DNA of 64,000 bases from Natronolimnobius sp. AArcel1. GTDB taxonomy: Archaea > Halobacteriota > Halobacteria > Halobacteriales > Natrialbaceae. Positions 1 through 64,000 of the stretch are shown here, one piece after another (positions within the stretch are counted from its first letter, which is position 1; every line of letters begins with the position of its first letter). Both the position numbers and the translations under genes were made by a program. Under the pieces are notes generated by a model. The model was given only the letters and a program-made list of their open reading frames with translations. It searched no databases and was not told the DNA's origin. The stretch covers positions 349,617-413,616 of the forward strand of contig NZ_JAAKXY010000001.1 of assembly GCF_011043775.1 (NCBI RefSeq). The letters are read 5' to 3'.

Positions 1-2
1 AC

Positions 3-731
3 CCGCACGGTCCGATCGTCGGCCCCGACGGCACCTACCACGTCTGCTGGGTCTGGCGCGATCACGGCGGTGCACAGACGAATCACGACCTCTGTTACGC
101 CCGCAGCCCCGATCTGCGCGAGTGGGAGACGAGCCAGGGCGAGCCACTCGAGGTGCCGATGGATAGCAACTCGAGCGACCTCGTCGACCCCGTCCCTCCC
201 TACGGCGGGATGATCAACAACAACACGAAAATCGGCTTCGACACGCAGAATCGAGTGATCATCAGCTACCACAAGTTCGACCACGAGGGCAACACGCAAC
301 TCTACAGCGCCCGCGCGGAGGCCGACGGCTGGACAATCTATCAGACGACCGACTGGGACTATCGCTGGGCGTTCGGCGGCGGTGGCACGATCCCCTTCGA
401 AATCGAGTTCGGCCCTGTCAAGCGCGAGGATGGCCGACTCGTCCAGACCTACGACCACGTCGAGTACGGCACCGGTAAGTGGGTGCTCGAGGAAGATGCC
501 CTCACGCCGCTCGAGTGGTTCTCACCGTGGCACACCTACCCAGACTCGCTCCGGACAGTCCGCAGCGACTACCCCGGCATGCAGGTCAATTGGGCTGCCG
601 ACAGTGGTGAGTCTCCCGGCGAGACGCAGTACGCGCTTCGCTGGGAGACGCTCGAGGCGAACCGCGATCGAGCCCGCGAGGACGAACCGCCGGCGACAAC
701 GCTGACGCTCCACGAGTTCGAATCCCACTAA
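3..731 (+). CDS. BNR_4-type beta-propeller polysaccharide-active protein (5' end cut by window)
   Basis: The reading frame is already open at base 3, so the N-terminus lies outside the window; about 242 residues are visible. The segment shows features of the BNR repeat-containing family (BNR_4): a PHGPIVGPDGTYHVCWVWR strand, a GGMINNNTKIGFDTQNRV strand and a late W-F-S-P-W-H-T-Y-P segment. Family members are seven-bladed propellers, and some related proteins are polysaccharide lyases acting on rhamnose/uronate polymers. No signal peptide can be judged because the start is missing. It lies next to the converging DUF2264 and GH78 genes, so a role on rhamnose-containing polysaccharide is likely, but the exact substrate and whether it is a lyase or a hydrolase cannot be read here. 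Confidence 0.8.
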   Translation, partial: PHGPIVGPDGTYHVCWVWRDHGGAQTNHDLCYARSPDLREWETSQGEPLEVPMDSNSSDLVDPVPPYGGMINNNTKIGFDTQNRVIISYHKFDHEGNTQLYSARAEADGWTIYQTTDWDYRWAFGGGGTIPFEIEFGPVKREDGRLVQTYDHVEYGTGKWVLEEDALTPLEWFSPWHTYPDSLRTVRSDYPGMQVNWAADSGESPGETQYALRWETLEANRDRAREDEPPATTLTLHEFESH

Positions 732-800
732 CGCCCTGTCAACAATTGCGCGAAACCGCATTTCGATCGCTTGCATCACCTCGTTTCTCCGCCTCTCCGC

Positions 801-2642
801 TTATCGATCACAACGAAGAGGTTCAGTTCCGTTCGAGTCGAGAATCGTGACAGGGTCCATCGCCTCGAGACGGGGTGGCTCCGCCCATTGATCGTCGCCG
901 TCGGGACTGGCCGCAGTCGCCACCGTCACCAGCCAGTGAACGCCGGGGCCGTGCTCGCCGACGAGCGTCGGGACGACCGTTCGCGGATGACAGACATTGG
1001 TGTTCGGCTCCTGTCTGATCGCCTCGCCTGCTCTGTCGCTGCGGAGATCTCGAACGCCACTCGAGCCGCCGGGCGTCCGGCACCACGCGCTCTCGTCGTC
1101 CGTTCGGTTCTCGTGGCGTGCTGGGCTGTCTGCCTCGCCTTTCGGGAGCGCGAAGCCACCTTCGGCGCTTTTGAGTGGGCGTTCGGTCTCGAGGCGATGC
1201 ACTCGGACGTGCCAGGGCGTTGCGGCTGCGAGCCACGTTTCAACGGATACATCGCCCCAGGGCGACCAGCGCGAGTAGAGAACGCCGCTTTCAACCACTG
1301 TCTCGTCGATCTCCTCTCGAATCCGATAGTTGCGGCCATCCTCACTCAGCGCGAGCGCACTATCGTGGCCTGCTCCCTCGAGGCCCGGCCGTCGGCCCCG
1401 CACGCCGAACCCGAACGCGCTCGAGTAGGCGAACTTTGTGTACTTCTCGCGGTATTGGGTCGACTGACCGGCGGCGAGTGCGTAGTGGTGATCCGCGCTC
1501 CGGTCGCGACAGATGAGGAGTTTGGGTTCGGGCTGGACGGTCTGTTCGGGTAATTTCGGCAATGGCTCCGGTTCGGCCTGCCAGAAGGGATGGCCTGCCT
1601 CGAGTGCGAGCGGGAGGAAGGCCTTGAGCGCCCAGTAGGGCGAACTCGGCGAGTTGTAGGGTTCGCTTATCTTGGTCGTCGGATAGCGGTAGCCAACCGA
1701 GAGGACGCCGCCGTCAGTAAACATTGGCTGGTCGGCCCACCACTGCAGATTGCGCAGCCACAGGCCTTTGAGTTCGCCCCAGGGAAGCGCCTCGCAGTCG
1801 GCGAATGCGAGCGCGCCCCAGAACGCCGACTGAGCGAACCGGTAGGTTAGGCTGCGCCCGTAGGGAAGGCCCGCCCCGTCCTCGCGGAACCAGTGGCGAA
1901 ACTGCGGTACAAAGTCGGTTGCGCGCTCGCGGAATCGCTCGGCTCGGTCACTGTCGCGGTCGTCCGCCAGCGTCGCGTAAATAAGCCCGTAGGTGTGCAT
2001 CGCCCACGGAATGTAGTAATCGCGCGCACTCTCTGCTGGCGGCCCATCGGCGTACCAGCCGTCCTCGGTGGCAAAGGACTCGAGTCGGTCGAGCGTTGCT
2101 CGAGACAGCTCGCGGTCGTACGCCTCACCGACGTTCTCGAGGCCAAGGTGGACCAGCACGCGAAAGAACAACCAGTTGCAGTCGTGCAGGTCCGCATCAT
2201 CAATTTGCTGGAGATACGTCGCGACTCGCTCCTGGGTCGCTGGCTCGAGTGGCTCCCAGATCCGCTCGGGTGCAACTGCGAGTGCAAATCCGATTGCCGC
2301 TGTCTCGACGTGTTTTTGTGAATAGTCATCCGCAGGACCCCAGTACTCCGGATGGTCGGGATTCGTCCCGTTTCGGAGTCCCGCTCGAAACCAGTCCCAG
2401 CCATCGTACTCGTCCTCGCTGGTCGTACTCGAGGACCCTGCGGCGAGTGGAGCAAGCCCCCACAACGGCCGTGCAAAGCCCTCGAGGTCGGCCGAAATGT
2501 CTGGAAACCAGGCTCCCGCTGCGCTCGGTTTCAGGCGGGCTCCGCCGGGGCTACGATGGGCCTCGAGCGGATCGACCAGTTGGCTGACTGCACGCGCGAT
2601 ATCCTCGCGGGTTTGCAGTGGATTGTCAGCGAACGCGTTCAT
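801..2642 (-). CDS. DUF2264 domain-containing protein
   Basis: 613 residues. The first about 370 residues match the DUF2264 family (PLEAHRSPGGARLKPSAAGAW, then repeated W/F-rich helical segments such as HDCNWLFFRVLVHLGLE and DGWYADGPPAESARDYYIPWAMH), an alpha/alpha-toroid related to heparinase-like and unsaturated-glucuronyl enzymes; the rest is beta-rich. No signal peptide is visible, so it is probably cytoplasmic. Its ATG overlaps the stop of the upstream GH78 gene by 4 bases, so the two are translationally coupled and form an operon read GH78 to DUF2264. DUF2264 genes recur in pectin/rhamnogalacturonan utilisation loci. The reaction is not established, and an action on rhamnosyl-uronate oligomers is inference. 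Confidence 0.85.
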   Translation of the reverse strand: MNAFADNPLQTREDIARAVSQLVDPLEAHRSPGGARLKPSAAGAWFPDISADLEGFARPLWGLAPLAAGSSSTTSEDEYDGWDWFRAGLRNGTNPDHPEYWGPADDYSQKHVETAAIGFALAVAPERIWEPLEPATQERVATYLQQIDDADLHDCNWLFFRVLVHLGLENVGEAYDRELSRATLDRLESFATEDGWYADGPPAESARDYYIPWAMHTYGLIYATLADDRDSDRAERFRERATDFVPQFRHWFREDGAGLPYGRSLTYRFAQSAFWGALAFADCEALPWGELKGLWLRNLQWWADQPMFTDGGVLSVGYRYPTTKISEPYNSPSSPYWALKAFLPLALEAGHPFWQAEPEPLPKLPEQTVQPEPKLLICRDRSADHHYALAAGQSTQYREKYTKFAYSSAFGFGVRGRRPGLEGAGHDSALALSEDGRNYRIREEIDETVVESGVLYSRWSPWGDVSVETWLAAATPWHVRVHRLETERPLKSAEGGFALPKGEADSPARHENRTDDESAWCRTPGGSSGVRDLRSDRAGEAIRQEPNTNVCHPRTVVPTLVGEHGPGVHWLVTVATAASPDGDDQWAEPPRLEAMDPVTILDSNGTEPLRCDR

Positions 2643-5413
2643 AGTGGCTGCTCTCGAGAACGTGAATTGCGTGTTGTGCTGTCACACTCGAGTGTGAGCC
2701 GATACGTCCCCGAGCAGATTCCGACAGACACTCCCTCATCGAATCGAACGGCAGCAACGCCCTCGAGGTCAGCGGTCGCTGCCGTGTCGTCGTCAGAGAT
2801 GGCCGTTCCGTTCACTGTCACGGCATCGCCAGCGACCGGCAGCGTCACGGTCGCTGTCGCGTTCCATGGCACCGTCACCTCGAGGTCGAACGCCTCACCC
2901 TCGCGGCTCCAGTCGACGGCGACGGTGCCGCGTTCCGTCGGGACGGTTCCGCTGGCAGACTCGAGGCCCGACTCCGGCGGCTGGATCTCGAGGTGCGAGC
3001 CTTCGCGGCCCACGAGGCGAACGCCAAGCAACGCACGCTGGATGCTGACGAGTACGGGCGCGCCCATTGCGTGGGATTCGCTGCGATTGCGCCGCTCGCT
3101 GGTCGGCAACTCGGGGTCGCGACAGTGCCACGTTTCCCAGGTGAACGTCCCATCCTGTGCAAGGATGTTCGCCCAGCCGTCGTCCTCGGAGTTCGTGATG
3201 AGGTCGACCAACGCGTCGACCCGGCCACTTGTCTCGAGTGCGCGACAGAGCCATGGGACCATCATCGGCCCCATGCGCATTCCCATGTCGGCGATGTGGT
3301 CGGCAACGCTCTCTTCTGCATACGCAGGGACAATCCCAGCCGCGAGCGCGAACGCGTTGGCGTGCTGAGAGTGGTGGTCGCTTGCCGACTCGGCATTGCA
3401 GCCGTCGACGAACAGTCCGCCGTCGAAAAGATGGTCTCGAATCGCGGCCTCGAGTGCGTCCTGGCGCTCTCGATAGGCCTCGATCTCTTCTGGAGGTCGC
3501 TCGAGCGCCTCGGCGATAGCTGCGGCTTTCGCGAACGCGTTCGCGCCGAGGATGTTGACAGTCGTCCGAGCGAGCCAATCGCGGTCATAACCGTAGCGCA
3601 TCTCCGGTGGCCAGTCGACGATACCCTCCTCGTAGGGGCCGCCAACACCGCCCGAGAGGTTCGTGATGAGTCCAGTCTCCTCGTCGACGTGGTCTGTAAT
3701 GTACTCTATCACGGCCTCGACGACAGGGTAGGCCGTCTCGAGAATCGCGTCGTCGCCCGAGTCGCGGTAGTACTGCCAGACCCACTCGGGGAATGCTTCG
3801 GTGAAATCGGGGATGTCGCGCTTGCCGTCGCCGTTCGGGTAGACCGCGTTCAGCCTGCCCTCCTCCTCCCAATAGCGATAGTGTGAGCGGACGAATTCCT
3901 GTATTGCCTGTCGACTCATCGCGCGTTCGCCAAACGCGCGTCTCGAGACCGCAGAAATATTTAGTGCGTCCATGAGGAACTGGCCCTTCTCGCGGGTCGG
4001 CGTGTCGATGAACTGCTCTTGGGTACCGTACAGCGCCGAATGCCGAGCGAGTTCGAACACCGCGTCGACCGTCTCGTTTGACGACTCGAACGTGCCCGCG
4101 TGCGTGCCTGGGACGTCATTGTGTAACCCGCGGAGACAGACCTGCTCGAGACCGATGTCCTCGCCGGGAGCCTCGATCTGCAGGTAGCGCACGCCCAGAT
4201 AGTTGAACGGCTGGAACGTACACGCGCCGTCGCGCTGGATATACTCGTAGCCCATATCAGTCCACTGGGCTCCGTCGTTTTCGTGGACTGTGCCGTCCTC
4301 GCGTCGGAGATACGCCGCCCGAATCTCGACGCGGTGGCCCGCGGTTCCCTCGGCGAACTCGATGGTTGGCAATCCAGTGTAGACTTTCCCGAAGTCGACG
4401 ACGTAGGTGTCGTCATCGACCTGTTCAATCGACTCTGGCTCGAGCCGCCGGTCGACGACCGCCCGGTTCTGTGCGATGAGTCGCTCCCAGGGCTCGGTGG
4501 GGTGGTCGCCGATGACGCCAGCCGCCTCCCAGTTGGCGTCGTCGAAGCCGGGTTCATCCCAGCCGATGGGGACCTCGCGGCCGTCGATAATCTCGAGTGT
4601 CTCGCCGATTTCGTCGTTTCGAAGCGGCGCGTCCTCGTCCCACTCGGCCTCGCGAAGCCGCCACTCCTCGTCCGTGCTGATCGTTCGCTCGCTGCCGTCG
4701 GCGAGTTCGATCTCGAGTTGGCAGATAACTCCCGGTTCGGCAGTTGGGCGACCCTGTCCCTCGCCGTGCCATGTAACGAGCGCGCCAAGAGCGTTTGTGC
4801 CCGCCTCGAGCATCTCGGTGAGGTCGACGGTCTTGTAATAGTGATAGTCGGGATAGGAAAATGACTGCCCGCGGTCGACGCGCTCGCCGTTGACCGAGAG
4901 TTCGTACTGATGGCAGGCAGCGACGTAGGCGCGCGCTCGTTCGATTTCGACATCCTCGGGAAGGTCGAACTCGCGGCGGGCGTACGTGAACTGCCCGCGG
5001 TCGAACTCTGCGACGGTGTCGGCCTCGAGTTCCTCGGCGCGGCGAATCCAGTTCGCCTCCCAGTCGCCATCCTTGAGCAGCCCCATGCCCCACATCGCAG
5101 GTTCGCTCCAGTCACTCGCCTCTTCACCGTCCCAGACCCGAACCGCCCAGTAGTAGTCCGTATCGGCCTCGAGCGGCGGGCCATCGTAGGTGACCGACGG
5201 CCGGGAGCTTTCGCGTCTGCCCGTATCCCAGACTTCGGCGTCGTCGACGGTTACTCGATCCGGACTCGAGGCGACGAGCACGCGATAGGCCGTCTGTTGT
5301 GCTCCGCGCCGGTCGGTGTCAACGCGCCAGCGCAGGGTCGGCGTTCGCTCGTCGATGCCGAGCGGGTTCCGGACGTACTCGGTTCTACACTCCGTTGGGT
5401 GCATCCGCGTCAT
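2639..5413 (-). CDS. Alpha-L-rhamnosidase, glycoside hydrolase family 78
   Basis: Hydrolyses terminal alpha-L-rhamnose from rhamnogalacturonan or related oligosaccharides. About 924 residues from the ATG at 5413 (a second ATG at 5404 is equally possible); longer upstream in-frame ATGs would run into the divergent GH28 gene. Visible domains: N-terminal fibronectin-like module (TPTLRWRVDTDRRGAQQTAY, VRVWDGEEASDWSEP), rhamnosidase N-terminal beta-sandwich (FDLPEDVEIERARAYVAACH, YPDYHYYKTVDLTEML), the (alpha/alpha)6 catalytic barrel with the family DTPTREKGQFLMDA segment, and a C-terminal beta domain with the GCNAES-to-HAMGAP region before it. No signal peptide, so intracellular. It overlaps the downstream DUF2264 start by 4 bases. 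Confidence 0.93.
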   Translation of the reverse strand: MTRMHPTECRTEYVRNPLGIDERTPTLRWRVDTDRRGAQQTAYRVLVASSPDRVTVDDAEVWDTGRRESSRPSVTYDGPPLEADTDYYWAVRVWDGEEASDWSEPAMWGMGLLKDGDWEANWIRRAEELEADTVAEFDRGQFTYARREFDLPEDVEIERARAYVAACHQYELSVNGERVDRGQSFSYPDYHYYKTVDLTEMLEAGTNALGALVTWHGEGQGRPTAEPGVICQLEIELADGSERTISTDEEWRLREAEWDEDAPLRNDEIGETLEIIDGREVPIGWDEPGFDDANWEAAGVIGDHPTEPWERLIAQNRAVVDRRLEPESIEQVDDDTYVVDFGKVYTGLPTIEFAEGTAGHRVEIRAAYLRREDGTVHENDGAQWTDMGYEYIQRDGACTFQPFNYLGVRYLQIEAPGEDIGLEQVCLRGLHNDVPGTHAGTFESSNETVDAVFELARHSALYGTQEQFIDTPTREKGQFLMDALNISAVSRRAFGERAMSRQAIQEFVRSHYRYWEEEGRLNAVYPNGDGKRDIPDFTEAFPEWVWQYYRDSGDDAILETAYPVVEAVIEYITDHVDEETGLITNLSGGVGGPYEEGIVDWPPEMRYGYDRDWLARTTVNILGANAFAKAAAIAEALERPPEEIEAYRERQDALEAAIRDHLFDGGLFVDGCNAESASDHHSQHANAFALAAGIVPAYAEESVADHIADMGMRMGPMMVPWLCRALETSGRVDALVDLITNSEDDGWANILAQDGTFTWETWHCRDPELPTSERRNRSESHAMGAPVLVSIQRALLGVRLVGREGSHLEIQPPESGLESASGTVPTERGTVAVDWSREGEAFDLEVTVPWNATATVTLPVAGDAVTVNGTAISDDDTAATADLEGVAAVRFDEGVSVGICSGTYRLTLECDSTTRNSRSREQPL

Positions 5414-5516
5414 CTGGTATGGGGTTGTGAGCCAACCAAGTAATAGGTGCCGGGATTGTCGACTCGCAGCCGCCTCGCCACAAACCATTAAGCGAGAGCG
5501 CGCGAGACCAATTCGC
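5414..5516. promoter_or_regulatory. Divergent promoter region between GH78 and GH28 genes
   Basis: About 100 bases separate the ATG of the GH78/DUF2264 operon (minus) from the ATG of the GH28 gene (plus). The short AT-richer stretch CAAACCATTAAG at about 5480-5491 sits 25-35 bases before the GH28 ATG and could be its TATA region. I see no clear palindromic operator. A shared intergenic region suggests the two units can be controlled together. Confidence 0.4.
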
Positions 5517-7133
5517 ATGAATAACCGACGAGCACGCGTTTCGATTGACGACTATCTCGAGTCCGATGCGGAGCTGGCGACTGATGCGGTCCAGACAGCC
5601 ATCGACACCTGCGCAGATGCGGGCGGCGGCACTGTTGTCGTCCCCAGCGGCGAGTACGAAATTGGGACGATTGACCTTCGAAGCGATATCACGCTCTCGC
5701 TCGAGCCCGGGGCAACGGTGTATGCGGCCCGCGATCGTGACGCCTACGCGGGCGAGTACGGGCCTGACGGCGAGCGCCCGTTCATCCGCGGCGACGGCGT
5801 CGAAAACGTCACGATCACGGGCAGAGGGACGGTCGACGGTCGAGGGACCTGGTTTCATGAGATGGATGAGCCACTGCGGGGCCACTCAGGCGAGAGCGAC
5901 GGCCACCCGCTGATCTCGAACGCACCCCATGAGGCCCGACAGGGCGAGGACTACCTCGATCCCGAACGCGGCACGGATGAATGGCCCCGCGCCAAGTCCG
6001 ACTTTCGCCCAGGGCCGATGTTCTTCTTCGAGGACGCGACTAACGTCCGCCTCGAGACCGTAAGCCTCCGAGATATGCCTGGCTGGACGATTAGCCTCCA
6101 CGACTGTAAGGAGGCGGATATCCACGGGTTGGACATCGACAACCACATGCAGATTCCGAACTGCGACGGCATCTCGATTATGGACTCACGGAACGTCCAC
6201 GTCTCGGACTGTTCGATCCGCTCGTGTGATGACTCGATCACCATCGGATCGCGGCCGGACGGCGAAGGGCCAACGGCTGGCATTACGGTCATGAACTGCA
6301 CGCTTTCCTCGGCTGCCTGTGCGATCAAATTCGGCTCGGAGACCCATGGCCCGATTCGGGACTGCCTCTTCGAGAACTGCGTGATTCGAGCCTCGAATCG
6401 CGGTCTCGGCATCCAGCACCGTGATTCGGGCGACCTCGAGAACGTGCTCTTTTCGAATATCGTCCTCGAGACAGGGTTGCTCCCCGGGCCGTGGTGGGGG
6501 AAAGCCGAACCGATCTACGTGACCTCGGTCCCGCGCGACGAGGAAACTGATCTGGGGCGTGTACGCAACATCCGCTTTTCGAACATTGTTGCCCGAAGCG
6601 AAAACGGTGCGCTCGTCTACGCACATGACGAGGCCGACGTGGCGAACGTCACGCTCGAGAACGTCCGCCTCGAGATTTCGGACAGTCCACACGCCGATCG
6701 CGTCGGCGGCAATATCGACCTCCAGCCGACAGCGGTACAAGCGCCGATTGCCGAACGCGACATCGCTGGCATCGACTGTGGGGGCGTGGCTGAGCTAACT
6801 CTGCGTGAGATCGACCTCGAGTGGGGAGCCGAACTGCCCGACTACTACGCAAACGGGCTCCGGTGTACCGACGTTTCAGGCCTCGAGATCGATGGCTTCG
6901 CCGGGCGGCAGGCCCACATTGAGACGGACACAGCGGCAATTGCACTCGAGGGCGTTCAGCAGGTGTCGATCAGGAACTCACGGGCGACAGCCGGAACCGA
7001 GACGTTCTGCTCGCTCGTCGAGACGGCTGACGAACGGCTATTTGCGGGCAACGATCTTGCTGTAGCCGAGACTGTAATCGACGACGAGGCACACGACTTT
7101 ACCGAGCACGGGAACGTTCGACCAGTTTCGTGA
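5517..7133 (+). CDS. Glycoside hydrolase family 28 (polygalacturonase/rhamnogalacturonase-like)
   Basis: 538 residues from the ATG at 5517; in-frame ATGs further upstream lie inside the divergent GH78 gene and are unlikely. A right-handed parallel beta-helix with GH28 active-site elements: Asn-Cys-Asp (D217) in PNCDGIS, the Asp pair D238/D239 in SCDDSITIG, and His277 in FGSETHG. The N-terminus has the usual DAVQTAIDTCADAGGGTVVV segment. No signal peptide, so it probably acts inside the cell on imported galacturonate oligomers rather than on polymer. Members of this family act as exo-polygalacturonases, rhamnogalacturonases or unsaturated RG hydrolases; the divergent GH78 favours an RG-type substrate, but this is inference. 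Confidence 0.9.
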   Translation: MNNRRARVSIDDYLESDAELATDAVQTAIDTCADAGGGTVVVPSGEYEIGTIDLRSDITLSLEPGATVYAARDRDAYAGEYGPDGERPFIRGDGVENVTITGRGTVDGRGTWFHEMDEPLRGHSGESDGHPLISNAPHEARQGEDYLDPERGTDEWPRAKSDFRPGPMFFFEDATNVRLETVSLRDMPGWTISLHDCKEADIHGLDIDNHMQIPNCDGISIMDSRNVHVSDCSIRSCDDSITIGSRPDGEGPTAGITVMNCTLSSAACAIKFGSETHGPIRDCLFENCVIRASNRGLGIQHRDSGDLENVLFSNIVLETGLLPGPWWGKAEPIYVTSVPRDEETDLGRVRNIRFSNIVARSENGALVYAHDEADVANVTLENVRLEISDSPHADRVGGNIDLQPTAVQAPIAERDIAGIDCGGVAELTLREIDLEWGAELPDYYANGLRCTDVSGLEIDGFAGRQAHIETDTAAIALEGVQQVSIRNSRATAGTETFCSLVETADERLFAGNDLAVAETVIDDEAHDFTEHGNVRPVS

Positions 7134-7322
7134 TCGGGTAGTTGGTCCGCAGTATCACGTGTCAGTGAGACCGCCATCACGGTTGTGTCCCACCCGCAAT
7201 AACTCATACACCAACCACAGACTCTCTCTTTGCTCTCGTCAGATATCGCGTCGGGCTCGAACTCCGAAGCGTGATCTGCACAGCCGATCAAGAACATAAG
7301 CAAAGAGAACAGTTAATAGCAT

Positions 7323-7337
7323 AAACTATTTATAAAA
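7323..7337 (+). promoter_or_regulatory. BRE/TATA promoter of solute-binding protein gene
   Basis: AAACTATTTATAAAA, with TTTATAAA at 7329-7336. The TATA centre is 26 bases before the ATG at 7358 but directly abuts the ATG at 7340, so transcription would begin near 7358 and the 7340 ATG would not be in the mRNA. It shares the core AACTATT(T/A)TA with the promoters at 19951, 41860 and 55514. Confidence 0.65.
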
Positions 7338-7357
7338 TAATGATGAATGAGTGGTTG

Positions 7358-9232
7358 ATGGTAGCAGATAACAATGGGAATGGTGACTGGCTAACCCGTC
7401 GAATGGCTCTCAAAAGTGGAGCCATTGGGGGTGCAGCGATGCTCGCAGGGTGTATGGGTGGTGGTGACGATGGGAACGGAAACGGTGATGGCGGTCCGTC
7501 TGGCGAACTCGTTCAGGAGCGAGTTGAGAAGTCCTTTACCAAGTCGCTCCACCGGGGAACCTACGGGATGGACAACGCGTCGTGGAATCCGTTCGATCCG
7601 TCGAACGAGATGGCAGATTTCGATCCACCGGGGTTAATTTACGATCCCCCACTCGTCCACTATCAGAGCCACGATACGTTCCAGGGTGTTATTGCGAATA
7701 ATTGGGAAGACGAGGATGATTCCATCCTAGTCGAGCTCAACGACAACTGGACGTGGCACGATGGCGATTCGGTAACAGTCCATGACTGGATAACAGATCT
7801 CGACATCTGGTTTGCAATCTCGGAGATTACATCACCAGACGATAATCCGAGTACGTACATCGGCGACTACGAAGCAGTGGATGACTATACGATTCGATTC
7901 CACCTCCGGGATGACTTTACAATGGAATCCGTGCTGATCAACGAGATTGCAAACGGACCTCTGATCATCAAAGAGGACGTTGGCTCGCCCTCGTTCGGCG
8001 AGTGGCGCGACGACCTCGTTGATGTTGACCCCGAAAGCGATGAGGCGACCGAACTGGTCTCTGACTTTCAGGAGTGGTCACCAGAAATCGACGAGGTTGT
8101 CGGGAACGGCCCGTTTGAGCTAGTAGAAGTGACGGATACGTCCTTTGTCACAGAAGTGTACGACGACCACCCGAACGCGGACAACATCTACTTCGAGGAG
8201 TACGTTATCGAACACCACGAAGATCAGGTGCTCGCGTTCATGGAGGGAGCAGTCGACGCAATTGGGTTGAACCTCCCTGACTCCCCAGACGTCATGGAGC
8301 AACTGCCAGACCACCACGAAATCAATCGCGATTTCGACCACCTCTGGTCGATCCTCTTTAACTTCGGCGACTACAGCTGGTCCGACTCGCCGGCCAGCGA
8401 TCCGACGAACCAGCCGATTACGGCCGACGAAAACGTTCGGAAAGCCATCGCCTACGCACTTGATCGCGACCAAATCGCAACGTCAGTCCCGTCGGAGTAC
8501 GAACTGTACGAACTGCCACCAACGTTCCTCAACCAGACCGCAGTCGATGAGGGACTCGTCGATATCGACGGTTACGACAACTACGATACCGACCTCGAGC
8601 GAGCAACGGAGCTGATGGAAGAAGCTGGCTACGAGTTAGACGACGACATGTGGTACGACGAGGACGGCGAGCCAGCCGAACTCGAGTTGCTTGCCCAGTC
8701 GGGGACCAGCGTGCAGGTTGACGCCCTCGACTCCGTGCAGTACCAGCTCAACGAGTTTGGTTTCGATGCAAATCTCAACGCAGTTGATGAGGCGACGTAC
8801 GGTGAGAGTCGCTTCAACGGTGATCACGACCTTCTCTTTGATAACCATCCCGTGTTCTCGATCATGGGCATGACGTTCGTTGACTTCGTCTGGGACTGGT
8901 TCAGCCAACTGAATCATATCGACTACGGAGACGAGGAGTGGGAGGTTTCGGACGAAATCGGCAACCCCGATGCCAGTGGCACAATGTCCATCAACGTTCT
9001 GGACGAAATCGAACAACTTCATCTCACTGGCGACGACGAATACGTACAGCGCCTGACCTGGTGGTACAACCAGGCGCTACCGATGTACGGGATCGTCATC
9101 GCGGGTGACTACGGTGCGATTCAGGCAGACGAATGGCACGTCGATGGTCCTGACGAACTGCTCGATAACCGTGTCGCTGAATTCAACCTAACGAAGATTC
9201 CAGACGGCGAACTGATCCCGTACAAAGAGTAA
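7358..9232 (+). CDS. ABC transporter solute-binding lipoprotein, family 5 (Dpp/Opp type), orphan copy
   Basis: Extracellular binding protein for an oligopeptide-type ABC importer, 624 residues from the ATG at 7358. This start is chosen because the TATA element at 7329-7336 places the mRNA 5' end there; the ATG at 7340 would be upstream of it. Twin-arginine signal LTRRMALKSG, hydrophobic stretch, then lipobox LAGC with the lipid-anchored Cys, followed by a Gly/Asp/Asn linker. Closely similar over its whole length to the binding protein at 29026-30891 (both have TKSLHRGTYGMDNASWNP and the C-terminal RVAEFNLTKIPD). No permease or ATPase adjoins it, so it probably feeds the transporter at 24542-28944. 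In haloarchaea this class often imports oligosaccharides rather than peptides, which fits the setting. Confidence 0.9.
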   Translation: MVADNNGNGDWLTRRMALKSGAIGGAAMLAGCMGGGDDGNGNGDGGPSGELVQERVEKSFTKSLHRGTYGMDNASWNPFDPSNEMADFDPPGLIYDPPLVHYQSHDTFQGVIANNWEDEDDSILVELNDNWTWHDGDSVTVHDWITDLDIWFAISEITSPDDNPSTYIGDYEAVDDYTIRFHLRDDFTMESVLINEIANGPLIIKEDVGSPSFGEWRDDLVDVDPESDEATELVSDFQEWSPEIDEVVGNGPFELVEVTDTSFVTEVYDDHPNADNIYFEEYVIEHHEDQVLAFMEGAVDAIGLNLPDSPDVMEQLPDHHEINRDFDHLWSILFNFGDYSWSDSPASDPTNQPITADENVRKAIAYALDRDQIATSVPSEYELYELPPTFLNQTAVDEGLVDIDGYDNYDTDLERATELMEEAGYELDDDMWYDEDGEPAELELLAQSGTSVQVDALDSVQYQLNEFGFDANLNAVDEATYGESRFNGDHDLLFDNHPVFSIMGMTFVDFVWDWFSQLNHIDYGDEEWEVSDEIGNPDASGTMSINVLDEIEQLHLTGDDEYVQRLTWWYNQALPMYGIVIAGDYGAIQADEWHVDGPDELLDNRVAEFNLTKIPDGELIPYKE

Positions 9233-9344
9233 TTTACTTGTCGTCCCCGATTTTTGCACTCTGTCGGCCCGAAAAACTCGACGCCACCGCATCGTGTGTA
9301 TCAGCGATAGCCACTGTAGACATCTTTCAGCGATAATCATTAGC

Positions 9345-9352
9345 TATAAATA
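9345..9352 (+). promoter_or_regulatory. TATA element of beta-helix protein gene
   Basis: TATAAATA centred about 26 bases before the ATG at 9374, the spacing expected for a leaderless haloarchaeal transcript. It supports the chosen start. Confidence 0.65.
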
Positions 9353-9373
9353 GAGCTTCGTGGATGCACGACT

Positions 9374-11710
9374 ATGGCAGGAGATGACTTGTCAGACGGC
9401 AGTGACACACACGGGCACACAGACAGCGGGCTGACGCGGCGCATGGCGCTCAGTCTGCTTGGCGTCGGGGCAGTCGGTACCGCGATGGCGGGAGTCGGGG
9501 CTGCCGGTGACGGCCCTGCAAACAGTGGCGGCGGTCGGGACGGACGCCCGTGGAACCAGGATATCGACGCACAGGGCCACAGCTTACAGAATCTGGGCGC
9601 ACTCGAGGTCGATCATATGTATACGGCCGCACGCGATGCGGACGTGATCGTCTGGAAAGATACGGAGGGCGTTTTCCACGCGGATAACCACGAGGAAACA
9701 GTTGCAAGCGGCGAGGATGTTCTCGAGGTGACGCAGGCCGCGGTCGATAGCCTCACCGACGGCCGCGACTGGATGGAGAAGGTCGCAGTCGTCTCGCCGA
9801 GTACGGTCGGCCCTGCCGATGTCGACGACTCGCTGGACGATTACGAGTATTCGGACGACGTCGCAGGAATCGAACTTCCAAGTTACACAGTACTTGATAT
9901 CCCGGCACCGATGCGTATCGAGGAAACGGGTGACCAGACGTTCGTTGATCCGATCAAAGCGGCCGACGCTGAGCACATCGAAATCCCCAACCTTCGCCTC
10001 GTCGGTAACCCGCGGTTTGGTATGTTCCTTCGGAGCGTGCGCAACGTTCGGCTTGGAAACATTCATATCGAGATGACTGATGACGAACCCCGTGGCAACA
10101 TCGGCGTGCGAATTGATGGCTTCGCATATGGGCGGGATGAAGACGATGTCATCCGCTGTACAGACATTCAGGTCGACAACGTCTACGTCGAGAATTCGGG
10201 CGGTCACGCTTTCGAAACCTACGCTGTCGACCGCATTCAGATCGGAAAGGTCCTCGTCAATGGGACAGAAGCCGGTGCTGGTGTCCTGCTCAACGAGACC
10301 ACCGACGCAACGGTCGATGCGGTCGGTTGCAAGGACATCGATCCCGGCGGGGGCTACGCCGGATTCCGCGTCGCCAACGATACCCACGACGTCACCTGCG
10401 ATCAGGTCGTTGTCCGCGGCGGCGCGCGCGGTATCTTCGGTGTCTCCGATTCACACAACGTCACCATCGGCGAGGTCAACATCTCCGAGATGGACGTGAG
10501 CGGAATCTTCATCGAGGACAATCAGAACGTGGCGATCAATGGCGGTGTCGTGAAGAACTGTGACGGCGAGGCCGTCCGCATCCACTCTCGGCCAGACTTC
10601 GGCCACGACCCGACGGAGGGTGTCACGATCACGAACCTCCGCACCTACGACGACCGCGACGAGGACGACCGCGAGCAGTCCCACGGGATCCACATCTCCG
10701 GCGAACAGACGTCTAACGTCCGAATCATCAACTGTGACGTCCGTGGCGGTGGGAGCGGCGAGAACGAGAACATCCGTGTCGACGACGACGTTTCCGAGAC
10801 CGTACTCGTGAACAACCATGGTGGCGGTCTCGAGACGGGAACCGTCACACTCGAGGGCGGCGCGGATCCCGCAGCGGTCGTCGAAGGTGTCAGTCCGTTT
10901 GGTACTCAACGGCCGTCGCTGCGCGCCGATCCCGTCGAAGATGGCGGGACGACGTTCGCCTACGACCAGTACTTCGTTTGGAACGGAGAGAGCGACGCGT
11001 GGGATCTCCACCTCGAGTGGAAACACGATCCAGGAGAGAACGTCGACATCCAGTACGTCGTCGACAGTCCGCGCGCCCACCTCGGTGCGCTGTTCGACGA
11101 GGAAGACGATGAAGACGACGATGATGGGGAAGAGTTCGATCACAATACAGATCCCGGAATCGTTGACTCGTTCGAATCCGGTGATATCGACGTATACGAG
11201 GGCGTGACAGACTCTTACGAGGTGACCGATGAGGACCCGGTTGCACATGGCGACTACAGCTTGAAAGGCGATGGCGTCAGTGCCGGGGATACGATTATTT
11301 CGATGGATGGACTCGATCGGTATCCGGCGGCCGGAACGACCTTCTCAGCGAAGATTGGGTACACCGAAGCGAGTCCTGTTATGGGCCTCGCGTTCGGTGC
11401 GCAGGATCTCGGCGAGTTCTACTTCGCGCGGGTCTACAACCCTGACGACGATGCCAGGCTTCAGCTCTGGTCGCCGAGTGCCGAGATTGGCAGTGCCGAT
11501 ATTGAGGCGCTCGAGCCGGGCGTCTTCTACGAACTCGTCATCGAGTGGGGCGACAACGAGGAGTTTGACATTACGCTCACTGACCCCGACGGTGAGGAAC
11601 TCGCCTCGTTCACTGCAGCCGATAATGCCGGTTACACCGGCGGTGGTGTCGGTACTCGTAGTTCGGCACTGCTCGACGAGATTCGCATTCTCGAGAGCAA
11701 CGAGGAATAG
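9374..11710 (+). CDS. Tat-exported right-handed beta-helix protein with C-terminal jelly-roll domain
   Basis: 778 residues. Twin-arginine signal LTRRMALSLLGVGAVGTAMAG near residues 20-40 without a lipobox Cys, so exported in folded form. A pectate-lyase-superfamily beta-helix covers about residues 150-480, with short repeats such as NVRLGNIHIEMTDD, DIQVDNVYVENSGG and HNVTIGEVNISEMD. After an acidic linker (EEDDEDDDDGEEFD), about residues 595-778 form a concanavalin/LamG-like fold (SFESGDIDVYEG, YFARVYNPDDDARLQLW, ELVIEWGDNEEFDITL), a likely carbohydrate-binding module. Paralogous to 41918-44176 over the N-terminus and helix but with a different C-terminal module. Lyase or hydrolase activity on pectin is probable but no catalytic residues can be fixed. 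Confidence 0.85.
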   Translation: MAGDDLSDGSDTHGHTDSGLTRRMALSLLGVGAVGTAMAGVGAAGDGPANSGGGRDGRPWNQDIDAQGHSLQNLGALEVDHMYTAARDADVIVWKDTEGVFHADNHEETVASGEDVLEVTQAAVDSLTDGRDWMEKVAVVSPSTVGPADVDDSLDDYEYSDDVAGIELPSYTVLDIPAPMRIEETGDQTFVDPIKAADAEHIEIPNLRLVGNPRFGMFLRSVRNVRLGNIHIEMTDDEPRGNIGVRIDGFAYGRDEDDVIRCTDIQVDNVYVENSGGHAFETYAVDRIQIGKVLVNGTEAGAGVLLNETTDATVDAVGCKDIDPGGGYAGFRVANDTHDVTCDQVVVRGGARGIFGVSDSHNVTIGEVNISEMDVSGIFIEDNQNVAINGGVVKNCDGEAVRIHSRPDFGHDPTEGVTITNLRTYDDRDEDDREQSHGIHISGEQTSNVRIINCDVRGGGSGENENIRVDDDVSETVLVNNHGGGLETGTVTLEGGADPAAVVEGVSPFGTQRPSLRADPVEDGGTTFAYDQYFVWNGESDAWDLHLEWKHDPGENVDIQYVVDSPRAHLGALFDEEDDEDDDDGEEFDHNTDPGIVDSFESGDIDVYEGVTDSYEVTDEDPVAHGDYSLKGDGVSAGDTIISMDGLDRYPAAGTTFSAKIGYTEASPVMGLAFGAQDLGEFYFARVYNPDDDARLQLWSPSAEIGSADIEALEPGVFYELVIEWGDNEEFDITLTDPDGEELASFTAADNAGYTGGGVGTRSSALLDEIRILESNEE

Positions 11711-12032
11711 CGAGCAGATGCAGATCCTCGAGCGAACCCTTGTTCGTTCGAGGAAACCACCGAGAAGGTCCGTTCATAGAACGCTGGCGTCATCGACGGC
11801 GAGGATGTCTTCGATGAGATGGGTGACAAAGCCGCCGAACAGAAGTAGACGTCACTGCACTCGAAGACGGCGTCTATCGCATCAGTCCAGCGATCGATGA
11901 CGTCCTCGCAGTTGACGGCTGGGACGGTAATTCCGATCACGTTGATCAACGCCAGTTGGTGCCAGACGGCGACAGTCCGCAGCTATTCGGGGTCGCGACT
12001 TCTGAACGGGAGTCGTTTGCGGTCGTCGCTAC
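11711..12032 (+). pseudogene. Decayed coding remnant, possibly the tail of a lectin-like domain
   Basis: No intact gene, yet a protein-like reading survives. From 11780 a frame gives NAGVIDGEDVFDEMGDKAAEQ and stops at TAG 11846-11848 (reading through AAG TAG). Dropping one base continues from 11845 as VDVTALEDGVYRISP, then LAVDGWDGNSDHVDQRQLV and further hydrophilic residues to about 12030. The G-VYRI-S and Q-R-Q-L-V pattern resembles the ricin-type module of the paralogue at 41918-44176 (G-TYRI, EQRWIV). I read it as the frameshifted C-terminal remnant of a secreted protein, perhaps an older tail of the preceding beta-helix gene. It runs into the converging dehydrogenase stop at 12033. Confidence 0.45.
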
Positions 12033-13070
12033 TCACCCCGTCGTATTGACGACGATTCGCCCGATCCGCTCGTTCCCGTCGAGCATGAGATCGATTCCCG
12101 ACTGAATCTCCTCGAGATCGATTTCGTGAGTAATCGACGGTGACACGTCGACCTGTTCTCGCTCGAGCAGCGTGAGAATTTCCTCGAGGTCCGATCGCCG
12201 GTGGTCGCCGACGACACGGAACTGACCCTCACGGACATCACCGAAGTCAAGCGAGATGTCAGACGTCTGAATGCCGACGCCGACCACGGTTCCTGACTCG
12301 TAGCCGTTCTGCCCGCCGATTGCGTCGATCGCCGTTTCCATGGCAACTGCCGACCCCGAACACTCGATTGCCGCGTCCGCACCCCAGTCGTCCGTCGCCT
12401 CGAGGATAGCTGCCTGTGCATCGTCGGTTGACGGGTTCACCGTGAGATCCGCGCCGTATTCAGCGGCGGCCGCAAGTTGTTCGTCCTCGAGATCGACGGC
12501 GATCACTGTCCCAGCGCCGACGTGGGTTGCCCAGAGGACAGCGTGGAGGCCGACGCCGCCGGCACCGAAGACGACAACTGCGTCGCCAGGCGCGAGATCC
12601 GCTCGCTGGACGGCATGGTAGCCGGTGGCGACAGCACAGCCAGCGATCGACCCTTCGGCAAAGGAGACATCGTCGGGTAGCGCCATGAGCGCACGTTCAG
12701 GGACGGCGATGTACTCGGCGAACGTGCCGTCGACGTGGTGGCCGATCGAGTCGCGATTCCGGCAGCGATTGTCATAGCCGCGCGAACAGGGCCGACAGAT
12801 GCCACAGGAGCGGATGTAGTGGATAGCAACGCGATCGCCGACAGCGACGCTGCGTACTGTCTCGCCCACCTCGCGAACGACGCCGGCACCCTCGTGACCC
12901 AGCGTAAGTGGGTCGCTGGCAGGCTCGGTCTTGCCCGTCAGGTAGTTCACGTCGCTCCCGCAAAGACTCGCCGCTTGGAGATCAACGAGCACCTCATCGG
13001 CTTCAAGGTCCGGTTCCCGAACCTCCTCGACGCGCAGATCGTGTTTGCCGTGGTAGCGTGCTGCTAGCAT
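12033..13070 (-). CDS. Zinc-dependent alcohol/polyol dehydrogenase (MDR superfamily)
   Basis: 345 residues from the ATG at 13070 (MLAARYHG, the usual MDR opening; an upstream in-frame ATG at 13118 adds an atypical tail). Catalytic zinc site: Cys37 in LCGSD with His59-Glu60 in GHE; structural zinc: Cys89, Cys92, Cys95, Cys103. Rossmann motif GAGGVGLHA follows. Oxidises a secondary or primary alcohol of a sugar or polyol with NAD(P). Position among rhamnose genes suggests a role in sugar-acid oxidation, for example 2-keto-3-deoxyrhamnonate, but threonine or sorbitol dehydrogenase-like activity cannot be excluded. Confidence 0.88.
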   Translation of the reverse strand: MLAARYHGKHDLRVEEVREPDLEADEVLVDLQAASLCGSDVNYLTGKTEPASDPLTLGHEGAGVVREVGETVRSVAVGDRVAIHYIRSCGICRPCSRGYDNRCRNRDSIGHHVDGTFAEYIAVPERALMALPDDVSFAEGSIAGCAVATGYHAVQRADLAPGDAVVVFGAGGVGLHAVLWATHVGAGTVIAVDLEDEQLAAAAEYGADLTVNPSTDDAQAAILEATDDWGADAAIECSGSAVAMETAIDAIGGQNGYESGTVVGVGIQTSDISLDFGDVREGQFRVVGDHRRSDLEEILTLLEREQVDVSPSITHEIDLEEIQSGIDLMLDGNERIGRIVVNTTG

Positions 13071-13175
13071 GGGACGTAACTGATCGGAGGACGACCTTAG
13101 CCATTGCGTTGTTTGCATGGAGCCTGTCGGCCTGTCCTGCTTGGAGCCGCCACTGAACCAAACGACACGCGAGTC

Positions 13176-13955
13176 TCAGAATATCGCGTGCCCGCCGTCG
13201 ACATAGAGCATGTGGCCGGTGATGAACGAGGCATCCTCGCTGGCTAAAAAGAGGTACGAACCGGCGATTTCCGCAGGTTCGGCGCGCCTGCCCATCGGAT
13301 TCTCCTTGCCGAGGTCTCGCGTTCCCGAACTCGAGCCATCGCCATCTGTGTTGATCTGTGTCGCAACCGGCCCCGGCGCAACCGCGTTAACCCGAATATC
13401 TAACTCTGCACACTCGAGGGCGGCAACCCGTGTGAGCATCATGATCGCGGCCTTCGAGGGATCGTAGACGGCGTGGCCGGTCTGTGCGTACTCGGAACTG
13501 ATCGATGCGGTGTTGATGATCGACCCCGAGACGCCCCGATCGGCCATATCTTTCGCCGCCGCCTGCGTGCCGACGAAGACGCTTCGCGCGTTCGTCTCGT
13601 AGACCGCATCGAACGTCTCGACCTCGAGGTCGAACAGCGAGCCGCCACGGAATATTCCCGCGTTGTTGACCATGACATCGACGCCGCCGAACTCGCGGGC
13701 GGCCTCGACGACTGTCTCGAGGTCTGTTGGCTTCGAGACGTCCGTTTCGACGAACGTGGCAGTCCCGCCATCGCGTTCGATTTCCTCGTGTGTCGGCAGA
13801 CGGTCACCCTCTCCCTTCGGTGACTCGTGGATGTCGGCAATGAGGACGGTCGCGCCGGCGGCACCGAACCGTCGTGCAACGGCGCGGCCGATGCCGGAAC
13901 TGCCACCTGTTACGATAACCGTCTCGTTGTCGAACTCTGCACTGCGTGCAGTCAT
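13176..13955 (-). CDS. SDR family NAD(P)-dependent oxidoreductase
   Basis: 259 residues from the ATG at 13955; longer starts add a Cys/His-rich, non-halophilic-looking leader. Nucleotide-binding TGGSSGIG at residues 16-23, NNAG, the Ser of NTAS, and catalytic Tyr/Lys in YDPSK; C-terminal LYVDGGHAIF is typical of classical SDRs. An AT-richer CATAAGGAA on the minus strand about 25-30 bases before the ATG suits a leaderless transcript. In the haloarchaeal oxidative rhamnose route an SDR performs the first step (L-rhamnose to L-rhamnonolactone); this protein is the local candidate, alternatively for ketodeoxyrhamnonate oxidation. Assignment is from context. Confidence 0.88.
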   Translation of the reverse strand: MTARSAEFDNETVIVTGGSSGIGRAVARRFGAAGATVLIADIHESPKGEGDRLPTHEEIERDGGTATFVETDVSKPTDLETVVEAAREFGGVDVMVNNAGIFRGGSLFDLEVETFDAVYETNARSVFVGTQAAAKDMADRGVSGSIINTASISSEYAQTGHAVYDPSKAAIMMLTRVAALECAELDIRVNAVAPGPVATQINTDGDGSSSGTRDLGKENPMGRRAEPAEIAGSYLFLASEDASFITGHMLYVDGGHAIF

Positions 13956-14189
13956 ACACTCGTATGGGCGCAACAGTTCCTTATGCGTATCGACACCGGC
14001 GCTCGCACAAACTCCACGTAGTAACTCCCAGCAACTCGTCCGGTGAGAGCGGATATGTGGCACCGACTGTCTAGACGGAACTACCATCATGTGGGCGTGA
14101 CACCAACAGTCGTCCCCGATGCGTGTGGAAACGACACATACCACACAGGCTCCACGTCCGCTATTGCCAGAGTGCGTTCCCAATCAGAA

Positions 14190-14210
14190 TACAGGCATAC
14201 TGCTGTAAAT
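14190..14210. repeat. TACAG-N8-CTGTA element, copy 1
   Basis: The 20-mer ACAGGCATACTGCTGTAAAT (14191-14210) differs at only two positions from ACAGACATACTACTGTAAAT at 38693-38712. Each is an imperfect inverted repeat, TACAG then 8 bases then CTGTA. Both lie in non-coding DNA. It could be a protein-binding site or the end of a small mobile element. Confidence 0.45.
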
Positions 14211-14315
14211 TTCTGCGCTGAAATATCGTTCGTAGAATGAGAAACAGGAGGGAGAGCGCTTCAATAGACTAAAATACTGGCTTCTGGTGGCAGAGTAACC
14301 GTTTAACCAACCAAA

Positions 14316-14340
14316 TTCGGTATGACCGAACGAATTCGGT
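14316..14340. repeat. Alternating TTCGGT/ACCGAA half-sites
   Basis: TTCGGT-ATG-ACCGAA forms a perfect inverted repeat at 14316-14330, and the same ACCGAA pairs again with TTCGGT at 14335-14340. The middle arm can pair with either side. It sits between a minus-strand stop (14447) and the minus-strand SDR start (13955), so it could be an operator or an RNA hairpin. Confidence 0.4.
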
Positions 14341-14446
14341 GAGGCCGTGTATGTATGTCGGAACAAGTGATACCACACAGTGATTCGACTGCGACGTCCC
14401 ATCGAAACCGAACGTGAGAAAATGGCTGCTGGGACTCGAGACAGCG

Positions 14447-15484
14447 TTACTGGAACTGCGGCATGACTTCGTCCGCGAACAGTTCCATCCCGTCCGTCTC
14501 GGGGAAGTCGATAAACCAACCCTGGAACTTCGTTACGCCGACATCGATCCGGCGCTCGATTGCCTCTGCACACTCCTCAGGCGTGCCCATGATGAAGTAC
14601 TCGCGGGCGTCCTCGACGGTCTCGATCGGCGGCTGATCCTTGTACTCCTCCTCGAACTGGATCGGCGTCATTAGATCAATCAGGTCCTCGAGTTTCTCCT
14701 CATCGCGCGTACAGATGATGTGACCGTCCCAGGAGTATTCGATCTCGTCGGGGTCGCGCCCGACGGTGTCGCAGTGGTCTTCGATCACGCCGATCTTGTG
14801 CTCGAGTGTGTCGACATCGCCGTTGAACACGTCAGTGTTCCAGCAGTCGGCGTGTTTCGCGACGAGTTTGAGCGTCACCTGCTCGCCCTGTCCGCCGACG
14901 AGAATCGGCGGGTGGGGGTCCTGCACGGGACCGGGCGTGCAGTAGGCGTCCTCAATTTCGTAGCGCTCGCCCGAAAACGACGCTCCCTCGCCGGGCTCGG
15001 TGTCCCACATATTCTTGATGAGTCGAATGCCCTCGTCTAACCGCATGAGACGCTCGAAGCCATCGCGATACTCCCAGCCGTAGGCCTCGTACTCGCCGTC
15101 GTGCCAGCCAGCGCCAAGGCCCAGTTCGAGGCGGCCCTCGGAGATGACATCGAGCGTCGCGGCCATCTTCGCGACCAGCGCGGGGTTGCGGTAGTCGTTA
15201 CAGAGCACGAGCGAGCCGATGTTAATGTCCTCGGTGAAGCCCGCCATCGCCGAGAGGAGCGTCCAGACCTCGTACTCAGCGTTGTCGCGTCCGAGCATCA
15301 GGTGATCGGGTGCCCACGCGGCGTCAAAGCCGAGCTCTTCGGCCAGCAGGATCGACTCTTTGGTCTGGTTCCAGTCGAGCCCCTCGAGTTTCGGGGTGTC
15401 GCGATGGACTGGCTCGTCGTCGCCCTCGTCGGGCGCGCCGGCGAACACCGGCACGTTGAATTCGAATGAGATATCCCTGGACAT
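14447..15484 (-). CDS. LLM class flavin-dependent oxidoreductase
   Basis: 345 residues, luciferase-like monooxygenase fold: N-terminal strand then PKLEGLDWNQTKESILLAEELGFDAAWAPDHLML, the GSLVLCNDYRNPALVAKMAATLDVISEGRLELGLGAGWH block that binds flavin or F420, and PPILVGGQGEQVTLKLVAKHADCWN. Its ATG is only 3 bases after the stop of rhamnonate dehydratase, so the two form one operon. LLM proteins oxidise or reduce diverse small molecules using FMNH2 or F420. A function in rhamnose or uronate breakdown is implied by position only, and no such step is part of the established pathway. Confidence 0.88.
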   Translation of the reverse strand: MSRDISFEFNVPVFAGAPDEGDDEPVHRDTPKLEGLDWNQTKESILLAEELGFDAAWAPDHLMLGRDNAEYEVWTLLSAMAGFTEDINIGSLVLCNDYRNPALVAKMAATLDVISEGRLELGLGAGWHDGEYEAYGWEYRDGFERLMRLDEGIRLIKNMWDTEPGEGASFSGERYEIEDAYCTPGPVQDPHPPILVGGQGEQVTLKLVAKHADCWNTDVFNGDVDTLEHKIGVIEDHCDTVGRDPDEIEYSWDGHIICTRDEEKLEDLIDLMTPIQFEEEYKDQPPIETVEDAREYFIMGTPEECAEAIERRIDVGVTKFQGWFIDFPETDGMELFADEVMPQFQ

Positions 15485-15487
15485 GGT

Positions 15488-16693
15488 TCACTCGACGGCG
15501 AAGTGTTCGAGCGCCTCGCGGTTCAGTTGGGTGCTGACGCCGGCATCCTCGGGAATCGGGATCGCCCCGTTCTCGGGCGATGGTGGGTTCTCGAAGATCG
15601 CGTCGGCGTAGGTCGAATCCTGTTCTTGCTGTTGTTCCTGGAACCATTCGGGGGTCGGGAAGTACTCCGCCATCGGCATGTTCGTATGCGCCGCGATGGC
15701 GTGCAGCGTCGGATTCGTCCCGGCGTGGGGAATCACGGGCACGTCGTGAACTTCGGCCATATCGGCGACTTTCATCATCTCGGTGATGCCGCCAACGCGA
15801 CCCACGTCGGGCTGGAGGATGTCGACGGCTCCGGCCTCGAGCAGGTCCTCGTGGCCCCAGCGGGTGAACTCGTGTTCACCGCCGGAGATCGGCATCGGCG
15901 CGGCCTCGCGAACCTCGGCGTAGCCGGAGATGTCGTCGGCGATGACCGGCTCTTCGACCCACGCCATATCGTAGGGCTCGAGGCGGTCGAGCATCTTCTT
16001 CGCGTAGCCGACCGACCAGCCCATGTAGGCGTCGGCCGCGATCTCGATCTCGTCGCCGACGGCATCGCGGACCGTCTTGACGATCTCTTCGTTCTTGGCC
16101 ATCCCCGCGCGGCCGGCCTCCGGCCCGTGGAGAAAGCGCATCTTCATCGTGTCGAACCCGGCTTCAGCGTACTCCTGGGCCTCGCGCTCGAGTGTCTCCA
16201 TGTCGACGGGGTGGAGGTTCGACGCGTAGGCGGGGATTTCGCTTTTCGTCGGGCCGCCGAGCAGTTCGTACACCGGCTTTCCGGCTTCCTTGCCCGCGAT
16301 GTCCCACAGTGCTTGATCGACCGCGCTGATCGCCATGACGGCGGCACCTTTGCGACCAAACGGCAGCGTTGCGCGATACATCTGCTCCCAGAGGAGTTCG
16401 CGCTGGACGGGGTCTTTGCCCATCACAATCTTCGAGAGCGTTTCCTCGACGATGGTGGCGATGGCACCGGTTCCCCAGTTACCGACGCCAACGCCAGTAG
16501 TGCCGGCGTCTGTTTCGACCTGAACGACGACATCGCCGACAGGCCCCATCCACTTACGGCGAGCCTGTGGGTTCTCGCCGTTGATGTTTCGATACTCTTC
16601 GTACTTCGACATGATCGTGGTCAGCGGGAACTCGATAAACTCGCCCCACGACTCGTTGCTGATTTTGGTCGCAGTAACGTCTGTGATTTCCAT
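15488..16693 (-). CDS. rhmD: L-rhamnonate dehydratase (enolase superfamily)
   Basis: 401 residues. Dehydrates L-rhamnonate to 2-keto-3-deoxy-L-rhamnonate using Mg2+. Sequence positions line up with the enolase-superfamily active site of the rhamnonate dehydratase group: metal ligands Asp221 (AADAY), Glu247 (WVEEP) and Glu273, His274 directly after (GGEHE), and the general-base dyad Asp296 (LQPDV) with His323 (IPHAG). The family in Escherichia coli has the same size. A purine-rich ribosome site (GAGGAG) precedes the ATG. First gene of an operon with the LLM oxidoreductase and divergent from the zinc dehydrogenase at 16930. Galactonate or other sugar-acid dehydratases are the main alternative; the EHE motif and neighbours favour rhamnonate. 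Confidence 0.82.
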   Translation of the reverse strand: MEITDVTATKISNESWGEFIEFPLTTIMSKYEEYRNINGENPQARRKWMGPVGDVVVQVETDAGTTGVGVGNWGTGAIATIVEETLSKIVMGKDPVQRELLWEQMYRATLPFGRKGAAVMAISAVDQALWDIAGKEAGKPVYELLGGPTKSEIPAYASNLHPVDMETLEREAQEYAEAGFDTMKMRFLHGPEAGRAGMAKNEEIVKTVRDAVGDEIEIAADAYMGWSVGYAKKMLDRLEPYDMAWVEEPVIADDISGYAEVREAAPMPISGGEHEFTRWGHEDLLEAGAVDILQPDVGRVGGITEMMKVADMAEVHDVPVIPHAGTNPTLHAIAAHTNMPMAEYFPTPEWFQEQQQEQDSTYADAIFENPPSPENGAIPIPEDAGVSTQLNREALEHFAVE

Positions 16694-16929
16694 TATATCT
16701 CCTCGTAGCTGTGTGTGCTCTCGGCAGGAACAAAATCCTTTCTACTGAACTGATCAGGTGCCATCGTTGCGGGAAATGGACTGCAGTCATGACTCGCTGG
16801 GCGTATATCTGAACCATCCACCCAACGATCTGACCAGTTCGCACCCGCGAGCCCAGAGACACCTAAAGTTATATGTGTGTGAACGACCCAATTACCGATA
16901 GCTCGACTAGAGCGTGAGGTAGCTCCATA
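16694..16929. promoter_or_regulatory. Divergent control region rhmD / zinc dehydrogenase
   Basis: 236 bases between two divergent catabolic genes. TTATAT at about 16869-16874 is a TATA candidate for the plus-strand gene, leaving a short leader that contains GAGGT about 10 bases before the ATG at 16930. The perfect palindrome GACTGCAGTC lies at 16779-16788; its half-site GACTGC recurs in the divergent region at 46246-46261 as GACTGCTCAAGCAGTC. This is a candidate operator. Confidence 0.45.
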
Positions 16930-17964
16930 ATGAAGGCTATAGTTCATACCGGACCCCGGTCTATTGAGATCCGCGAACGAGAGAAACCGACACTTGGCGA
17001 TGGCGACGTACTCGTCCGCGTCCACACTGCGGGGCTCTGTGGCAGTGATGCACACGCCTACACCTACGAAGATGGCTATCAGTGGATTCCGTTGCCCCGA
17101 ATCATGGGCCACGAGTACTCCGGTGAGGTCGTCGAGGTGGGAAGCGATGTCACCGATTTCGAGGTGGGAGACCACGTTGTTGAAGAACCGATTCACGACT
17201 GCGGCTCGTGTTTTCAGTGCAAAAACGGCCAACCAAACGTCTGCCAGAACTTCGAAATTACTGGCATGCACAAGGACGGAGTCTACACCGAGTACACGAC
17301 CGTCAAACCTCGAGATCTTCACTATATTCCTGACTCCGTCCCACTCGGGCAGGCAAGCATCACTGAACCGCTGAGTATCGCTACCCGGGCCGTTTTCGAC
17401 CAGTCGACAGTCACGCCCGGCGATACCGTCCTCGTCGAGGGGCCAGGCCCGATCGGCGTCCTCGTCGCGGCCGTCGCCGACTCGCTCGGCGCGAACGTCG
17501 TCGTCTCCGGCCTCGGGAAGGACACCCAGTACCGACTCCCACTCGTCGAACGCCTTGGCATCGACACCGTCGACGTCGAAACCGACGACCTCGAGTCGTT
17601 CATCGAAGCGAGAGCTGACGGGGGCGGCTTCGACGTTGTCTTCGATACGACCGGCCACCAAAGCGGCGTCGAGATGGCAATCGAGTACGTCCGCAAAGGT
17701 GGACAGGTCGTCGTCGTTGGCCTCCCAGGCGCGCCGAGTGAGCTGTTCATGACACCAGTCGTCCGCGGCGAAGTCGACATAAACACATCGTACGGTTCGA
17801 CCTGGCGAAACTTCGAACAGTCAATTCGGCTCCTCGATGCCGGTGAGATCGACGCTGACGAAATCACAGATCACTCCTACAGTATCGACGACCCGACTGC
17901 CGCGTTCGAAGCGTTCCTCGAGTCTGAAACCTGTAAGCCGTTGTTTTCCTTTTCAAATCTGTAA
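16930..17964 (+). CDS. Zinc-dependent sugar/polyol dehydrogenase (MDR superfamily)
   Basis: 344 residues. Catalytic zinc residues Cys37 (LCGSD), His61-Glu62 (GHE); structural zinc Cys91, Cys94, Cys97, Cys105; nucleotide fold around GPGPIGVLVAAVA. Resembles sorbitol/threonine/galactitol-type dehydrogenases. It is divergent from rhamnonate dehydratase and followed by the lactonase-like gene, so oxidation of 2-keto-3-deoxy-L-rhamnonate to the 2,4-diketo acid, or of a hexose or polyol, is plausible. A GAGGT ribosome-binding sequence lies about 10 bases before the ATG, unlike the leaderless genes nearby. Confidence 0.88.
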   Translation: MKAIVHTGPRSIEIREREKPTLGDGDVLVRVHTAGLCGSDAHAYTYEDGYQWIPLPRIMGHEYSGEVVEVGSDVTDFEVGDHVVEEPIHDCGSCFQCKNGQPNVCQNFEITGMHKDGVYTEYTTVKPRDLHYIPDSVPLGQASITEPLSIATRAVFDQSTVTPGDTVLVEGPGPIGVLVAAVADSLGANVVVSGLGKDTQYRLPLVERLGIDTVDVETDDLESFIEARADGGGFDVVFDTTGHQSGVEMAIEYVRKGGQVVVVGLPGAPSELFMTPVVRGEVDINTSYGSTWRNFEQSIRLLDAGEIDADEITDHSYSIDDPTAAFEAFLESETCKPLFSFSNL

Positions 17965-18072
17965 TCGGCCGGCGAGTACCTGTTCTGTACCCGTCAACTG
18001 TCGTCTCGAGCAGCCAGTGGCGTTCCCGACAACACAACGTTTAGTATCGATCAATACATCACTTATGTTGAC

Positions 18073-18942
18073 ATGGTGCTCGATACGCATACGCACGCGT
18101 GGACACGGCCGTCGCGAGAGCGTCCCTGGGTCAACGGCTCGCTCGTCGAGACTGTCGAGACGTTTTCGACAGAGATGATCTACGACGCCGACAGCCTCCG
18201 CGCCGATATGGACGCAATCGGCGTCGACGAAGCGGTTGTCGTTGGCTATCCGATCTGTGAATGGACGGACAACGCCTACACCATCGAGTGCGCCGCCGAG
18301 TACGACGAACTCTACGGTATCCTCATGCTCGATCAGTTCGCCGACGACGCCGACGAACAACTACGAGAGGCGATGGCCGTCGACGATGTCCTCGGCTTCC
18401 GACTCGGGGCGATCTGTCCCTACGACCGTATGTGGGAGACGTTTGACCCAGACGTGAGCTGGCTCGAGGATGCCATCGACGAACCCACGTTCTGGGAGGC
18501 TGCCCACGACACGGACGCACTGGTCCAGATACTCGCCCACGTCGACCAACTCGAGCAGGTCGTCGACCTCGTTGAAACCTACCCCGACCTCTCCTACGCG
18601 CTCGATCACTTCTGTCACGCCGGCCCTGACGTGGCTCCCGACGACGCACTCGCCCCGCTCGAGCCCCTCGCGAGCGACGAGTACGACGTCGCAGTAAAAA
18701 TCTCCGAAGTCGTCCACCGCTCCGAGGAGGACTTTCCCTACACCGATATGCACGACCACGTCCACTGGCTGCTCGAGACGTTCGGGCGCGAGCGGGTCGT
18801 CTGGGGATCGGACTTTCCAAACGTCAGCGACGAAGCAGCCTACGAAGAGAGTCTCGCGTGGCTCGAGCACGTCGGGACGCTCTCGAAAACGGACCGCGAG
18901 TGGCTCACCGAGCGATCCTTCGCGGACACGGTCGGTCTCTAA
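18073..18942 (+). CDS. Amidohydrolase-2 family lactonase (COG3618-like)
   Basis: 289 residues with a TIM-barrel metal-hydrolase layout: HTHAW at the N-terminus (metal-binding His pair), LDHFCHAGPD near residue 180, and the C-terminal VVWGSDFPN Asp. COG3618 enzymes open sugar-acid lactones (rhamnono-, fucono-, galactaro-lactones) or related rings. Between rhamnose-pathway enzymes, hydrolysis of L-rhamnono-lactone to L-rhamnonate is the best reading. TTTAGTAT about 29 bases upstream of the ATG suggests a leaderless mRNA. It converges on the FAH-family gene (stop at 18975). Confidence 0.82.
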   Translation: MVLDTHTHAWTRPSRERPWVNGSLVETVETFSTEMIYDADSLRADMDAIGVDEAVVVGYPICEWTDNAYTIECAAEYDELYGILMLDQFADDADEQLREAMAVDDVLGFRLGAICPYDRMWETFDPDVSWLEDAIDEPTFWEAAHDTDALVQILAHVDQLEQVVDLVETYPDLSYALDHFCHAGPDVAPDDALAPLEPLASDEYDVAVKISEVVHRSEEDFPYTDMHDHVHWLLETFGRERVVWGSDFPNVSDEAAYEESLAWLEHVGTLSKTDREWLTERSFADTVGL

Positions 18943-18974
18943 TCAGGACCCAAGACGCCGACGGCGGGTCGAAC

Positions 18975-19817
18975 TTATTCGCCGACGACGTGGTTCTCGA
19001 GCGTGCCGATTCCTTCAATCTCGGCTTCGACCGTATCGCCGGGCGAGAGCAGTTCTGGCGGGTCGCGGAAGATGCCGACGCCGCCGGGCGTGCCCGTCGA
19101 GATGACGGTTCCGGGCCGCAGCGTCGTGACGTTGCTGATGAACTCGACGACCTCGCCGACATCGAAGATGAACTCCGCGGTCGTCGAGTCCTGTTTGGTC
19201 TCGCCGTTGAGTCGGAGTGTTGCCTCGAGGTCGTTTGGATCGACGGCATCGGGGCTCGTCAGCGCTGGTCCCATCGGTGCGAACGTATCGTAGCTCTTCC
19301 CGCGGAAGAACTGGCCGTCGTCGAACTGGGCGTCTCGAGCGCTCACGTCGTCGATGACGGTGTAGCCCGCGATGTAGTCTTCGGCGTTGTCGGCGTCGAC
19401 GGAGTCGGCAGTGCGGCCGATGACGATGCCGAGTTCGACCTCGTAGTCGACCTGCTCGATGCCCTCGGGGTGGATAATCGGCGCGCCGGGGTCGGTGACC
19501 GTCGTCGGTGACTTCGCGAACAGCATTGGATTCTCAGGAATCTCTTCGTCCTGCTCTTCGGCGTGGTCGTGGTAGTTGAGGCCAACACAGATGATCTGGT
19601 CGACATCCTCGACTGGCACCGGCGAGAGCAGATCCGTCGGCTCCTCGATTTCGGGCAGTCGGCCCGTCTCGACCGCGCGGGCGACCTGTCGGCGATAGCC
19701 CGGCGTCGCGAGTTCCTCGAGTGTTGGTTCTCCGAGACGCTCGAGATCGTATGTCTGGTCGTCGACAGTTACTCCCCAACTCGGCCCGCTGTCGGTTGCG
19801 TATCGAACGAATTGCAT
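18975..19817 (-). CDS. FAH-family hydrolase, candidate 2,4-diketo-3-deoxy-L-rhamnonate hydrolase
   Basis: 280 residues from the ATG at 19817 (MQFVRYATD; longer starts give a basic leader). Fumarylacetoacetate hydrolase fold: IICVGLNYHDHAEE, metal site in VDYEVELGIVIGR, IDDVSARD, the GKSYDTFAPMGP loop and GTPGGVG. These enzymes split C-C bonds of diketo acids. In the oxidative rhamnose pathway described for Haloferax volcanii a hydrolase of this family releases pyruvate and L-lactate from diketo-deoxyrhamnonate, which matches the rhamnonate dehydratase and lactate-oxidation genes in this window. Decarboxylase or isomerase members exist, so substrate assignment rests on context. Confidence 0.85.
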   Translation of the reverse strand: MQFVRYATDSGPSWGVTVDDQTYDLERLGEPTLEELATPGYRRQVARAVETGRLPEIEEPTDLLSPVPVEDVDQIICVGLNYHDHAEEQDEEIPENPMLFAKSPTTVTDPGAPIIHPEGIEQVDYEVELGIVIGRTADSVDADNAEDYIAGYTVIDDVSARDAQFDDGQFFRGKSYDTFAPMGPALTSPDAVDPNDLEATLRLNGETKQDSTTAEFIFDVGEVVEFISNVTTLRPGTVISTGTPGGVGIFRDPPELLSPGDTVEAEIEGIGTLENHVVGE

Positions 19818-19950
19818 CGTATCGACCTTTCTGGCCTGAATCTTCAATCTTTCTTTCGCTCCGGACCTCCGTCGATCACCGACCACCTTCGCTGGTGCAG
19901 ATCATTGGGAACAGTTTAGCCGACCAACACGAGCGAGCACCCTCGAAACG

Positions 19951-19960
19951 AACTATTATA
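19951..19960 (+). promoter_or_regulatory. AACTATTATA promoter core of the Gfo/Idh gene
   Basis: AACTATTATA lies 34 to 25 bases before the ATG at 19985, right for a leaderless transcript. The identical decamer is found at 41860-41869 and 55514-55523. Confidence 0.6.
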
Positions 19961-19984
19961 CTGGTTGCACCGAAATGGGATGGT

Positions 19985-21103
19985 ATGTCGTATCAGGTTG
20001 CGATGATTGGAACCGGCACCGAACCCGAGAATCCCGGGCGGGATGGCTATGCGATGGCGTACCATCACGCCGAGGGCTACGAGAAACACGACCAGTGCGA
20101 GATAGTCGCCTGCGCGGATATCGTCCCCGAAAACGCCCAGGCGTTCGCCGACGAGTACGGTGTCGACGACGCGAATATCTTCGAAGACTACACCGAGATG
20201 CTCGAGACGGTTGAGCCGGATATCGTCTCGCTGTGCGTGCCGCCGGTGATCCACGCATCAATCGCAATTGATTGTATCCGCGCGGGCGTCGACTCGATCC
20301 ACTGCGAGAAGCCGATGGCCCAGACCTACGGCGGCGCGCGCATGATGACACAGGAAGCAGCCCGCCACGATACACAATTGACCTTCAATCACCAGCGCCG
20401 GTTCAGCGACGCCGTCCGAACCGCCAAACAGCTGCTGGATGACGGTGAAATCGGCGACCTCGAGCGAGTCGAGTTCTCCGCACCGGTCGGTATCTTCGAC
20501 TACGGCAGCCACTCCTTCGATCTCTGTAATTACTTCAACGACGAGGTTTCCGCCGACTGGGTCCTCGGCCAGATCGACTACAGCGAGGAGAACCTCGTCT
20601 TCGGCTCGCACAACGAAAACCAGGCCGTCGTCATGTGGGAGTACGAAAACGGCGTCCACGGACTCGGCACGAGCGACGCTACCGGCACCGGCGGCCCTGC
20701 CGGCGCTGTTCAGTGTCACAACCGACTGATCGGCTCCGAGGGCACCATCGAACTCGGCCCCTCGAGCGCCGACGAGGACGAAGACGAATCACTCCCAGTC
20801 CTGCGTATCCGCCGCGCCGGCGACGAGGAGTGGGAGACCGTCGACACCGAAGATGGCCTTCACAGCTGGGAGTTCATCGACCGCGCGATTGCGGAGAACG
20901 TCCGCTGTCTCGAGGAAGACGACGAGCCGGAACTCAGTGCGACGAACGCCCTGAACGCGACCGAGCAAATCTTCGCCACCTGGGAGTCCGCACGCCGCCG
21001 CGGCCGCGTCGACCTGCCCCTCGATATCGACGACAACCCGCTCGATTCGATGGTCGAGGATGGACAGCTCTCGCCCGAGCCAATGGCCGAGGAGGACAAC
21101 TAA
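19985..21103 (+). CDS. Gfo/Idh/MocA family oxidoreductase
   Basis: 372 residues from the ATG at 19985, fixed by the promoter 25-34 bases upstream. N-terminal Rossmann fold (VAMIGTGTEPENPGRDGYAM, an unusually extended glycine loop; ACADIVPENAQAFADEYG), the catalytic EKP in SIHCEKPMAQ, and the C-terminal alpha/beta domain. Family members oxidise or reduce sugars and cyclitols with NAD(P), and several oxidise glycosides at C3. The stop is immediately followed by the ATG of the isomerase-like gene, so they are one unit. The pair resembles modules that cleave glycosides through a keto intermediate; the local substrate is unknown. Confidence 0.87.
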   Translation: MSYQVAMIGTGTEPENPGRDGYAMAYHHAEGYEKHDQCEIVACADIVPENAQAFADEYGVDDANIFEDYTEMLETVEPDIVSLCVPPVIHASIAIDCIRAGVDSIHCEKPMAQTYGGARMMTQEAARHDTQLTFNHQRRFSDAVRTAKQLLDDGEIGDLERVEFSAPVGIFDYGSHSFDLCNYFNDEVSADWVLGQIDYSEENLVFGSHNENQAVVMWEYENGVHGLGTSDATGTGGPAGAVQCHNRLIGSEGTIELGPSSADEDEDESLPVLRIRRAGDEEWETVDTEDGLHSWEFIDRAIAENVRCLEEDDEPELSATNALNATEQIFATWESARRRGRVDLPLDIDDNPLDSMVEDGQLSPEPMAEEDN

Positions 21104-21856
21104 ATGGCCAACATCTCGATCTGCGTCGAGATGGTCTACGATGACGAGCCCTTCGCGGACCGCATCGAGCGGGCCGCCAACGTCGGGGCTGATGCCGTTG
21201 AGTTCTGGGGCTGGCGCGAAAAAGACCTCGAGACGGTCGTCGAAACCGCTGACGAAGCCGGCGTCCCAATCGCTGGCTTCCTCGCTGGCGACACGCTGAC
21301 TGACCCCGAGGTCGCCGACGACGCCGTCGAGACGATTCGCGAGTCCATTGAGACTGCCGCCGAACACGACGTGCCGACGCTGATCGTCACGACGGGCCAG
21401 GATCAGGACGGCCTCGACCGCGAGACGCAGTACGACAACATCGTTGACGTGCTCTCGACCGTCGCGCCCGACGCTGAAGACGCAGGTGTCACGCTCGCCG
21501 TCGAGCCGCTGAACACTGCCGTCGACCATCCCGGCTACTTCCTCGAGACCTCCGAGGAAGGCTTCGAAATCATCGACGACGTGGGCTCGCCGAACGTCAC
21601 GCTGCTGTACGATATCTATCACCAGCAGATCACCGAAGGCAACCTCATCGAGACGATCACCGAGAACGTCGACCGCATCGGCCACTTCCACATCGCCGAC
21701 GTGCCCGGCCGCCACGAACCCGGTACTGGCGAACTCGCCTACGAGAAGATCCTCGAGGCGATCGACGACACCGACTACGATGGCTACGTCGGCTGTGAGT
21801 TTTCGCCCGTTGGCGACGCCGACAAGGCCGTTGAAAACGTGCTGGACTGGCAGTAA
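21104..21856 (+). CDS. TIM-barrel sugar isomerase/epimerase (hydroxypyruvate isomerase-like)
   Basis: 250 residues, AP-endonuclease-2/xylose-isomerase-like barrel: ADAVEFWGWREKD, TLIVTTGQDQDG, LAVEPLN with the metal-binding Glu, LLYDIYHQQ with Asp/His, GHFHIADVPGRHEPGTGE and a late CEFSP. The motif set is close to hydroxypyruvate isomerase-like proteins. The ATG abuts the stop of the Gfo/Idh gene (TAA-ATG), so translation is coupled. Isomerases of this fold accompany Gfo/Idh oxidoreductases in keto-sugar and keto-glycoside pathways. No signal peptide. Confidence 0.87.
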   Translation: MANISICVEMVYDDEPFADRIERAANVGADAVEFWGWREKDLETVVETADEAGVPIAGFLAGDTLTDPEVADDAVETIRESIETAAEHDVPTLIVTTGQDQDGLDRETQYDNIVDVLSTVAPDAEDAGVTLAVEPLNTAVDHPGYFLETSEEGFEIIDDVGSPNVTLLYDIYHQQITEGNLIETITENVDRIGHFHIADVPGRHEPGTGELAYEKILEAIDDTDYDGYVGCEFSPVGDADKAVENVLDWQ

Positions 21857-21952
21857 CGCGCCAGAACGCAGTTTTTGACGCCGGACGCAAACTCACCGGC
21901 TGACTCCGCCTGAACGGCAACGCTTTTGGGTGTCTCGGGTCGTCACAGTAGC

Positions 21953-23389
21953 ATGCATCAACTGCGCAGTGCAGACACATCGTTTCCCGACTCGGTGTCG
22001 GACATTACAATTGGCTACATTGGCGGCGGCAGCCACGGCTGGGCGCACACGCTCATCAACGACCTCCTGCAGTGTAGCGACCTCTCCGGGCACGTCGCAC
22101 TCTACGACGTCGACTACGAGGCCGCCGAACAGAACGCGACGCTTGGCAACGAACTCACTGCACGGGATGAGGCTGTTGGCGACTGGACGTTCGACGCCTA
22201 TGCGGACCTCGAGGATGCACTCGAGGGTGCGGACTTCGTCATCTGCTCGATTCAGGACCCGCCCGAGGAGACGTTCGTCCACGACATCGACATCCCGAAG
22301 GAGTACGATATCTATCAACCGGTTGCAGACACCTGTGGCCCCGGCGGTGCAGTGCGATCACTCCGAGCGATTCCGCAGTACCGCGAGATTGCAGCGGCGG
22401 TTCGCGAGCAGTGCCCCGACGCCTGGGTGCTCAACTACACGAACCCGATGACGGTCTGTACGCGCGCGCTGTACGAGGAGTACCCCGATATCAACGCCAT
22501 CGGCCTCTGTCACGAGGTGTTCCACATCCAGATCCTGCTGGCCGAAATCGCCGAGAGATACATCGACGAGGCCGAGGACGTTTCCGGCAGCGAGATTGAC
22601 GTCAACGTCAAAGGCGTCAACCACTTCACCTGGATCGATGAGGCCACCTGGTACGGCCACGACGTCTTCCAGTACCTCGACGACGAACTCGAGGAGCGAA
22701 AGCCCCTACCGAGTTTTGAGGCCGGCGACCTCGAGGATGCGGACTACTGGATCAACCACCACGAGATTGCGTTCGACCTCTACGACAAATTCGGCCTGCT
22801 GGGTGCTGCGGGTGACCGCCATCTCGTAGAGTTCGTCCCGTGGTATCTCGCCATCGACGACCCCGCAGAGATCCAGCGCTGGGGATTCCGCCTAACGCCG
22901 AGTTCCGCCCGCGTCAGCGACAGCGACGACGGCCCTGCGAAGATGGACACCTATCTGGCAGCCCCCGAGCAGTTCGAGTTCACCCAATCCGGCGAGGAAG
23001 CCGTCGACATCATGCGCGCACTCGTCGGCCTCGAGGCACTCAAGACGAACGTCAACCATCCAAACGTCGGCCAGATTCCGGACCTACCAGACGGCGCGGT
23101 CGTCGAGTCGAACGTCCTCATCACCGGCGCGGGCGTCAAGCCGATCACGGCGGGCGAACTCCCACGCGAGATTCGCAACATGGTCACGACTGCCGTCAAC
23201 AATCAGGAGACGCTCATCGAGGCCGGCTTCGCGGGCGACCTCGATCTCGCTTTCGAGGCGTTCCTCAACGAACCGCTCGTCACGATTTCGCGTGAGGACG
23301 CCCAAGATCTCTTCGCCGAACTGATCGAGATCGAACGCGAGTACTTCACAGACTACGACCTCGAGAACGCAGCCATCCTTGAGAATTGA
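21953..23389 (+). CDS. Glycoside hydrolase family 4, possibly alpha-galacturonidase/alpha-glucuronidase
   Basis: 478 residues from the ATG at 21953. GH4 enzymes use NAD+ and a divalent metal, oxidise C3 of the sugar and eliminate the aglycone. Visible: NAD motif GGGSHG (24-29), NYTNP (161-165), metal ligands Cys186 (LCHE) and His224 (VNHFTW). The LCHE and VNHFTW elements fit the alpha-galactosidase/alpha-uronidase branch rather than 6-phospho-glucosidases. Cytoplasmic, no signal. In a pectin setting, release of galacturonic or glucuronic acid from oligomers is the most likely role. It follows the redox pair at 19985-21856 on the same strand but with about 95 bases between. Confidence 0.88.
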   Translation: MHQLRSADTSFPDSVSDITIGYIGGGSHGWAHTLINDLLQCSDLSGHVALYDVDYEAAEQNATLGNELTARDEAVGDWTFDAYADLEDALEGADFVICSIQDPPEETFVHDIDIPKEYDIYQPVADTCGPGGAVRSLRAIPQYREIAAAVREQCPDAWVLNYTNPMTVCTRALYEEYPDINAIGLCHEVFHIQILLAEIAERYIDEAEDVSGSEIDVNVKGVNHFTWIDEATWYGHDVFQYLDDELEERKPLPSFEAGDLEDADYWINHHEIAFDLYDKFGLLGAAGDRHLVEFVPWYLAIDDPAEIQRWGFRLTPSSARVSDSDDGPAKMDTYLAAPEQFEFTQSGEEAVDIMRALVGLEALKTNVNHPNVGQIPDLPDGAVVESNVLITGAGVKPITAGELPREIRNMVTTAVNNQETLIEAGFAGDLDLAFEAFLNEPLVTISREDAQDLFAELIEIEREYFTDYDLENAAILEN

Positions 23390-23457
23390 TCGATGTGCTG
23401 ACCGGCAACTCATGACCGTCCGAAACAGCTAACACGCCCCACGACAATTGGCAACGT

Positions 23458-23718
23458 ATGTCCGTTGATACAGACGAGGACTCACAGCTCACTCGTCGTG
23501 AGGCCGCCGACGCAGCAGAGTCGTCGGTGCTCGAGACGATTACGAACTCGTACTCGATTCAGTTGATCCTCGGTGGAGTCTTGTTTATCGTCGTCGGATT
23601 TATCATCAACACCGGGGTTTGGGCCGCAGTGCTGGCCATCTGGGGTGCTGGCATCGTGGTAGTTGGCGTTGTCACTCACCTTCTGACCATCTTCGCCCGA
23701 CGCGGCTCGCGCGGATAA
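23458..23718 (+). CDS. Small membrane protein, unknown function
   Basis: 86 residues: an acidic N-terminal cytoplasmic segment with SQLTRREAADAAESS, then two hydrophobic helices (about 33-52 and 55-77) and a basic tail FARRGSRG. Typical of small haloarchaeal two-helix proteins of unknown role. It stands between GH4 and a lipoprotein gene and shows no clear tie to sugar use. Confidence 0.6.
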   Translation: MSVDTDEDSQLTRREAADAAESSVLETITNSYSIQLILGGVLFIVVGFIINTGVWAAVLAIWGAGIVVVGVVTHLLTIFARRGSRG

Positions 23719-23776
23719 CTCAATTTTTACGCCACCAGGTTCGACTCGGCCGTCTGCGGTGGTCGAGTCTGATCGC

Positions 23777-24214
23777 CTACGACGACGCCTCGAGTTCGAA
23801 CTGTAGTGTTTCATCGTCGCCCTCGTCGAGCGTGACCTCGTCTTCAGTGTCTTCGTACTCGTCGCTGACGACGCTCACCGTGTACGTCGTCGGCTCCGTG
23901 AAGTCCGGCTCCGCGACGCCGTCTTCGATTTCCTGATCGATTGTATACTCGATATCCGTCTCCTGATCGAGGAGTTCGAGTATCACGTCCTCAGCAGCGA
24001 CTGACTCGCCATCCCCGTCCTCGAGGTAAATCTCAAGTGTTGTCTCCGCAGTGTCCGTCTCGAGGTCGGCGCCGTCATCGTCATCACCGTTATCGTCCGG
24101 CTCAGTCTCGGTATCATCGGCTCCGTTGTCTGAACAACCTGCAACAAGGCCAACGGCACCTGTCGCAAGCAACGACGCGACGCGTCGGCGTGTAAGGGCA
24201 TTCTGGCGTCCCAT
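23777..24214 (-). CDS. Secreted lipoprotein with carboxypeptidase-regulatory-like beta domain
   Basis: 145 residues. N-terminus NALTRRRVASLLATGAVGLVAGC is a twin-arginine signal ending in a lipobox (VAGC), followed by a very acidic linker. The rest (TTLEIYLEDGDGESVAAEDVIL, TYTVSVVSDEYEDTEDEVTL) looks like one small beta-sandwich of the carboxypeptidase-regulatory type. Anchored outside the membrane. Function unknown; no partner gene is obvious. Confidence 0.7.
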   Translation of the reverse strand: MGRQNALTRRRVASLLATGAVGLVAGCSDNGADDTETEPDDNGDDDDGADLETDTAETTLEIYLEDGDGESVAAEDVILELLDQETDIEYTIDQEIEDGVAEPDFTEPTTYTVSVVSDEYEDTEDEVTLDEGDDETLQFELEASS

Positions 24215-24541
24215 TATGCAACTGGTCGTTTCAAATGAAGGCGAATGATACTACCGATCTACCGAATAGTGCACCTCGATTAGCAAAGGTATGATGATCG
24301 ATCACACATTCTTCGACAACATGTTAGTCTTTGAATAGCTATCTATCAACGGGGTGGCTCGTCTCTCGACAGGCATGATGACTCACGTGGAGACACGTTC
24401 CGCTCACGATACAATCGACACTAACCATTTGGACTGCAAAAGCGAACACCAGACCCACCCGATCCACGTGGACGTCGACCAGCAGTTCGGGCGGTCGAGT
24501 CACCCTGCGGCCGTGGCGAAACTGTGAGACAGGAGCCAGTC
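24215..24541. other. Intergenic region, no clear gene
   Basis: 327 bases between the divergent lipoprotein start and the transporter ATPase stop. The lipoprotein promoter should lie in the left part. A 50-codon frame at 24375-24527 (starts MMTHVETRS) has GC-rich codons in its second half but no homology I recognise, and may be a gene scrap. Nothing else stands out. Confidence 0.4.
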
Positions 24542-26716
24542 TCAGTCGGCGTCGACTGGGTCTGGATCGTCCGGAATCGGCTCGCTGTTCCAGTACTCGT
24601 GATTCTCGAGCGCGCGGAAACAGGCCGCGTTCTGGACGCCGTTTTCGTCGCTACAGTCGACCATCTCCGGTTTTTCCTCTGTACAGACCTCACGGGCCTT
24701 CGGACATCGAGTGTGGTAGCGACAGCCCGACGGGATGTTCGTCTGGTCGGGCACGTCGATGGTTCGCATCGGATTCTCGTCGCTTTCGTCTTCCGGCTCG
24801 AGTTCCGGCGTGGCCCAGCGCAGCGCCTGCGTGTAGGGGTGCTGTGGGTTGTGGATGATCTGCTCTGGCGTCCCAATCTCGACGAGTTCGCCGAGGTACA
24901 TCACACCAATTCGACCGCCGGTCTTCTCTGCCATGTAGCGGGCGTTCGAAAGATCGTGCGAGATCGCCAGAAACGACGTGTTAAAGGCATCCTGCAACTC
25001 GATCATCAGATCCATCATACTGACGCGTAGCGACACGTCGAGTGCCGAGACGGCCTCGTCGGCGAGGATAAGATCCGGATTGATCAACATCGCACGGATC
25101 AGCGCGATCCGCTGTTGCTCGCCACCCGAAAGCTGGTGTGGATACCGGTCGATGTAGTCTTCCGGCGGGCTGATCCCAACGTACTCGAGCATGCCGAGAA
25201 TCCGCTCGCGTCGGTCGTTCCCGTCGAGTTCGGGATGCCAGCGCTTGAGTGGCGACTCGAGGATCGTTCGGACACGGTGGTGTGAGTTCAGCGAACTGCC
25301 GGGGTCCTGATGGACGATCTGGAGTGCGCGGCGAATTTCCTTGTCGGCGAGCGTGCTGCTACCGGAACTGCCCTCCCAGATGTCCTGCTCCTTGTACTCG
25401 ATTGAGCCGCCAGTGGGTCGCTGGAGTCCGACCGAAGTCTTCCCAAGTGTGGTCTTCCCACAGCCACTCTCGCCGATGAGGACGACGACATCGTTCTCGT
25501 AGATGTCGAGCGAGACGCCATCGACGGCGGTGACGACATCAGAGTCGCCAAAGTCGAGGAACCCATCGTTTTTCGAGCCGAATTCGACTTCGACATCGGT
25601 GAGCGAGACGATCGGTTCGGCACCTGGTTCCTGTGAGGTCGTCGAGACGCTCGCCTGGCTGTCCGAATCGGACGCGGCAAACGCGTTATCAATGTTCTCG
25701 ATCGACTCTTCCCAGTGGTGACAGTAGACGTCGTGTTCGTCACCTGCATCGTACGCACCGGGATCGTGTGAGCGACACTCGTCGTCAGCGAGTGGACAGC
25801 GCGGATGATACGAACAGCCCTTCGGGATGTTGACCGGATCCGGGCTCTCGCCTTCAATCGGGCGCATCTCCTCGAGCGGCGCGGAGAGATTCGGCGTTGC
25901 ATTGAGTAACGCCCGCGTGTAGGGATGGGCCGGATCCTCGAGAATGTCGTCCGCTGGCCCGACCTCTGCGAACTCGAAGGCGTATAAGACCGCGAGTCGA
26001 TCCGCGAGGTCTGCGACCAGCGGCAGGTCGTGCGTAATGAAGACAATCGTCAGATTGTGCTTCTCTTTGATCTCGTGGAGCAACGAGATGATCGAGCGCT
26101 GCATCAACAAGTCGAGTGCGGCCGTTGGCTCGTCCATCACCAGCAGGTCCGGATCGAGCACGAGGCTCAACGCGATCAGCACGCGCTGTTTCATCCCGCC
26201 CGAAAGCTCGTGTGGATACGACTCGAGCATCCGCTCTGGCTCGAGGTACAGATCCTCGAGGAGGTCTTTTGCGCGTTCGATCCCACGGTCGACGTTGTAG
26301 TCGTGAGCGCTGAGCGTCTCGACGAAGTGGGTGCGGATCTTCAGGACGGGGTTGAACGAACTCATCGCGCCCTGGAAGACCATCGAGACCTCCTCCCAGC
26401 GGAACTGCCGGAGCGCCTCTTTCGAGAGATCTGTGACGGAAATCGGCTCCCCCTCTTCGGGGTAGTACGTCACGTTTCCGGTCGTCAGTCCCGGTTCGGG
26501 GACGGCATCGAGCATCGCCGAGGCGAACATCGATTTGCCGGAGCCGGATTCGCCGATCACCCCAACGATTTCGTCGCGGTAGACCTCGAAATCGACCTCG
26601 TTGAGGACTTTCGAGCGTCCACGGTTCATCCCGAACGAGACCGACGTCTCCTCGAGTTCGACGATGACGTCTTTGTCGTGGCGGTCAGTCTGTGTCGCCG
26701 ACTGCGAGACCGTCAT
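24542..26716 (-). CDS. ABC transporter ATP-binding protein, fused DppD-DppF type
   Basis: 724 residues from the ATG at 26716, preceded by a strong GGAGGTG 6 bases upstream; an ATG at 26731 overlaps that site and is less likely. Two complete ATPase units: the first has Walker A GESGSGKS, signature LSGGMKQR and Walker B LLVMDEP; the second GESGCGKT, LSGGEQQR and LILADE. Each ends in the oligopeptide-transporter Cys-rich tail (YHPRCP..C..C and YHTRCP..C..C). In most relatives these are two proteins, so this is a fusion. Powers the importer formed with the two permeases upstream and the binding proteins at 29026 and 7358. Confidence 0.92.
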   Translation of the reverse strand: MTVSQSATQTDRHDKDVIVELEETSVSFGMNRGRSKVLNEVDFEVYRDEIVGVIGESGSGKSMFASAMLDAVPEPGLTTGNVTYYPEEGEPISVTDLSKEALRQFRWEEVSMVFQGAMSSFNPVLKIRTHFVETLSAHDYNVDRGIERAKDLLEDLYLEPERMLESYPHELSGGMKQRVLIALSLVLDPDLLVMDEPTAALDLLMQRSIISLLHEIKEKHNLTIVFITHDLPLVADLADRLAVLYAFEFAEVGPADDILEDPAHPYTRALLNATPNLSAPLEEMRPIEGESPDPVNIPKGCSYHPRCPLADDECRSHDPGAYDAGDEHDVYCHHWEESIENIDNAFAASDSDSQASVSTTSQEPGAEPIVSLTDVEVEFGSKNDGFLDFGDSDVVTAVDGVSLDIYENDVVVLIGESGCGKTTLGKTSVGLQRPTGGSIEYKEQDIWEGSSGSSTLADKEIRRALQIVHQDPGSSLNSHHRVRTILESPLKRWHPELDGNDRRERILGMLEYVGISPPEDYIDRYPHQLSGGEQQRIALIRAMLINPDLILADEAVSALDVSLRVSMMDLMIELQDAFNTSFLAISHDLSNARYMAEKTGGRIGVMYLGELVEIGTPEQIIHNPQHPYTQALRWATPELEPEDESDENPMRTIDVPDQTNIPSGCRYHTRCPKAREVCTEEKPEMVDCSDENGVQNAACFRALENHEYWNSEPIPDDPDPVDAD

Positions 26717-26801
26717 TGGGCCACCTCCCATGCGGTCGGGTGAGTCGTCTGTGTGTCCCTGGTCGAGCGCCGAATCGGTGTCGTGGGTGTCATAGACAGC
26801 A

Positions 26802-27980
26802 TCATACGTTCATCATATCCTTCGTTTCACTTTCGGAGTCCGGTTCAAGTCCCTCGTCGCCACCGATGTCCTGATGACGCGCCCGGATTCGTGGGTTGAA
26901 CACCCGGTCCAGCGACTGTGCGAGCAAGATGAGCCCCATCGCAATACCGGAGATGGCGATCATCGGCACGAGCAGCCAGTGGAGTGCATCAGTGCGGTAC
27001 AGTGCGCCGCTTTGGTAGGCGTTTTCCAACATGACGCCCCAGTTGGCGTCGGAGAACGGCAACACACCCAGGTAGTAGAGTGCAACTGCCGAGAAGATGA
27101 TGTGACGTGCGGCGTTCACCATGTTCACCACGATGTACGGCATCAGGTGTGGCAGAATCTCCTTGATCAGGATCCATCGCGTGGGCATATCCATCGCCCG
27201 AGCAGCCTCAACGAACGACTCGTTTCGGATCGTTAATACTTGCGAGCGGATCGCCCGCGCGAGTCCAGCCCACGCTGCGACGGCCAGTAAGACCCCGAGT
27301 GTGACTGGATTGTTGATCCAGGCCTCGAGCAGCGTTGCCAGCACAATAACGAGTGGCAGTCCTGGGATATTAATAAAGACGTCTGTGATCGAGCTGAGGA
27401 CGGTGTCGACCATCCCACCTTTGTAGCCAGCAACGACGCCGAAGAAGGTGCCGACGGCGACAGTGAAGGCGGCACCCGAGGCCATCATGATCAGGATCGT
27501 TGGTGTCGAGTGGACGGTCATCGAGAGAATGTCACGGCCGTTGGTCGTCGTTCCGAGCGGGTGATCCCAGTTCTCGAACGCGCCAACTAACTGCGGCCCC
27601 TGTGCTGGATGGGTCGGCTCAACCAGATAGACGCCGACCGTTCCGATGATGAAATAGATTCCAAGAATCGCAAAGGCGACGAGTGCCCGCCAATCATTCC
27701 GCAGAATCGACCACGGCGTCCGGATGTACTCCTCGAGGAAACGATCGATGCGGTCGTTGCGTGTTTCTGCGACAGAGGCAGTCGTCTCAAACGGTGAGTC
27801 GCGATCAACCGTTCCACCATCGCTTCGGACGACAGTGGCCTCATCGTCGGCATCGGTGCTCGTTGTGCCAGTGTCGCTCTCGCGAGCAGGCACGAACGCT
27901 TCGACAGAGTCGCCTGAGTGCGTGTCGTCCGAGTTGTGTGTGTCGTCTTCAGAATGCTTCACGGTCTTCACCTCCTGCAC
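26802..27980 (-). CDS. ABC transporter permease, DppC type
   Basis: 392 residues. An unusually long acidic N-terminal cytoplasmic tail (about 90 residues, rich in Asp/Ser/Thr) precedes six membrane segments. The transporter coupling loop EAARAMDMPTRWILIKEILP is present, as is the GTTTNGRDILS periplasmic-loop motif usual in DppC/OppC. The start overlaps the end of the DppB-type gene by 32 bases, indicating coupled translation. Forms the membrane channel of the Dpp/Opp-like importer. Confidence 0.92.
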   Translation of the reverse strand: MQEVKTVKHSEDDTHNSDDTHSGDSVEAFVPARESDTGTTSTDADDEATVVRSDGGTVDRDSPFETTASVAETRNDRIDRFLEEYIRTPWSILRNDWRALVAFAILGIYFIIGTVGVYLVEPTHPAQGPQLVGAFENWDHPLGTTTNGRDILSMTVHSTPTILIMMASGAAFTVAVGTFFGVVAGYKGGMVDTVLSSITDVFINIPGLPLVIVLATLLEAWINNPVTLGVLLAVAAWAGLARAIRSQVLTIRNESFVEAARAMDMPTRWILIKEILPHLMPYIVVNMVNAARHIIFSAVALYYLGVLPFSDANWGVMLENAYQSGALYRTDALHWLLVPMIAISGIAMGLILLAQSLDRVFNPRIRARHQDIGGDEGLEPDSESETKDMMNV

Positions 27981-28944
27981 GCGGATCGATTTTGCCGTAG
28001 GTCAGATCGGCGATCAGCAACGCGATAACCACGGCGATCGTGATAACGGTAAATGCGCCCATCATAAGCGGGTAATCACGTGCACGTACGGCCTGAATCA
28101 TATAGTACCCCATGCCCCGGTACGAGAAGATTTCCTCGAGGACGATTGCACCACCGAACATCGTCCCGATGGCGATCATCAGTCCGGTATACATCGGAAG
28201 AATCGCGTTCCGGGCGACGTATCGGACGGCAATCGTACTGTCTGGTAGCCCGCGAAGTCTGGCGACGCGCAGGTAGTCTTCACCAAGGACACGCACACTG
28301 TTCCCACGCATCGTCAGTGATGCCGCGCCGGAGGCGACGAACATCGAGAAGACAGGTAATGCTGCGTGATGGATAATCCCGAGCATAAACGGGAGGTTGA
28401 AGCCGGCTTCGACACCGGTCGGTCGGCGACCCCCAGTTGGGAACCAGTTGAGGCGGTAGGCGAAAGTCATCAACAGCAACAGTGCGAGCACGTAGAACGG
28501 AATCGACGTGAGGACTGTCGCGTAGCCAGTGAACGCAACATCGAATTTGCTGCCTTCCCAGTACGCCATCAGCGCGCCGAGTGAGATGCCCACGACGAAG
28601 CCGATAAAGATCGCCCAACTCATGACGAACAGCGTCCACGGGATGGCATCAGCCATAATCGAGGTGACCGTGGCGTTCTGGCTCATCGAGTAGCCCATAT
28701 CTCCCTGAAGCATCGCCGTCATATAGTCGATGTAGGCGATATGCATCGGGGCTTCAGGGTTGATATTCATGTAAATCTCTGCAAGCTCGTACGCCTCCTG
28801 GGGGTTGTCTAACTCAGGGCCGATCTGTGCGACAAAAGCGTCGACCGGATTCCCCGGCATCATCCGCGTCAAAACAAACGCCAGGGTCATCACTGCCCAA
28901 ATAGTGAAAAGGCCCTGGCCAAGCCGTCGTATTTTCCAATTCAT
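27949..28944 (-). CDS. ABC transporter permease, DppB type
   Basis: 331 residues: N-terminal helix (GLFTIWAVMTLAFVLTRMMPGNPVD, the conserved DppB/OppB opening), five more membrane segments and the coupling loop RVARLRGLPDSTIAVRYVARNAILP. It is followed with overlap by the DppC-type gene and preceded, 81 bases away, by its binding protein. The 28945-29025 spacer holds AT-rich sequence (AATACTAATGATACC on the minus strand) that may be an internal promoter. Confidence 0.92.
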   Translation of the reverse strand: MNWKIRRLGQGLFTIWAVMTLAFVLTRMMPGNPVDAFVAQIGPELDNPQEAYELAEIYMNINPEAPMHIAYIDYMTAMLQGDMGYSMSQNATVTSIMADAIPWTLFVMSWAIFIGFVVGISLGALMAYWEGSKFDVAFTGYATVLTSIPFYVLALLLLMTFAYRLNWFPTGGRRPTGVEAGFNLPFMLGIIHHAALPVFSMFVASGAASLTMRGNSVRVLGEDYLRVARLRGLPDSTIAVRYVARNAILPMYTGLMIAIGTMFGGAIVLEEIFSYRGMGYYMIQAVRARDYPLMMGAFTVITIAVVIALLIADLTYGKIDPRAGGEDREAF

Positions 28945-29025
28945 TGTATAGCTACGTCGTGATACGGTATCATTAGTATTGTGGTATTTGGTACCGTGGC
29001 GAATACGGATTTGGATAGAGCGGGA

Positions 29026-30891
29026 CTACTCTTCGTACGGGATCAGTTCAGCGTCCGGAATCTTCGTCAGGTTGAACTCGGCGACCCGATTGTCGAGTAG
29101 TTCCTCAGGCGCGTCAACGTGCCACTCGTCGGAACGGATCGCACCGTAGTCACCCGCGATGACGACTCCGTACATCGGCAGTGTCTGGTTGAGCCACCAG
29201 GCCAACCGCTCGATGTACTCATCGTCACCAGTGAGGTGGAGCTGTTCGATCTCGTCCATGACAGTCAGTTCCATCGTCCCACTGGCGTCAGGGTTCCCGA
29301 TTTCATCAGGAATTTCCCATGTTTCGCTTTCGTAGTCGACGTGATTCAGCTGGCTGAACCACTCCCAAACGTGGTCGACGAACGTCAGTCCCATGATCGA
29401 GAACACGGGATGGTTGTCGAAGAGAAGGTCGTGATCGCCGTCGAAGCGACTCTCACCGTACGTCGCCTCATCAACCGCGTTGAGCGTCGCGTCGAATCCA
29501 AACTCCTCGAGTTGATACTGCACGGAGTCGAGGGCATCAACCTGCACGCTCGTTCCCGACTGGGCGAGTAACTCGAGTTCGGCCGGGTCGCCGTCCTCGT
29601 CGTACCACATGCCGTCGTCTAGCTGGTAGCCAGCTTCTTCCATCAGCTCCGTAGCCCGGTCGAGGTCGGTATCGTAGTTGTCGTAGCCCTCAACATCGAC
29701 GACTCCCTCGTCGACTGCGGTCTGGTTGAGGAGCGTCGGTGGCAGTTCGTACAGTTCGTACTCTTCGGGGACGGACGTCCAGATTTGCTCCCGATCAAGT
29801 GCACAGGCGATGGCTTTCCGGACGTTTTCGTCGGCTGTAATCGGCTGGTTGGTCGGATTACTGGCGGGCGAATCAGACCAGTCGTAGTCGCCGAAATTAA
29901 ACAAAATTGACCAGAGGTGGTCGTAATCACGGTTGATTTCGTGGTGTGGTGGGAGCTGGTCCATAACGTCAGGCGACTCCGGCAGATTGAGGCCGATCGA
30001 ATCGACCGACTCCTCCATAAACGCGAGCACCTGGTCTTCGTGGTGCTCGATAACGTACTCCTCAAAGTAGATATTGTCCGCGTTCGGGTGATCATCGTAG
30101 ACCGTCCCGACGAACGACGTATCCGTCACTTCCTCGAGTTCGAATGGGCCGTTTCCGACAATGTCGTCAACGTCTGGCGACCACTCCTGGAACTCAGAGA
30201 CAAGTTCGGTTGCCTCGTCGCTTTCAGCATCGACATCCAGTAAATCATCGCGCCACTCCCCGAACGAGGGTGAACCGACGTCCTCCTTGATAATTACGAG
30301 GTCATCAGCGAGTTCGTTCGCGAGAACGGACTCCATCGTAAAGTCATCGCGAAGGTAATAGCGAATCGCATACTCGTCGACGATTTCGTAATCTTCGATG
30401 TAGGAACTTGCATGCGAATCTGGAGACGTGATATCAGAGATACGGAACCGAATATCAATATCAGTAGCAATATCTGCAGTCGTAACCGAATCGCCGTCGT
30501 GCCACGTCCAGTTGTCGCTGAGTTCGAGCAACAGCGAATCGCCTTCGTCTTCCCAATTCTCTGCAATCACGCCCTCGAAGGAATCGTGGCTGTGGTAGTG
30601 AACGAGTAGTGGATCGTAGATCAGTCCCGGTGGATCGAAGTTCGCCATCTCATCGGATGGATCGTACGGATTCCACGACGCGTTGTCCATCCCGTAGGTT
30701 CCCCGGTGGAGCGACTTCGTAAACTGGCGGTCGACTCGCTCATCGACTGGGTCACGATCACCCGCTGGGTCCTCCCCATTCCCTTCGTCGGTGGCACACC
30801 CCGCAAGTGCTGCCACCCCTCCTGCAACGCCTGCTTTTAACGCAGTCCGTCGAGTGATGGTGCTACGCCAATCATTGCTATTCGTTGGCAT
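29026..30891 (-). CDS. ABC transporter solute-binding lipoprotein, family 5 (Dpp/Opp type)
   Basis: 621 residues from the ATG at 30891; the ATG at 30906 lies upstream of the transcript start predicted from the TATA element at 30917-30927. Twin-arginine signal TITRRTALKAGVAGG and lipobox LAGC. Very similar in full length to the orphan binding protein at 7358-9232, with the greatest divergence in the signal region and linker. First gene of the transporter cluster that continues with DppB, DppC and the fused ATPase. Cargo is probably an acidic oligosaccharide given the enzymes around, but the family also binds peptides. Confidence 0.9.
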   Translation of the reverse strand: MPTNSNDWRSTITRRTALKAGVAGGVAALAGCATDEGNGEDPAGDRDPVDERVDRQFTKSLHRGTYGMDNASWNPYDPSDEMANFDPPGLIYDPLLVHYHSHDSFEGVIAENWEDEGDSLLLELSDNWTWHDGDSVTTADIATDIDIRFRISDITSPDSHASSYIEDYEIVDEYAIRYYLRDDFTMESVLANELADDLVIIKEDVGSPSFGEWRDDLLDVDAESDEATELVSEFQEWSPDVDDIVGNGPFELEEVTDTSFVGTVYDDHPNADNIYFEEYVIEHHEDQVLAFMEESVDSIGLNLPESPDVMDQLPPHHEINRDYDHLWSILFNFGDYDWSDSPASNPTNQPITADENVRKAIACALDREQIWTSVPEEYELYELPPTLLNQTAVDEGVVDVEGYDNYDTDLDRATELMEEAGYQLDDGMWYDEDGDPAELELLAQSGTSVQVDALDSVQYQLEEFGFDATLNAVDEATYGESRFDGDHDLLFDNHPVFSIMGLTFVDHVWEWFSQLNHVDYESETWEIPDEIGNPDASGTMELTVMDEIEQLHLTGDDEYIERLAWWLNQTLPMYGVVIAGDYGAIRSDEWHVDAPEELLDNRVAEFNLTKIPDAELIPYEE

Positions 30892-30916
30892 CGGCCAAGT
30901 GTTCATGATAGACTCA

Positions 30917-30927
30917 TATATATTTTT
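30917..30927 (-). promoter_or_regulatory. TATA element of the Dpp-like transporter cluster
   Basis: On the minus strand the bases read AAAAATATATA, centred about 28 bases before the ATG at 30891 but only about 15 before 30906. This supports the later ATG and a leaderless or near-leaderless mRNA, as in the paralogue at 7358. Confidence 0.55.
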
Positions 30928-31027
30928 CCAATCAACCAGTCCGCTGTCGTGGCCTCCCTGTCACGATCACTCATCGTCACCACTGGAGTACAAACTTATA
31001 TTTCGATAGCTTTCAACTAGTCAAGCG

Positions 31028-31231
31028 ATGAACCGCACTCGGCCCGTCCTCAAGTTGGTGTTTGCGTTCAACATGGTTGTTCTCCTCTTGCTCGCGTTTT
31101 CCTATCCGTTCCTCGAGCCGGGGAGTGACTCCTACGTTGCTGCAACGATTACGCTCGTTCTCAGTCTCGTCATGTTGGCCCTCGTTGCTGTCCTTACCTA
31201 TACTGGGTTCGACGCGTTCGATAAGTTTTGA
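31028..31231 (+). CDS. Small two-helix membrane protein
   Basis: 67 residues, two hydrophobic helices (about 8-27 and 38-60) joined by EPGSDSY and ending GFDAFDKF. CTTATATTT at about 30995-31003 sits 25-33 bases before the ATG, supporting a leaderless transcript and a genuine gene. Divergent from the transporter cluster. Function unknown. Confidence 0.6.
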   Translation: MNRTRPVLKLVFAFNMVVLLLLAFSYPFLEPGSDSYVAATITLVLSLVMLALVAVLTYTGFDAFDKF

Positions 31232-31821
31232 TTCGATTGGGACTCTCGGTTTGTCAGTCCAACCACGACTGGCTGTTGGGTAGATAGTACTACTGAAAGA
31301 ACACTATCGCGGCGACCAGCAGTCGTACGCGGTGACTATCACGGAACCCCGTACGAACGTGTTCGGTAGTGGCGGACGAAATTCCACAGAGAGTGTCGAA
31401 ACGAGACCGATGTCTCTGATAGTCCAGTCGGAGACCAATACGTATCGGCCTCGAAATCCGAGTTAGACCGTGGAACACGCTCACTCCCTGGCGTTTGCGC
31501 CCGGAGTATGGAGATGAGCGAACGCCGGTAGTACACCAATTCATTCCGAAATCTGTCCGGTGACACCGGATAATTGGCAGTCAACTGCAAGAGAACTGAC
31601 GTTGAATGTGGCCCTATTCGACCGTTTTCAGCACCCATACCGAAACACCTGCAGAGATTCCTTGCCGTCTCTAGTGCAACACGAGACACGATGATCCAGG
31701 AATTAATACAGTAGTACTAATGTAAAATAGCGTGTTGAATCGCTCGTCGAACGTGTTTACCGTGTTACAGCAAGACATCCACGTTCGCTCAGGCCGGACA
31801 ACGTGTCGTGCATGAGGATGG
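31232..31821. other. Gene-free region containing a possible mobile-element relic
   Basis: 590 bases without an intact gene between the small membrane protein and the PL22 stop. It includes the 435-base segment bounded by 11-base inverted repeats listed next. The remainder shows no conserved protein reading. Confidence 0.5.
31285..31719. mobile_element. Possible insertion-sequence or MITE relic with 11-bp inverted ends
   Basis: TAGTACTACTG at 31285-31295 and its exact reverse complement CAGTAGTACTA at 31709-31719 bound 435 bases. On the minus strand one frame just inside the left end finishes with VRLLVAAIVFFQ and stops inside the repeat itself, the way transposase genes often end at an element terminus, but the frame is broken and I cannot place it in a transposase family. 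The palindrome AGTACT inside both ends could be a target duplication. Degenerate at best. Confidence 0.35.
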
Positions 31822-33018
31822 TCACTCTCCGATGGAACTTCCCCGGTCGGGCAGTTTCGATACGTCATCGGGAACGTCAACCAGATACACGTCACTGTCG
31901 GTCCCACCGTGTGAGCTATCGAACGCAACGCGAGTTCCGTCTGGACTCATCCGGGAGTGTGGATGGACATCATCATCACTAGCCCACTCATGCGTTGCGA
32001 GCGCTCGTGGTCCCTCGTAGGTCTCCGTGTCAGCGTCCCACTCCCAGAGTAAGAGTGCATGGGGGCCGCGATGTGAGCCATCACCAACGACGAGGTCTCG
32101 AGTGCGACTATGAAAGTGGGTATAGACAGTTGGTGCGGGCCATTCGCGTCGGTCGGTGCCGTCGTATCGAATCTGCCCGAAGAAGGCATCGCGGTCTTCG
32201 CGGGGACCCTGCCAGCCGTGATACCCGACATATTTGCCGTCGTCCAGCCAGTACTCGTGTCCGACTGCTTCGTCTTCAGCAGTCGGTCGAATCTGCCACG
32301 TTTCATCGGTCTCGAGGTTCAGCCCCCAGATTCTGTCGACATCTTCCCAGGGACCTTCCTCGCAGTAGGTGAGCCGGTCCGAGTGCTCCGGCGCGGGCGA
32401 CGGGTTGACATGCGTGAGCCAGCGCTCCGTATCGACGTGAACCGTTGGCTCTCGCTCCGGTTCGTCAATCGGGACCGAGATAACCTGCGAGTGTGGCTTC
32501 GCTGCGAGTCGCTTGGCCATCCACGCCTCGCGGTCTTCCGGATCCTTCTCGTCATCGAGTGGGAGTTGCTCCGAGATTGCAGCGACGGCTCGTGTCCCAT
32601 CGGCCGTCCCACCCAAATGCCCGCCGTTGTAGCCCGCAGGGAGCGTGTAGTGCGTCTCGAGAGCAAGTGACTCGAGGTCAAGCGAGACAAGGTGGCCGTC
32701 ACACCAAAAGAGCGCAACGGGATGGTTCGGACACCGCGTCACGCCGCTGATATTGTATGAGAGGTCGGTGAGTTGTGTGAGTTCGCCCGACTCGAGAGAA
32801 ATCGAGTAGAGGTCACGCGTGTCGCCGCGGTCCGAGCGTATCAGGAGTCGGTCGCCGTCGTCGTAAAACGCCGGTTCGGTAAAGTACAGGTGCCAGTCGC
32901 CAGCCGAATGCGTCGTTAGCCGATGGACGGTCGCGCCCGTCTCCGGATCGGTCGTCGTTTCCCGTTCGGCTGGCCACGTTCGACCAGCATCTGGCCCCTG
33001 TGTGAGGTGTGTCGTCAT
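31822..33018 (-). CDS. ogl: Oligogalacturonate lyase, polysaccharide lyase family 22
   Basis: 398 residues from the ATG at 33018 (MTTHLTQGPDAGRTWPAE). A seven-bladed propeller of the Ogl family with repeated strands such as LYSISLESGELTQLTDL, HLVSLDLESLALETHY and WGLNLETDETWQI, and conserved His/metal segments GHLGG, HVNPSP, GHEYW and HFHSRT. These enzymes split short oligogalacturonides in the cytoplasm by beta-elimination to give 4-deoxy-5-ketouronate. No signal peptide. It lies next to the GH115 gene on the same strand, with about 110 bases between. This is the clearest pectin-specific marker in the window. Confidence 0.9.
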   Translation of the reverse strand: MTTHLTQGPDAGRTWPAERETTTDPETGATVHRLTTHSAGDWHLYFTEPAFYDDGDRLLIRSDRGDTRDLYSISLESGELTQLTDLSYNISGVTRCPNHPVALFWCDGHLVSLDLESLALETHYTLPAGYNGGHLGGTADGTRAVAAISEQLPLDDEKDPEDREAWMAKRLAAKPHSQVISVPIDEPEREPTVHVDTERWLTHVNPSPAPEHSDRLTYCEEGPWEDVDRIWGLNLETDETWQIRPTAEDEAVGHEYWLDDGKYVGYHGWQGPREDRDAFFGQIRYDGTDRREWPAPTVYTHFHSRTRDLVVGDGSHRGPHALLLWEWDADTETYEGPRALATHEWASDDDVHPHSRMSPDGTRVAFDSSHGGTDSDVYLVDVPDDVSKLPDRGSSIGE

Positions 33019-33129
33019 AGCATGTTTCTCCGCCGACGGACACAAAAACCTTCGCTAGCCGGGGATTCAGAGAGGTGTGACAGTTGGGAAACAGCACGCA
33101 CTCGTGGATAACTGCCACTTCCAGTCGCC

Positions 33130-34272
33130 TCACTCGAGGCGTCGATCCCGCGTCTCTCGAGGACCGAGAGACGACCGCCGGGTGTCGTCGTCCGTGTAGA
33201 CGACAATCCGGTCGATGACGACACTCGGATCGACCGCGTACACCGAAAGCGTCTGCCGGCCGGGAGCCGACACCTCGTGATGCGTTCGCGAGAGAACACT
33301 CGAGCGACACACATTTTCTTGCCACTGCGGGTCGTGCTCGCCGCCGTTTGCGTCGAAATCGACGACTCTCGGTTCGCCGTCACCGACTGCCACGGCGTAC
33401 CGGTGGGGCGTCTCGTCAGTCGGCGCGTGCGTCGGCAAGAGCTGTATCTCGATGCACACCTCCTCGGCAGCGCTCGAGATCTCGAGGTCGTACTCGAGGC
33501 GGGCCGCATCCGACGCGATAGTTGCGGCGTCTGCAGCGAGTCGTGGCCCGTCAAGCGGTCGGCTGACCATCGTCGTACCGGTCGTTCGACTGAGTCCGTC
33601 AACGGGTTCCCAACGGGTTTCGCCCTGCTCGAGTGCCGTCGGCCCCTCGGCGTCAAGTGCGATTCGGTCGTTCGATTCGACGAACAGCGGCGTTCGGGCA
33701 GTGTCTTCGCCAACCGCCGACAACGGTCGCGGCCGAATCGGCACCGATACCTCGAGTTCACGACCGGCACCCGCAATCTGTATCGTCCCAGTTGTCGGTT
33801 CGTCGGGTGCATCGTCCCAGTCGACACCGACCCAGAGACGCTCGTCCTCCTCTAACGTCCCCGACGTGTGCGCGATGGTGAGCCACGCCTCGTTGGCTGT
33901 CGCTGTCCACTCGATGCTCCCCGAGCCACGATTGTAGCAGTCGATGAACCGTCGGCGCTCGAGTCCCTGGACAATCGTCGGCACTTCGCGATTGCGGACG
34001 CCAGTGCCAGCGACGCCGGCCTCGCCTTCGACGGTCACCTCGAGTGTTGGCTCCTGCTCGTCGGTCACGCGGCCAGTTGCTGGCAGGTCGAACGCCGGCA
34101 GCTCCCGCGGGTTCGCGGACAGCATCCGTCGCCACTTGCCGTCCGCTGTCGCGTTATACTGTCTCGTCGCCGTCTCGAGGTGGGCAAACGCGTTCTCAGC
34201 GTACTGAGCGTACATCTCAGCAGCGGTTTGCCCCTGTCCCGCGTAGAGACGACTCCGCATCGCCGTGAGCAC
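33130..34272 (-). CDS. GH115 C-terminal part, separated from its N-terminal part by one in-frame TGA
   Basis: Up to 380 residues if started at the GTG at 34272. It begins in the last helices of the GH115 catalytic region (YAGQGQTAAEMYAQYAENAF and DGKWRRMLSANPRELPAF) and continues with the beta-sandwich C-terminal domains (FIDCYNRGSGSIEWTATANE, LWVGVDWDDAP) and a second jelly-roll ending VIDRIVVYTDD. Reading from the upstream half crosses a single TGA (34288-34290) in the same frame, then AINEGVLTAM. No TATA element or ribosome site is visible, so separate expression would depend on re-initiation just after the TGA. Probably half of a nonsense-disrupted gene. Confidence 0.75.
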   Translation of the reverse strand: MLTAMRSRLYAGQGQTAAEMYAQYAENAFAHLETATRQYNATADGKWRRMLSANPRELPAFDLPATGRVTDEQEPTLEVTVEGEAGVAGTGVRNREVPTIVQGLERRRFIDCYNRGSGSIEWTATANEAWLTIAHTSGTLEEDERLWVGVDWDDAPDEPTTGTIQIAGAGRELEVSVPIRPRPLSAVGEDTARTPLFVESNDRIALDAEGPTALEQGETRWEPVDGLSRTTGTTMVSRPLDGPRLAADAATIASDAARLEYDLEISSAAEEVCIEIQLLPTHAPTDETPHRYAVAVGDGEPRVVDFDANGGEHDPQWQENVCRSSVLSRTHHEVSAPGRQTLSVYAVDPSVVIDRIVVYTDDDTRRSSLGPRETRDRRLE

Positions 34273-34287
34273 ACCCTCGTTGATCGC

Positions 34288-36078
34288 TCACGACGCTCGA
34301 ATGGGGTACTCGACGAGGTGGAAGAACGCCGTTCGCACGTTGTCGGGCAGCGACGAGGCGATCTCGGCGGCTCGTTCGTCGATTTGCTCGTAGGCCTCGA
34401 GGCGGCGCTCGGCTTCGTCGCCGTGGGCAATCGCACTGAACTCGGGTTCGTTCTTCTCGGTGTTCGGGTAGACGCTGTTCCAGCCGAGGTGTTCGGGCTT
34501 TCGTGCGAGCGCGAGTCGGTAGTACTCCGTGAGTATGTCGGCGATTTCGTCTGCGCGTTCCGGCCGGAACTCGCGGGCTGCCCACTGTGTCAGCCACTCC
34601 GTCTCCGAACGCGCCGCAGTCGACTCGAGATCCCAGGCTAACTCGAGGAAGTACTCAGTCTCTTTCTCAGCGGGCTTGAGGTCACCGACGTTAGCCATCC
34701 AGAACGTATCAGCGCCGTGGCGGTAGGCTCGTACCAGTTCCTGGCGGATCAGCGCCGGCGGAATCGAGCAAAGCCACTGGTGGTCGTGCGGACGACCCCA
34801 GTACGAGAGGTGATAGTAAACGCCGTGGCCACCGGCTCGCTCCCGCTCGTCTTCCCTCGGCAGTCGGCGCATGAACCCGAAGTTGTCGTCGGGCCAGACG
34901 AGACAGACATCGTCGGGAACGTCGACTCCCTCGCGGTAGATCTCGAGTGTCTCCTTGTACGGACAGAAAATCTGCGGGATGGATTCGACCGGTGATGTGT
35001 GATGCTCGTCGAGGATCTCGCGCTGCTCGTCGATCACCTGTTGAAGTAAGTCGGCGCGCTCCTCGAGCGTGTCGCCGCCGGGCATCCCCGAGTCGTGAAT
35101 GCCGCGCATTCCGATGGTGAACATGTTTTCGGAGCCCGCAACGTCTTCTACGCGGTCGGTCCAGTACTGCCGGATCGTCTCGGCGTTGGTCTCGTAGTTC
35201 CACTCGCCGTGTACGTCGGCGTCCCACTCGCCGACGTTGTTCCGGTGCATCGGCTCGCAGTGAGAGGTTCCGACGACGATGTGATAGCGGTCGGCGGCTT
35301 CGGCCGTCCCCTCACACTGGTAGAACGCTTTCGTCCCCTCGTGCATCGCCGGCCAGATCGTGTTCGCTTTGAGCCGTAACAGGAGTTCGAACAGCCGTTC
35401 GTACGTTTTCGGCCCGATTCCATCCGGCACCTCGGGTTCGTGGGTGTGCTGTGCCCACTCGCGAATGCCGAAATCCTCGTCGTTGATGAACACGCCCCGA
35501 TAGCGAACCGACGGCGGTCCCGCCCACTCGAGGCCGTGACTCACATACAATTCGTCGTAGTCGGCAGTTGGCACGTCCGCCCACCAGTACCACGGCGAGA
35601 CGCCGATTTTCCGTGCGAATTCGTAGACGCCGTATGCGGTTCCACGGGGGTCGCTACCGGCGATGAGCAGCGTTTCGTCCGTTCCGAACAAGGACGTACC
35701 GGTGTCATCGGCTGTCGATTCCGCAGCGATGAGATAGCTCTCTGGTCCCTCGAGTCCGTCGTCCTCGCTTCTGTGCGTCTCGAGAACCTGCTCGACCGCG
35801 CGATCAAAGACAGCGTCGACGCCGTACGTCCCGACGATGATGGCTCGCTCGCCGCAGTCCTCGAGGCCGCGCTCGCGGGCTGGTCGCTGGCCCGTTACGC
35901 GTTCGATGTCGTCTTGGAGGTCGCTGGTTGCGATTTCGACGACTGACTCGGTGGCAACGTACCGAATCGGAGCAGCCGAATCGGTGACAAGCGAGATGGC
36001 GTCACACTGGCCCCTCTCGCTGCTATCGCGGCCGTCTGTTCCGCGTATCGCGATCCCGTCTGCATCCGTGTCGGTCAT
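34288..36078 (-). CDS. GH115 xylan alpha-1,2-glucuronidase, N-terminal part (premature stop)
   Basis: 596 residues. GH115 enzymes remove (4-O-methyl-)glucuronic acid from internal or terminal sugar residues. N-terminal alpha/beta domain with DETLLIAGSDPRGTAYGVYEF, then the catalytic barrel: WADVPTADYDE, YRGVFINDEDFG, LLLRLKANTIWPAMHEG, GTSHCEPMHRNN, FTIGMRGIHDSGMPG, VWPDDNFGF and YYHLSYWGRPHDHQW. Ends at TGA 34288-34290 inside EYPIRAS, where family members continue without a break; the next codons of the same frame resume a typical GH115 sequence. The two parts together give about 981 residues, a normal GH115 length. No signal peptide. Without the missing part the enzyme is probably inactive or weak. 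Confidence 0.85.
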   Translation of the reverse strand: MTDTDADGIAIRGTDGRDSSERGQCDAISLVTDSAAPIRYVATESVVEIATSDLQDDIERVTGQRPARERGLEDCGERAIIVGTYGVDAVFDRAVEQVLETHRSEDDGLEGPESYLIAAESTADDTGTSLFGTDETLLIAGSDPRGTAYGVYEFARKIGVSPWYWWADVPTADYDELYVSHGLEWAGPPSVRYRGVFINDEDFGIREWAQHTHEPEVPDGIGPKTYERLFELLLRLKANTIWPAMHEGTKAFYQCEGTAEAADRYHIVVGTSHCEPMHRNNVGEWDADVHGEWNYETNAETIRQYWTDRVEDVAGSENMFTIGMRGIHDSGMPGGDTLEERADLLQQVIDEQREILDEHHTSPVESIPQIFCPYKETLEIYREGVDVPDDVCLVWPDDNFGFMRRLPREDERERAGGHGVYYHLSYWGRPHDHQWLCSIPPALIRQELVRAYRHGADTFWMANVGDLKPAEKETEYFLELAWDLESTAARSETEWLTQWAAREFRPERADEIADILTEYYRLALARKPEHLGWNSVYPNTEKNEPEFSAIAHGDEAERRLEAYEQIDERAAEIASSLPDNVRTAFFHLVEYPIRAS

Positions 36079-36210
36079 GTGCTACACTGCTATCGTGCAT
36101 GACTATTAGTCTGTTTGCTTACCGTTGTTGCTTACCACAAACGGTGGCCAACTGCGACTCACCCAGTACTGGTCCCTAGCTTTTTGAGTATCTGCTGCGT
36201 TGACGGTCGT

Positions 36211-37887
36211 ATGCTACACGCCACGGGCACGCTGTGTTCGATTGATGTCGGTGAACGGTCATCGGTGACCGAATCCATCGATGAGGAACTCGCATCCTTC
36301 GTCGGCGGACGCGGCGTTGCGACCAAACTCGCTCACGACCGCATTCCGTTCGATGCCGACCCCTACGGACCCGAGAACCGGTTTTACCTCTCTGCTGGCC
36401 CACTCCAACAGTCCCAGATGAGTTTCACCGGCCGGATGAACTGTACCGCACTCTCGCCGCTAACGGACGGCGTTGCCTCCGCTAGTGCCGGAGGGTATCT
36501 CTCGCGGAACTTCGTCGACACCGGCCATAGCGCCATCGAACTCACCGGCGAAAGCGACGACCTGCTCGCCGTCCACGTCACCGACGACGGCGTCGAGTTC
36601 GAGGAAGTGCCCGAACTCGAGGATGCAACCGTCACCGAAGTCACGGCCGCGATGAACGACCGCCACGGTCTCGAGGCCGAGAACCTCGCCACCATCGGTC
36701 CCGCGGGTGAGCGCGGCGTGCGCTTTGCCTGCGTGATGACCTACGACAGTCGCGCGTTCGGTCGCGGCGGCCTCGGCGCGGTCATGGGCGCGAAAAACGT
36801 CAAGTGCATCTCGTTCCGTGGCGACTCCGCACCTGACCTCGAGATGCCGGCTGACGCCGAGGAGATTCACTCGACCGTCCATCAGGAAGCCGCGACCAGC
36901 GACGACATGATGCGTCGGCAGGGGACGTCCAGTTCGGTCGAGTTCGTCAACGACAACTTCTCGTTCCCGACGCGGTACTTCTCCGAGCAGTCGTTCGAAG
37001 ATATCGACCAGATCCACGGCGACGCCATCGAGGAGAAAAAGTACACAAAGGCCTCCTGTTCGGTCTGTGCGTTCGCGTGTAAGCTCCCAACCAAGGACGA
37101 AGAGCGAGGCGTCGAAACCGAAGGCCCTGAACTCGAGACGGTCTACTCGTTGGGCTCGAACTGTGGCGTCGGCGACATCGTCGACCTGATGAAGTCCAAC
37201 GAGCTGTGCGACCAGTACGGGATGGACACCATCTCGGCCGGCGTCACCGTTGCAGCCTACCTCGCCAGTACGGATGAGTTCGGCAATGCCGAGCTCGTCC
37301 ACGATCTGCTCGAGAAAATCGCGTTCCGTGAGGACGAGGGCGACCTGCTCGCGGAGGGCGTCGACCGCATCCACGACGACCTCGGCGTCGAGAACTTCTC
37401 GGTCAAAGGCATGGAGTTCGCCGCCCACGACGGCCGCGCACTCCACGGCCAGGGCCTCTCCTACGCTGTGGCGAACCGCGGCGGCGACCACATGTACTCG
37501 ACGACGCTCGGCGACGAGTACGGCGGCGAGGTCGATCCGCAGGGGACTGCAGGGAAGGCCGGACTCGTAATCGAAAACGAGAACCGTAACGCGTTCCGCG
37601 ACTGTGGCATCATCTGCCAGTTCGGTGTTGGCCGCGCCGTCGAAGGCGAGCGCTTCGAACTCCTGTTCGACGCTGACTACGACGACCTCCTCGAGGTCGG
37701 CTCCCGTGTCGTCGAACTCGAGCGTCACTTCCGAAACCAGCGTGGCTACGACGCCGCCGAAGACCGGCTGCCCTACGATCTGCCGGATCTCGAGTCCTCA
37801 ATCGAGGAGTACTACGAACTGCGCGGCTGGAACGACGACGGTACGGTGCCGACCGATGCCCTCGAGAGCGAGGCGACGGCCGATTAA
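36211..37887 (+). CDS. Aldehyde ferredoxin oxidoreductase family tungstoenzyme
   Basis: 558 residues from the ATG at 36211 (MLHATGTLCSIDVG). AOR family: N-terminal domain with FVGGRGVATKL and GPLQQSQMSFTGRMN, cofactor-binding GRGGLGAVMGAKNVK (184-198), and the 4Fe-4S cluster cysteines Cys283, Cys286, Cys290 plus a distal Cys in DCGIICQFG. Binds a tungsten or molybdenum bis-pyranopterin and oxidises aldehydes to acids with ferredoxin, in the cytoplasm. Converges on the MoaD-like gene with only 6 bases between stops. In this locus it may oxidise an aldehyde from deoxy-sugar breakdown such as lactaldehyde, but no aldolase is present here; the substrate is unknown. Confidence 0.9.
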   Translation: MLHATGTLCSIDVGERSSVTESIDEELASFVGGRGVATKLAHDRIPFDADPYGPENRFYLSAGPLQQSQMSFTGRMNCTALSPLTDGVASASAGGYLSRNFVDTGHSAIELTGESDDLLAVHVTDDGVEFEEVPELEDATVTEVTAAMNDRHGLEAENLATIGPAGERGVRFACVMTYDSRAFGRGGLGAVMGAKNVKCISFRGDSAPDLEMPADAEEIHSTVHQEAATSDDMMRRQGTSSSVEFVNDNFSFPTRYFSEQSFEDIDQIHGDAIEEKKYTKASCSVCAFACKLPTKDEERGVETEGPELETVYSLGSNCGVGDIVDLMKSNELCDQYGMDTISAGVTVAAYLASTDEFGNAELVHDLLEKIAFREDEGDLLAEGVDRIHDDLGVENFSVKGMEFAAHDGRALHGQGLSYAVANRGGDHMYSTTLGDEYGGEVDPQGTAGKAGLVIENENRNAFRDCGIICQFGVGRAVEGERFELLFDADYDDLLEVGSRVVELERHFRNQRGYDAAEDRLPYDLPDLESSIEEYYELRGWNDDGTVPTDALESEATAD

Positions 37888-37893
37888 TCTCCG

Positions 37894-38190
37894 TTAGCGG
37901 CCGCAGCCACCTTCTGCCGGCGGTGACGCACTGAGCGTATCGCCATCCTCGAGTGGTGTGTCGATGCCGTCCTCGAAGGCGACGTTACGGCCGTTTTTCA
38001 TGACGCTAATCGAATCGCTGAATGTTCGGTCCTCATCGAATAGCAGCGCTCGCAGATCGGGATACTCCGCAGCGAGGTCGTCGAAGACGTCGCCAGCAGT
38101 TTCCTCGGCGTCGATTTCGCGCTCGAGCGATTTCGTGCCGACGATCTCTCGCAGAGGGCCGTAAAGTGTGCAGGTTACGTGGTGTGTCAT
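37894..38190 (-). CDS. MoaD/ThiS-like ubiquitin-fold protein
   Basis: 98 residues from the ATG at 38190 (MTHHVTCTLYGPLREIVG). A beta-grasp protein: FDDLAAEYPDLRALLFDEDR, ISVMKNGRNVAFEDGIDTPLEDGDTLS and a C-terminal PPAEGG. MoaD proteins carry a C-terminal Gly-Gly that is thiocarboxylated to supply sulfur for pyranopterin synthesis. Here three residues (CGR) follow the Gly-Gly, so either they are removed or the protein does not work as a normal sulfur carrier. Head-to-head position with the AOR gene points to service of the tungsten cofactor. Related haloarchaeal SAMP proteins also end in Gly-Gly. Confidence 0.8.
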   Translation of the reverse strand: MTHHVTCTLYGPLREIVGTKSLEREIDAEETAGDVFDDLAAEYPDLRALLFDEDRTFSDSISVMKNGRNVAFEDGIDTPLEDGDTLSASPPAEGGCGR

Positions 38191-38298
38191 TGACACAGGA
38201 TTAGACAGCACAGCCCTTCAAAGTCGCTGTTCGATATCGCTGACAGCCGTGGCGAACTCATTCGTCGCTGGGAGGGATAGGTACTGTTGAAATCTCGA

Positions 38299-38467
38299 GG
38301 CCGGGACCGTTCGACGTGTGCGATGCCGTGGCGCACACGTCGTGGCTCCTATTCCCGGCCGGCCGAGACAGCGGCGGGAGGGGGAGTTCCCGCCGCCGTT
38401 GGATATGCCAGGAACCGCAAGGTGCGGTCGGTGAAGTGGTGCCAGTTACCGGAACGTTCCGGTAGCT
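38299..38467. ncRNA. Candidate structured RNA: five hairpins in 170 bases
   Basis: Perfect stems: GGCCGGGA/TCCCGGCC (38299-38306 with 38353-38360) enclosing CGACGTGTGCG/CGCACACGTCG (38312-38322 with 38332-38342); GCGGCGGGA/TCCCGCCGC (38371-38379 with 38388-38396); ACCGCA/TGCGGT (38414-38419 with 38423-38428); and the palindrome TACCGGAACGTTCCGGTA (38447-38464), extendable by 3 pairs. Strand is uncertain. On the minus strand AAATATAAT (about 38508-38517) could start a transcript near 38487 that carries these stems as a long leader of the MoaD-like gene. It lacks the conserved elements I know for SRP RNA, RNase P RNA and cobalamin or TPP riboswitches. A mobile-element remnant is the main alternative. 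Confidence 0.45.
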
Positions 38468-38690
38468 ATGCCGATGATGGGAGAGGTGAAAAATCTTCTG
38501 TATAGATGATTATATTTCTGCGGATTGATGACGGCCTTGGCTCAAATCCGGCAATATCGAATCGTCCGTATTCTGATGATACAGGGAATGAAAGAGAGGT
38601 TTTCGACTGATAGGTACCCAGATACTGTAGTACCACGTCCGGTGGTGCCGAATAAAACAGTGAGCAATAGACGAGTTTTTGACCAGCGAG

Positions 38691-38712
38691 TTACAGACAT
38701 ACTACTGTAAAT
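38691..38712. repeat. TACAG-N8-CTGTA element, copy 2
   Basis: TTACAGACATACTACTGTAA forms TTACAG/CTGTAA arms around 8 bases (38691-38710). It matches the element at 14191-14210 in 18 of 20 bases, and a more diverged form (TACAGTAGTACTAATGTAAA) lies at the right end of the relic at about 31707-31726. Confidence 0.45.
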
Positions 38713-39024
38713 ATATGGCAGTCTACCGTCTCTGTTTGAGGACTCAGGAATTAGAACGGCTCTACTACAGGATATCTGCCGATCTGGTTTATATCCGGTG
38801 CTAACGGACGCCAGTGATATGTTCCACCATGACATGTTTCGATGTTACACCGGGCTGATCGACAGCACAGGAGCGCTTCCACGAATTCTCTCAATACATG
38901 GCATCAGAACGGTCAACAGCATTCATGGACTGACGGTCGCAGCCACCGGATACGGATAATGGCCCCTCCTCGAGAAAACACACTGCCACGCAAAGAGGCG
39001 ATACCAGCCCACGACGCTGGCGCG

Positions 39025-41241
39025 CTACGACTGTGGTGGGTCGATGAGCGTGATCGGATGGCATGGCTGGCGCGTCAGCAACGAATCTAACTGCTCGAGA
39101 CAGGACGTGCCGCTGGCGACGACGGTCCGCCCCGCAGCCTCGGGCGTCTCGAACTGCGTCCCAAGTCGGTCCCCAACGTCCATGCTCAGTTCGTAGTACT
39201 CGCTCTTGTAGCCGAAACTGCCGGCCATACCACAACACTCCACATCGGAGGTGAGCACGTCGTACTCGAGGTTTTCGAGGACGGCCGTCGTGTACGACTC
39301 GAGGCCAAGCGTGCGCTGCTGGCAGTGTGAGTGGTAGGCAATCTCCTTGGTCGCGCCTCGGTCAGCACCCCGCAGTTCCGCAGGGTCTGCACCGTTCTCG
39401 AGCAGGCCATAGATGTACTCGAACACCTCGTAGCTCTGGCTCGCAAGCGGCTCGTACTGTTCCTCGGCAAGCAGTTTCTCGTACTCGCGCTGGAACATCG
39501 CGTGATCGCTCGGTTCGATGACGACCACGTCGTAGCCCGCCTCGAGATAGGACTCGAGCGAGTCTGCGACCTGTTCGGCGTGGCCCCCAGCAGTGTCGAC
39601 CATCCCCTGCGAGAGCGGCGCACGTCCCGACGCGCCCACGTCGGGCACCTCGACGGCGACGCCGAGTGCCTCGAGCGTTCGAACGGTTGCTTTCCCGCGC
39701 TCGGTACGGACGTGGTTCGTGTAGAGGTCAGGATAGACGACCGCGTGGTAGTCGGCGTCGACAGGCCGAGGTACGTCTCGGGTGCGGAACCACTCGACGA
39801 ACGTCTCGCGTTCGAAACTGGGGAGTTCGCGCCGCCGGTCGATGCCGAGAACGCGCTCCATGAGCCATCTCGAGGGCGGGAGATCCGCGCCCCAGTTCGA
39901 GAGCGGTGCAGTCGCAGAGCCGAGTTTTGCGAGCGTCGAAAAGTTCCCAAAGAACCGCTTTTGGAGATCGAGGCCGGCGGGTTCTGCGTCGGGTGTGAGC
40001 CCCTCGACGAGGAAGTCGAACTGGCCGTCCCCACCGTCGCGATTGATCCGGTCACGGACGACGGTGTTGATCCATGGGATGTCGATTTTGACCGGGCACT
40101 GATTGACACAGCGCGAGCAGCCGGTACAGAGGTCATTGAATTCTGCGGCGCTCTCTTGGCTGTGCACGCCAGCTTCCCACCCTGTTGCAATGCCGCCGGT
40201 GTAGGTCTCGCCGCCGAAGGCGTGGCCGCCGACGGACTGGAAGTTCGAACACGAGTTCGCACAGGCCGAACACCGGATGCAGTACAGCGTCTCGCACAAC
40301 TGGTCGTCTTCGCGCATGTCCATCCGGCCGTTATCGAGCAAGACGAGGTGGAACGCTCGGTCGTCCGGATCGTTGGCAATCGGTTCGTCTGAGTCGAAAT
40401 CAACTGGCGGCGTCGAAACTGGTGGCGAGAACAACGACACGTAGGAGGTGATGTCTTGGCCTGTCCCCGAGCGGCCGATGAGTTCGACGAACGGCTGGAG
40501 TTCTTCGAATGTTGGAATAATCTTTTCGACGCCCGCGACCGCGACATGCGTGTCCGGCACCGCAACGGTCTTGCGGGCGTTGCCCTCGCTCGTCACCAGC
40601 GCAATCGTTCCCGTATCCGCTGTGACGAAGTTTGCGCCGGTAATTCCGAGGTCAGCCTCCCGAATCTGGTCACCGAGATACTCTCGCGCGAAGTCCGTGA
40701 GTTCCTGGGCCGTCTCGAGGTCCTCGTCCGTGTCGAAGTGTTCGTTAAACAGGTCAGCGATGTCCTCACACGAGCGGTGGATTGCGGGTGCGACGAGGTG
40801 ACTCGGGGCTTCCTCTGCGACCTGTAAGACGAACTCGCCTAAGTCAGTCTCCCAGACCTCGCTGCCTTCGGCCTCGAGGGCGTCGTTGAGTTCGATCTCC
40901 TCGGTGGTCATCGACTTCGATTTGACCACGGTTTCGGCCTCAGTGTCGCGGGCGACCTCGCGAATGTAGCGGTTGGCGTCCGCAGCGTCCTCAGCGAGAT
41001 AGACCGTCCCGCCATTGGCTTCGACCGTTTCACGGACCTGCTCGATCAGGTCGGGTAGGCGTTCGATTGCGTCTTCCTTGATCGCCCGCGCTCGATCCTT
41101 GTACTCCTCGTACTCCTCGAGTCGGGCGACGGATTCGTAGCGCCCGTCGTTGAAGCCGCGGGCGTTTGCCTCGACGCTTTCGCCCTCGGTGGCAAGCAGA
41201 TGACGGATGTGTTCTGCCTTCTGCGTGCGGTCGGCCGCCAT
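39025..41241 (-). CDS. Lactate oxidation iron-sulfur protein, LutB-LutA-like fusion
   Basis: 738 residues from the ATG at 41241. N-terminal LUD domain (VYLAEDAADANRYIREVA, ETVVKSKSMTTEEIELNDALE, ITGANFVTADTGTIALVTSEGN), then two 4Fe-4S sets, CIRCSACANSC and CTGCSRCVNQCP, then CCG-type Cys-rich domains with HSHCQQRTLG and VECCGMAGSFGYK. In bacteria LutA and LutB are separate proteins that oxidise L-lactate to pyruvate with LutC; here both appear in one chain. The TGA of the upstream LutC-like gene overlaps this ATG by one base. L-lactate is the expected product of the oxidative rhamnose route encoded at 13-20 kb, so the gene closes that pathway. Confidence 0.87.
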   Translation of the reverse strand: MAADRTQKAEHIRHLLATEGESVEANARGFNDGRYESVARLEEYEEYKDRARAIKEDAIERLPDLIEQVRETVEANGGTVYLAEDAADANRYIREVARDTEAETVVKSKSMTTEEIELNDALEAEGSEVWETDLGEFVLQVAEEAPSHLVAPAIHRSCEDIADLFNEHFDTDEDLETAQELTDFAREYLGDQIREADLGITGANFVTADTGTIALVTSEGNARKTVAVPDTHVAVAGVEKIIPTFEELQPFVELIGRSGTGQDITSYVSLFSPPVSTPPVDFDSDEPIANDPDDRAFHLVLLDNGRMDMREDDQLCETLYCIRCSACANSCSNFQSVGGHAFGGETYTGGIATGWEAGVHSQESAAEFNDLCTGCSRCVNQCPVKIDIPWINTVVRDRINRDGGDGQFDFLVEGLTPDAEPAGLDLQKRFFGNFSTLAKLGSATAPLSNWGADLPPSRWLMERVLGIDRRRELPSFERETFVEWFRTRDVPRPVDADYHAVVYPDLYTNHVRTERGKATVRTLEALGVAVEVPDVGASGRAPLSQGMVDTAGGHAEQVADSLESYLEAGYDVVVIEPSDHAMFQREYEKLLAEEQYEPLASQSYEVFEYIYGLLENGADPAELRGADRGATKEIAYHSHCQQRTLGLESYTTAVLENLEYDVLTSDVECCGMAGSFGYKSEYYELSMDVGDRLGTQFETPEAAGRTVVASGTSCLEQLDSLLTRQPCHPITLIDPPQS

Positions 41242-41744
41242 CAGTCGTCCTCCACGATGATTGCGTGCGTTTCGCGCGGGCCGTGGACGCCGTGGACGAG
41301 TTCGCCCATGTCGGCCGTCGCACTCGGTCCAGTGGCGATGACGGCGTCGTTTCGCCCCTCGCGGAATCGCTCGCCCATGGTCTCGAACGCTGCTGTCATG
41401 TCGGGAACCACGTCGCCCTCGCGGATGACGATGACGTGTGTTTCGGGGAACAACGCCGACAGCTCCGCGCCCGACGGTGTTGACTCGAGGATGACGGAGC
41501 CGTAGTCCGCCACGCCAAGTGTCGCCGCCGTCACGCCACAAGCGGCCTCGCGAAGCTGTGTCGGTGTTGGATCGAGAACGACGCCTGTCTCCGCAAGCGA
41601 GAGGTCCTCGAACGGCAGTTCGACGCCGACGGCTGGATCGTCGATGACGTCATCGACTGTCTCCGCGAACCCCGCCGCGTTCGTTCGAGTGATCCGCGTC
41701 CGGACCGCCTCGAGATTCGTTTCGAACGTCTCTAGTGTCGCCAT
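41241..41744 (-). CDS. lutC: LUD domain protein, LutC-like
   Basis: 167 residues from the ATG at 41744 (MATLETFETNLEAV). LUD domain: GVADYGSVILESTPSGAELSALFPETHVIVIREGDVVPDM and the end motif IATGPSATADMGELVHGVHGPRETH, which is the LutC signature. Its stop overlaps the start of the LutAB-like fusion by one base, forming a two-gene operon for lactate use. No signal peptide. Confidence 0.88.
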   Translation of the reverse strand: MATLETFETNLEAVRTRITRTNAAGFAETVDDVIDDPAVGVELPFEDLSLAETGVVLDPTPTQLREAACGVTAATLGVADYGSVILESTPSGAELSALFPETHVIVIREGDVVPDMTAAFETMGERFREGRNDAVIATGPSATADMGELVHGVHGPRETHAIIVEDD

Positions 41745-41859
41745 TGCTTGGGAGTTACTACCGCGGGCTGGGATTTGGGTCTTGCCATTGACCAGCATAG
41801 CAATGCATAGTGAGACTCATCAACTGATGTCCCTATAGTGACTGTATAATCCAAGACGA

Positions 41860-41873
41860 AACTATTATATAAT
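41860..41873 (+). promoter_or_regulatory. AACTATTATA promoter of second beta-helix gene
   Basis: AACTATTATATAAT; the first ten bases are identical to promoters at 19951 and 55514. Start of transcription is expected near 41892, giving a leader of about 25 bases that begins with the hairpin at 41892-41909. This is unlike the leaderless neighbours. Confidence 0.6.
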
Positions 41874-41891
41874 GATGTATTGAGCGTTACG

Positions 41892-41909
41892 CTGTCGCAA
41901 TAGCGACAG
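41892..41909 (+). promoter_or_regulatory. Inverted repeat at the 5' end of the beta-helix mRNA
   Basis: CTGTCGC-AATA-GCGACAG: a perfect 7-bp stem with a 4-base loop, placed about where transcription should begin and ending 8 bases before the ATG at 41918. Could be an operator blocking initiation or an RNA hairpin affecting translation or stability. Confidence 0.45.
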
Positions 41910-41917
41910 TAATTAAC

Positions 41918-44176
41918 ATGGGCAACGATAGCACTCATGCTGGACAGCACAGTCCAGCGCAATCGAACGGGAACGCGGACGGAACCGACGCACGCAAACA
42001 CGTCCGGCCGGACACCGAATCGTCGGGGCTTTCACTTGGTCGACGTGGCGCACTGGCCATGCTCGGCGCGACCGGACTTGGCGTTGCGCTTTCGGGGTCG
42101 GCGAGCGCTCGAGGAGATGGCGGAGAGAGCGATGATGGTCCAGTGACTGGCAATGAGCCGTGGCACGAGTGGGAGGCGGACGTAGATGCGGGCGACAACG
42201 GACTGTACAACCTTGAGCGGCTGCAGACTGGCCACGTTCACACGCCAGCTCGGACGCCCGAGGTCGTCGTCTGGGAGGACGACGAGGGAGTCTACCACGC
42301 CGACACGGCTGAGACGACCGTCTATAGCGGTGACGAGTACCGAAAAGCGATTCAGACGGCTCTCGACAGCCTGAGCGAGGATCGGAGCGAAAAGGAGACT
42401 GTACTGGTCACCGCGTCGGGAACGCTTGGCCCGGCTGACGACCTCGTCCAGATCGAGGTGCCGAGTTATACCGTTCTCGACGTCCAGGGAACGATTTATG
42501 TCGACGATGACGGCGAGCAGCCGATGGTGATCCCGATCCGCGCCTTCGACGAAGAAGAGATCGAAATTCCACGGCTCACAATTCGCGGTAATCCGCGCTT
42601 CGCCGTCTGGATTCAGGATACCGACGGCATCAAACTGGGCGACATCGACATCCGATTCGAAGACACCGACGACTTCGTCGACTACTGGGAAATCGACGAA
42701 CCCGACTGGCCGCCAACGTCGTTCGACCCTGACGCCAGCCGGGAGGAGGTCCTGGGCGACCCGGGCTGGGTCGGCGAGTTCTTCGAAGCCGTTCGCATTG
42801 ACGCCCGCGCTCGAGACGGCCCCACGTCGGACATTTTCATCAGTTCGGTCTACGTCGAGGGTGGCCGCCATCACGCCGTCGAGACGTACGATGCTGAACG
42901 CGTCGTGATCGATCAGGTGATCGGCGTCGACATGGAGGGCTCTGCCGTAATTCTGAACGAAACCGAAAACGCCGCAGTCAACAGCGTTGTCGGCGAGAAC
43001 CCCGAGTCGCCGACCTGGTACGCAACCTTCCGGTGTGCAAACGGCTGTGAGAACGTCTCGGTCGGGCAGGTCGTCAGCCGCGATGCCCCGCGTGGGATTC
43101 ACCTCACGACCGATTCCAACGAGATCACGATTGGCGAAGTCAACATCATCGGTGCGCGATACCACGGTATCGTTGTCGACGCTGTCGAGGACATCACCAT
43201 CCAGGGCGGTGTCGTCAAAAACGTCGTTCGCGCGGGCGTCACCTCGACTGCAAATGGCTTTTCGGTGTCGAACCTGCACATTGTCGACGACCTTTCTGAG
43301 GAGGAACGCGCCGAAATAAACCTTCCCGACGGCGACGGCGCGCCGGACGACCCGGGCCAGACTCGCGGCATCGAGTTCTTCGGCCGGAACGGCCGCATCG
43401 TCAACAACGACGTTCGCGATGCCGGCGAGGAGAACATCGAGGTCAACGCGCTGAACACGATCGTTCGGGACAACCTCGGCGGTGGCTACGCCTCGGGAAC
43501 AGTTACGCTCACGAGCGGCGGCGAGGAAGCCGCCCGGATCACCGATATTCACGAGCGGTTCAACGCTGACTTCGATCTCCGTGCCGAACTCGAGGAGGCA
43601 CCGTCCGGCTCGACAGCCTGGTCACACTATTTCGAGTGGACCGGCGACGCATGGGACCTCGTCATCGAGTGGGAGACCGACCCTGGCGAGGACCTCGCGC
43701 TCTCGTACGTCATCGACAAGACCCAGGCCAGTGAGGGCGGGATCGAACTCGAGACCGTCGATCCTGGCACCTACCGAATTGATGCGAACCACGCTGGCAT
43801 GCCCGTCACAGCCGACGGCGACAACGTCGTCATGGACGAGTGGGACGACGCCGACGAGCAGCGCTGGATCGTCGAAGAGGATGGCGATCTCTACCGGATC
43901 GAACTCGAGGGAACCGGCGAGGTGCTGAGCGTCGAAGATGGTGAGATTGACGATGGCCAGAGCGTCGTCGTCGATGAGGATACCGGCGCAGATCACCAGC
44001 GCTGGTCGCTCGAGCCGGTCTTCACCCCGGACGGCGAGTTCGTCTACACGATTCATCCCGACGGCGCGGATCAAGGGTTCGACGTCGAAGGTGCAAGCGA
44101 CGAACCCGGGACAGACATTATCCTCTGGGATCATGACGGAACCGCACACAACCAGTTCGTCTTCGACGAACTGTAG
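41918..44176 (+). CDS. Tat-exported right-handed beta-helix protein with C-terminal ricin-type lectin domain
   Basis: 752 residues. Twin-arginine signal SLGRRGALAMLGATGLGVALSG near residues 37-58. Shares with the 9374 protein the region NEPWHEWEADVDAGDNGLYN...LQTGHVHTPA and the beta-helix (TIRGNPRFAVWIQDTDG, SDIFISSVYVEGG, NEITIGEVNIIGARYHGI). The last about 150 residues hold ricin-type (CBM13-like) units with G-TYRI, EQRWIVEEDGDLYRIEL and HQRWSLEP, expected to bind sugar polymers. Secreted pectate-lyase-superfamily protein, but catalytic residues cannot be fixed. Divergent from the LutC operon and converging on the IclR gene. Confidence 0.86.
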   Translation: MGNDSTHAGQHSPAQSNGNADGTDARKHVRPDTESSGLSLGRRGALAMLGATGLGVALSGSASARGDGGESDDGPVTGNEPWHEWEADVDAGDNGLYNLERLQTGHVHTPARTPEVVVWEDDEGVYHADTAETTVYSGDEYRKAIQTALDSLSEDRSEKETVLVTASGTLGPADDLVQIEVPSYTVLDVQGTIYVDDDGEQPMVIPIRAFDEEEIEIPRLTIRGNPRFAVWIQDTDGIKLGDIDIRFEDTDDFVDYWEIDEPDWPPTSFDPDASREEVLGDPGWVGEFFEAVRIDARARDGPTSDIFISSVYVEGGRHHAVETYDAERVVIDQVIGVDMEGSAVILNETENAAVNSVVGENPESPTWYATFRCANGCENVSVGQVVSRDAPRGIHLTTDSNEITIGEVNIIGARYHGIVVDAVEDITIQGGVVKNVVRAGVTSTANGFSVSNLHIVDDLSEEERAEINLPDGDGAPDDPGQTRGIEFFGRNGRIVNNDVRDAGEENIEVNALNTIVRDNLGGGYASGTVTLTSGGEEAARITDIHERFNADFDLRAELEEAPSGSTAWSHYFEWTGDAWDLVIEWETDPGEDLALSYVIDKTQASEGGIELETVDPGTYRIDANHAGMPVTADGDNVVMDEWDDADEQRWIVEEDGDLYRIELEGTGEVLSVEDGEIDDGQSVVVDEDTGADHQRWSLEPVFTPDGEFVYTIHPDGADQGFDVEGASDEPGTDIILWDHDGTAHNQFVFDEL

Positions 44177-44263
44177 CCGACGGCTCAAGCCGGTATGATC
44201 GCGGGCTCGAGGTGGCCCTCCCAATCACTAGTTGAGAAGAGAGAAAACGGCGCGACGGCCCGA

Positions 44264-45028
44264 TCAGGAGTAGGTCATATTGACTTCGATCACGTTCGCA
44301 GTGCTCAGGACGTGTTTGGGGATTTCGTCTTCGAACACCGAATCGTTGAATCGGTTGGTTGGTCCGGAGACACTGATTGCGCCAAGGGGTGTGTCGTTTT
44401 CGTCACAGATCGGTGCAGCGACACACCGCATCCCGAGGACGCGCTCTTCGTCATCAATCGCATAGCCACGCTCGTGAATCTCCTCGAGTTCGGTTTTCAG
44501 TTCCTCGCGGTCAGTCACGGTCTGTTCAGTGACACCCGGAAGGCCATGACGCTCGATAATCTCGTCGACTTCAGACTCAGGCCGCCGTGAGAGAATCGCT
44601 TTGCCGAGTGCGGTCGTATGCAGGTGGACGCGCTTGCCGATGTGCGTATCGAGCGTCACTGCATCCTGGCCTTTGAACTTGTTCAGGAAGATGCCCTTCC
44701 CGTGTTCTTCGATCATCAGATTCGCGTGTTCGCCAGTCTCATCAGCCAGTTTCTTCAGCTCTGGCGAGGCGACCTGATACAGTTTCATCTGGCTGCGCGC
44801 GAATCCGCCTAACTCGAGAAAGCGCGCGCCAACGTGGTAGGTGCCGTTGTCGTTGATCAGGTACTCGGCGGTGGTTAGCGTCTGGAGGTGGTCATGAACC
44901 GTACTCTTTGGCATCTCGAGTTCGGCTGCGAGTTCGGCGACGCCTGCGCCGTTGAGGTCGTGCAGCGTCTCGATGATGTGAAACGTCGTCGCCGCGGCCT
45001 GCACCGGAGAGCGTGATTTGTGCGCCAT
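44264..45028 (-). CDS. IclR family transcriptional regulator
   Basis: 254 residues from the ATG at 45028 (MAHKSRSPVQAAATTF); an ATG at 45040 is also possible. N-terminal winged helix-turn-helix (IIETLHDLNGAGVAELAAELEMPKSTVHDHLQTL) and a C-terminal effector domain (HANLMIEEHGKGIFLNKFKG, HTTALGKAIL, MRCVAAPICDENDTPLGAISVSGP). IclR proteins bind palindromes near catabolic promoters and sense small acids. It is the only regulator in the window, directly after mannonate dehydratase on the same strand, so it is the natural candidate to control the uronate or rhamnose genes. Confidence 0.92.
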   Translation of the reverse strand: MAHKSRSPVQAAATTFHIIETLHDLNGAGVAELAAELEMPKSTVHDHLQTLTTAEYLINDNGTYHVGARFLELGGFARSQMKLYQVASPELKKLADETGEHANLMIEEHGKGIFLNKFKGQDAVTLDTHIGKRVHLHTTALGKAILSRRPESEVDEIIERHGLPGVTEQTVTDREELKTELEEIHERGYAIDDEERVLGMRCVAAPICDENDTPLGAISVSGPTNRFNDSVFEDEIPKHVLSTANVIEVNMTYS

Positions 45029-45105
45029 TTGAACACTCATATGTACACGATCTATTTAACAGTTATCCGGCGTCACCGGACTCGAGTGACAGATCGCGAC
45101 CGACC

Positions 45106-46137
45106 TCACTGCACGGTGTCGATTACGCCACGGAGATAGCCAACGGTATAGCCTCGCGAGCGGTGTCGCCAGTCCGTGTCGTCGGTCATCTGAGGAACGT
45201 GGTCCGGAATCACAACGCCGTCGTAGCCGATATCGTCTAAGGTTTCGATGACTTCGGTCGTGTCGAAGTTGCCTTCGTCGACGAAGGTCTCGTGGAATTT
45301 CGGCACCGTGCCGACGACATCCCGGAAATGGATGAAGCCGATCTGGTCGTGCTCGGCGAACGTCCGCAGGACCTCGGTCACGTCTTCGCCCATCTGAGAG
45401 AAACACCCAAGACAGAGCTTTAAACTATGGTTCTCGCTTTTGACGAGGCCCATTGCTCGCTCGAACGCCTCGACACTCCGACAGAGCCGCGGAATCCCAC
45501 ACATCGACTCGAGGACGGGTGGATCGACGGGATGTAGCGCCATCTCGACGCCGGCTTCCTCAGCGATTGGCAGGACCGTCTCGAGGAACGCTTCGTAGTT
45601 GTCCCAGAACTCGTCTTCGGTGTACTCGCGGTCGAGACCGGGGGCGAGTTCATCGGGAGCCTCGAGCAGGTCGTAGTCGAAGGCGGTTCCCTGTGCGTTC
45701 CCGCGAAGGTCGACGGTTCCCGTTCGCATCGGGACGACGCCACGAGGATTCCACTGATAGCCCAAGATTGGGATTTCCGCCTCGCCGAGGTTGCGGATGA
45801 GCGTCGTAATCTGTGCAAGTGCCTCCTCGCGTCCGTCGCGACCGAACATGATGTCGCCGTACAGTGAGTACGGCAGCGACTGGATGCCAGTCAGGGTGAG
45901 TCCGGCCGCCTCGGTGCGTTCTTTGGCCGCCTCGAGGGCGTCGACGGTTGGGATTTCGTCGCGGCCGACAGGGAGCGTCGTTCCGGCGTCCTGGTCGTTG
46001 AACTCGTCCGGTTCCTCATCGATATCAGCGTGGTCGATGAAGATGTCGGTCGCGCCGAGTTGGCGAATGTACTGGAGGCGTGGCTCCGCGAGTGAGCGCG
46101 TGCGAACGCCGACGCGGATCGATGTGTTGGATGCCAT
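45106..46137 (-). CDS. uxuA: Mannonate dehydratase
   Basis: 343 residues, UxuA family TIM barrel; converts D-mannonate to 2-keto-3-deoxy-D-gluconate in glucuronate breakdown. Metal-site segments are visible: His in MALHPVDPP, Cys in LCLGCFSQMG, His in FIHFRDV and Asp in VIPDHVP; also KFHETFVDEGNFD. The usual HPDDPP is HPVDPP here. Family members from bacteria are somewhat longer (about 360-400 residues). It lies divergent from an SDR that could make mannonate from fructuronate and upstream of the IclR gene. With GH115 and GH2 it implies that glucuronate is one end product of the locus. Confidence 0.88.
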   Translation of the reverse strand: MASNTSIRVGVRTRSLAEPRLQYIRQLGATDIFIDHADIDEEPDEFNDQDAGTTLPVGRDEIPTVDALEAAKERTEAAGLTLTGIQSLPYSLYGDIMFGRDGREEALAQITTLIRNLGEAEIPILGYQWNPRGVVPMRTGTVDLRGNAQGTAFDYDLLEAPDELAPGLDREYTEDEFWDNYEAFLETVLPIAEEAGVEMALHPVDPPVLESMCGIPRLCRSVEAFERAMGLVKSENHSLKLCLGCFSQMGEDVTEVLRTFAEHDQIGFIHFRDVVGTVPKFHETFVDEGNFDTTEVIETLDDIGYDGVVIPDHVPQMTDDTDWRHRSRGYTVGYLRGVIDTVQ

Positions 46138-46522
46138 CTGTGGTCTTGTCTCGAGTCTTCCGCTCGAGAGCGTATCGGTCTTACGGACGCATGAAGTACC
46201 AGCCAGTACGACTCATCTGTGCTCACTTCCTGTCCGGTCCCGGCGGACTGCTCAAGCAGTCGATAGGTTGAATCGGCTGAGAACGCATTGGCCTTGAAAC
46301 GGACACAGTGCCCTGTATTCTTAGCAACGCACCCGTTGTACTACTTGTTGGAGTGAGTGTCAGAACGTCACCTGCACAATTTTGTCCGGCATGTACGAAT
46401 TCAATATCAGGAGGTAGTATAGTCCGATAGCTGCAGAACCGAAGCGGCTGCTGGCTGTTTCGCACGCTTGGTCGTTCCAACTGATGAAAACGTTCATACC
46501 GGTCCATGAGTGTCTCTGGTGT
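46138..46522. promoter_or_regulatory. Divergent control region uxuA / SDR
   Basis: 385 bases without a gene between two divergent uronate genes. GAAAACGTTCATA at about 46483-46495 is a promoter candidate for the plus-strand SDR. The 16-base palindrome GACTGCTCAAGCAGTC lies at 46246-46261, about 110 bases before the uxuA ATG, and shares the half-site GACTGC with 16779-16788. It is a possible site for the nearby IclR protein. Confidence 0.45.
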
Positions 46523-47296
46523 ATGGACACCTATACGCACACCCCGGTCACGGTGGACGGAAAACGTGCCGTCGTCGTTGGCGGCACGAGCGGTCTCGGA
46601 CAAGCAATCGCAGTCGGCCTCGCAGCCGATGGTGCAGACGTCATTGCAACCAGTCGCTCCGAAGACGCCGTCAACGAAACAGCCGACTTGCTCGAGGAAC
46701 AGGGCGCCACAACGGCTCGCGTCACCAGCGACGTAACTGATCCGGACTCACTCGAGAATCTACTCGAGGTCGTCGAAGAGACCCTCGGTGGCGTCGATAT
46801 CGTCGTCTCCTCTGCGGGTGCCATCTCTCGAGAGCGCGTCCTCGAGATCAGCGACGATGACTGGGATTTCGTTACTGAGGTGCAACTCGACGGTGTGCGT
46901 CGGATCACCCAGACATTTGCGCCCGCCATGGACGAGGGTGGCAGCATCATCAACATTTCCTCGCTTGCGGCGCGACTCGCAATGGGGAATCTGCCGGCGT
47001 ATTCGGCCGCGAAAGGCGGCGTCGAAGCCTTCACCCGCGCGTCTGCAAAGGAACTATCGCCTGAGATCCGCGTCAACGCTATCGCGCCCGGCTTTTTCAT
47101 CACGCCACAGAACAAGGACACCTACGCCGAGGGCACCGAAAAGCGAGAGAAAATCGATGACCGAACACCGCTCGGCCGTGTCGGCGACCGCGAGGAACTG
47201 ATTGGCGCAACGATCTTCCTTGGGAGTGACGCCTCCTCGTTCGTCACTGGCGAAGTCCTCACTGTTGACGGCGGCTTCGCTGACAGCGCGTTCTAA
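46523..47296 (+). CDS. SDR family oxidoreductase, candidate D-mannonate oxidoreductase (fructuronate reductase)
   Basis: 257 residues from the ATG at 46523; the in-frame ATG at 46484 would lie within the promoter region. Classical SDR: nucleotide-binding GGTSGLG (20-26), SSAGA, Ser in NISSLAARL, Tyr/Lys in YSAAK and end VLTVDGGFADSAF. Divergent from mannonate dehydratase. In some bacteria the fructuronate/mannonate step is carried by an SDR, so this enzyme may supply mannonate to UxuA. Rhamnose or other sugar dehydrogenation cannot be excluded. Confidence 0.83.
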   Translation: MDTYTHTPVTVDGKRAVVVGGTSGLGQAIAVGLAADGADVIATSRSEDAVNETADLLEEQGATTARVTSDVTDPDSLENLLEVVEETLGGVDIVVSSAGAISRERVLEISDDDWDFVTEVQLDGVRRITQTFAPAMDEGGSIINISSLAARLAMGNLPAYSAAKGGVEAFTRASAKELSPEIRVNAIAPGFFITPQNKDTYAEGTEKREKIDDRTPLGRVGDREELIGATIFLGSDASSFVTGEVLTVDGGFADSAF

Positions 47297-47472
47297 GCAT
47301 ACTCGAGCGCTTTTTGCAGCACATCTCGAATCTCGAGTCCGCGTGAACTGTGTGAACTGTTCTCGAGACGAAAGTGCTATCCAGTGCTGATTGCCATTGC
47401 GGGTCGCTATTGCTCGCTCCGGCGATATGCCTTCCGAGGCGTCTGCTATCGGTGCGAACGACCACAACATAC

Positions 47473-47478
47473 ATATAA
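47473..47478 (+). promoter_or_regulatory. TATA element of the sugar ABC transporter operon
   Basis: ATATAA within ACATACATATAATGTG, centred 26 bases before the ATG at 47501, indicates a leaderless mRNA and excludes the longer in-frame ATG at 47384. No promoter-like gap is seen in the operon until after the GH2 gene. Confidence 0.6.
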
Positions 47479-47500
47479 TGTGATTAATTCATATAGTGGT

Positions 47501-48820
47501 ATGCCAACGGGCAACAGCAATCGTGGTGAGACGATGGTTCGTCCACCCGACCCCGACTCGAGAGGAGGTGTAAGCCGTCGCCGACTGTTACAGGTGACGG
47601 GGGCTGCGGGCCTGACGAGTGTTGCCGGCTGTACCGGCTACCTTGGAAGTGCACAGGATGGCGTCGAGTACTGGACGCTATTCGGTGGCGGAGACGGCGA
47701 CGTAATGGAGGAGATGGTCGACGAGATCAACGATGGCGATGAGTACGACCTCCGCATCAATCGGCAGCGAGTCCCGTGGGACGAACACTACGGCCGCCTC
47801 TATACGTCCATGGTCGGCGGCAATCCGCCGGACGTAGCGGTGATGCACTCGCGGATGATGCGCGATTACGAGGAAAGTCTCGTCCCAATGACCGACGCAA
47901 TCGGGACCGACCCGTATCTCGATGAGGTCGCCCAGGGCGGTATCGTCGATGGCGAACAACTCGCCGTGCCGCTCGATACGCACCCGTTCGGGCTCTACTA
48001 TAACAAAGAGATTTTCGAGGAGGCAGGGCTTGATCCCGAGGAGCCGCCGAACACGCCTGAGCGTTTTCAGGAGGCTGCGGACGCGATTGTCGAAGAAACA
48101 GACTATTATGCGTTCGAGTACCCCGACGGTGAGTTCCACGCTGAGACGATGCGGATGCTCTTACACGGCCGTGGGGGCGAACTCCTGACCGACGACTACG
48201 AGCCTGGCTTCGATACCGACGATGGCCTCGCGGTCGTCCAGGAGATGCACGACTGGGTCCACGAACACGAGTGGACGCACGTTGACCCCGGCTCCGGCTG
48301 GGATGCCTGGAATCGCGGTGAGGTCGGCATGATGATCGAAGGGACCTGGCACGTCACCGTCGTCCGCGAAGCCGGCTTCGACTTCGGCCTGGCCGAACCG
48401 TTTGTCATGCCGGACGCAGACGATCCCGTCACGCTCGGTGATAGCCACATGCTCATCATCCCCGAAAGCGACGAGCGAACCGACGCGCAACTCGAGAATG
48501 CACTCGAAACGGTTCGGTTGCTCTCACAGGAGTTCAACGATCGGTGGGGCTACGACGCCGGACACCTCCCGGCGAGCGAGGCCGCGATCGAAAGCGATGA
48601 ACTCCGAGAGTCAGAGACCTGGGACGACACTCTCGAGACCTTCCATACAATGGTCGAAGAAGATCAGTTCATCCGGCCGCCCGCCACACCGAACGTCGAA
48701 GAGTACATGGAACAGATCTACCAGCCACTCGATGACATGCGCGCCGGTAACGCCACACCAGAAGAGGTCATCGAGGACGCCACGGCTGGCGTTCGACACG
48801 CATTCGAGAGGCGATCATAG
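47501..48820 (+). CDS. Sugar ABC transporter solute-binding lipoprotein, family 1
   Basis: 439 residues. Twin-arginine signal GVSRRRLLQVTGAAG and lipobox VAGC. Family-1 (MalE/UgpB-like) fold: VEYWTLFGGGDGDVMEEMVDEIN, PPDVAVMHSRMM, VPLDTHPFGLYYNKEIFEEAGLDPEEPPNTPERF, GEVGMMIEGTWH and LPASEAAIES. Captures oligosaccharide outside the membrane. The stop is followed at once by the ATG of the first permease (TAG-ATG), so this begins a tightly packed operon with two permeases, a YesL-like protein, an ATPase and GH2. Confidence 0.92.
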   Translation: MPTGNSNRGETMVRPPDPDSRGGVSRRRLLQVTGAAGLTSVAGCTGYLGSAQDGVEYWTLFGGGDGDVMEEMVDEINDGDEYDLRINRQRVPWDEHYGRLYTSMVGGNPPDVAVMHSRMMRDYEESLVPMTDAIGTDPYLDEVAQGGIVDGEQLAVPLDTHPFGLYYNKEIFEEAGLDPEEPPNTPERFQEAADAIVEETDYYAFEYPDGEFHAETMRMLLHGRGGELLTDDYEPGFDTDDGLAVVQEMHDWVHEHEWTHVDPGSGWDAWNRGEVGMMIEGTWHVTVVREAGFDFGLAEPFVMPDADDPVTLGDSHMLIIPESDERTDAQLENALETVRLLSQEFNDRWGYDAGHLPASEAAIESDELRESETWDDTLETFHTMVEEDQFIRPPATPNVEEYMEQIYQPLDDMRAGNATPEEVIEDATAGVRHAFERRS

Positions 48821-49738
48821 ATGGCACACTCAACTCAACAGGCTGACTCGAGTGACGACGACTCCGGACTGCTCGACAGAGCGGACTCGTCGGTCAGCGA
48901 GGTAGTCGCCGGGATCTCTTTTGCACTGCCATATCTCATCATCGCGGGCCTGTTCCTGTTCGGCCCGTTGCTGTTGGCACTGTACATGAGCCTTCATGAG
49001 TGGAACGCACTTGATCCAGGCCAATCGCAGTTCATTGGCTTCGAGAATTACCGGATTCTGCTTGGCGATCCTGACTTCTGGAACGCGCTGTGGAACACGG
49101 TCTACTTCGTGATCCTGACGGTGCCACCGATCGTCATCGGCTCATTGCTGTTGGCACTCGGTGTCAACCGCGACGTGAAAGGCAAATGGCTGTTGCGGAC
49201 GATCTTCTTCAGCCCCTATGTGTTAACGGTGGCAGTCGTTGGCCTGCTCTGGACGGAAGTCTTCAGCGCATCCGGGCTGATTCCGTACTACGTCGGTGGC
49301 GGCAACTGGCTGAACGATCACACGCTCGCGATGCCGGCGCTCGCTATCGCGACCATCTGGTGGCAGCTTGCGTTTAACTTCATTATCCTGCTTGCTGCTC
49401 GCCAGAACGTACCGGATCGCCTCTACGAAGCGGCGAAATTAGACGGCGCAAGCACCTGGCGGATGATGCGCGACATCACGATTCCGCAGATGCAGAATCC
49501 GCTCATCTTCGTCGTCATCGTGACGTTCGTCGGCTCCTTCCAGGTGTTCGGCCAGCCGTTCATCATGACCGACGGTGGTCCATCGTTCGAGACAACAACA
49601 ATCGTCCTCTACCTGTACGATACAGCCTTCACCGGCCGCGAATTCGGCTACGCTGCCGCCGTCGGTTACGTGCTGTTCATGATCCTGATCGCCGTCTCGG
49701 CGACCAGCTACTACTTCCTGAGCGGTGATAACCGATGA
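48821..49738 (+). CDS. Sugar ABC transporter permease, MalF/UgpA type
   Basis: 305 residues with six membrane helices after an acidic N-terminal tail. Coupling-loop motif YEAAKLDGASTWRMMRDITIPQM is the EAA signature, and FGQPFIMTDGGP is the usual late segment of this permease type. Overlaps the next permease start by 4 bases (ATGA). Confidence 0.93.
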   Translation: MAHSTQQADSSDDDSGLLDRADSSVSEVVAGISFALPYLIIAGLFLFGPLLLALYMSLHEWNALDPGQSQFIGFENYRILLGDPDFWNALWNTVYFVILTVPPIVIGSLLLALGVNRDVKGKWLLRTIFFSPYVLTVAVVGLLWTEVFSASGLIPYYVGGGNWLNDHTLAMPALAIATIWWQLAFNFIILLAARQNVPDRLYEAAKLDGASTWRMMRDITIPQMQNPLIFVVIVTFVGSFQVFGQPFIMTDGGPSFETTTIVLYLYDTAFTGREFGYAAAVGYVLFMILIAVSATSYYFLSGDNR

Positions 49739-50601
49739 GCGTCGACTCACGTAATCCACTCGAGAACGTATCGCTATCGAACACCCGGCTGCGGACGATT
49801 GCGCTCTACGCCGGGCTGTACGGAACGGCGGCGCTGTTCCTGATCCCGTACTGGTACATGTTCGCCACGTCGTTCATGACGCGGGATTTGGTGTACGCTG
49901 AGGTTCCGTACATGATTCCATGGGACGTGACTCTCTACTGGTACGAATACCTGCTGACGAACTCGTTGATCGTCCAGTGGACCGTCAACACGTTCATCCT
50001 GGCGGCGATTACGACCGCCGTCGTCATCCTGATCGACGCGATGATTGCGTACTCGCTGACCCGCCTCGAGTGGGCTGGCAGGCGCGTCATCTTCGCGGTG
50101 ATCGTGGCGAGTTTCATGGTGCCCGGAATCGTCAACCTCGTTCCGGTCTACATCATCGTTAGCGAACTCGGCCTCGTCAACTCCGTCTGGGGAGTCGTCC
50201 TCCCGAGCGCTGCGAACCCGCTCGGCGTGTTCATGCTCGTCCAGTTCTTCAAGGACATTCCCGAAGAACTCGAGGAGGCAGCCCGACTGGATGGGTTCTC
50301 GCGGCTGCGGATCTTCAGCCACATCGTCCTGCCGTTGATGCGGTCGGCGCTTGCCGCGCTCGGCCTGTTCATCTTCATCTGGACGTGGAACGCCTTCGTC
50401 TGGCCGCTGCTCATCTTCCAGGATGACGCGATGTACACGTTGCCGATTGGCCTCGTCACGCTGCAGGACAATCTGGGCGTCACCGAACCAGGCATCATCA
50501 TGACCTCGGCGGTCATCGCCTCGATTCCGCTGTTGATCGTCTTCCTCGTGATGCAGAAACACCTCGTGCGCGCCGTCGAAATGCAGGGGACCACCAAGTG
50601 A
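49735..50601 (+). CDS. Sugar ABC transporter permease, MalG/UgpE type
   Basis: 288 residues, six membrane helices. EAA loop EEAARLDGFSRLRIFSHIVLP, preceded by FMLVQFFKDIP; FIWTWNAFVWPLLIF near the end is typical of this group. Coupled by a 4-base overlap to the previous permease and followed by one base before the DUF624 gene. Confidence 0.93.
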   Translation: MSVDSRNPLENVSLSNTRLRTIALYAGLYGTAALFLIPYWYMFATSFMTRDLVYAEVPYMIPWDVTLYWYEYLLTNSLIVQWTVNTFILAAITTAVVILIDAMIAYSLTRLEWAGRRVIFAVIVASFMVPGIVNLVPVYIIVSELGLVNSVWGVVLPSAANPLGVFMLVQFFKDIPEELEEAARLDGFSRLRIFSHIVLPLMRSALAALGLFIFIWTWNAFVWPLLIFQDDAMYTLPIGLVTLQDNLGVTEPGIIMTSAVIASIPLLIVFLVMQKHLVRAVEMQGTTK

Positions 50602-50602
50602 C

Positions 50603-51325
50603 ATGACGGGAACACACCAACAGATCCAGACCCAATCATCGGATATCGATCCGATGTACGCCACGCTCGAGCGGACGACACGGTTCGTCTGGAATCACCT
50701 GCTCTCGATCATCGCGATCAGTTTCGCGTGGTTCCTTGCGGCTATCCCGCTCGTGACGATTGGCCCCGCGACGGTCGGCGCGTACCGCGCTGTGCTCTCG
50801 CTACGAGACGACGAGACTGTCGGCATCGACCGTGAAGCGGTGCTCGAGACAGTCCGCGAACAGTTCCTTCACGCGACGTTGCTCGCGTTCGTCCCGTTCG
50901 CGCTGTTCGTAGTCGCTGTGAACTACGGGCTCGCGTATCTGGCGAGCGCGAGCGTTTCGGCAGGTCTGCTCGCACTCGGCTGTGCGTACGCGAGTCTCTA
51001 TGCGGGACTCGTGGCGATGCCAACCCTGCTCGGGCTGGCGACGGGCAAGTCTGCCCCCGCGGCGGTCGTCGACGGCTACCGGTGGACCGCCCACCACGCC
51101 GTCGGCGCGGTTGCAGTGGCGGTCGTCACCACCGTTTTGTTCGTCGTCAGCTCGCTGCTGACCGTCGCCGTCGCCCTCCTGTTCGCCGGCATCGCGTGCA
51201 CGCTGCACATCGAGTTCGTCGCCGGCGTCGGCGACTTCGACCTCGAGACGGATCGCGTCGAACACGACGAGCACTCGAGCGAGCCAGTTGATAGCCGGCC
51301 GATTTCGGAGGTGACCAAGCCGTGA
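50603..51325 (+). CDS. YesL-like DUF624 membrane protein
   Basis: 240 residues. N-terminal RTTRFVWNHLLSIIAISFAWFLAAIPLVTIGPATVGAY is the DUF624 signature (YesL in the Bacillus rhamnogalacturonan cluster); about six helices in total and an acidic C-terminal tail. In Bacillus the yesL gene lies with the RG transporter and enzymes, and the protein may assist oligosaccharide uptake. Its presence inside this ABC operon supports a rhamnogalacturonan- or uronate-type cargo. Confidence 0.85.
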   Translation: MTGTHQQIQTQSSDIDPMYATLERTTRFVWNHLLSIIAISFAWFLAAIPLVTIGPATVGAYRAVLSLRDDETVGIDREAVLETVREQFLHATLLAFVPFALFVVAVNYGLAYLASASVSAGLLALGCAYASLYAGLVAMPTLLGLATGKSAPAAVVDGYRWTAHHAVGAVAVAVVTTVLFVVSSLLTVAVALLFAGIACTLHIEFVAGVGDFDLETDRVEHDEHSSEPVDSRPISEVTKP

Positions 51326-51453
51326 ACGAAACGCGCGGATACGTGCCTGCGACGCCAACGTTCGCGACTCGACGCACGCCCAGAACCGAAACTGCACCGA
51401 CAGACGACCGACTCTCCCACCCAGAAACACCAGACCCATCCACCCATGAGTGA
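51322..51453 (+). CDS. Possible coupled 43-residue peptide between DUF624 and ATPase genes
   Basis: A GTG overlaps the DUF624 stop (GTGA), and the frame ends in TGA 51451-51453 just past the ATPase ATG at 51446, so it fills the gap exactly. Composition is Thr/Pro-rich with both Arg and Glu, without a domain. It may only be the spacer that carries ribosomes between genes, or may be a true microprotein. No independent evidence favours translation. Confidence 0.2.
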   Translation: MNETRGYVPATPTFATRRTPRTETAPTDDRLSHPETPDPSTHE

Positions 51454-52678
51454 CGCAACTGAGACTCCAGAGACCGAATCGGCAGCGACCACAGCATCGG
51501 CATCCGACACCGACTCGAGCGCCTCGGTGAGTACGAACGGCGACTCGGCGTCCGTGTCGTTCGACGACGTTCGCAAAGTGTACCTCGACGAGTTCGTCGC
51601 CATCGAGGGCTTCAACGCCACGATTGAGGACGGCGAATTCATCACCATCGTTGGACCCTCCGGGTCGGGAAAGTCGACCCTGTTGCGGATGATCGCCGGA
51701 CTCGAGGACATCACGAGCGGCGATATTCAGATCGGTGACGAGAGCATCAAAGGCGTCGAACCCCAGCACCGGGGCATCGCCATGGTGTTCCAGAACTACG
51801 CGCTCTATCCGCATATGTCCGTCCGGAAGAACATGTCCTACGGGCTGAAGCTGACGACGGACCTTGAGGAGACAGAAATCGAGCAGCGAGTCGAAGACAC
51901 AGCGGAGATGATGGGCATCGGCGACCAACTCGAGAGCAGGCCGAGTGAACTCTCGGGTGGCCAGCAACAGCGGGTTGCGACCGGCCGAGCAATTGTCCGC
52001 GATCCGAAAATCTTCCTGATGGACGAGCCGCTATCGAATCTCGACGCGAAGCTCAAAGTCCACATGCGGACCGAACTCCAGCGCCTCCAGGAGGAACTCG
52101 GGACGACGACGATCTACGTCACCCACGACCAACACGAGGCACTGACGATGAGCGACCGAATCGTCGTGTTAGACGAGGGCGAACTCCAGCAGTTCGCGCC
52201 ACCCGAGGAGGTGTACAACAATCCCGCCAATCGGTTCGTCGCCGACTTCATCGGCAGCCCGGCGATGAACTTCTTCGACGTGACACTGACGGGGTCGACA
52301 CTCGTCGCCGACGGCTTCGAGTACCACCTGCCGGAGTCACTCATCGAGGAAATCGAGCGTGCAAACGCCGGCGACGACCTCGAGCTTGGGATTCGCCCCG
52401 AAGATATCGACTACGGCGTCAGCGGCGAGAACACGATTTCGGCGACCGTCGACGTCCTCGAGGTTGCGGGCAGCGACAACTTCGTCTACCTCGACATTGC
52501 GGGCGCGGAGTGTCGCGTTCGCGTGCCAGGCGACGTGAAACCCGACGTCGGTGAGCAGGTCGAAATCGCCTTCGATCCGGCGGACATCCATCTGTTTGAC
52601 CGGCGAGACGGCGATAATCTACTCGCCGACCATCGCAGAAAGACCGCCTCGGAGTCCGACCTCGAAGAGACCGCATAA
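51446..52678 (+). CDS. Sugar ABC transporter ATP-binding protein, MalK/UgpC/MsmX type
   Basis: 410 residues. Acidic low-complexity N-terminus (about 35 residues), then the ATPase: Walker [10 protein letters not shown]-loop [12 protein letters not shown], signature LSGGQQQR, Walker [13 protein letters not shown], and switch His in YVTHDQHEA. The C-terminal TOBE/OB domain ([29 protein letters not shown]) is the regulatory part of MalK-type ATPases. Such ATPases can serve several sugar importers. The GH2 ATG follows 28 bases after the stop. Confidence 0.93.
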
Positions 52679-52706
52679 CGACCACGCGACGGCTTTTGAA
52701 GATCCA

Positions 52707-55496
52707 ATGAAATATTCGAACGAGTATCGACGGGAAACGGAACTGAACGGCACGTGGCAGTTCGTCACGGACCCGAACAACAGCGGCGACGAACAGGCGT
52801 GGTACGAACCGGGCACCGAGTGGCCCGACCGCACACAGCCGGTCGAGGTTCCCCACGCCTGGCAGGAACTCGAGGCCTACCGGGAGTACACGGGAACGGC
52901 GTGGTATCGCCGGACGGTCGACCTCGAGTCCGGCGCTCTCGACAGCGACGAGCACGTTCGAGCATTGCTGCGGTTCGGTGCGGTCGACTACGAGGCGACG
53001 GTCTGGGTCAACGGCGAGCGACTCGGCTCGAATCGTGGTGGCTACCTGCCGTTCGAACTCGAGGCCACCGACGCGCTCGAGGACGGCGAGAACACCATCG
53101 TCGTCGCGGTCACCGACCCCGAGGACCTGCGCGAAATTCCACACGGCAAACAGGGCGAGCCCTGGTATCAGCGCGTCAGCGGCATCTGGCAGGATGTGAC
53201 GCTTGCCCTCGTCCCGGAAACGCGGGTCAAGACGATGCGTGCCACGCCAGACCTCGAGACAGATAGCGTCGCTATCGACCTCGAGACGACTGCAACGGCG
53301 ACCGACAATATCACGGCAAGCGTGGTCGTCTCGCGTGACGGCTCAGACGTTGTCAACGCCGAAACGTCACTCGAAGCAGATGGCACAGCGACGGTCACGC
53401 TCGAGATCGACGACCCAGACTACTGGACGCCGGAAGAGCCAGCGTTGTACGACGTTCGCGTGGATCTCGAACACACCGACTCCGGCGAGGTGTGCGATCA
53501 GCACACCGACTACTTCGGGATGCGTTCCGTTGAGTCCCGAAACGGCCGTATCTACCTGAACGGCGAGCTCTATTTCATCCGGGGCGCACTCGAGCAAGGC
53601 TACTACCCCGAGACACTGTACCGGCCGCTCGGCGACGACTGGTTCGAAACTGAGGTACAACTCGCGAAAGACCTCGGCTTCAACCTCCTGCGAAAGCACA
53701 TCAAGCCGGCCCATCCCGACTTTCTCGAGCAGGCAGACCGACAGGGGCTGCTCGTCTGGGAGGAGCCGGCAAATCCGACAGTCCATAGCGAGCGCTCGAA
53801 ACGCGAGGTACGCGAGCAACTCGAAGGAATGCTCGAGCGCGATTACAACCGGCCGAGCGTCGTCATCTGGAGTATCTACAACGAGGAGTGGGGGATCGGC
53901 AACCCGCAGGGGCTGGACGTCGAGACCTCGCTCTGGGAAAACGAGTCGAAACAGCAGTATCTTGCCGACCTGTACGACGAGACGAAACAGCGCGATCCGA
54001 CGCGACTCGTCTGCGATAACTCGGGGTGGGCCCACGTCGCCACCGACGTCAACGACTACCACCGATATTTCGTCAGCCCGGACCGTGCGGAGGCGTGGGC
54101 AGCCGATCTGGACCGAATCCGCGACCAACCCGAGGAAAACTACGCAGCGACCGAAACCGACCCGCAGGACGCACCAATTGTAATCTCGGAGTTCGGCACG
54201 TGGGGACTGTGTGACGCGCCGGCAATCGAAGCCCCCTACGAGGGCCAGCCGCCCTGGCTCGACTACGAGTTTCTCGAGGAGGGGCTGAAACGACCCGAGG
54301 GCTACCGCGAGCGCTTCGAGGAGACCTCGCTTTCTGCTGCCTTTGACTCCTTTGAGGAACTGGTCGAGGCGTGGCAGTGGCGACAGCTGCGCTCGAACGT
54401 GGACGTGATCGCTCAGATGCGCACTCGAGACGAAATTTCGGGCTACGTCATCACCGAATTCTCGGATATCGAGTGGGAGTTCAACGGCATCCTTGATTAC
54501 CGCCGAAACCCGAAGACTGTCACGGACCGGTTCGCTCAAATCAACGCTCCCATCGCTGTCTTCCTCGAGTTCGACTCACGCGTCGTCTGGGATGACGGCA
54601 CGATCACAGCGGATGCCGTGATCGTCAACGACACGGACGAGCACCTCGAGGAGACGCTCTCGTGGCAGTGTGGTGACCACACCGGACAGCAGACGGTTAC
54701 AGTTGACCCAGCCTCGACAACTCGCCTCGAGTCAGTTATCGCGGTCGACGCGGCTGCGGTGACGGATCGTTCGACGGCGACGACGACCGTGACAGCAACG
54801 CTCGAGTACGGAGAGGTTCGAACCGACGGAACGGTGACCGTCGTCTCCAACGCAGCAGTCAACGAGGGCCGCCGTTCGGCCGAGAGCGCAGACACGTCGA
54901 TCTACGTCGGGCCGGCGCTGCGACCGGCGATTGAGAATACACTCGAGGGCCGCGGTGTAACCATCGTCGACGACCTCACTGACACCGGTGGCACTGGCGT
55001 TGACCTCGCGATTGTGAGTGAAACGACGGATGCAGTGCTCGAGTACGCCGACGATGGCGGGGACGTGCTCCTCCTCGCGAATCGCGAGGGCACCGTGGCC
55101 GACGAGACGGTCTTCGACTATCGTGAGTTGCCCGAAGACGAAAGCTGGAATCTCGTCGCCTCCCTGCTGTACACCGTCGACAACGACTTCGAGGCGCTGC
55201 TTGGCCGAGTTCCAGGTTGGGAACTCGAGGGGCTGTATCCGTACACCGTCGCGACGAACGTTCCTGCCGAAGACGTCGACGTAGGCTCGATTGAGGGCTG
55301 GCTAGCGAACCCCTCTGCCACGATCGCGAGCCGACAGTATGGTGCTGGGAGCGTCCACCTCTGTACGTTCCGACTCGCCGACGCGCTCGCTGACTCAGAG
55401 TCTGGCACGGAGCCCGAAGTGGATGCCACTCAGAACGATCAGCCAATGGCATCGCTTCTCCTCGAGCGGGTACTCGAAACCGCCCTCGAAGCGTAA
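52707..55496 (+). CDS. Glycoside hydrolase family 2 (beta-glucuronidase/beta-galactosidase type)
   Basis: 929 residues from the ATG at 52707, in frame after the ATPase stop. Sugar-binding jelly roll (WQFVTDPNNSGDEQAW, VWVNGERLGSNRGGYLPFELE), an Ig-like domain, a TIM barrel with LRKHIKPAHPDFLEQADRQGLLVWEE, acid/base Glu393 in IWSIYNEEWG and nucleophile Glu495 in VISEFGTWG, then extra beta domains to the C-terminus. No signal peptide, so it acts on imported oligomers. The barrel motifs fit the wide GH2 group; galactoside, glucuronide or arabinoside substrates remain possible. It is the last gene of the transporter operon. Confidence 0.88.
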   Translation: MKYSNEYRRETELNGTWQFVTDPNNSGDEQAWYEPGTEWPDRTQPVEVPHAWQELEAYREYTGTAWYRRTVDLESGALDSDEHVRALLRFGAVDYEATVWVNGERLGSNRGGYLPFELEATDALEDGENTIVVAVTDPEDLREIPHGKQGEPWYQRVSGIWQDVTLALVPETRVKTMRATPDLETDSVAIDLETTATATDNITASVVVSRDGSDVVNAETSLEADGTATVTLEIDDPDYWTPEEPALYDVRVDLEHTDSGEVCDQHTDYFGMRSVESRNGRIYLNGELYFIRGALEQGYYPETLYRPLGDDWFETEVQLAKDLGFNLLRKHIKPAHPDFLEQADRQGLLVWEEPANPTVHSERSKREVREQLEGMLERDYNRPSVVIWSIYNEEWGIGNPQGLDVETSLWENESKQQYLADLYDETKQRDPTRLVCDNSGWAHVATDVNDYHRYFVSPDRAEAWAADLDRIRDQPEENYAATETDPQDAPIVISEFGTWGLCDAPAIEAPYEGQPPWLDYEFLEEGLKRPEGYRERFEETSLSAAFDSFEELVEAWQWRQLRSNVDVIAQMRTRDEISGYVITEFSDIEWEFNGILDYRRNPKTVTDRFAQINAPIAVFLEFDSRVVWDDGTITADAVIVNDTDEHLEETLSWQCGDHTGQQTVTVDPASTTRLESVIAVDAAAVTDRSTATTTVTATLEYGEVRTDGTVTVVSNAAVNEGRRSAESADTSIYVGPALRPAIENTLEGRGVTIVDDLTDTGGTGVDLAIVSETTDAVLEYADDGGDVLLLANREGTVADETVFDYRELPEDESWNLVASLLYTVDNDFEALLGRVPGWELEGLYPYTVATNVPAEDVDVGSIEGWLANPSATIASRQYGAGSVHLCTFRLADALADSESGTEPEVDATQNDQPMASLLLERVLETALEA

Positions 55497-55513
55497 CTCA
55501 CTCGAGACGTGAT

Positions 55514-55529
55514 AACTATTATAATAGTT
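55514..55529 (+). promoter_or_regulatory. Palindromic TATA promoter of the GH51 gene
   Basis: AACTATTATAATAGTT is a perfect 16-base palindrome whose first decamer equals the promoter cores at 19951 and 41860. It is centred 25 bases before the ATG at 55547. The symmetry could permit two-way initiation or create a repressor site over the TATA box. Confidence 0.6.
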
Positions 55530-55546
55530 GGCTATGAATTTATGGC

Positions 55547-57961
55547 ATGGCGGATCAACACGATCGTTCCGTACCGACGAGGTCGACGTATCGACGACAG
55601 TGCCTTGGACTGCAGGCCACAGCCCTTGCAGGCCTTGTAGCCGGCTGTAGCGAACTCGGGTCGGACGACACCGACAGCGACGACCATGCTGCGGACGGCG
55701 ATGACGACGACTCGAGTGAGAGTGACGACGATGACCATCCAGCGTCGTTCGAGACAACTATCGCCGTTGATCCGGACGAGCAAAACGACCGAGACGTTCC
55801 ACGGACGCTATTCGGCCGCTTCGCTGAACACTACGGCGATCACGAGATCTACCCCGGCATCTACGCTGAGTACGTGACGAACACGTCTTTCGTCGCCTGG
55901 GGACAGGTTCAATCAGATATTCCGTCTCACGTCTACGGCTTCGACGATGTCGGCGAGTACGACGATATCCCATTCCCATGGGAACCGATCGGCGACGCCG
56001 CCTTTGCACTGCCAGACGACGGTGGTGTCCGTGGCCTCGAGGATTGGGACTCAGATGGCGGCTGGCCCGAGGTCGACCAGGAGCCACAAAACGCCTTCCA
56101 GCGACTCGAACTCGAGGACGAAACTGCAGGGCTGCGCCAGCAGATTCCCCTTCCAGACTGGCGGACGCTCACCTACGAGTTCGCCATCTCTGCTCGCAGC
56201 GAGGACCTTGAGGCGCTCGAGGTTCGACTGACAGCACCCGACGGCGACGAACTCGCAAGCGAGACAGTCGACGGACTTGCCGCTGACTGGCAGCGCTTCG
56301 AGGGCGCCGAACTCGCGCTCGAGGCCGAAAGCGGGAGTCAACTCGAGGGCGGCGCACAGGGTGATTTCGCCTCGCCGTACGGGGAGTACGTCCTCGAGAT
56401 CGTTGCGGAGGGAACGGGAACGCTCGATCTTGACTGGGTGTCGCTCATGCCAGATGACGCGGTCGAAGGGAAATTTAACCCGACGACGATAGACCTGATG
56501 GACGACCGGAACGTCTCGTTGTTGAAATGGCCCGGTGGCAACGTCACGAGTACCTACCTGTGGGAAGACGGTGTGGGTCCCATCGAGGAGCGACCGATTC
56601 GGCCGAACGTGGTCTGGAATGGGCTCGATCCGAACCTAATGGGCACCGCAGAGTACGTCGAGTTCTGCGAGCTCACAGATGTCGAACCGACAATTACGGT
56701 CGGCGTCACCGTCGATGATCCTGAGCGGGAGTTCCAGCCACCCGAGCCGATCACGCCCGAAGACGCAGCCAACTGGGTCGAGTACTGTAACGGTGATACG
56801 AATACCGAGTACGGTGCGTTGCGTGCCGAACACGGCTACGAAGAGCCGTTCGATATCGAGGTCTGGGAGGTTGGTAACGAGGTCTGGGGCGACTGGCAAG
56901 CCGGTGGCACCCACGACGGCGGCGCCTTTGCCGAGCGCGCCCTCGAGTTTATCGACGCGATGACGGCCGTTGATGACTCGATTACGGTGATTCCAGACGG
57001 TCTGGACCCGATGTACGGCGATGAGGATTTGCCCGACCCGGAGGGCTGGAACGACGCCCTCTTCGAAATCGTCGGCGAGGAAATGGATGGTATCGGCATG
57101 CACCGGTACAATTGGGGCATTCGCGACGAGGACCCCGGCAGCGTCGAAGCGTGGAAAGACGACAATGATGCCGACGCGCTCGACTACAACGAAGTCCTGC
57201 TCTCGTTCCCAACGCAGTTCGGCGAGCTTATCGATGAAACCGCTGTGCGAGCGGAAACAGAGTACGGCCTCGAGAATCTCGAGTTTTTCATCGGCGAGTG
57301 GGGTCTGTACCCAACAGTCGCCGACGGCGATCCGTGGCCGGGGATGCCAACAATGGCCGGCGCGTCCTACATCGCAGGGATGTTCAACGCGTTCATCCGG
57401 CAGAGCGACCGGCTCCGGCGAGCCAGCCACACGCACCTTCCCGTTCGCATGTTCCCACCAGAACACATCGATCACCCGGCCAACCCGAATCCACTCCTTC
57501 CGGTCGGGTACACGCTTTCGCTGTACGCCACCGTTTTCGACGGTGAACGAACCTGGCAAGTAATCGATACGTCAGTCGACGGCCTGACACGAGACCTCCC
57601 CGAAACTGGCGTTCGAATCCGCAAACAGGACGACGTCTCCTACGTCGACGTCACCGCGATTGCGACGCCCGATACTGACGCCTACTGTGCCTTCCTCACG
57701 AATCGAAACCTTCGCAGCGACGCCGACGTGACGCTCGAGGTTCCAGATGAATTCGACGATTCCGATGCGAGCGTCGTCATCCAGTACCCGACTGACGACC
57801 CGCACGACCCACAAGACGGCGTTGGTGACGCGCCTGAGACGTGGTACGACTGGAATGACCTCGAGAGCTACGCAATCGATGAGGACGAACAGACAGTCGA
57901 CGACGGAACGCTGTCTCTCTCGCTCGAGCCGTCAGCGGTCGCACGCGTCCGCCTCGAGTGA
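55547..57961 (+). CDS. Alpha-L-arabinofuranosidase, glycoside hydrolase family 51, lipoprotein
   Basis: 804 residues. N-terminus YRRQCLGLQATALAGLVAGC is a signal with lipobox (VAGC) after an Arg pair, then a highly acidic linker of about 40 residues, so the enzyme is displayed outside the cell. GH51 barrel: GRFAEHYGDHEIYPGIYAEYV, the inserted carbohydrate-binding jelly roll, LLKWPGGNVTSTYLW, acid/base Glu445 in VWEVGNEVWGDW and nucleophile Glu584 in FFIGEWGLY, then the C-terminal beta-sandwich. Removes arabinose from arabinan, arabinoxylan or RG side chains. Own promoter, so it is a separate unit from the transporter operon. Confidence 0.88.
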   Translation: MADQHDRSVPTRSTYRRQCLGLQATALAGLVAGCSELGSDDTDSDDHAADGDDDDSSESDDDDHPASFETTIAVDPDEQNDRDVPRTLFGRFAEHYGDHEIYPGIYAEYVTNTSFVAWGQVQSDIPSHVYGFDDVGEYDDIPFPWEPIGDAAFALPDDGGVRGLEDWDSDGGWPEVDQEPQNAFQRLELEDETAGLRQQIPLPDWRTLTYEFAISARSEDLEALEVRLTAPDGDELASETVDGLAADWQRFEGAELALEAESGSQLEGGAQGDFASPYGEYVLEIVAEGTGTLDLDWVSLMPDDAVEGKFNPTTIDLMDDRNVSLLKWPGGNVTSTYLWEDGVGPIEERPIRPNVVWNGLDPNLMGTAEYVEFCELTDVEPTITVGVTVDDPEREFQPPEPITPEDAANWVEYCNGDTNTEYGALRAEHGYEEPFDIEVWEVGNEVWGDWQAGGTHDGGAFAERALEFIDAMTAVDDSITVIPDGLDPMYGDEDLPDPEGWNDALFEIVGEEMDGIGMHRYNWGIRDEDPGSVEAWKDDNDADALDYNEVLLSFPTQFGELIDETAVRAETEYGLENLEFFIGEWGLYPTVADGDPWPGMPTMAGASYIAGMFNAFIRQSDRLRRASHTHLPVRMFPPEHIDHPANPNPLLPVGYTLSLYATVFDGERTWQVIDTSVDGLTRDLPETGVRIRKQDDVSYVDVTAIATPDTDAYCAFLTNRNLRSDADVTLEVPDEFDDSDASVVIQYPTDDPHDPQDGVGDAPETWYDWNDLESYAIDEDEQTVDDGTLSLSLEPSAVARVRLE

Positions 57962-57993
57962 GTGACGAGGGTCGAATCAGGAACCAGTTGAAT

Positions 57994-58095
57994 TCAATCA
58001 GCGCCGTGTTTTGGCGTGAATCCGCACTGTTTGCAGACCAGCGTCGGTGCACCGGCCGGGACCGCCTGCGAGCAGCGTGGGCATGTGTATTCCAT
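57994..58095 (-). CDS. 33-residue zinc-ribbon protein
   Basis: A complete frame ATG at 58095 to TGA at 57994-57996. Two Cys pairs, CPRC (5-8) and CKQC (21-24), with a GFTPKHG tail: the pattern of the small CPXCG zinc-finger proteins known from haloarchaea such as Haloferax volcanii. TTTTAGTAA on the minus strand is centred 26 bases before the ATG, as for a leaderless gene. It would bind one zinc ion. Such small proteins are conserved and have been tied to stress, motility or biofilm phenotypes, but this one's role is unknown. It converges on the GH51 gene. Confidence 0.8.
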   Translation of the reverse strand: MEYTCPRCSQAVPAGAPTLVCKQCGFTPKHGAD

Positions 58096-58838
58096 ATGAG
58101 CGATCAGTATCGCGGATTACTAAAACGTTGCTACGACAATTGTCGAACATTTGTGACGGGTAGTTTTCCGGGTCTCGAACGTGGACACGACTCCAGTCCC
58201 ACATGGTAGAACAATCCCTTAGAGCTATACAGAACAGCCTTCCAGGATAGAACTCAAGGATTCACTCACGCCGGTGAGCCGTTGTTTGAATAGACAGGGA
58301 TCCGACGGTCGCTAAGCACGACTGTCTCCCCTAATGGGCGAACAGACGACGAGACGTGGCCACACAACACGTTCCTCGCTTGCCGAAATTCATTTTTCTA
58401 ATCATGCGATTCGAGTTGGTCACTACACGATGGCTACAACTGCATCCAGTATACGAAATGTTGGCGTCGACCTACGGAAACGACTAAAAAACGGCTTTAC
58501 ACACCGTCTCACTATCGCACATGGCGGTATCCGTTCTCGACTGGGAGTGACTCGAGCGAGAATTTAAATTACACACATATGGTTGTAAATGTCGGGCCTG
58601 TCACCGTTGCCGATGGAACCGACACCGTGCTTGCCGGCCGCTCGTTTCGAGATGGTCGACGAGCCAGCGTAACGCAGTAGAGATGCTTATCGGGATCGTC
58701 TCACTGTTGTTCCCCAGTATAACTACCAATTCAAATAGTATCACTAAAATTGTACCCTATTGCAGTACGATGATTGATAGGCTCAAACTAAGTGCGGAGT
58801 GAAACCTAGTAACAAACCCACAGATTCGGCATTCTCCA
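58096..58838. other. Gene-poor stretch, partly AT-rich
   Basis: No convincing gene in 743 bases. The left edge carries the zinc-ribbon promoter. A 33-codon frame at 58579-58680 (starts MVVNVGPVTVADGTDTVLAG) has halophile-like composition but no partner or promoter and may be a gene scrap. From about 58690 the DNA becomes AT-rich. No tRNA or CRISPR pattern seen. Confidence 0.5.
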
Positions 58839-59078
58839 TCAATAACGTTCTCTTATATGACCAATATTGATTGAAACTCTAGAGTTATACTGTGATTCCT
58901 CCTCAGAAATGGTTTTTGCCAAGTTTACGTCTGTGACAGGGACACGCCCATCGTATTCGGGGTTATACAACCGTATTGATGCGATAATCGCAGTTTTCCC
59001 GCCAATACTCTTGCGAATCTCCGGGCCGGTCAACTGGGAGATTTTCTCGGGAAAACTAATACTATACTGATGTTTCAC
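58839..59078 (-). CDS. Possible 79-residue protein of unknown family in AT-rich DNA
   Basis: GTG start at 59078 to TGA at 58839. The sequence is balanced and protein-like (FPEKISQLTGPEIRKSIGG, RVPVTDVNLAKTISEEE) but less acidic than neighbouring proteins, and GC is clearly lower, which suggests recent transfer or decay. AAATACT about 23 bases upstream is only a weak TATA candidate. It may be the remains of a longer foreign gene. Confidence 0.3.
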   Translation of the reverse strand: MKHQYSISFPEKISQLTGPEIRKSIGGKTAIIASIRLYNPEYDGRVPVTDVNLAKTISEEESQYNSRVSINIGHIRERY

Positions 59079-59250
59079 ACCGTATATCTAAATAGCAGTA
59101 TTTCTCTGCTCTCGTGTCTGTCGGTCCCTACCGTCTCCGCATTGAGGGCGGGCCGGTTCCGCAGCTGCCAAAATATGTTTTGTGAAAGAATACAATTCCA
59201 ATCCAAACAGCCCCGTTCGTCGACCTCGAGACGAAACGAGGCGACACCTC

Positions 59251-60231
59251 TTAGAGTCGGTCGATAATCGCGTTGGTCACGTCTTCGGTCGAAGCATCGC
59301 CGCCCAGATCAGCCGTTCGTGGTCCTTCCTCGAGCGTGGCCTCGACGGCGTTGTGGACTGCCTGCCCCTCCTCGTCGTAGCCGAGGTACTCGAGGAGCAT
59401 AGCGGCTGAAATGATTGTTGCAGCGGGGTTTGCGACGCCCTCGCCGGCGATATCGGGGGCGGTACCGTGGACGGGTTCGAACAGCGCGCGCTCGGAGCCA
59501 ACGTTGGCGCTTGGAAGCAAGCCGAGGCCGCCGACGAGACCGGCCGCAAGGTCCGAAAGCACGTCGCCCGCAAGGTTCGGACAGACGATCACGTCGAACT
59601 GCTCGGGGTCGAGACAGACGCGGGTTGCGAAGGCGTCCATCAGCACCTCGTCGGCGTCGACGCCGTTTTCGTCGGCGACACGGGCAATCGTATCGCGGAA
59701 GACGCCGTCCGTCTCGCGCATGACGTTCGCCTTGTGCGCAATCGTGAAGCCGTCGTAGTCGTTGTCTTCGACGTACTCGCAGGCGAACTCTCCCAGATCC
59801 TCGGAGGCAGATTCGGTGACGACGCGGGTCAGCGTCGCAACGTCCTGCGTGAGCCGGTCTTCGATGCCCGAATAGACACCTTCGGTGTTCTCACGGAGGA
59901 AAACGAGATCAGTCTCGGGTCGCACCGCGTCGATGCCGGGGTAGGCTTTCGCGGGCCGAATGTTGACGTACGAGTCGACTGCGTCACGAAGCGGCAGGAT
60001 AACGTCAGCTGCGGTCTCGCCGGCTGCACCGAACAGCGTCGCGTCGGCCGAGGCCGCGAGATCGTACGTCTCCTGTGGCAGCGCCTCGCCAGTGTCTGCT
60101 TTGACCGCGTCGCCTGCGTCAGCCTCGACAAACTCGAAGTCGAGTTCGAGTGCCTCGAGGACGTCGACAGCGGCGGGAGTGACTTCCTGACCGATTCCGT
60201 CGCCCGGGATAACGGCGATTTCGTGAGTCAT
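59251..60231 (-). CDS. leuB: 3-isopropylmalate dehydrogenase
   Basis: 326 residues from the ATG at 60231 ([17 protein letters not shown]). Isocitrate/isopropylmalate dehydrogenase family: [14 protein letters not shown], the substrate and metal region [57 protein letters not shown] and [18 protein letters not shown]. Catalyses oxidative decarboxylation in leucine synthesis. leuC and leuD lie upstream on the same strand, so it is assigned to leucine rather than tartrate or isocitrate metabolism. It is separated from leuD by two unrelated genes. Confidence 0.9.
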
Positions 60232-60291
60232 GCTCCCATCTCGAGTGGGCGCCAAAAAGAGGGTATCGATGTGTGCGAGCAACTGGTCGGA

Positions 60292-60741
60292 TTATCGCTC
60301 GAACTCTCGGCTGCGGGATCGGTCGGTGTCGTAGTCAGACGAACCATACGAACTCGAGTGGCCGCCGGACTCGCGGTCGACGTACTCTCCGATGCGGCGT
60401 TCGTATTCTTCTTCCGAAATCTCGCCGCGGACGTACTGCTCGGTGAGGCGGTCCTGTGGACTTTGCGGGGTCGATGTCTCAGGACTGCTCCCACCGAGTG
60501 AGTCGAGGCCGTAGTTGCTCGCGTTGCTCATCGAATCCTTATTGCGGAGATACGCGACTGCGAGGTAGATGAGTGCGCCAAGCACCAGGATTGGGATGAG
60601 CGCCATCAGCAGGCCAACGACGGCGGAGACGATTGCCGAGACAATCGTAATCACCACCATCAGCGCAATGAGTCCGACGATCCCCCAGAGTAGTATCTCG
60701 GTGAGCGTACTGGCCGCACGAGTATCGGATCGCCACTCCAT
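60292..60741 (-). CDS. SHOCT-domain membrane protein
   Basis: 149 residues from the ATG at 60741 (MEWRSDTRAASTLTEILL). Two closely spaced hydrophobic stretches (about 15-60), a linker, then the short C-terminal SHOCT helix pair (QDRLTEQYVRGEISEEEYERRI) and a Ser/Asp/Arg tail. SHOCT domains are small oligomerisation modules. Common among haloarchaeal membrane proteins; function unknown. 60 bases before leuB on the same strand. Confidence 0.8.
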   Translation of the reverse strand: MEWRSDTRAASTLTEILLWGIVGLIALMVVITIVSAIVSAVVGLLMALIPILVLGALIYLAVAYLRNKDSMSNASNYGLDSLGGSSPETSTPQSPQDRLTEQYVRGEISEEEYERRIGEYVDRESGGHSSSYGSSDYDTDRSRSREFER

Positions 60742-60816
60742 GTCCGTAGAGGGGGCCAACAGACAGATAAAACTACGGTATGGATTCCTCACTGAGAAAT
60801 CACGATCCGAGACCAG

Positions 60817-63096
60817 TCACGACGACTCGACATGGCCGCGCGCAGCCACAGCCAGTACGAGCGTTAGGAACGCTATGGCCGTGATCCTGACGCCAAAGCC
60901 TGAAACCGGCAGCGGCTCAGACAGCGCCACCGTGACGGCAACTGTCTCCCCAGATTCCACGGAATCGGTCTCAACACTGGCTGACTCGAACGACGAATCA
61001 GGTGCGACCGCCTCGAGTGCGTAGCGCTCTCCGGTGCCGGGAACTGTCACCGCGAGCGCGCCAGCGTTGTCGGTCGTCCCGGCCTCGAAGTTAGCGCCAT
61101 CACGCTCGAGCAAGACGGTCGCGTTCTCAATCGGCTCGCTGTCTTCGGTTTCGACGGCGACCTCGAGAGTAGCGTCCCCGACGAGCGTGACTGTTTCAGC
61201 ACGAGTATCGTCGGTGTCCGTCATCGCCGAGACGGTCCGCTCGGAATCACCGTAGCCCATCGCGGTGATGGACAAGTTGTACTCACTTTCCGTCGGTACG
61301 TTCTCGAGTCGATAGCTCCCGTTTCCGGTATGTGAGCCCGTGTACGTCCCGCTCGAGCTGACCGCCTCGACCGTCGCGGTTTCGATCCCCTCACCGAAGT
61401 GATCGTCTGTCACATCGACTTCGATTGATCCGCTGCCGGCGAGAGACACGTCGAGGTCCGCCGTCGTCTCAGCCGGAATCGTCTTCGTCTCCGTCATCGT
61501 ATCGTAGCCGGGCTTTTCGACAGTGATCGTGTACTCCCGGTCACCCTCGAGACCGGGCAGTTTGAACGTGCCGTTCGTATCCGTGGTTCGCTCGTACACT
61601 GTTTCGTCGGCACTGACTTCGACCGAGACGTTCGACAGCGCACCGTCGGTTTCAGCGTCGCGGACGGTTCCCTCGAGTGTTGCGTGCGTGCCAACTGCCT
61701 CGAGTGCAGCGTACGTGTCGATAATACCGTCGCCGTAGCGCGTATCCGTCTCGTCGGGCTCTCCGTCGGGCTTCCAGGCGGTTGTCTCGAGTGCGTATTT
61801 GATCTCGTCGGGTTCGAGGTTTTCGGCGGTTCCGGCCTGGACGAGTGCGACTGCACCGGCGACGTGTGGTGCGGACATGCTGGTCCCGCGAGCATGAGTG
61901 TGGCCACCGCCATCGTTTGTTGTCTCGATAGAGACACCGGGAGCGACGACGTTCGGGACGACGTAGCTGTCGGGCCAGTGGTCAGGGGCGTGTGAGCCCC
62001 ACGTTGCTGCCGTGTCGATCTTCTCGCCGCCCGAAAAGGAGGGCACGCGGTCGCGGCGATCCACCGCGCCGACGCTGATCACGTCCGCAGCGTTCCCCGG
62101 CGAAAGTGAGGTTCCCTCCCCGCCGTTGCCGACGCCGGCGACGACGACCGTTCCCGTCTCGCGTGCGTTCTCGAGTGCGTTGACCGTCGCTGGGCCGGGA
62201 TTTTGCCACCCCAGACTCAGACTGATAACGTCCGCATCTTCGGCGAGTGCCCACTCGATACCTGCTAACACGTTCGAGGATTGTGCGCGACAGCGGTCGT
62301 CACAGTCGGTCGCGACAGCCCCGTGCAACAGCGTTGCATCGGGGGCAACGCCGATGTGGCTCCCACTCTCGTTGCCACCACCGACAATCCCGGAGACACG
62401 AGTGCCGTGGCCATCGTAATCCACCGGGTCGGCTGCGGGCTCGTCGCTGAAGTCCTTCCAGCCATCGATCTCGAGATCAGCGTGCTCACCGTCGACGCCG
62501 GAGTCGAGGATGGCAACCGTGGTACCGTCACCCCTCGTGTGGAAGTCGTTCCAGACCTCGGGGGCGCGAATCGTCTCGAGGCCGTCTGTGTACGCCTCAC
62601 CAGCGCCTCCTGTTGCTGCCGGCGAAGCCGTCACAGCGCTCGAGAGCGTCACCTCTTCGTCGGCCTCGAGTCCACGCACGACCTCGAGTCGCGCTAGGTC
62701 TTCGAGTGGCGACTCCGCGCGATCCGTCTCGACCGTCACCAGCGCGGCGTTCGTGACCCAAAAGCCACGCTCGAGGTGGATTCCCTCAGTTGCGTTCGCA
62801 TACTGCTCGAGTGGCTGCTGGCTCGTCTCTGCGTGGCTCTGTCGCGCAGCGATGGAGTCCGCGCTTGTCTCAGCGTGTGTCTCGTCGAACGCCTCGAGGC
62901 GAACGAGTACAGAAACGGTTCCGTTCGCCTCGGTGAGTTCGTCGTCGATTGGGGCTGGCGCTGTCGCCTCGTCACCGGTCGGCTGTATCGCTCCGACGCC
63001 CCCAGCAAGTGCGACACCCAGGACAACTGTAAATAGGAGGACTGCGGTCGTCACCACCCCGGCACGCGTTCGCCGACCGCTCTGCGCGACAGACAT
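60817..63096 (-). CDS. Secreted S8 (subtilisin-like) serine protease with C-terminal membrane anchor
   Basis: 759 residues. Sec signal at 1-36, a propeptide-like inhibitor region to about residue 160, and the S8 catalytic domain with Asp198 (AILDSGVDG), His230 (DGHGTRVSG), Asn324 (GVGNGG) and Ser406 (GTSMSAPHVAG). Two to three carboxypeptidase-regulatory-like beta modules follow (LEGTVRDAETDGALSNVSVEV, VDVTDDHFGEGIETATVEA), then a final hydrophobic helix ITAIAFLTLVLAVAARG with a short basic tail, suggesting anchoring at the outer face. Unlike typical halolysins it appears Sec-dependent rather than Tat-dependent. It splits the leucine gene cluster. Confidence 0.92.
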   Translation of the reverse strand: MSVAQSGRRTRAGVVTTAVLLFTVVLGVALAGGVGAIQPTGDEATAPAPIDDELTEANGTVSVLVRLEAFDETHAETSADSIAARQSHAETSQQPLEQYANATEGIHLERGFWVTNAALVTVETDRAESPLEDLARLEVVRGLEADEEVTLSSAVTASPAATGGAGEAYTDGLETIRAPEVWNDFHTRGDGTTVAILDSGVDGEHADLEIDGWKDFSDEPAADPVDYDGHGTRVSGIVGGGNESGSHIGVAPDATLLHGAVATDCDDRCRAQSSNVLAGIEWALAEDADVISLSLGWQNPGPATVNALENARETGTVVVAGVGNGGEGTSLSPGNAADVISVGAVDRRDRVPSFSGGEKIDTAATWGSHAPDHWPDSYVVPNVVAPGVSIETTNDGGGHTHARGTSMSAPHVAGAVALVQAGTAENLEPDEIKYALETTAWKPDGEPDETDTRYGDGIIDTYAALEAVGTHATLEGTVRDAETDGALSNVSVEVSADETVYERTTDTNGTFKLPGLEGDREYTITVEKPGYDTMTETKTIPAETTADLDVSLAGSGSIEVDVTDDHFGEGIETATVEAVSSSGTYTGSHTGNGSYRLENVPTESEYNLSITAMGYGDSERTVSAMTDTDDTRAETVTLVGDATLEVAVETEDSEPIENATVLLERDGANFEAGTTDNAGALAVTVPGTGERYALEAVAPDSSFESASVETDSVESGETVAVTVALSEPLPVSGFGVRITAIAFLTLVLAVAARGHVESS

Positions 63097-63233
63097 TATC
63101 GAATTGGAGACAGTCAGTGCGGTTAAACATGGCTGTTACACTGATGATTGCATTATCACTCCCTGCGTGACAGCAAAACAAACGCGAGGAGAAAATCGTC
63201 CGCTCGAGTCGATCGAAAACGGCTCCGTATCCG

Positions 63234-63878
63234 TTAGTCAGCGCGTGGAATCGCCGACTCGTCGACGTAGGCCAACTCTTCGGCCTTTTTCTGGACTTCG
63301 CCAGCGTTGGACTTCATCAGCGCCGTCGTATCCCAGACGCCCTCAACAAGGGCCTTGCGCTGGGCGTCGTCGACGGTCACGTCGATGGTCTCCCCGCCAT
63401 AGGTGACGGTTTCAGCCTCAATGTCGATCTCGAGGTCCTGATCGGGGTTTTGATCAACCCAGTCCTGCAGTTCCTGAACCGTCTCCGCGTCGGCGGTGAC
63501 GGTTGGAATCCCGAGTGCGAGGCAGTTGCCCGCGAAAATCTCGGCGAAGCTCTCGCCGATGATTGCATCGATGCCCCAGCGCATCAGCGCCTGCGGGGCG
63601 TGCTCGCGCGAGGAGCCACAGCCGAAGTTGCTGTTGACGACCATCACCGAGGAGTCTTGGAACTGTGCCTCGTTGAACGGGTGGTCTTTCTGATTGTCGT
63701 CATCGTCGAAGCGGACATCGAAGAAGGCGAACTCGCCCAGTCCGTCGAAGGTGACGACCTTCATAAAGCGCGCCGGGATGATCTGGTCGGTGTCGATGTC
63801 GTTGCCACGGATCGGGACGCCCGAGCCGGATACGTAGTCGACTTCTGGAATCTCGACTTCGTCGCCGTCGTCGGTCAT
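63234..63878 (-). CDS. leuD: 3-isopropylmalate dehydratase small subunit
   Basis: 214 residues: [45 protein letters not shown] and the [20 protein letters not shown] region are the aconitase swivel-domain signatures of LeuD. With LeuC it isomerises 2- to 3-isopropylmalate in leucine synthesis. Slightly longer than many bacterial LeuD proteins through an acidic N-terminal extension. Its ATG overlaps the leuC stop by 4 bases. Confidence 0.94.
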
Positions 63879-64000
63879 GCTGTCGTCACCTCCTTCAGTT
63901 CGCGCACGTCAGTAACCTCCCCAGTGATCGCCGCCGCGGCGACCATCTGCGGGTTCATCAGGACGGTGCGGCCGTCCTTGCTGCCCTGACGGCCAACGAA
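63875..64000 (-). CDS. leuC: 3-isopropylmalate dehydratase large subunit, C-terminal end (cut by window)
   Basis: The last 41 residues are visible: [17 protein letters not shown] then [18 protein letters not shown] and stop TGA 63875-63877. This is the conserved LeuC C-terminus that forms part of the substrate site. Overlaps leuD by 4 bases (ATGA), so leuC and leuD are translated together. Confidence 0.9.

Follow-up and report, generated by a model that had tools for sequence, protein, structure and literature searches.

The question raised by the locus analysed here is what occupies a short stretch of DNA, crowded with perfect inverted repeats, upstream of a MoaD-like gene in a genome of haloarchaeal type (G000, 22 contigs totalling 4.56 Mb). 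A preliminary description had suggested a cofactor- or metal-responsive leader of this gene, a free-standing RNA or a mobile-element remnant. These readings are weighed over the window (the whole stretch of DNA that was analysed, 64 kb) and against the 125 genomes, from 29 genera, of its family. The locus runs from an aldehyde ferredoxin oxidoreductase gene (+) through moaD (-), the element and an AT-richer spacer of ~510 nt to a LUD-domain gene (-), with the following features:

36208..37887, plus strand: aldehyde ferredoxin oxidoreductase (AOR) gene, Pfam AFOR_N and AFOR_C, convergent with moaD
37894..38190, minus strand: MoaD/ThiS-like gene (moaD), Pfam ThiS (E 4.5e-10), a neighbour outside the element
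38292..38507, putatively minus strand: conserved structured noncoding block, a candidate gene for a small RNA, promoter-proximal edge included, from the alignment with the sister species G096 and the folding z-score
39025..41541, minus strand: LUD-domain iron-sulfur protein gene, LutB-like with a LutA-like C-terminal half, Pfam LUD_dom and Fer4

The tungsten-enzyme gene previously described as opposing moaD is borne out by the two Pfam domains of the AOR gene. This gene is adjoined by that of a glycosyl hydrolase family 115 protein (xylan alpha-1,2-glucuronidase family) at 34288-36078.

Hairpins and folding of the element

Five perfect stems of 11, 9, 9, 8 and 6 bp lie within 38299-38464, and all of them were recovered where the preliminary description had placed them, one by direct reading of the sequence (the 8-bp stem 38299-38306/38353-38360). 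They form four structures:

38299..38360, minus strand: compound hairpin, in which the outer 8-bp stem (38299-38306/38353-38360) surrounds the 11-bp stem (38312-38322/38332-38342)
38368..38399, minus strand: GC-rich hairpin, with 9 perfect bp (38371-38379/38388-38396), or 12 bp at 92%
38414..38428, minus strand: short hairpin of 6 bp (38414-38419/38423-38428) with a 3-nt loop, unchanged in G096
38447..38464, no strand: perfect palindrome of 18 nt, TACCGGAACGTTCCGGTA, 9 bp with zero loop, unchanged in G096

The density of this structure exceeds chance. When perfect stems with 7 or more bp and a loop no longer than 12 nt were counted in 3190 windows of 169 nt, the mean was 1.7 bp of stem per window, while the element holds 29 bp, a total reached by a single one of the 3190 (that at 38301, namely the element); no other stretch of the 64 kb is as dense in hairpins. 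Folding agrees with this count. On the minus strand the element has a z-score of -4.6, with none of 200 shuffles folding as well, and on the plus strand one of -3.3, also better than shuffles. The 64 kb were also scanned with a pooled standard deviation and with 60 shuffles for the element as against 8 for each background window; among the 674 windows tested, the strongest z-score was that of the element's minus strand.

Conservation, coding behaviour and distribution

The sole other genome of the genus that was found, that of G096, carries the element at the same locus. The two copies are identical at 200 of the 216 bases of 38292-38507 and at 93.7% of the structured 191 nt, gapless in both cases, and the conservation includes the linkers between the stems. 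The preliminary description was right to place the stems inside 38299-38467, but the conserved unit extends from ~38292 to 38507. Beyond its edges similarity falls away: the flank on the moaD side (38210-38290, 81 nt) is 75% identical, and the opposite side (38508-38700, 190 nt) is unalignable. The AT-richer spacer as a whole (38508-39020) shows no similarity to G096 or to any other genome of the family. Over all 191-nt windows of the genome pair, genes included, the median identity is 86.4%, and that of the element is matched by 318 of 6169 overlapping windows (~5%), nearly all of which form overlapping series within DNA that is coding or probably so. Undisputed intergenic spacers of the pair are mostly 10-75% identical, and the 'intergenic' stretches with higher values are probably genes overlooked by the rough gene finder. 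Since the identity of the element lies far above that of its flanks and of the spacers of the same pair, the two-species comparison supports its reading as an island under purifying selection within a decayed spacer. The same genome comparison revealed that 7466-9233 and 29018-30747 each match the G096 counterpart of the other on the opposite strand (~80%), the two being similar gene copies, inverted and ~21 kb apart.

The earlier claim that no protein frame explains the element holds. Its one long frame (72 aa) changes residues freely between the two species, and a protein reading was rejected, given that most substitutions alter the residue in those frames that are open in both species, and that the substitutions are spread over the three codon phases as 8, 7 and 1, a non-coding pattern. 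The element is intergenic and noncoding, as expected of a haloarchaeal intergenic small RNA.

The element appears to be confined to these two species. DNA searches of 125 family genomes and of 391 class genomes found it in 2 of each set; a third family match, 34 bases long and inside coding DNA of G098, was attributed to chance. A covariance model built from the two sequences and run over 392 genomes of the order scored its own members at 242 and 236 bits, and its matches outside the genus (23 bits at most, mostly mismatched and with little in common) were likewise taken as chance. The family, order and class sets overlap, and those of the order and class are samples. This search, which the preliminary description had proposed for recurring linkage to AOR or MoaD genes, was thus carried out over the order, and it recovered only the two members of the genus, with no recurring linkage. 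Zero related copies were found among plasmids and phages (blastn) or viral contigs (exact patterns), and exact patterns in the contigs of GTDB genomes gave only two proteobacterial matches, at about chance level. Each genome holds a single copy of the element. The palindrome TACCGGAACGTTCCGGTA occurs without mismatch once per genome, elsewhere only as isolated matches with three mismatches, and was discarded as a recurrent operator because it does not recur. Known RNA families offered no candidate either. Rfam gave zero matches at gathering level over the 64-kb window, and at a lax E-value the best were ar14, Betaproteobacteria-1 and sR22, all far below their cut-offs; a weak C/D-box-like match on the plus strand was dropped, as its GATGATGG reads GATGCTGG in G096, and ARAGORN found no tRNA or tmRNA in the window. 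The element would therefore seem to be without a credible relative in the other genomes searched of the order and class, and is known from two species.

In other genera the slot beside moaD is filled differently. A dehydratase/epimerase-like gene adjoins moaD in G103 and G022, and the possibility that the spacer of the window is a decayed epimerase gene, such as the one present there in G103, was rejected, as zero trace of it was found. In G009 and G010 the spacer between the LUD gene and moaD (L074:7250-7545 in G009, G010:C3:3335012-3335306) is 90% identical over 295 nt and keeps a TATA-like CTTTTACC. This noncoding block was rejected as a counterpart of the element, because its structure is no better than that of shuffles and its sequence is dissimilar; a search for strong structure and for relatives of the block found none, and it may be a small gene or a further RNA limited to its genus. 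Because G009/G010 and G103/G022 hold other contents, the slot is taken to be variable and the element particular to one genus.

Promoters, strand and alternative readings

Two candidate promoter regions bear on how the element and moaD would be transcribed:

38217..38222, minus strand: TTTGAA box, probable TATA element of the moaD leaderless promoter, kept as TTTSAA or TTCAA in seven genomes of four genera
38485..38517, minus strand: possible promoter region of the element, suggested by sequence comparison

In a comparison of 38217-38222 of the window with L005-L011, seven genomes, which represent four genera, all proved to have a box reading TTTSAA (TTTGAA, TTTCAA) or TTCAA ~31-35 nt ahead of the ATG of moaD, at the position and spacing expected for the TATA element of a leaderless transcript. 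In five of the seven, those outside the genus, the element is not detectable. The box sits between the element and moaD, the nearest edge of the element being ~70 nt further upstream. Since 72% of the protein-coding transcripts of Haloferax volcanii are leaderless (PMC4983044), the box is most simply explained as moaD's own leaderless promoter, which it probably is, and the simplest reading of the sequence probably leaves the element outside the main transcript of moaD. In its own right, the moaD box is a clear-cut case of leaderless-promoter conservation in haloarchaea.

This arrangement speaks against the cofactor- or metal-responsive leader of the preliminary description, with a conserved box between the element and moaD and most box-bearing genomes without a detectable element. 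Nevertheless, a second promoter further upstream could yield, in addition to the leaderless transcript, a long structured 5' leader, possibly W/Moco-responsive, as 111 genes of Haloferax volcanii have both leaderless and leadered transcripts (PMC4983044); the element precedes moaD on the same strand with no obvious terminator seen between them, and moaD adjoins a tungsten-enzyme (AOR) gene. Such a leader is unlikely, however, because a probable promoter kept across four genera separates the element from the gene, and the stretch in between is far less conserved (75%). Moreover, moaD-like genes are present in 124 of the 125 family genomes, whereas the element is found in only two genomes of one genus and is not detectable beside the AOR and moaD orthologues of other genera. 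The Rfam search, which included the Moco riboswitch family, gave no match, and control by structured leaders is described as untypical of Haloferax volcanii and haloarchaea (PMC4983044).

As for a promoter of the element itself, the TATA-like sequence previously reported at 38508-38517 exists, but its position is at or just past the edge of the conserved block. The window has TATAAT at 38508-38513, both species keep TCTWTACA and TTTTTCACC, and the AT-rich TATA-like sequence at 38500-38513 is partly kept in G096; a home-made promoter weight matrix, whose scan was not discriminating, did not single out the latter. Neither strand has a clear terminator. The consensus structure, itself derived from the same two sequences, has two changes in its paired columns, and both turn G-C into G-U on the minus strand and into A-C on the plus strand. 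The 11-bp stem has a single change in G096, by which G-C becomes G-U on the minus strand, and the hairpin at 38368..38399, where outer pairs are lost, has one of the same kind; at the border of the 6-bp hairpin, one change speaks for the plus strand. In a random-mutation control of the pairs broken on the minus strand, P was 0.44 in one direction and 0.06 in the other, with two sequences only. The stronger fold, the pair-keeping changes and the partly kept TATA-like sequence are weak signs that the minus strand is the likelier one.

An RNA read from the plus strand, perhaps through divergent activity of the near-palindromic TTTGAA/TTCAAA moaD box, is improbable. Read on that strand as TTCAAA, the box would set a start near 38245, and the plus strand folds better than its shuffles (z -3.3), but its fold is weaker than that of the minus strand, both changes in the consensus stems break pairs on it, and no TATA-like sequence directly before 38292 is kept in G096. 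There is a rather small chance that the element acts as DNA, either as a cluster of protein-binding palindromes (an operator or enhancer) upstream of moaD or as an architectural or recombination site. The loopless perfect palindrome of 18 bp is indeed more operator-like than RNA-hairpin-like and is located upstream of a promoter; however, apart from the isolated matches with three mismatches it is not recurrent in the genome, and the remaining stems have loops of 3-9 nt, one of them nested, with linkers that are conserved too. Least credible of all is a mobile-element remnant, either MITE-like or an IS200/IS605 end, which is very improbable in spite of the dense inverted repeats and of an adjoining spacer that is unalignable between the two species, since many spacers of this genome pair cannot be aligned. 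A remnant in decay would not be expected to exceed its flanks in conservation, no transposase gene lies beside the element, and related copies are absent from the plasmids, phages, viral contigs and other genomes searched. With one copy per genome at a locus shared by both species, and no copies seen at unrelated loci, the multi-copy element considered in the preliminary description is not supported.

A proposed small structured RNA and its comparison with known systems

Structure, conservation above the surroundings, non-protein behaviour and single copy are all supported by the data, and among the three initial suggestions they are best fitted by the free-standing RNA. A free-standing structured small RNA gene, restricted to one genus and most likely on the minus strand, is given an even chance of being the correct explanation. 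According to this explanation, an RNA of ~180-215 nt would be transcribed from the minus strand, with a putative start near the palindromic hairpin (~38475-38490) and an end near 38292, and selection would have kept it in a single genus of the family. Its hairpins would stabilise it at high salt, while its conserved unpaired linkers (such as CUGGCACCACUUCACC and the two GGCAUA boxes) would be predicted to bind a target RNA or protein. A more ambitious version, to which we attach only a small chance, would make it a new class of RNA with an intricate fold and a recent origin in one genus, serving as a metabolite or metal sensor or as a protein scaffold, and controlling the tungsten-enzyme locus in cis or other genes in trans.

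Haloarchaea make many intergenic small RNAs, but to our knowledge few of them come with evidence of selection or of a fold that can be defined. An element that is single-copy and strongly structured, and that has held a coding-like identity while its spacer decayed, is a good candidate for experiments. If it is a genus-restricted small RNA, it adds a new example to an ordinary kind; a role as leader or sensor would be out of the ordinary in haloarchaea, where most transcripts lack a leader.

Among known systems, the Moco/Tuco riboswitch (Rfam RF01055; PMC2408646) resembles the element in having up to five paired elements and in lying near genes for molybdenum or tungsten cofactor use. However, the described riboswitch is found in bacteria (PMC2408646), its covariance model gave no match at E <=5 over 38150-39050, and the element differs from it in lying upstream of a probable leaderless promoter and in being unlinked to the orthologous genes of other genera. 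The omega RNAs associated with IS200/IS605 elements (PMC12558985) are structured RNAs of similar size that also occur in haloarchaea, but the element is single-copy, has no adjoining tnpB-like gene, and relatives of it were not found.

The element also resembles the haloarchaeal intergenic small RNAs, exemplified by sRNA132 of Haloferax volcanii (PMC6560208) and by the itsRNAs of halite communities (PMC7002113), and it is by analogy with them that the putative RNA would most likely act as an intergenic regulatory small RNA. These RNAs are also intergenic and noncoding, the size of the element falls within the range of 50-500 nt given for them, and most of them, like the element, have no known relatives outside a narrow group. 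Compared with them, the element is known from sequence alone and is unusually rich in perfect, GC-rich stems.
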